Virus record (IMG/VR): IMGVR_UViG_3300032086_001295
Coordinates: 1-21,088 of that record
Length of the DNA stretch: 21,088 nucleotides
Direction: 5' to 3' (one strand)
From: a virus
The translations under genes were made by a program, and so were the position numbers. Numbering within the stretch: the first letter of the stretch is position 1; the number at the start of each line of letters is the position of its first letter. This document shows, piece by piece, positions 1-21,088 of the stretch. Under the pieces are notes generated by a model, which worked only from the letters and a program-made list of their open reading frames with translations, was not told the DNA's origin and ran no database searches.

Positions 1-8
1 GTAAGCAT
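1..8 (-). CDS. Start of a further gene, cut by the window edge
   Basis: An ATG on the minus strand (bases 8-6) follows directly after the TAG stop of the preceding gene (bases 11-9). A good ribosome-binding sequence, GAGGA, ends five bases upstream of this ATG, inside the end of the preceding gene. Only two codons and a fragment are visible (Met-Leu-), so nothing can be said of the product. The spacing is that of a translationally coupled operon gene, which is the whole basis for the call. Confidence 0.4.
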
Positions 9-443
9 CTATTCCTCGGCTGGCTCGTCTTCAATTTTGAAGATCTTGCTGACCTGTATTGGATGAACCCTAAGTTCTTTACCAGCCGTAAGAATAATAG
101 AATTCTCATACTGGCTCCAATCTAGCTTCAGGTCTCTTCCGGTCTTGCCGTCATGCTGAGATGCTACGGCAGCGTTTAAGGCGTTGATTGTGTAGAGAGT
201 GTTTGTTTGCTTTTTCCGATGCATTCTCATAGTAAACAAACGAGGATTAAAAGGCTTTCCCTTTTCAACAATAGCGTTATATGTGATGATCTTTTTAAGG
301 GGATCTTCCTGTTCTTCCAGTAGAAATATTAGGCTGTTAGTAATTTCAATATTATTAACAATATATTCCACTTCTTGTTGGATTTGTTCCTCATTATCAG
401 TTTTGATAAATGATGCTAATAAAACTCCACGTTTGCTCGTCAT
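9..443 (-). CDS. Conserved-looking phage protein of unknown function (HRKK/TLYTINALN motif)
   Basis: A soluble 144-residue protein with no signal peptide or membrane segment. The N-terminal half looks like alternating strands and helices (a beta strand LLASFIK, then an acidic helix, then LIFLLEE). The centre has a basic block, MRMHRKKQTNTLYTINALN at about residues 73-91, the kind of motif a family would conserve. I recall similar small proteins in marine T4-like phages, without known function; this is memory, not a search. It starts with ATG, with AAGGGGAA about ten bases upstream, and lies 60 bases after the FtsZ/tubulin-like gene. A possible promoter and a hairpin lie in that gap. The basic motif could bind nucleic acid, but that is a guess. 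Confidence 0.75.
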   Translation of the reverse strand: MTSKRGVLLASFIKTDNEEQIQQEVEYIVNNIEITNSLIFLLEEQEDPLKKIITYNAIVEKGKPFNPRLFTMRMHRKKQTNTLYTINALNAAVASQHDGKTGRDLKLDWSQYENSIILTAGKELRVHPIQVSKIFKIEDEPAEE

Positions 444-475
444 TACAGTGGGTTCCCCTTTAAAGTTTTTGCTCT

Positions 476-481
476 ATTATA
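476..481 (-). promoter_or_regulatory. Possible promoter -10 box before the last small gene
   Basis: The minus strand reads CTATATAATAGAGC here, with an exact TATAAT (bases 481-476) about 33 bases before the ATG of the 144-residue gene. No convincing -35 box lies 16-18 bases upstream, so this may be an AT-rich chance match or a phage-type promoter that needs no -35. Confidence 0.25.
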
Positions 482-488
482 TAGTTAG

Positions 489-505
489 AGAGAAGCCTTT
501 TCTCT
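489..505 (-). other. Small hairpin over the stop codon of the FtsZ/tubulin-like gene
   Basis: On the minus strand AGAGAA (505-500) can pair with TTCTCT (494-489) around a five-base loop (AAGGC). The stem is only six base pairs and is not followed by a clear run of T, so it is not a convincing terminator. It overlaps the TAG stop codon and may affect mRNA stability or coupling to the next gene. Confidence 0.25.
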
Positions 506-1361
506 AGTTGAAAGCAAAATCCTGGATAGCAGAGGAATAGGCAGCGCACAACACTATCATATTTGGAAGTGTTGTCTCATATACGGAAAAGCTCGTGGAT
601 ATCTCTTCTGATTGGTGGCCTTTAACATGGTCTTTGATTCTTTTAACGAGTGAAGTATCTTCTTTTAGTTCCTTTTCGGGCACCCCATAAAAGAAGTGTA
701 TATCTTTTATCTTCTTGAGAGGGAAGAGCAGATTAATATCTGTACCCCCCTCATCTAACGAGGAAACTCCATAAGAAACAATCCGAGAGATCTCCAGCGG
801 ACTAATTCGATTAGCAAGAATAGGCTTAGTATGGTTGAAAAAATTCATCATAGCGACCACATAGGACACAAAATAAGAAATTGTTTTCTCATATTCAGTA
901 ATTGGCACATCGCCCGCTAATTCATCCACTTTGGGTTTGTTCACTAAAAAGATGTTTTTAAACTTTCCTGAGCGGGCATACTCCTGTAGAACATGGAAAC
1001 AAATCCGGTCGTCCCTCTTTTGCGTTTCTGATATCATTTGCCGATCAGGGCAGATGTATAAAATATTCAATTGGAGATCTTTGATAGTTTCTAAGATTTT
1101 TAAAGTCGCACCCGATATTGGGTCGCCTCCCTCAAGAACAAAAAGAACTTCATCATCTTTCTTCAGGGACCTGAGGTAGTAGGAAACCTCTTCCGAATCA
1201 ACCGCCGTCTCATACTCTGCCATGCCGTCGTGTTCGCCTAAGCTCAACCCATCGTCAATAACTGGGGCTATTTTATAGGTCCTATATTCAGGGTACGCCG
1301 TTAATTCATCGGCGATCGCACAACCTAATTTTCCAAGACCTATAACCTTATCCAACGTCAA
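504..1361 (-). CDS. FtsZ/tubulin-superfamily-like protein with degenerate GTP-binding loops
   Basis: The 285-residue protein follows the FtsZ layout from end to end. A glycine loop, GLGKLG (8-13), opens the Rossmann half. The strand DEVLFVLEGG (70-79) runs into GGDPISGA (78-85), where FtsZ has its GGGTGTG signature. Further on come the strand LNILYICP, IFLVNKPKV with Asn141 in the place of the guanine-contacting Asn loop, and ANRISPLEISRIVSYG (183-198) where FtsZ has NxDxxD followed by helix H8. The end, IHFFYGVPEKEL (221-232) to NMIVLCAAYSS, matches the C-terminal domain. The tubulin signature and the catalytic Asp are changed, so GTP hydrolysis is doubtful. An in-frame TGA just upstream and the absence of ATG force a TTG start, at 1361 or 1355; AAAGG sits eight bases before the second. 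The gene overlaps the polymerase gene by 14 bases. It could be a structural homologue with a new role rather than a filament former. Confidence 0.7.
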   Translation of the reverse strand: MTLDKVIGLGKLGCAIADELTAYPEYRTYKIAPVIDDGLSLGEHDGMAEYETAVDSEEVSYYLRSLKKDDEVLFVLEGGDPISGATLKILETIKDLQLNILYICPDRQMISETQKRDDRICFHVLQEYARSGKFKNIFLVNKPKVDELAGDVPITEYEKTISYFVSYVVAMMNFFNHTKPILANRISPLEISRIVSYGVSSLDEGGTDINLLFPLKKIKDIHFFYGVPEKELKEDTSLVKRIKDHVKGHQSEEISTSFSVYETTLPNMIVLCAAYSSAIQDFAFN

Positions 1362-2574
1362 TACCTTTCATCGAGCCTAATGTCTTTCCTTTTTTTACAT
1401 TTACCACAAACTCACCAAAATTAGTTGAAGACATAAGCTTGGTCAATGACTTAACTAGGTGTTCATCTTCTTTTTTCATATCTACTACAATAGCATCATG
1501 GATCAAGAAAGCGATGTGAGATCCACGACCTTGGGTTCGCAGCAAATACTCTATTTTTAGAGCCTGCTTTAGAGCTAGTTCTGCTGCCGTAGATTGTACC
1601 AAGTAGTTCAGGGCGTGATGCTCAGTTGTATCCTTTATTACCTTTTTAAATGGCGTTCTAACTGTATTACCGTCCCAGTATTTTTCAAGCAGCTTGTCCT
1701 TTTCATAAAAACTAGCTAGTTTTTTCATTTCTGTAACGTCAGCAGCACTCTTTGAGCCATATAGCCAAGCAAAAAAAGCCACTTTGGCGTCTGATCGATT
1801 GTTTATTTTTGTGAATATTTCCTGAAGATGGAAGTCGTGAACATCTCCTTCGGGCTGCGGCTTATTAAGCAGCCCCAGCAATGTCCTAACCTCTGCTCCA
1901 TTGAAGTCAAACTCAATGTAATAATCATTCTGAGGCTCGATCGCTGAACGGAACTCTTTACTAAGGGTAAGAATCGGGATAGTCCCTTTTTTACTTGTGA
2001 GGCGTCCAGTCTTGGTACCGAACTGGTTATATTTAACGCAGGGCTCAGCAGCTAGCAACGTCTTAGCATGGTTTTTAAGTTTAGGGCTCTGGAGATATGA
2101 AGAGATCTTGGACCTATTCAGAGTAACACGATGATGACCTTGGTCCTCTAGCATCATAGCAACATGTTTATAAAACTCATAACGTTGTGGCTTTTCAGTA
2201 TTCTTTAGGACATAATCAGTTATTTTATTTTTTACCTCGCAAAATTCCATTAAAAACCTATCGGGCACCAGGTCGAAAAAACAGTTCTCGTTTGTATTGA
2301 CCTGAGATATGGCTAAAGACCTCTTAAAGGCATTGATTTTGCGGGACACATCATCCCAATCATCTTTAAGATACTCAGGGATAATATCAGAGATAAGTTT
2401 CCCCTCCAAGTATAAAGAAGCATACTCTACATCCATTCCCCTCAAATAAGAGGAGTATTTCCAAGTCTTGCTTAATCTATCTGGAAAATCATCGGGGTCA
2501 AAAATCAGAGAATTATCGGTGTATATACCAACGCACTCGGTCTTGTCGTCCAAAGTCTGAAATAACACTAGCAC
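1348..2574 (-). CDS. Short family A (Pol I-type) DNA polymerase, no visible 3'-5' exonuclease
   Basis: A template-directed DNA polymerase of 408 residues. TKTGRLTSKKG (187-197) is the family's T.GRLSS segment. Motif A is DFNGAEVR with Asp223 (metal ligand) and Glu228 (steric gate). Motif B is RSDAKVAFFAWLYG (260-273), with Arg260, Lys264, Phe268 and Tyr272 in the O-helix spacing of Klenow fragment. LNYLVQSTAAEL (322-333) is the conserved Q/T-AA segment, and motif C is LIHDAIV with His359-Asp360. The residue after HD is Ala rather than the usual Glu. The first 130 residues show no convincing set of exonuclease motifs, and phage Pol A proteins are usually longer. The start is GTG at 2574; a second GTG at 2568 has AGG better spaced before it. 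The gene begins immediately after the 504-residue structural-region gene (one-base gap). A polymerase within a virion operon is odd; repair or a specialised synthesis role is possible. Confidence 0.85.
   Translation of the reverse strand: MLVLFQTLDDKTECVGIYTDNSLIFDPDDFPDRLSKTWKYSSYLRGMDVEYASLYLEGKLISDIIPEYLKDDWDDVSRKINAFKRSLAISQVNTNENCFFDLVPDRFLMEFCEVKNKITDYVLKNTEKPQRYEFYKHVAMMLEDQGHHRVTLNRSKISSYLQSPKLKNHAKTLLAAEPCVKYNQFGTKTGRLTSKKGTIPILTLSKEFRSAIEPQNDYYIEFDFNGAEVRTLLGLLNKPQPEGDVHDFHLQEIFTKINNRSDAKVAFFAWLYGSKSAADVTEMKKLASFYEKDKLLEKYWDGNTVRTPFKKVIKDTTEHHALNYLVQSTAAELALKQALKIEYLLRTQGRGSHIAFLIHDAIVVDMKKEDEHLVKSLTKLMSSTNFGEFVVNVKKGKTLGSMKGIDVG
1364..1368 (-). promoter_or_regulatory. Ribosome-binding site deciding a TTG start
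   Basis: AAAGG on the minus strand lies inside the end of the polymerase gene. It is eight bases before the TTG at 1355 but only two before the TTG at 1361, so 1355 (protein two residues shorter) is the likelier start of the FtsZ/tubulin-like protein. Confidence 0.45.
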
Positions 2575-2575
2575 C

Positions 2576-4090
2576 TCACCGTTGTATTATATCCCCAACT
2601 GTTTGTAGTGTTAACGGGTCAACATCTGCGGGTCCAATGTAATCCACCTGGGCAGCAGTCAGCGCCCGTTGATAGGCAGTCTCAGGATCGTCAGCCATTG
2701 AAAGGTTGTACCCATTTAAAATTTGTTGAATTTCGTACACCTTCCTTCTGGGAGGCAACTGATTTAATCTTTCAATATTGCGAATAATATAAAAGGTCTT
2801 AAGCTTCCATCGATCCCCATACATACTATCAAAATCTTGCGGTGTCAAGGTGTTTCTTAAAAAAGAAGTTGTTCGAGGTCCGCAATCAGAATCAAAAGGA
2901 GTTAAATTTTGAGTTGCTACTCTTCCCTGGAGGGAGACATAATAGTTATAAAAATATAAGAGATATTCCTGGAGGAGGTCAATATCAGTCTGATATGAGG
3001 GAGAATAATCTGTTCTAAACATTGTACTGAAAACTATGGGTTGCTGGGCTGTATCAAAAGCGGGAACCCAGCTTGAACCAGTCCATGTTTTATATCTTCT
3101 GAACCCTGGCTCTATTGTCTCCACGCCCTCAGAGTTAGTATAAGTGAAAACAGACACTCGACGACGAACGTCGGCTAAGCCTGGAATCTGCGAATAGCCA
3201 AAAGCTTGAGGAGGCAACTCAGTATCGCCCACAACAGGGTCACAAAGAAATTCTACCACATCTGGAAATACTATTTCTTCAATCGGAACGCCGAGCATGT
3301 ATTCAAGCATCACTGGATTTCTTAAGTCAGCGACAAAGCGCCAAGGTATGTTCTTATCGACAGAAAAGCCATAACGAGCAGCCAATGTACATATTAAAGA
3401 AAAGTTATAATCCCCAAACTTATAGGATTTGTTAAAATCATTATCGTAGTCATCTCCTGCTATTTCTATAACAAGGCCAGATGAATACATTGGGCAATAA
3501 TTTCCCTCTATGAAGCCGGACAAAGTTACAGGACCTACCTTTGACATTGTGTCCCTCATAAAATTATTGAACTCATTGATGAAATCATTAATGTTTCGTA
3601 TGCGGGTGTTGGTATCCCCGCTATATAAGTAATTGTTATAAAGGACTGGATAAATGTTTTCCCTCATGTAAAGATCATAACCCGTTTCGGCTGGCTCCCA
3701 AGCTTTCACCACCTGTGGGTTTGCCCAAGGACTGTCTTTATAAATCACATTGACAGCAACTAATTCTCGAACTTTTCGACAGAAATCAGCCCAAGCATCA
3801 GCAACGAAATTCAAAGCATAATACGCCCTGTCCTCGTCTGAACCAAACTGTAAGCTTCGAAGACGACGAGGGTCAGGCGTTACAGCATTACCATAAGTGT
3901 CAACAAGACCATAATACCTTTCGGTGGTCCAAGTGCTTACAAAGTTATCTGCCAAGAAGTCTGGAAACACATAAGAATCATATTTTTGCCTCTCACGGAA
4001 GATCTCTGCGGAGGATTTTGTATTATCCCCATATGAAAAAAGATCAACATTGCTTTCAGGATTTACTTTTAATCTTGTTTGATTAGCCAT
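2576..4090 (-). CDS. Unrecognised probable virion (baseplate-region) protein, 504 residues
   Basis: A large soluble protein rich in Tyr, Phe, Asn and Asp, without membrane segments, signal peptide or an enzyme motif that I recognise. The centre, about residues 225-265, has the stretch ARYGFSVDKNIPWRFVADL, which looks like a conserved family core. The Tyr- and Asp-rich composition and the acidic loops fit a structural protein. It starts with ATG one base after the stop of the hub-like gene, with GAGG about 12 bases upstream, so the two are probably co-translated. Position after the hub and before the polymerase suggests a baseplate or tail-associated part, but that is inferred from context alone. 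I recall proteins of this look labelled 'virion structural protein' in marine phages. Confidence 0.75.
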   Translation of the reverse strand: MANQTRLKVNPESNVDLFSYGDNTKSSAEIFRERQKYDSYVFPDFLADNFVSTWTTERYYGLVDTYGNAVTPDPRRLRSLQFGSDEDRAYYALNFVADAWADFCRKVRELVAVNVIYKDSPWANPQVVKAWEPAETGYDLYMRENIYPVLYNNYLYSGDTNTRIRNINDFINEFNNFMRDTMSKVGPVTLSGFIEGNYCPMYSSGLVIEIAGDDYDNDFNKSYKFGDYNFSLICTLAARYGFSVDKNIPWRFVADLRNPVMLEYMLGVPIEEIVFPDVVEFLCDPVVGDTELPPQAFGYSQIPGLADVRRRVSVFTYTNSEGVETIEPGFRRYKTWTGSSWVPAFDTAQQPIVFSTMFRTDYSPSYQTDIDLLQEYLLYFYNYYVSLQGRVATQNLTPFDSDCGPRTTSFLRNTLTPQDFDSMYGDRWKLKTFYIIRNIERLNQLPPRRKVYEIQQILNGYNLSMADDPETAYQRALTAAQVDYIGPADVDPLTLQTVGDIIQR

Positions 4091-4091
4091 T

Positions 4092-7000
4092 TTAGGACGC
4101 CCTCAGTTCGAAGACGCAACTCAGGTTGGTTGTATATCCTCGATTAGTTATTTTGTGCGTCGAGCGCACCACTCGATAATAACCTCCGATACCTAGGATA
4201 TTGCCAGCTACCTTGCCGAGAGCACGTCTCGTGTCTACGAAAATTAAATCACCGTTCCTGTGTATGCCATTTCCGTACATTTCTATTTCTACATTCTGAG
4301 GTAAGAATAGCGCCTGGATCTTGTCAGCGGCGTTGTTAGACTCAATCAACATCTCTTGATAATACGCCGTTTCTTGACGAGAAAAATTAAATCTCTTAGC
4401 TAAACCTCGGTCAGACCCGACCACATAGTGAAAAATTCCATCATCCATGTCCTGGACTCTGTTTCCTGTTCTCTTTCCAAAGCCCATTTTCTTAGTAAAA
4501 ATAGGGTAATAGTTTTGATAAACTTTCTGCGTGCCGTTAAGTGGGTCAAGAAGACCTTCTCGGATCTTACGGTAATCGCTAGGAAGTAAGACTCTATTTG
4601 TATCTGCTCTTGGGTTGCGAAACGTAGAGGAGATAACCGTATAGTCAAAAGACATACGCTCTGACGTCTGAGGGTTTTGGTTAATTAGTCTAGCTGTGTA
4701 ATTAAGAAAGTCATTTAAAAAGGTACGAAAAGGGTACGCTGTTAGACGCCTACTAACAACTCGATTAAAGAAAAACTGCCCAAAACTATCCATGGTGATC
4801 GGTATATTGTATATGGGTCGATCGTTATCATTTATATCTTCATACTGTCCCAACAGAAGAGTGATGTCTTTGCGTAAGTCCGCATTTTTCATAGCAATTT
4901 TAAAGATATCACCCAAAAGTGCGTAATAAACAACAAAAGCAGTGTCTAGTTTTCCTCTATCAATTTGAGGCTGTATGGGGGATGTCATGCCACCCTCCGC
5001 AGATGAGGATTGTGCCTCGGTAGACATATTCGGATTGCCACCTCTTTCTATCTGCTGACGGGCGTCTACCCTATCTTGTTGTAAATTAGCGACAGACCGT
5101 GGATCTACGGTCAATTTAACTTTATCTGAATTGTCTATTTCTACTAGAGCTTTCCTGACAATTCCACTATCCAACATAGTCTCTAAAAAGTCGGAATACA
5201 TATCTCTGAGGCGCTTATTCAGTGCTCGGTTGTAAATCAAGACGATGTACGCCGCACGCTTTGTAAGAGATTTAACATACCCTGATTCAGAGTTAAGATT
5301 CATGATTTCCGCTTTTTTAAGCTCTAATTGAACAAGTTCCTGAGCAAACCGAAGACCTGCCAATTGAACACTAATATATCTCTCCCCAAACTGGTCTACT
5401 TTCTGTCCTGTTTCTTTTAGTCTAGCTTCAAGATATGGGTCAGCGATCGTCAGCGGGTTTATACCTGCTGCCCTTGCTCCACTGAAGTTAGCCGGGACTT
5501 TATCTATCAGGTTGCCCCTCTCAGACAAGATGCCCTCCAAAGACACTTTTGTATCCTCATACATAACTTTAGAATTAAAATTGTTTGATCCAAATATGTC
5601 CGAACTATCGGTAGCCATATAGTTGTCAGATGATCCCAGGAACTTCATACTTAGAGTGGTTGGACCTTCTTGAGTAAAATTAACATTGTAGTCAAAAAGA
5701 TTTAAATGAATGGCTGTTTGAGTCTTTTTGACATCTGCCATAAAGGTCGCCATAGAATCACCTGGCATAAGCTGCTTAAGTTGATCTTTGTTTCCATCAG
5801 GGACGGACCAACCTACAATAACTTTCAATTGTCTAAAGTTTCTTTTTCGAGAAGCTCGTAGTTGTTTGTTGTTGTCTGAGTTTAGCTTCTGGAGTTCTGA
5901 GTTTCCCTTGTTTAAAATTTTTCGGTACTTGTCAATCTTTCGATTTATGTCCATAATTTCTTGTGAAACATTTCTTTGGTCGTTTTGAGTGCGAGCACCC
6001 TCTTTTGCCCTTTGGCGACCAGATGTGCTCTCTAGTTCAGACGCTATATCCACAGCATTCCCAGTTGGGAATAAAAATTGAAGATATTCAATGTTAGCTA
6101 ATTCTAGCAGTGTGCTAAAATATAATTCTAATTCAGCTTCAATGATATAATCACCTTCATGTTTATTGTTATAGTTCCATGTAAAAGAGGTAATCCCTGC
6201 TTCACCACCTCCTCCTTTGCGAGGCCTCAGGATATCTGTTAGGTTTTTTTCATTTTTAAGTTTAGCTATACTCTTTATGTGCTCAACCGAGACTTTGTCA
6301 CTAAAAAATATTTCCTCTGAGTTTCCTTTTGAGTCAACAATAAAAAATCTAAGCATTGGCATTAGACACGCCAACTGTGCCGGTGTAGCATTTAAAAAAT
6401 CCCCGCCCCCCTGATTGTTCGATCGGGATACTTTCTTAAACATCTTTTCCGTAGATAGTCTCTGGTGGAGAGCGCCCTTGGAGGTTCCATCTTTTTCAAG
6501 TTTATAGATGTTCTCTGGACCCGTGGCTTTAAACTCAGAAGTGTCAAATTCTTGTGCTCTGTTGAACAACAGAGATTGAACATTTCTTAGATATTTCTTA
6601 ATAGCTGCCGCAGAAGTCTCTTTTCTGTCCTCAGCCTGGGGCTCACGAGCCGTGCTTCCATCGCCGCCCTCTTCTTGGTCCTGAAGAGGATCGCCAGATA
6701 TCATTTTCTCTGCTACCTCTTGAGATATCGGCTTGTTTTTAGAGTCGTAAAAATCATTGGTGCCCCGGCGACGGTATACCCCATTCCCCTCATAGGTGTA
6801 CTTGTCAAGATTTGCTGCCGGAGATCTCGTTGGGTTTTGTTGGACTGTAGCAGAAGGCTCTTTAGGAAGAGCAGCGATAGCTTTTCTCTTGCCTTCGGCA
6901 TTGGTGGTTTTACGCTTTTCTATATCTCGTACAGCCTTGTCGTAAGCCATCTTATAAGCTTCTTCAGGTGTTCGATTAGTCGCCTTAAAAGGGTCTTTTT

Positions 7001-7178
7001 TAAGATAGTACATGGCATCACGTTCGAGTTCAGTCTGCCTATTGCGTGGTTTCTCCCACCAATTCTTGCCTTTCGCAGGAGGGTTGAGGAATTTTTTGGC
7101 GGTATAATACTCGTCCATTCGCCCCTCTTCTTTGAGCCTGTTTATGATGCTTATTTTCTCTGATTTACTTACCGTCAT
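4092..7178 (-). CDS. Large baseplate hub-like protein
   Basis: This is a 1028-residue protein. Residues 1-190 are charged and low in complexity (a likely flexible or linker arm). Residues 265-375 and 450-520 alternate hydrophobic strands (for example ITSFTWNY, IIEAELELYF, LKVIVGWSVP, AIHLNLFDYNVNF), as in tail-tube or hub beta barrels. A coiled coil lies between them at about 385-445. The last 115 residues (FHYVVGSD... to CVFELRAS) include a strand-GN-strand segment, VEIEMYGNGIHRNGDLIFVD, and end with GIGGYYRVVRSTHKIT. Such an ending is typical of gp27/gpD-like hubs, where the domain seats the spike. No lysozyme motif is seen. It starts at ATG with AGGT upstream and follows the LysM-like baseplate gene by ten bases. 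The hub call rests on fold-like patterns and position, so a different central baseplate role is possible. Confidence 0.6.
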   Translation of the reverse strand: MTVSKSEKISIINRLKEEGRMDEYYTAKKFLNPPAKGKNWWEKPRNRQTELERDAMYYLKKDPFKATNRTPEEAYKMAYDKAVRDIEKRKTTNAEGKRKAIAALPKEPSATVQQNPTRSPAANLDKYTYEGNGVYRRRGTNDFYDSKNKPISQEVAEKMISGDPLQDQEEGGDGSTAREPQAEDRKETSAAAIKKYLRNVQSLLFNRAQEFDTSEFKATGPENIYKLEKDGTSKGALHQRLSTEKMFKKVSRSNNQGGGDFLNATPAQLACLMPMLRFFIVDSKGNSEEIFFSDKVSVEHIKSIAKLKNEKNLTDILRPRKGGGGEAGITSFTWNYNNKHEGDYIIEAELELYFSTLLELANIEYLQFLFPTGNAVDIASELESTSGRQRAKEGARTQNDQRNVSQEIMDINRKIDKYRKILNKGNSELQKLNSDNNKQLRASRKRNFRQLKVIVGWSVPDGNKDQLKQLMPGDSMATFMADVKKTQTAIHLNLFDYNVNFTQEGPTTLSMKFLGSSDNYMATDSSDIFGSNNFNSKVMYEDTKVSLEGILSERGNLIDKVPANFSGARAAGINPLTIADPYLEARLKETGQKVDQFGERYISVQLAGLRFAQELVQLELKKAEIMNLNSESGYVKSLTKRAAYIVLIYNRALNKRLRDMYSDFLETMLDSGIVRKALVEIDNSDKVKLTVDPRSVANLQQDRVDARQQIERGGNPNMSTEAQSSSAEGGMTSPIQPQIDRGKLDTAFVVYYALLGDIFKIAMKNADLRKDITLLLGQYEDINDNDRPIYNIPITMDSFGQFFFNRVVSRRLTAYPFRTFLNDFLNYTARLINQNPQTSERMSFDYTVISSTFRNPRADTNRVLLPSDYRKIREGLLDPLNGTQKVYQNYYPIFTKKMGFGKRTGNRVQDMDDGIFHYVVGSDRGLAKRFNFSRQETAYYQEMLIESNNAADKIQALFLPQNVEIEMYGNGIHRNGDLIFVDTRRALGKVAGNILGIGGYYRVVRSTHKITNRGYTTNLSCVFELRAS

Positions 7179-7188
7179 TTTATCAAAC

Positions 7189-7530
7189 CTATTCTATAAA
7201 ACTAAGCACGTCCTCAAGTGGCAGCGGAACATAATATTGATCCCCAATCTTAAATTCCGCTTCTGAAGATTTTTTGTTGTACCAAGCTATGACCCACCAA
7301 TACTCAGGTGAACCATAATACTGATTTGCTACATTATATAAATTATCGGTAGCACCCCATACGCCCAGGCGGTTATCTAAACCTGCCTTTTCACTATCGG
7401 TAGGATAAGAAAATCTTGGCACGTCATATTGGTAAAGTTCTTGGATGTCCCTGTTTTTAAAAAAGACATTCTTGTACTGTCTGCTATTGTTTAAAAAAAC
7501 CTGTCGTGTACTAAATCTTGAATATGGCAT
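7189..7530 (-). CDS. LysM-like baseplate protein (T4 gp53 / P2 gpX type)
   Basis: A 113-residue protein with a basic N-terminal arm and a LysM-like domain at about residues 57-104. The segment VWGATDNLYNVANQYYGSPE is followed by YWWVIAWYN and then by IGDQYYVPLP, which is the LysM pattern of start, asparagine and closing proline strand. T4 gp53 carries the same YG.P..YW core in its LysM domain, and small LysM proteins sit beside the hub in many contractile tails. In phages these domains hold the hub or wedge together rather than acting on the cell wall. The start is ATG with GGGGAGAG just upstream, three bases after the stop of the previous gene. The hub-like gene follows, which supports a baseplate role. 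Confidence 0.7.
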   Translation of the reverse strand: MPYSRFSTRQVFLNNSRQYKNVFFKNRDIQELYQYDVPRFSYPTDSEKAGLDNRLGVWGATDNLYNVANQYYGSPEYWWVIAWYNKKSSEAEFKIGDQYYVPLPLEDVLSFIE

Positions 7531-7533
7531 AGC

Positions 7534-8397
7534 TTACTCTCCCCCTACATTTATGGGTGTTCTTCCTTCATACTCCTCCTCGTCGCCCAGTTCCATCCCT
7601 TCCACATTAAAAACAACGGAGGAGTCTGGTCCATTAGCAGCAACATCGGCATTAGGATTGGCTATTAGCTGTCCTTGACCATTAGTGATACCAGAGCGGC
7701 TAAAATCAATAGGGTCAGAAAAACGAGCACGAGGGCTAGTTTCTCGACCAGATCCCGGCGTTACAACATAGGGGAACTTACTATTATTATTAATTGAATT
7801 CTCGTCCTCATTGAGCTTAGAGTTGCGGAATATAAAACTGTTTCCAGTTCCTCTTTTAAACCCTAATTCGTGCTCATGTAAGACGTTCATTTCGGTATTA
7901 AGAAGGATTGTTTTAGGGTAATACTCAGCAGCTACACCTCCGGCAGCAGCTTTGCCGTAAAACATACCATTCTCGATTCTTGGATCAAACGTAAACCCAT
8001 TAAGGTATCCCAACAGCCCGCTGCCATCAGGTCTACATATTAAGTTTCCAAACTGAATTCTGACCAGAGGTCCTTGGTTGATCGCAGTAGCTCCCCCTTT
8101 GCCATCACTGTACAGAGGGTACAAAAAAGTCATCAATTTGTTAATTTTCCTTAAGTTGTCTTTGGCGTCCTTAAAGGATTCAGCGGGAACATTCCACGCC
8201 ACCGAGATCGCACGACGAGTATTGACAAAAGTCGTTATAGGGTCCATACGCCCATAAACATCTTCGGCTTGCCAAGTGCTGCTATAGAGATCAGACAGAT
8301 TTTCTAAATATGCTGGAAAGCTGACCACTGCGTTCGTTGGCACATGCTGAATGGTTAATTGAAATAAATTGTGCTCAGGGTTTAATTTGTCTGACAT
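7534..8397 (-). CDS. Tail-tube-like baseplate protein, probable tube initiator
   Basis: A 287-residue protein. Residues 10-170 carry a pattern known to me from tube-like baseplate proteins: WQAEDVYGRMDPI (43-55), then RRAISVAWNVPAES (61-74), a helix with NLRKINKL, FLYPLY, and then GPLVRIQFGNLI and GYLNGFTFDP. The last 90 residues are polar and probably loosely folded. In T4, gp48 and gp54 are tube-like proteins that cap the hub and start tube assembly. The place of this gene between the tape measure and the LysM-like/hub pair fits that job. It starts with ATG, with GAGGGA about ten bases upstream. The fold is inferred from pattern, not shown, and another inner-baseplate role is possible. Confidence 0.5.
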   Translation of the reverse strand: MSDKLNPEHNLFQLTIQHVPTNAVVSFPAYLENLSDLYSSTWQAEDVYGRMDPITTFVNTRRAISVAWNVPAESFKDAKDNLRKINKLMTFLYPLYSDGKGGATAINQGPLVRIQFGNLICRPDGSGLLGYLNGFTFDPRIENGMFYGKAAAGGVAAEYYPKTILLNTEMNVLHEHELGFKRGTGNSFIFRNSKLNEDENSINNNSKFPYVVTPGSGRETSPRARFSDPIDFSRSGITNGQGQLIANPNADVAANGPDSSVVFNVEGMELGDEEEYEGRTPINVGGE

Positions 8398-8416
8398 TTA
8401 CGTGATCCCTCATTCA

Positions 8417-10450
8417 TTATTGTTGTACCGCAAGTTTTTGATCGACGGCGTTGGTGATATAAGTCTTAAGAGCCGTACCCTCTAGTTCGATGGTAGATTT
8501 AACTACTAACTGTTTTACCATAATTTCAAGTGGGGTATGAACATGGCAATCATCCATTCTTTGCGCCATCGTTGTATCCATTTGCTGTGGGCTTGCTTGA
8601 GCTTGAGCTTGAGCTTGAGCTTGGGACATATTAGCGTCGTGATAAGCTAACGAACCATACCCTACCCCCATAGCAGCTATGCCACCAAGTCCTGGCAAAA
8701 CGGTGCCCATAATGCCGGTGCCCATCTCCAGACTGGCACCCAAGTAATCACCTTTCTGAAACCTGTCATAAGCTGCCATAGCACCCAGACCCAAGCCAAT
8801 AACAGGCAGCATTTTCCCGGCTACGTTCTTGGCAGTTCCCACAGCCGTTTTCTTTACTAGCTCCTCACCCACTTCTGTGACAACTTTAGGAGCCACTTTC
8901 TTCATTGTTTCGCCGCCTACCTTGGTGGCAATATCAACACCAGCTTTGGATGCAGCTGCCTGCATTATCATCCTCATAATGCCTTTAGCGCCGCCGCCCT
9001 TAGCAACATCTACGGCGAATTTGCCGGCCCTATATATACCATAGCCGGCTGCGCCGACTTGCAAGCCTGCGGTGGCTATACCAGTAACCCGCTGAGCAGT
9101 TGAAATAGTTGGCATCGCACCCTCAATGGTCTTAAGCTCACCTAGTTGTTGCTTAATGACCGCATTAAGTCCGCCTTTTTTATCCAGCCATATCTCACTG
9201 AAATTCTGTGCCATAGCTTTATAGCGATCTTGCGTCTTGATAAAATCATTTATATTAGTAGTCTCACCAGCCTCTTCACCAATGGCTTGGATTTGCATCT
9301 CTTCGCCAAAGAGCTTCGCCACGGTGCCAACATCCCGCCCTAGAATACTGGCGAGCATCTGCTTCTGACGGCGATGAAGACTTTGGAAAGACCTTCCTGA
9401 AAGCTGGAACTCATCTCTTAACAGTTCAATTCTTTCTTCATGGCTAGCCTTCATTAACTCTACAGAATTAAGTTGCATTCCAAACTGCGCATTTAGACGA
9501 CCGGTTATTTCAGCAGCGCCCTGAAAGGTATCCAAACTATCGGCGATGTCAAAAGCGTCCTTGGTCGTTAGACCCAGTGTTCTAGCTCTATTGGTCAACG
9601 CATCAAAAACTCGGGTACCGTCAGACCCAAAACGAGCTAGCTCAGGACCTAATTCAACAAAGGATTTAGCTACTTTGTCGAAACTTTGCCCCGTTGCTTT
9701 GGCTGTCTTATTTAAATTAGCAAAGGCTATCGCACCTTCATCGCCAGCAAGGCCCATTGAAAAGCGAAGCTGATCAAAAGTTTGCCCGACAGTCGAAGCA
9801 TCCACACCAAGGTTTTGATAAACTAGAGACAGCTTAGTGATGTTGTCTCGCTGAGTTTTGCTCAGGGAGTCAAAAGCTGTGAACTCGTTATGGAGTGCCA
9901 TCTGAGTCTTTGCTAGGTCGTCTTGGGTAATCCCCAAGCCAGCCGCTGTTGACTTTAGTCTCTCAAACTGTTCAGTATATCTGCGAGTAAATCCAGTACC
10001 ACGGCGAAGGTCTACATGAAAAGACTGTACCGTCGCAGCATATTTACGAACCGCAATTTCTTGTCCCAGAAAGCTGTTGTATTGTGACATATTAAGCTCA
10101 TAAGCCTCATCCACAACTTTCAACATCTTGTGATAAGAGCCAAGCAACGCCCCAAATGATTTGGTGAGCATTCCTGTGGCTTCAGCGTTTTTCTTTTGCG
10201 CCTCGCCAAGAGCCTTTTGGCGGTCAGTTAACTGTTCGACAACAGCTTCTTTTTTTTCAAGCTGGTCAGTTAACTCTTTTTCTTTTTGTTTAAGTTCATC
10301 AATGTTGTCCGCCTCGGATTTATAGGCAAGGTCAAGATCACGCTGGACTTTAGCCAACTCCTTGGTTGTCTTGAGTGTGTCTTTTTTTATTTCTGCCAGC
10401 TTTTCAGCTAACTCAATCTGAACTTGCGATACCTGTTCGTCAGTTGCCAT
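8417..10450 (-). CDS. Tail tape measure protein
   Basis: A 677-residue protein. Residues 5-95 form a strong coiled coil, residues 100-440 are mostly helical, and glycine/alanine-rich hydrophobic stretches lie at about 455-475, 545-560 and 575-602. That mix is the hallmark of tape measures, which set tail length inside the tube and enter the membrane on ejection. At the usual 0.15 nm per residue it would give a tail near 100 nm, similar to T4. Residues 610-619 are a run of Gln-Ala coded by a hexamer DNA repeat. The start is ATG with a near-perfect AAAGGAGGT about ten bases upstream, the strongest ribosome-binding site seen here. It follows the tube, the gp26-like/frameshift pair and a small gene, which is the classic place for a tape measure. 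Confidence 0.8.
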   Translation of the reverse strand: MATDEQVSQVQIELAEKLAEIKKDTLKTTKELAKVQRDLDLAYKSEADNIDELKQKEKELTDQLEKKEAVVEQLTDRQKALGEAQKKNAEATGMLTKSFGALLGSYHKMLKVVDEAYELNMSQYNSFLGQEIAVRKYAATVQSFHVDLRRGTGFTRRYTEQFERLKSTAAGLGITQDDLAKTQMALHNEFTAFDSLSKTQRDNITKLSLVYQNLGVDASTVGQTFDQLRFSMGLAGDEGAIAFANLNKTAKATGQSFDKVAKSFVELGPELARFGSDGTRVFDALTNRARTLGLTTKDAFDIADSLDTFQGAAEITGRLNAQFGMQLNSVELMKASHEERIELLRDEFQLSGRSFQSLHRRQKQMLASILGRDVGTVAKLFGEEMQIQAIGEEAGETTNINDFIKTQDRYKAMAQNFSEIWLDKKGGLNAVIKQQLGELKTIEGAMPTISTAQRVTGIATAGLQVGAAGYGIYRAGKFAVDVAKGGGAKGIMRMIMQAAASKAGVDIATKVGGETMKKVAPKVVTEVGEELVKKTAVGTAKNVAGKMLPVIGLGLGAMAAYDRFQKGDYLGASLEMGTGIMGTVLPGLGGIAAMGVGYGSLAYHDANMSQAQAQAQAQASPQQMDTTMAQRMDDCHVHTPLEIMVKQLVVKSTIELEGTALKTYITNAVDQKLAVQQ
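8595..8624. repeat. Hexamer tandem repeat coding for Gln-Ala
   Basis: GCTTGA is repeated four times in a row, followed by a fifth unit with one change (GCTTGG). On the coding strand each unit is CAAGCT, so it codes for Gln-Ala within the C-terminal part of the tape measure. Copy changes would keep the reading frame. Confidence 0.85.
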
Positions 10451-10466
10451 CTATCGTTGACCTCCT

Positions 10467-10796
10467 TTAACGAATAGGCCAGTTAATCTTGGCTTCTTTT
10501 TCAAATCTCTTGATAGCAACATCAAGGGTTGCCTTTTGCTTATATGTCATAGGGTTGTCTAGACCATACTTTTTAATGTAGTCCATGTACCGCTTTTCAT
10601 TGACCAAAGCGTCAGTAAATCTCTCTACTTCTATTTTATTTCCTCGAACACGAACTGGAACTCTGCGTCCTTTGTACATCTTTGATAAAAGATATTGTAT
10701 CCATGCCGCAAAAACATGGAGAATATTCTCATTGAGTTGCCCTTCTTCTCTCAAGGCTGTAAGATCTAGAACTTCATTTTCAAAATCAATGTTCAT
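10467..10796 (-). CDS. Small unknown protein between tail chaperone and tape measure
   Basis: A 109-residue soluble protein, acidic at the N-terminus and basic at the C-terminus, probably mainly helical (FAAWIQYLLSKMYKGRRV, then KRYMDYIKKYGLDNP). No family is recognised. It sits between the frameshift ORF and the tape measure, where phages keep tail assembly chaperones or tape-measure partners, so a role in tail assembly is a fair guess. The gene starts with ATG. The preceding 50 bases hold an AT-rich hairpin with the repeated ACTATTTATTA element, and GAGG lies about 12 bases before the start. The tape measure gene begins 16 bases after its stop. Confidence 0.75.
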   Translation of the reverse strand: MNIDFENEVLDLTALREEGQLNENILHVFAAWIQYLLSKMYKGRRVPVRVRGNKIEVERFTDALVNEKRYMDYIKKYGLDNPMTYKQKATLDVAIKRFEKEAKINWPIR

Positions 10797-10823
10797 ATTA
10801 GACGAACCTCATATAAGTCTGCC

Positions 10824-10852
10824 TAATAAATAGTTGTTAAATATATTTATCA
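10824..10852 (-). promoter_or_regulatory. AT-rich hairpin with ACTATTTATTA element and late-promoter-like box
   Basis: On the minus strand TGATAAATA (10852-10844) can pair with TATTTATTA (10832-10824) around an 11-base loop, nine pairs with one G-U. GATAAATA (10851-10844) is one base off the T4 late promoter TATAAATA. The downstream arm belongs to the element AACTATTTATTA (10835-10824), which recurs before three other genes. It lies 28-56 bases before the ATG at 10796. Confidence 0.4.
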
Positions 10853-11107
10853 CGGTTTATATGTTCGTCCACGCCCGCCGGAACGTACAGACTTGCTCAC
10901 AGCATCGCTTTCAGCTTTTTTCTGCTCTATCAGGCGCTCTAAAAACCACACACGAACACTAATTGGCAAGTTGTAGCTCTCAAAAAAGCTCCAACCGCCA
11001 TGATACTTTAATTGAAAAAGTTGCTCGTAAACAGATTCTATATACTCATCACTCAGGCCAAAAAAAGTCCACGCCGAGCGGGACCTCCATTTCGGTCTCA
11101 AAGCCAC
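10850..11107 (-). CDS. +1-frame extension of the gp26-like gene (GT-type tail chaperone domain)
   Basis: This 85-codon frame overlaps the end of the gp26-like gene by 59 bases. It has no ATG; the listed start is a GTG with no ribosome-binding site, and the only other start-type codon in the overlap (a TTG) is no better placed. It lies in the +1 frame relative to the gene upstream. The shared region holds T7 (11066-11060), read TTT TTT TGG in the upstream frame. A slip of one base forward there gives ...GVDFFGLSDEY..., a 357-residue fusion that adds 69 residues. The added part has YEQLFQLKYHGGWSFFESYN and a helix VRVWFLERLIEQKK, and looks like a small helical chaperone domain (T4 gp51 or lambda T in role). 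Position just before the tape measure fits. Independent translation by coupling is the alternative. Confidence 0.65.
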   Translation of the reverse strand: MALRPKWRSRSAWTFFGLSDEYIESVYEQLFQLKYHGGWSFFESYNLPISVRVWFLERLIEQKKAESDAVSKSVRSGGRGRTYKP

Positions 11108-11924
11108 AATTATTACAAGTAAACTCTTGGTCTAAGATAATGTTAGGCACCACAGAAGCATAAATGTTTCTTAAGTGGCGAGCATCTCTAGCTGGCATGT
11201 TCTGAATAAATGACTCAATAGTGAAAACGCTTTCATCCCCATTGACTGATACAATGTAAGCACGAAAGGAATCAAGTGTAGTACCGCCGACTGATTTGCT
11301 TTTTGTTTTTCGTTCCAACTGTTTGGCTAATTTAGCCTCATCACCACTGTTAAGCAGGCGGCAAACGACCTGAGCTTTTGACATAGGGAGCAGAATCTCC
11401 ATAAGTCCATCAGGATTAAGAATCACCCCTGATTCATTAGCCTCTTGGGCAAAGTCCTTACAGGGAGGGCTAGATATATCAAAAGAATGTTCACCAAGAG
11501 TTCCACAAGCTGGACAACTTACACGGGTGTTATAATCAGCACCGTACCCTGTGCGACGGGCAGCAACCAAAAGAGCGTTCTTATCTCCTACTAAAAGGTC
11601 ATCTACAGAAAAGCTCTTATCGATCAATATATTCTGTAGCATTCTATCAAGTGCCACTCCCTCTTTAAGGAGGGTTCGAGATGTAAGAATATCTTCTTCT
11701 TTTGCCGTCATAAAACGGATTTCTAAGGAGGTCTTGTGGTGTAGGGGGTGGTCCTTGGGGTAAAACACACCTTTACTTGGTAGCTCTACAAATTCGGTAG
11801 GAACCGACCAGCTAAATGCTGGTCCTTCGGGTGCAACACCAACTGCCGCCGTAGCGGCAGCAGGAGTGTCTTCATGCTCTGGAGAGTTGTCGAGCCCAAG
11901 GCGGCTCTGATTATTTCTGCTCAT
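11049..11924 (-). CDS. T4 gp26-like baseplate/tail assembly protein with zinc ribbon
   Basis: A 291-residue protein. After a disordered Ala/Pro-rich head (1-35), FVELPSKGVFYPKDHPLHHK (45-64) and LEIRFMTAKEEDILTS (67-82) give the signature of the T4 base plate family (gp26-type, PF12322 as I know it). CPACG (137-141) and CNNCG (270-274) would make a four-cysteine zinc ribbon split by about 130 residues. In T4, gp26 with gp51 is needed for hub assembly, and the pair has been compared with lambda G/GT chaperones. Here the second partner overlaps in the +1 frame, and the tape measure lies downstream, which supports that view. The start is ATG, with AGAAAGG about ten bases upstream. The usual ending, FFWP, is kept in the zero frame. 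Confidence 0.75.
   Translation of the reverse strand: MSRNNQSRLGLDNSPEHEDTPAAATAAVGVAPEGPAFSWSVPTEFVELPSKGVFYPKDHPLHHKTSLEIRFMTAKEEDILTSRTLLKEGVALDRMLQNILIDKSFSVDDLLVGDKNALLVAARRTGYGADYNTRVSCPACGTLGEHSFDISSPPCKDFAQEANESGVILNPDGLMEILLPMSKAQVVCRLLNSGDEAKLAKQLERKTKSKSVGGTTLDSFRAYIVSVNGDESVFTIESFIQNMPARDARHLRNIYASVVPNIILDQEFTCNNCGFETEMEVPLGVDFFWPE
11060..11066 (-). promoter_or_regulatory. Probable slippery site for +1 frameshifting (seven T)
   Basis: The coding strand reads GAC TTT TTT TGG CCT GAG TGA. The second Phe codon can slip one base forward onto TTT, after which GGC CTG AGT continues in the open +1 frame. The site lies three codons before the zero-frame stop, and no independent start is seen for the downstream frame. 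Confidence 0.6.
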
Positions 11925-11952
11925 ATTTTATAACCTTTCTGTCCTATTGTAC

Positions 11953-11972
11953 AACAACAGAACTTTGTCGTT
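11953..11972 (-). other. Hairpin after the tail tube gene
   Basis: On the minus strand AACGACA (11972-11966) can pair with TGTTGTT (11959-11953) around a six-base loop, with one G-U pair. It begins nine bases after the tail tube stop codon and is not followed by a T run. It may protect the tube mRNA end or weaken read-through into the gp26-like gene. Confidence 0.3.
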
Positions 11973-11980
11973 AAGACTTA

Positions 11981-12553
11981 CTATACTCTAACCGAGTTCG
12001 GTCCTCGACCCGATACGCCGTTCTGCTTCAATTCTGCCCAGTCATAGGTGATGGTAACAGATACTTCCACCATGTCATCAGAATCATAAGAGAGCGTTCC
12101 ACCAAAATCAATATTAGTAAGAATAGGATTGATCAAGTGCCACTCTTCAACGACTTTGTCGTTAGCATCAATTTGCTTGATAACTACGTTACCAATTGTA
12201 TCGGTAAAAGCCTTTTTACTTAAGCTGCGCTTGGCAATGTTAGATGTAGTTGGATACTTGTACCCCGCATCACCAAGGACTTCTAGAAAAGCATAAGAAA
12301 GGTCAGGATTAACTGGGTCTACCAAGGTAACGGTAATCGGCTGCCACGTCACACGACCTGGAAAGTTAAACGTGTGGTCAATGTACTGATGAGGAATTGT
12401 GCTTACCTCAGCGACGGGCTTGGTTGCTGTTTTAACAGCCCATACCGGAATAGATCCAGCGCCGCTGTCATCACTACGTGACGTAAAACTTAATTCAAAC
12501 CGATATGAACGTTTTGGCTCTGCGTTTGCTTGACCCCAAAATAGACTTGCCAT
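11981..12553 (-). CDS. gp19: Tail tube protein (T4 gp19-like)
   Basis: This 190-residue protein would form the stacked hexamer rings of the inner tail tube. The sequence opens with YRFELSFTSR, a first tube strand. KTATKPVAEVSTIPHQYIDH (residues 41-60) and FNFPGRVTWQPITVTLVDP (62-80) are the well-kept tube segments, and the C-terminus ends in the strand VEVSVTITYDWAEL. Length is close to that of T4 gp19 (163). The gene begins with ATG, with GAGGAG about 12 bases upstream. The repeated ACTATTTATTA element lies just upstream of that ribosome-binding site. It directly follows the sheath gene, as in T4, and should be among the most expressed tail genes. Confidence 0.9.
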   Translation of the reverse strand: MASLFWGQANAEPKRSYRFELSFTSRSDDSGAGSIPVWAVKTATKPVAEVSTIPHQYIDHTFNFPGRVTWQPITVTLVDPVNPDLSYAFLEVLGDAGYKYPTTSNIAKRSLSKKAFTDTIGNVVIKQIDANDKVVEEWHLINPILTNIDFGGTLSYDSDDMVEVSVTITYDWAELKQNGVSGRGPNSVRV

Positions 12554-12571
12554 TGCTTATCTAGCTCCTCG

Positions 12572-12583
12572 TAATAAATAGTT
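12572..12583 (-). promoter_or_regulatory. ACTATTTATTA element before the tail tube gene
   Basis: AACTATTTATTA on the minus strand lies between the sheath stop and the tube start, two bases upstream of the GAGGAG ribosome-binding site. It is identical to the copy at 10824-10835. Role unknown: promoter part, RNA-processing site or translation element. Confidence 0.4.
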
Positions 12584-12593
12584 CTTCGATGGA

Positions 12594-15500
12594 TTAATCC
12601 TCAAAAGATGCTCCATTGTTAGTAATTATGAAGTCGATTGCGAAGAACTCTACTGAGCGTGTGGGCTTCACGAACAACTTAGCATAAATAATGTTTCGAT
12701 CGATGAGGTCAGGTGTGGTTGTTGTTTCATCCAAAACAAGCCGGAAGTCATCAATACCAAACTGTGCCTCCACATCTCTCAAGAGGGGTTCTGCTTGCCC
12801 AATGAATCGATCCCAGGTAGCGGGAGCGTTGGGAGCAAAGATCAACCTTGAGGCGATGAAAGAAATCTCACGCTTCAAGAAAATCATCAATCGACGGACG
12901 TTAATTCGATCCAAGGCGGTAGCAGTTTGCTGTAGTGTCTTCTGACCGAAGATTACAATGCCCTCTGCTGGGAACTTAGCGATCGGATTAATATTGTTTT
13001 CGTACAATGTGTCACGATCATCAGCCGTGAGTCGGCGAGACACATCAAGTACTGGCACACCAGCAGCGCCTTCGCTCAGTCCGCCTCGGGTAAACCCGGC
13101 AGGTGCGAACCAAGGAGCCTGTTGTCTGTCAGTGGTAGAAAGCACACCAAGAGCAGCAACCGAAGGAGGTGCCCACAGCCTTTGATTACTGTTGGTGTCC
13201 AGGATGCTTACCCATGGGTAATAGGCTGCCCCATAGCTATTGTTGATGCTACGAGCCGCAAGGGTGCTAGCAGCAATAGATGGGGTATTGCCAGCGTTTC
13301 TTTCTTCCGCAGATCCTGTACCCTCAGTATCTGGAGTATAAGCATTCTGAATATCGATGATAGCCAGCGCATCTCCACGATCCTCGGCGATCTCAAGAAG
13401 ATAGTTAGTAACCTGTGGTCTAATGATGCCTGGGATGACGATAGCGTTCATTTGAACATCATCAGGGTCAGACACCATGTTAATTGACTTTCTCAAAGAA
13501 AATAGTTGGTAAGAAGTATTTTCCTCTGTGGCTGACGCAAAGCCAGACTCAGAGTTACGGAAAGGATCACGTTCAGTGATGTCATACCCATCAAAACCAC
13601 CATGAAGGGTAGTTGTAAATCTATCTAGACCAGCATCCAGGGCTGCCTTGTATCCCGTAGAACCAGCAGCGGTTACGCTTGCGCCTGATGAACGGTAGTT
13701 GCTAGCATATTGATATCCGTCAGCCGCAGATCCAGAAATGTTATCCAGAGAGAACACCCAGGCTGCCTCATATGCCTCAGACCCTGTCAAGGCTGAAGTT
13801 TCGCCGGCAACATCGACACTCAGCGGGGCTGGGACGACTGTCTGGTCAAAGCTTCGAGGTCTTAAGCAGTCAATAATTTGAGGGTTGAAGAATGTATCAG
13901 TAGCACTTCTGCCTGTCCAAGCACCCCAGAAAGTATTTTTAGAACTGCGTGGGCTGCCCCAAGTGCTCTTTGTTCGCAATGGCACCGAAGGAAAGCGAAT
14001 CGAAGCACTGAAGGCTGAGCGAGCAGACTCGCCAGCAACAACTGTATCAACGTTCAAAATACCAGCGTTGGGGTCAATTGATGGAATATACCCAGCGTCG
14101 CCATATACTGCTGAACTACTGCCGTCAAGCATAGTCTGGGTATTACCCCTAGCAGCGTTAATATTGTAAGTGCCATAAGGACTGAAACCCTCAGACCCAG
14201 AGGTCATGCTTACATCACGATACTTAATAGGTCCGAACATTCCGAATGGAACCAATCGGGTTTCAATAGTGCCGGCCGCAACATCTTCGTTCATTACTAC
14301 ACGAATATAGTTTGATTGATTTTCAAACTCGCCGTACTCAACGTTTCTTTCGTCAGTGGTATCATAAACTTGATAACGGTCGCCGATTCTTTTGGCGATA
14401 TAATCTTCCGACACAGGGTTTAGATTAAGATTGTCATAGCGTTCTAGTATTTCTTGACGATTGTCGGTATCACTAATAGACCTGACAAGCACCGAGAAGG
14501 AGCCGTAGGATTGGTAATCACCTACGGGACCTTTGATGTTAGAGATAGAAACTTTTATTTCTTCCTGAGCCCACGCACCAGCGGTGAGAGCTTCCAGGCG
14601 GAAAAGTTTTTGCTGATTTCTAGCAGCATAAGATCCTGTATCCTCTGAAAGGTCCTGCGAAATAAACCAGCCTGTGCTAGCTTTTTGAGCAGCACCTCGG
14701 AAATTATTCTGCTGAATGCTAGAAGTACCATTCACAACCATTGGCATGATAGCGGCATGGAACTTCTCATAAGATACCGAACCTGTTCCGTCACTAGAAC
14801 CTGAACTGATTCCTGCCAACAGACCAATGGAGTCTGCGCTAGCAGCGTTGATAGAATACTCATAAGACTCACCCAAGAAGTAATGCCCACCTTGGTAGAA
14901 ATCTCTAGTAGAAGTTGTTGTAATGGCAGAATTTAGAACGGTTGGGTTCGTATTCACAGCTTTTCTAATAAAGTGCTCTGAATCAGGATTCAAGCTTACT
15001 TTGAGCTTTGCCAAAGGCTGATTGCTGCCCGTAAACAGAAGATTAAATGAATCCTTGTTTGCCACCTCAATCAAAGTAGAGCCTTGGTCAGACAGGGCTT
15101 GAAACCCGGCAGAAGCAGAAAGCAGAACTCGACCGTTGGTATAAAATTGAGCAGCGACCGCACCAGTGACAGGTGCAGTTATTCCGCCTACGGTACCGTC
15201 ATCGCCGTCGTCAAAATTACCTGACAGTGACGATGAAGGCCATACAACCAAGGCAAAAACACCACCGGTGTTAGCAGCATTAGCTTCGTTGACTTCCCAC
15301 CCAGCCTTGCCGGCATCCGTGGCATTCGAAGCTTGGCTGCCCAAGGTGCGAACGAAAGTTATAGGAGCGTTATTGCGAAGCCATGCTTTAGCAGCGTAAG
15401 CAGCATAAGTTGGCGCACTGTGGTTTCCCTCACGCCAGGCGTCACCACCTTCATTGCCGGCAACAGGGTTGCCAAAGGTTTGAACAAAATCAGAATAAGA

Positions 15501-15659
15501 ATTAATCTGTACAGGTTTATCGCCTGGACCCTTTCTCGAACGACCTATGATTACAGGCCCTACCTCGGTTGGGGTAGCTGGGAGTTGGGAATTGTCGATC
15601 TCGTCAACAAAGACTCCTGGCGAAATGAACTTAAACTTTTTAGAAGAGTTGTCAGCCAT
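12594..15659 (-). CDS. gp18: Tail sheath protein (T4 gp18-like), unusually long
   Basis: The contractile sheath subunit, of 1021 residues against 659 in T4. The N-terminus has FISPGVFVDEIDNS (11-24) and VGPVIIGRSRKGPGDKPV (33-50), the typical sheath opening, and then a segment ending AAKAWLRNNAPITFVRTLG. The C-terminal domain is equally clear: GIVIFGQKTLQQTATALDRI, VRRLMIFLKREI, DFRLVLDETTTTPDLIDRN and KPTRSVEFFAIDFIITNNG. The N- and C-terminal arms that weave the sheath are thus present. The extra 350 residues lie in the middle (about 140-750), rich in Ser, Gly, Ala and Asn; outward-facing domains are likely. The start is ATG with GAGGAG about 11 bases upstream. Neighbours gp15-like and gp19-like keep the T4 order. 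Confidence 0.95.
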   Translation of the reverse strand: MADNSSKKFKFISPGVFVDEIDNSQLPATPTEVGPVIIGRSRKGPGDKPVQINSYSDFVQTFGNPVAGNEGGDAWREGNHSAPTYAAYAAKAWLRNNAPITFVRTLGSQASNATDAGKAGWEVNEANAANTGGVFALVVWPSSSLSGNFDDGDDGTVGGITAPVTGAVAAQFYTNGRVLLSASAGFQALSDQGSTLIEVANKDSFNLLFTGSNQPLAKLKVSLNPDSEHFIRKAVNTNPTVLNSAITTTSTRDFYQGGHYFLGESYEYSINAASADSIGLLAGISSGSSDGTGSVSYEKFHAAIMPMVVNGTSSIQQNNFRGAAQKASTGWFISQDLSEDTGSYAARNQQKLFRLEALTAGAWAQEEIKVSISNIKGPVGDYQSYGSFSVLVRSISDTDNRQEILERYDNLNLNPVSEDYIAKRIGDRYQVYDTTDERNVEYGEFENQSNYIRVVMNEDVAAGTIETRLVPFGMFGPIKYRDVSMTSGSEGFSPYGTYNINAARGNTQTMLDGSSSAVYGDAGYIPSIDPNAGILNVDTVVAGESARSAFSASIRFPSVPLRTKSTWGSPRSSKNTFWGAWTGRSATDTFFNPQIIDCLRPRSFDQTVVPAPLSVDVAGETSALTGSEAYEAAWVFSLDNISGSAADGYQYASNYRSSGASVTAAGSTGYKAALDAGLDRFTTTLHGGFDGYDITERDPFRNSESGFASATEENTSYQLFSLRKSINMVSDPDDVQMNAIVIPGIIRPQVTNYLLEIAEDRGDALAIIDIQNAYTPDTEGTGSAEERNAGNTPSIAASTLAARSINNSYGAAYYPWVSILDTNSNQRLWAPPSVAALGVLSTTDRQQAPWFAPAGFTRGGLSEGAAGVPVLDVSRRLTADDRDTLYENNINPIAKFPAEGIVIFGQKTLQQTATALDRINVRRLMIFLKREISFIASRLIFAPNAPATWDRFIGQAEPLLRDVEAQFGIDDFRLVLDETTTTPDLIDRNIIYAKLFVKPTRSVEFFAIDFIITNNGASFED

Positions 15660-15724
15660 CGAAATGTATTCTCCTCGGTTTCATGCGGATATTGAAGGAT
15701 CTAGCAATTTACACTAAATACCAA

Positions 15725-15735
15725 TAATAAATAGT
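15725..15735 (-). promoter_or_regulatory. ACTATTTATTA element before the sheath gene
   Basis: ACTATTTATTA on the minus strand lies about 65 bases before the sheath ATG, in the 103-base gap after the gp15-like gene. A GATAAATA box, one base off the T4 late promoter and partly complementary to it, lies about 40 bases further upstream (15780-15773). Confidence 0.4.
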
Positions 15736-15762
15736 AGGGCACTGTTCCAAACGCCGGGTTGA

Positions 15763-16626
15763 TTATCTTCTGTATTTATCTTTTCTTCCCGCATGGAACT
15801 CAGGCTCGTCGCCAAGGACGGTTCTTTCCCTGCCAATTGTAACTTCAGCCGCTGATTCTCTCCTAATGACAGCAGGTACATCGGCGTTTTTGTCTTCACC
15901 TATAATATAACCCAAAACGGTTAAGGTGGTGGTTGATTTAAAAATTCTTTCTTCGAGCCCCAAACCAGCATTATTCCCCTCGTTGGTAAATGTTTCGTCG
16001 CCAAAGACTTCGTAAACATTTCCTTCGTACTCGATCTTGAAAGCAACAGGAGTAGAAAATTTGCCCATGAAAGCAGCGATAATTTCGTTCATTTGCTGTT
16101 GGAATTCAGCTATCATTTTAATTTCATAGGTTACCTCTACGAATGTGGGCATTGGCACATACAAGGTGTCGTAAACAACCTTTTTATTATCAAAGGGAAA
16201 GGTTGTTTGATCAAAATTCTTCTGGGCGGTGTTATTGGCTCGTTCTCGACTCTTGTTTTGATTGACCTGTCTGGCTATGGGTATCGAACCACCCCTTTTA
16301 TAAAATCCAAAGTAAGGCGGGATGTATGTTCCATAGCGCCCTTTGTTGCTTGGGTTGTTCATCAGTTGCCCTCGAACAACAGATATAAGAGGGTACTCCA
16401 GGGTGCGCCCATTTGGTCGCAAATTGGGGTCGTCTTTTATCTGATATGCTCGTTCGGGCGAAGCAAACAGAACCGGCACTTTCTTGAAGCCCTCATTAGT
16501 CGTACAAAAGACATTTAGATCGTCATTTAAAAAATTATAGAGAGCACGATCGATATCCTCTAGGGTGGAGGGTCGGAGACCGTATGTTGTGTCTAATTTT
16601 TGATTTAACTCTGTTCTTTTAGGCAT
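15763..16626 (-). CDS. gp15: Tail terminator / sheath stabiliser (T4 gp15-like)
   Basis: A 287-residue protein. FKKVPVLFASPERAY (47-61) matches T4 gp15 FIRVPITYASKEHF, and VPMPTFVEVTYEIKMIAEFQ (157-176) then QQMNEIIAAFM matches the gp15 stretch around PSPIKMIYELSIFTRYEDD. In T4, gp15 caps the finished tail as a hexamer and joins it to the neck. The last 40 residues are charged and probably flexible. It starts with ATG, with AAGGAAAA about eight bases upstream, 11 bases after the preceding neck gene. The gene lies between the neck genes and the sheath, which agrees. Confidence 0.8.
   Translation of the reverse strand: MPKRTELNQKLDTTYGLRPSTLEDIDRALYNFLNDDLNVFCTTNEGFKKVPVLFASPERAYQIKDDPNLRPNGRTLEYPLISVVRGQLMNNPSNKGRYGTYIPPYFGFYKRGGSIPIARQVNQNKSRERANNTAQKNFDQTTFPFDNKKVVYDTLYVPMPTFVEVTYEIKMIAEFQQQMNEIIAAFMGKFSTPVAFKIEYEGNVYEVFGDETFTNEGNNAGLGLEERIFKSTTTLTVLGYIIGEDKNADVPAVIRRESAAEVTIGRERTVLGDEPEFHAGRKDKYRR
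15773..15780 (-). promoter_or_regulatory. Late-promoter-like box GATAAATA
   Basis: The minus strand reads GATAAATA in the last codons of the gp15-like gene, about 115 bases before the sheath start. It differs from the T4 late promoter core TATAAATA only at the first base. The motif is short and AT-rich, so chance is possible; its position before the sheath gene is what makes it worth noting. Confidence 0.3.
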
Positions 16627-16637
16627 GGTGGTTTTCC

Positions 16638-17153
16638 TTATAAATTCTTACCTGGGTCGAACAGTCCCTTGCGGGCTTGAATACAGGACGCCTGAACCGA
16701 AAGAGCGTTACCATCGCCAAATCCACGATCTTGTCCGAACAGGTACCTGGACTCTTCAAAGACATCAACAATCTCAAAGTACATTTGATCGTACTGAACA
16801 AAGTCGCCTGGGCGGACAAACAAATCTTGGTCATCCACAAGGCGACGCTTGTGAAAGTTTACGGTTATTTTAAAAATACTGTCAAACCCGTATTCTGTCT
16901 GGGTTCTCTCTGACCCATCATAAGACACGAGAGAGTACACTCTTACTGGAGGAAGGAAAGTTTTGTTTATAGCTTCACCGTAAAGATTGTTATAATTGGT
17001 TCTTTCAATGTCTATAGGAAAATACAAAATCTGTTGACCAACAACGTGCTCGATGACCTCATCGTTAATCTGTTTTACAAAATCTCTCTCTGCCTGCCCG
17101 ACAAATAACGGTGGCGGAGGATTAGTGGGCTGTGTCCATCTATTTTGTGCCAT
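16638..17153 (-). CDS. Neck / head-closure protein (gp14-type position)
   Basis: A 171-residue protein. The first 20 residues are Pro-rich and flexible. The core includes FVKQINDEVIEHVVGQQILY (25-44) and FPIDIERTNYNNLYGEAINK (45-64), followed by PPVRVYSLV, then a beta-rich part with LFVRPGDFVQYDQMYFEIVD. That last segment is like head-closure and adaptor proteins, in which a GD-turn-strand is followed by YEI. T4 gp14 is the neck protein at this point of the gene order and has a comparable late segment, but the sequence match is weak. The ATG follows the TAA of the gp13-like gene after four bases without a strong ribosome-binding site, so coupled translation is likely. Confidence 0.6.
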   Translation of the reverse strand: MAQNRWTQPTNPPPPLFVGQAERDFVKQINDEVIEHVVGQQILYFPIDIERTNYNNLYGEAINKTFLPPVRVYSLVSYDGSERTQTEYGFDSIFKITVNFHKRRLVDDQDLFVRPGDFVQYDQMYFEIVDVFEESRYLFGQDRGFGDGNALSVQASCIQARKGLFDPGKNL

Positions 17154-17157
17154 TTAC

Positions 17158-18414
17158 TTAACCCACATAGATGCCCATTGGGATTTTCCCAACGACTTCT
17201 TGAAGATTGTTCATCATCTGTGCGTCACCCTCGGCTAGAGCGCCATAAGCCATCTCATCGAGAACTGTCTTGAGTTCGTCTCGTAAAAGATTTTGCTCCT
17301 CCTTTGCCTCAGATACTAGCTGTGGTCCGTTGAGGGTCACTTCATTTCCTGGGATTGGAATAGAAGCGAGCTTTGAGCGCACCTGACCTAAAGTCTCTTT
17401 GGCGAGAGAGAGCGCAAAGCGACGAATCCACTGCTTCCCAATACTATTAATATTCATATAAGGAACATTGGGGAATGGAAGGGTGTTCATGTTGTTTACA
17501 CCATCAGCACCATATTTGCGATCGGGCTCTTCCTGGAAAGCATCTTCGGCAACTCTGAAATCTACCCAAAACTTATCAGGATAGGCTCCTTCTGGTACTG
17601 GAAAGATTCTTAATTTATTATTGTTAATACGAAACGAGTAATGAGAAGCTCGAACATTCATATCTTCTTCAAAAGCATACGCCTGTAGAATGTTTTGCCA
17701 CGCTGGTACAATTTGAAACTGACTATCGTCGGCATACATACCGTAGGTTGATAGATTACCTACTGCTCCTACTGCGTAAGCTCCAAAAAAGTTCCATTGA
17801 CTCTGTGGTGTTCTGTAATATACTCTTTGAATTGTTATGGCATTAGACCCAACACTATTACTAAAAGGTGAGCCAGCCTCCAGAGATGCGCTATAGATAA
17901 TATCTTGTAAATCATAATCCTGAACATCTGGAACAACGTCAAAAGAAGCAGAATAGATTGTCTGGGAAGCCCCCACGCCAGCGTGAAGACTAACGCCTCG
18001 ACCAACATGAGTAGCATATCCCAACTGAAAGCGGGGGTATTTAAGATTGGGCTTAGTGTCTAAACCACCAGAACCAGAATATTCAGTAAACTCACCATCT
18101 TGATCAAATGATCCAGTCGTATTACCAAGCATGTCTGATAAAACATTTTTGGCTTGATGAGTGTTCAAGAGGTAGGAATACTCAAGACATGCTTCTTCGT
18201 AAGCATTGTATACTATCTCTGGAGTTATTTCTAAGTCTAATACTCTGCCGCCAAGCTTGTTGTAGGTGTATGCCACCTGGTCCACAGCACCACTAACAAA
18301 AGCGTCAGTGTTGTAGATTCCATATGACAGTGAATTCAGCACATCATCAGACGTTCCGGTAGCTGGAAGGACAACAGCACTGACTGTGCTTAACGGTTGG
18401 AGATCGGTGGGCAT
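17158..18414 (-). CDS. gp13: Neck protein (T4 gp13-like)
   Basis: A 418-residue protein. An early helical part, LDLEITPEIVYNAYEEACLE, YSYLL, resembles connector proteins that grip the portal. The best match is near the end: IGKQWIRRFALSLAKETLGQ, followed by IPGNEVTLNGPQLVSEAKEE and LRDEL (about 328-381). T4-like gp13 proteins have the same WxRxxA...LG..R..L...PGG.T.NG..I..EA.EE pattern. T4 gp13 (309 residues) closes the filled head; this one is longer, with a Gly/Ser-rich insert around residues 80-230. The start is ATG with GAGG about nine bases upstream. It is the first gene after the capsid terminator, and an ACTATTTATA element lies about 20 bases before the start. Confidence 0.65.
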   Translation of the reverse strand: MPTDLQPLSTVSAVVLPATGTSDDVLNSLSYGIYNTDAFVSGAVDQVAYTYNKLGGRVLDLEITPEIVYNAYEEACLEYSYLLNTHQAKNVLSDMLGNTTGSFDQDGEFTEYSGSGGLDTKPNLKYPRFQLGYATHVGRGVSLHAGVGASQTIYSASFDVVPDVQDYDLQDIIYSASLEAGSPFSNSVGSNAITIQRVYYRTPQSQWNFFGAYAVGAVGNLSTYGMYADDSQFQIVPAWQNILQAYAFEEDMNVRASHYSFRINNNKLRIFPVPEGAYPDKFWVDFRVAEDAFQEEPDRKYGADGVNNMNTLPFPNVPYMNINSIGKQWIRRFALSLAKETLGQVRSKLASIPIPGNEVTLNGPQLVSEAKEEQNLLRDELKTVLDEMAYGALAEGDAQMMNNLQEVVGKIPMGIYVG

Positions 18415-18433
18415 ATATAATCCTCGCTTATTG

Positions 18434-18463
18434 TATAAATAGTTTTAGTCTTTCCTATTTTAT
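18434..18463 (-). promoter_or_regulatory. ACTATTTATA element with bulged hairpin before the gp13-like gene
   Basis: AACTATTTATA (18444-18434) on the minus strand lies about 20 bases before the ATG and just after the capsid terminator. Its CTATTTAT can pair with ATAAAATAG (18463-18455) with one bulged A. On the opposite strand it reads TATAAATA, an exact T4 late core, but pointing away from the gene. Confidence 0.35.
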
Positions 18464-18477
18464 CCCTTAAATAAGAA

Positions 18478-18500
18478 AACCCCGCCACTAGGACGGGGTT
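18478..18500 (-). terminator. Intrinsic terminator after the major capsid gene
   Basis: On the minus strand AACCCCG (18500-18494) pairs with CGGGGTT (18484-18478) around a nine-base loop, and TTTTCTTATTT runs on from the end of the stem. The GC-rich stem plus T tract is a standard Rho-independent terminator. It lies about 35 bases after the capsid stop codon and before the neck genes, so capsid mRNA can end here and the neck/tail genes need read-through or their own promoter. Confidence 0.85.
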
Positions 18501-18534
18501 CTCTCATGGTTATTCAACTCCTAAGAGTTTTTTA

Positions 18535-20280
18535 TCAAGCCGAGGTATCAGCTACCAAGTCAGTACAAACAACCAATCCGTACATGTCAGGACGCACCAT
18601 CTTCTTGGCATAGCGAGTCATGACGCCCTTGCGGGGTACGAAATCTTCTGTACCAAAGATGGTGGGTGTGACTTGTAGTGGGACGTAAGGAGCGTAGACA
18701 TATCCGCTTTCGAGGAAGCTGCTACCCTTACGACCAACAAGGATCAAGTTACGTGTAAAGTAAGGATCGACATGAATGTCCATCTTACGGCTGATAGAAC
18801 CAACGTTCTGAACGCCCCAAGAGCCGTCCCTGTCATCAACTGCTACCGAAGCACGGAAGCCACTGGTGAACTCAAGGATGTTGGCAACTTCTGGAGAGCA
18901 AACTAGGAAGTTTGCGCCGCCACGAAGAGTCTTGCGGTGAATACGAGCACTTACTTCGTTGACAGTCTCAAGAAGAGTTTCGTACCATTCAGACACAGTA
19001 CCTGTGAAATCAGGATATGTTGTGCCGTTAACGACAGCACCTGTTTCACGGTTCAGGAATTTACCTGGGCTACGAGACCAGAACAATGTACCGGCTGTAG
19101 CACCCTTAACCAAGTCTTCAAGGATTTCTTGGTCAAGCTCAAGAGCGATCTGCTCAGAGAGAATGCTTGTCAATTCAACTTCAGCGTCGAGGTTGTGGTA
19201 AGCGTTCAAGTCCTGAGCAAGCTCGGGGCTCCACTTAGCTTTCAACTTCTTGGTCAAAGCTGTGACAGCGACAGAATCAACCTTGATGTCGATTTCTGGG
19301 ATTGCTGTTTCATTTTCAAGACCCCAAGTGGATGTACCAACGACAGAACCAACAGCACCGCCATTTGTGAAGCCATCCTTGATTGGGAAGTAAACTCTAT
19401 CCTGAGCTAAAACAGCAGCCTTGAGGTCATTAACGTCAGGGCGTGCGTCCGTAGCAGTAGCAGAACCGGTTCCCCAGAAAACTACGTCAAGCTTGGCAGA
19501 ATCAGAAGCGTTTTGCTTGGTCAGGCGACGAAGCATAAACTTATTAGTTTCAATGATACCGCCAGACTTGGCAGCGTTACCGTTAATACCAGTTACAACA
19601 GCAACGAGGTTGTCTGTGTTAAGACTGGCGTTCTTGGCAACAGTAGCGATACAATATGTAGTGCTACCAGAAACGAAGATGGGATCACCCTGAAGGTCAT
19701 CAAAGTATTGACCGCCAGGACGGCTGTCAGTGTCGCCGAATGTACCCGAAGCGACGATGCTTGGGTTCTCAGTGGCGCTCGAAGTGGGGCTAGCAAAGCC
19801 GTTGTTCAATGTGTAAGCAGAAAGCTGACCATCGTTTTGCGACAAGTCAACACCACCAGTGATTTGAGAACCTACTCGACCACCACCATAAACAGAGGTG
19901 TCTTGAGCTTGAGCCAAACGGTGCTGGTCAGTCATGCCACCATCTGGAGAGAACACAAAGTCCAGGAAGAAAATGAGTCCCGAGGGGAGGCTCATTGGCT
20001 GGACAGATACGAGATCTTGTGCTAGCAAGTTGCCGAATACACGGCGAACAATTGGGAATGCAACAGAGGAAAAGCCTTCGACATCTCCGGCTTCCATTGT
20101 GCTCGTTTCCTTGAGAAGTTGAGCAGCTTGGTTTTCCAAAAGGCGAGACATATTGTTACGACCAATATCGTCAAGACCTTCAAGAAGACCAGTCTTTTCC
20201 CACTTCTCAAGAAGAGCTTCACCTTCGTTGGCAAGAGAGCGTGCTCTAATACCTTCGGTGAGTGTGTTTAATACAGACAT
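18535..20280 (-). CDS. gp23: Major capsid protein (T4 gp23-like)
   Basis: A 581-residue HK97-fold capsid subunit. VQPMSLPSGLIFFLDFVF (93-110) matches T4 VQPMNSPTGQVFAL, LKAKWSPELAQDLNAYHNLD (346-365) matches LKAAYSIELAQDLRAVHGMD, and the segment goes on as ELTSILSEQIALELDQEIL. SGYVYAPYVPLQVTP and KGVMTRY also agree with T4. The first 63 residues are a helical delta-like region rich in Glu and Leu. TME|A (61-64) sits where T4 gp23 is cut by the prohead protease (LTE|A, 63-66), so maturation cleavage after Glu63 is likely. It is 60 residues longer than T4 gp23, mostly between about 120 and 270. ATG start with AGGAG eight bases upstream; 11 bases follow the scaffold gene. Confidence 0.95.
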   Translation of the reverse strand: MSVLNTLTEGIRARSLANEGEALLEKWEKTGLLEGLDDIGRNNMSRLLENQAAQLLKETSTMEAGDVEGFSSVAFPIVRRVFGNLLAQDLVSVQPMSLPSGLIFFLDFVFSPDGGMTDQHRLAQAQDTSVYGGGRVGSQITGGVDLSQNDGQLSAYTLNNGFASPTSSATENPSIVASGTFGDTDSRPGGQYFDDLQGDPIFVSGSTTYCIATVAKNASLNTDNLVAVVTGINGNAAKSGGIIETNKFMLRRLTKQNASDSAKLDVVFWGTGSATATDARPDVNDLKAAVLAQDRVYFPIKDGFTNGGAVGSVVGTSTWGLENETAIPEIDIKVDSVAVTALTKKLKAKWSPELAQDLNAYHNLDAEVELTSILSEQIALELDQEILEDLVKGATAGTLFWSRSPGKFLNRETGAVVNGTTYPDFTGTVSEWYETLLETVNEVSARIHRKTLRGGANFLVCSPEVANILEFTSGFRASVAVDDRDGSWGVQNVGSISRKMDIHVDPYFTRNLILVGRKGSSFLESGYVYAPYVPLQVTPTIFGTEDFVPRKGVMTRYAKKMVRPDMYGLVVCTDLVADTSA

Positions 20281-20291
20281 TATTATTTCTC

Positions 20292-21086
20292 CTATGAATT
20301 ATTTGTCTTTGTTCCTGCGAGCTTTGCCCAACGATTATATGTTGGACTCTTTTCGGCAGAGTGACTTTCTGTACGATTACCACTTAGAATAACTGATGAT
20401 CTCTTTGTTACAACCTCAGCCAATGATTGTGGGGCTCTCTTTTGAATGCCCGCCATTGTCTTTTGAAGCGTCTCATAGACCATCTTTGCTTCGTCTACCG
20501 AACGTGCCTTAGAAACTAGCTCAGCAACTTTAGATTTTTGCTGCTCATTCAGGGAGGAATCTCCGAGCACACGGTTCGCATATAATAATCTTGCGTTCTG
20601 CAAGTTTATTTCTTGTAATTTATTTTTCACTTGCTCAAGGAGTCCCTTGAGCTTGTCGTTTTCTCTTCTAAGCGCCTCTTCTTGAGGTGCGTCATTTTTC
20701 ATATCTTTTCGGATGAGGTCTTCGGAATCTTCTTCATCCATACCATCGGTATTAATGGTTTCAGCCTGCTCATCTTGCTCAACCTGATCTTGAGTAAGTC
20801 GCTCTTGAGCACGATCTAGTTCAACCTGAGGGACGTCAACGACGAGCAGTTCCTTAAACATTTCTACTAGCTCGCCTTCGTCAATATCAATATTCTCATC
20901 AGTGCGATTAAAAGACAAGTCATCGTCAAGAGATAATCCTACTTCGTCAGCAACCTCTTCACGGTCAAGCTCAACTGCCTCTTCTTCGCCTTCTTCAGAT
21001 TCGGCGGCAGCAATAATGTCGTCAAGGTCTACAACAACAATATCTTCGTCGTCGTCAGAAAGATGAGCCATTGGTACTTGCTCCAT
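20292..21086 (-). CDS. gp22: Prohead core scaffold protein (T4 gp22-like), start uncertain
   Basis: A very acidic protein of up to 264 residues. Residues 1-130 are dominated by Asp and Glu. Residues 134-175 form a coiled coil (EEALRRENDKLKGLLEQVKN, then EINLQNARLLYANRVLG). SKARSVDEAKMVYETLQKTM (192-211) is like the C-terminal helix of gp22 scaffolds (T4-type 'KT..EA...Y..L'). Scaffolds of this type form the core around which the head builds and are later cut up by the prohead protease. The capsid gene follows directly, as in T4. The frame is open to the window edge, so it may begin outside. Inside, ATG at 21086 is the most upstream, but ATG at 21071 has GGAG nine bases before it and is the better start (259 residues). 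Confidence 0.75.
   Translation of the reverse strand: MEQVPMAHLSDDDEDIVVVDLDDIIAAAESEEGEEEAVELDREEVADEVGLSLDDDLSFNRTDENIDIDEGELVEMFKELLVVDVPQVELDRAQERLTQDQVEQDEQAETINTDGMDEEDSEDLIRKDMKNDAPQEEALRRENDKLKGLLEQVKNKLQEINLQNARLLYANRVLGDSSLNEQQKSKVAELVSKARSVDEAKMVYETLQKTMAGIQKRAPQSLAEVVTKRSSVILSGNRTESHSAEKSPTYNRWAKLAGTKTNNS
21081..21084 (-). promoter_or_regulatory. Ribosome-binding site favouring the scaffold start at 21071
   Basis: GGAG on the minus strand, nine bases before the ATG at 21071. The ATG at 21086 lies too close to the window edge for its own site to be seen. Confidence 0.4.
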
Positions 21087-21088
21087 AG

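Follow-up and report, generated by a model that had tools for sequence, protein, structure and literature searches.

The locus and its gene neighbourhood

The window, a 21,088-nucleotide stretch of viral DNA, carries on its minus strand the gene of a tubulin/FtsZ-fold protein of 283 amino acids, recognised from its reading frame, the starts of its relatives, its fold and its family, and named Tub2 in what follows (504..1355; stop codon 504-506). The 285-residue reading frame originally predicted at 504-1361 is present on this strand; its start is more likely the TTG codon at 1355 than the one at 1361, because relatives of the protein begin with MDKVIG, and this reduces the product to 283 residues. 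From the TTG start, Tub2 runs across the stop codon (1348-1350) of the gene before it, an overlap of 8 bases. That gene encodes a DNA polymerase of family A (1348..2574, minus strand; Pfam DNA_pol_A, E 9.9e-17; PHROG 17; also supported by synteny), which is short, about 400 amino acids (408 aa). Further upstream lie a 504-aa protein (2576..4090) and a 1028-aa protein of the tail/baseplate region (4092..7178), both of unassigned function and both conserved in synteny. Downstream, a 144-aa protein (9..443) has a relative, gp002 (a relation read by eye), at the equivalent place in Flavobacterium phage immuto, which lacks Tub2. All three are encoded on the minus strand.

The window opens at its far end with head genes, among them that of the major head protein; neck, sheath, tube and baseplate genes come next, and the polymerase and Tub2 close the series. 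In related contigs Tub2 is followed by SSB (gp32-like), UvsX/RecA, a 5'-3' exonuclease, DnaB helicase and, by eye, RNR. The gene had been described as part of a virion operon; it does not belong to one but is the opening gene of a replication module, at the junction with the tail/baseplate genes. This arrangement is highly regular: the polymerase gene lies at most three genes upstream of Tub2 in 76 of 77 loci, SSB at most four genes downstream in 73 of 76, and in most loci the upstream gene overlaps the Tub2 start by a few bases. Contigs found through their polymerase and long enough to be informative carried Tub2 in 74 of 74 cases (with SSB as well in 73), a figure that is no census, as most of the polymerases used as seeds came from loci with Tub2. 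Within this phage group Tub2 is kept about as consistently as the polymerase itself.

Several small genes recur around this module. A 105-aa protein resembling, by eye, a MazG-type pyrophosphohydrolase (L045:5681-5998, plus strand) lies directly upstream of Tub2 in 31 loci, mostly with 4-base overlaps. Also by eye, in a few loci of clade A (defined below) a small heat-shock protein (Hsp20)-like gene (L002:7450-7956, plus strand) separates the 144-aa gene from SSB, and several contigs of clade B encode a 74-aa Smr domain-like protein (L038:8502-8726, plus strand) beyond the downstream end of the Tub2-SSB region.

The original assignment to a T4-type phage can be narrowed. The window encodes a T4-type capsid, sheath and tail tube, RM378, Immutovirus immuto and Microcystis phage Mel-JY01 are among the closest matches of its major capsid protein, and the terminase on a relative's contig is closest to those of immuto and Mel-JY01. 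Capsid and terminase together point to a fragment of a phage of the Far-T4 group (PMC4360716). Neither Tub2 nor the second tubulin described below (Tub1) was found when RM378, immuto and Mel-JY01 were searched for both. In immuto the order polA, relative of the 144-aa protein, SSB, recombinase, exonuclease, helicase, RNR is the same without Tub2, and the job of Tub2 is therefore dispensable or taken over in that phage. Two candidates in immuto were considered and dismissed: gp002/gp003 as a split Tub2, since gp002 resembles the 144-aa neighbour, and gp077 near the terminase as Tub1, since its sequence has no tubulin features.

Distribution of the Tub2 family

Searching IMG/VR with the window protein alone returned 10 relatives of Tub2, and two scans of the same collection with a profile of the family returned at least 592 and at least 589 confirmed stretches. 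The carriers are T4-like (Far-T4) phages, few of them cultured, and make up a large group represented by hundreds of viral contigs. Tblastn with four family members against 50,697 phage records gave no convincing match, and no relative of Tub2 or Tub1 was found in the GTDB genome contigs searched, for which reason we name no host. We found no earlier description of the family in the openly readable literature. In contigs L303 and L305 the Tub2 match crosses an in-frame TAA.

The family is also invisible to the libraries searched with it. The window Tub2 sequence found nothing of weight in Pfam, PHROGs, NCBIfam, PADLOC or the PDB sequences. In particular, Pfam PF00091 (Tubulin) did not match it at E 1, nor the Tub2 position in 20 records; PHROGs gave no match, so the PhuZ profile (PHROG 4733) did not recognise it; and the NCBIfam FtsZ equivalog TIGR00065 did not either. 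There was likewise no detectable sequence link between Tub2 and the phiKZ and 201phi2-1 protein, and single FtsZ or PhuZ sequences gave no signal against the Tub2 family profile, which is why we claim no deeper branching order.

Fold and common descent with a canonical phage tubulin

The FtsZ/tubulin fold, first proposed from the letters by eye, is borne out by structure prediction. An AlphaFold model of Tub2 built on a 70-sequence alignment reached a pLDDT of 94.7 and a pTM of 0.92, and has the Rossmann-like N-terminal domain, central helix H7 and C-terminal domain of the superfamily. In a Foldseek search with this model all 50 of the best PDB matches listed were FtsZ or TubZ, with no other Rossmann family among them; the top match was FtsZ (1fsz, E 1.2e-11, TM 0.70), and 2r6r also aligned at a TM of about 0.7. 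Glycine loop, signature loop, S6/T6, H7, T7 and C-terminal strands follow one another in the order originally claimed. The best match in BFVD (E 2e-12, TM 0.77) was A0A6J5RW92, annotated as "FtsZ Cell division GTPase" of an uncultured Caudovirales phage, which at 452 aa is a longer protein.

Sequence profiles connect Tub2 to a second protein of related phages, the canonical TubZ/FtsZ-like protein of 377 aa that we call Tub1 (L099:934-2067, plus strand; also L101-L180). When the Tub2 profile was run against related genomes, a second, weak match appeared in two of them, and in both it was Tub1. Tub1 itself passes Pfam cut-offs for Tubulin (36.5 bits, cut-off 33) and TubZ-like_C (27.9, cut-off 26), and matches TIGR00065 at E 2.5e-13, far below the cut-off of that model; its own AlphaFold model, from a shallow alignment, has a pLDDT of 43. 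Hhalign joined Tub2 to the Tub1 family at a probability of 94% (E 1.3e-7, 262 columns) and to a wider Tub1 profile at 96% (E 3.5e-9), and the link covers the central helix and S6/T6. HMM matches were reciprocal, at E 7e-7 from Tub2 to Tub1 and at E 6e-4 to 6e-7 from Tub1 to Tub2 in the best genomes. As a control, 155 proteins of 250-450 aa from three related phage genomes were compared with the Tub2 profile: apart from orthologues of Tub2, which also score in this set, Tub1 was the only protein found (E 1.3e-6, probability 91%; next best 4%), and the likeness to FtsZ thus exceeds chance, as had been supposed. We regard a tubulin fold and common descent with Tub1 as almost certain. Fold and descent place Tub2 in the tubulin/FtsZ superfamily as one of its divergent relatives; it is not classed as FtsZ, TubZ or PhuZ, whose features fail in it wherever they were tested.

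Loss of the T7 and H8 half of the interface

In phiKZ TubZ, FtsZ and tubulin, the protofilament interface is formed by loop T7, the base of helix H8 and strand S9, and the catalytic aspartate lies in T7 (PMC3678025). At the corresponding place in Tub2 (residues 175-191; 783..833, this and the following features all on the minus strand), columns 182-190 hold no conserved acidic pair across 140 Tub2 sequences, and R191 is nearly invariant. In the model the chain passes from H7 (residues 152-174, from DSSP of the model; 834..902) to the next long strand (192-198) without forming a helix, so H8 is absent. The signature loop T4 has changed as well: the window has GGDPISGA (residues 76-83; 1107..1130) and clade B GAG-x-ISGG at the place of the canonical GGGTGTG. 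Tub1 has the Gly-rich GVSGGSGGG and, at T7/H8, the aspartate-bearing TFDATDYDSIM at the equivalent sites. The family has a motif of its own, LQEYARSG (residues 123-130; 966..989), in which Q124, R128 and S129 are invariant in the 140 sequences.

The degeneration of the signature and T7 loops that was originally noticed in one sequence hence extends, for T7, through the family: judging from alignment and model, the T7 acidic residues and H8, the half of the interface that touches the neighbour's GTP, have been lost throughout. Since these parts are missing, Tub2 very probably makes no canonical filament, and GTP hydrolysis is predicted to be unlikely. Of the forms first envisaged, a non-polymerising one is favoured by sequence and model, although a degenerate-looking loop can still permit assembly of another kind.

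Two clades and a remodelled pocket

The window belongs to a clade of 27 rows in the tree (clade A, support 98), which is compared here with clade B (114 sequences). Clade B has N at column 140 in 111 sequences, N160 in 112 and H168 in 113; clade A mostly has K or R, S and A at these columns, and the window has K140, S160 and A168, the last two within H7. The glycine loop T1, GLGKLGCA in the window (residues 6-13; 1317..1340), reads GLGKAGCN in clade B; its Asn is gone from clade A, where G78 has mostly become D or E and P79 is fixed. N140, N160, H168, G78 and A10 are thus conserved in clade B and altered in clade A. Columns 140 and 160, which we take from homologues to be the guanine contacts, align with the conserved DN204 and the N224/225 region of Tub1. 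The loss of the Asn pair, present in 111-112 of the 114 clade-B sequences, is confined to the window's clade. The guanine-contact Asn had originally been read in FLVNKPKV; that residue is N139, one position off the family-conserved column 140 (N139-K140; 936..941).

Two basal members of clade A, L028 and L029, retain N160, so that N140 was probably lost first. The gene is under purifying selection, with dN/dS values of 0.02-0.2, for the most part 0.03-0.1, among pairs with measurable dS, most of which are clade B; the clade-A pairs that could be measured gave similar values (L021/L022, 0.03; L002/L005, 0.05). Low dN/dS argues for a pocket that was remodelled in clade A, not one that decayed. 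Within this clade Tub2 has diverged about as fast as the polymerase (mean identity 0.56 vs 0.61).

Tub1 and the proposed role of Tub2

Tubulin-superfamily proteins are known as filament-forming GTPases, and the phage versions position DNA. On balance, we lean towards a different use of the fold here, in which Tub2 would be a non-polymerising accessory of phage DNA replication, its molecular job being inferred. That it so regularly follows the polymerase points to a role linked with replication more than to the host-FtsZ poison or scaffold originally suggested. Tub2 may act as a monomeric or differently assembled factor, with the polymerase and/or SSB as its most likely binding partners; synteny is evidence of co-expression, not of physical contact. 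Ancestrally or in clade B, where the guanine-contact Asn residues are kept, it could be a GTP-bound scaffold; in the window's clade it may instead be a pseudo-GTPase, its remodelled pocket no longer able to read guanine. If this role is confirmed, a tubulin would have been put to use as a replication part: a protein that has lost the half of its superfamily's structure serving catalysis and the interface, yet is as regular as the polymerase and tied to replication genes.

Tub1 brings a second tubulin into some of these genomes. Window-clade contigs that are long enough carry both proteins (G001, G002, G008, G009, G011, G016 and several shorter ones; G010, basal in clade A, ends before the expected place), with Tub1 about 30 kb upstream of Tub2 and, in G016 (L309), three genes ahead of the terminase. 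Identity among 19 aligned Tub1 copies is 83-95%. Tub1 went undetected in seven of the eight clade-B contigs of at least 150 kb (G003, G004, G005, G007, G021, G022 and G024), all eight of which carry Tub2; the eighth, G023, has a divergent Tub1 relative of 364 aa (L308:1887-2981, minus strand), which shares 27-29% identity with Tub1, keeps its T7 aspartates and lies among other neighbouring genes. An association of Tub1 with the window's clade is suggestive, in contigs that are fragments and related by descent. Should Tub2 be a replication-linked accessory, it may in this clade tether the replication complex to Tub1 filaments, or cap them, though we hold such Tub1-coupled action to be only a tentative extension. 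Tentative, too, is the fuller picture of a core non-filamentous tubulin of the replication machine that in one clade became a pseudo-GTPase beside a canonical tubulin; the presence of Tub1 in the same genomes does offer a defined two-tubulin phage system.

An obligate partnership with Tub1, in which Tub2 would join a mixed filament, cap it or nucleate it in the manner of gamma-tubulin and so position phage DNA, would fit the shared occurrence in the window's clade, the confinement of the pocket change to that clade and the extreme conservation of Tub1 (mean identity 94% vs 62% for Tub2 in the same eight contigs). We nevertheless think it unlikely: the two genes are some 30 kb apart, one of them near the terminase gene, and since in most clade-B genomes Tub2 occurs where no Tub1 could be detected, coupling to Tub1 is not the general function of Tub2. 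The two proteins, alike in superfamily and in the Asn positions shared with clade B, also differ in that Tub1 has both the Gly-rich signature and the T7 aspartates, and Tub2 neither.

Host takeover, with Tub2 docking on host FtsZ to cap or poison its filaments and stop host division during infection, is a rather improbable reading. An FtsZ-like fold lacking the T7/H8 half would suit a one-sided cap, and phage proteins that bind FtsZ are known, such as T7 Gp0.4, reported in complex with FtsZ (PMC13423816). Against this, Tub2 stays tied to the polymerase and SSB genes within a core operon, and the nucleotide-side face is itself altered in the window's clade. Genes for host takeover tend to be variable, early and dispensable. 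FtsZ, which supplies the best PDB fold matches, differs from Tub2 in its longer C-terminal domain, its T7 acidic pair and its H8.

That Tub2 is an ordinary cytoskeletal tubulin of the PhuZ/TubZ type, polymerising to move or centre DNA, is very unlikely. It shares the phage-encoded fold of PhuZ and phiKZ TubZ, and clade B retains the Asn residues with which related proteins contact guanine, but PhuZ and phiKZ TubZ polymerise through the canonical T7/H8 interface (PMC3678025), both parts of which are wanting here, and come from nucleus-forming jumbo phages, not Far-T4 phages. The idea of a Rossmann-type NAD- or SAM-binding enzyme that happens to resemble tubulin can be set aside with little hesitation: a GLGxxG sequence like that at the start of Tub2 occurs generically in dinucleotide-binding proteins, and two relatives gave a weak TrkA_N match (E 0.12), but the 50 best PDB matches listed and the profile link to Tub1 over the central helix and S6/T6 all lead to the tubulin superfamily.
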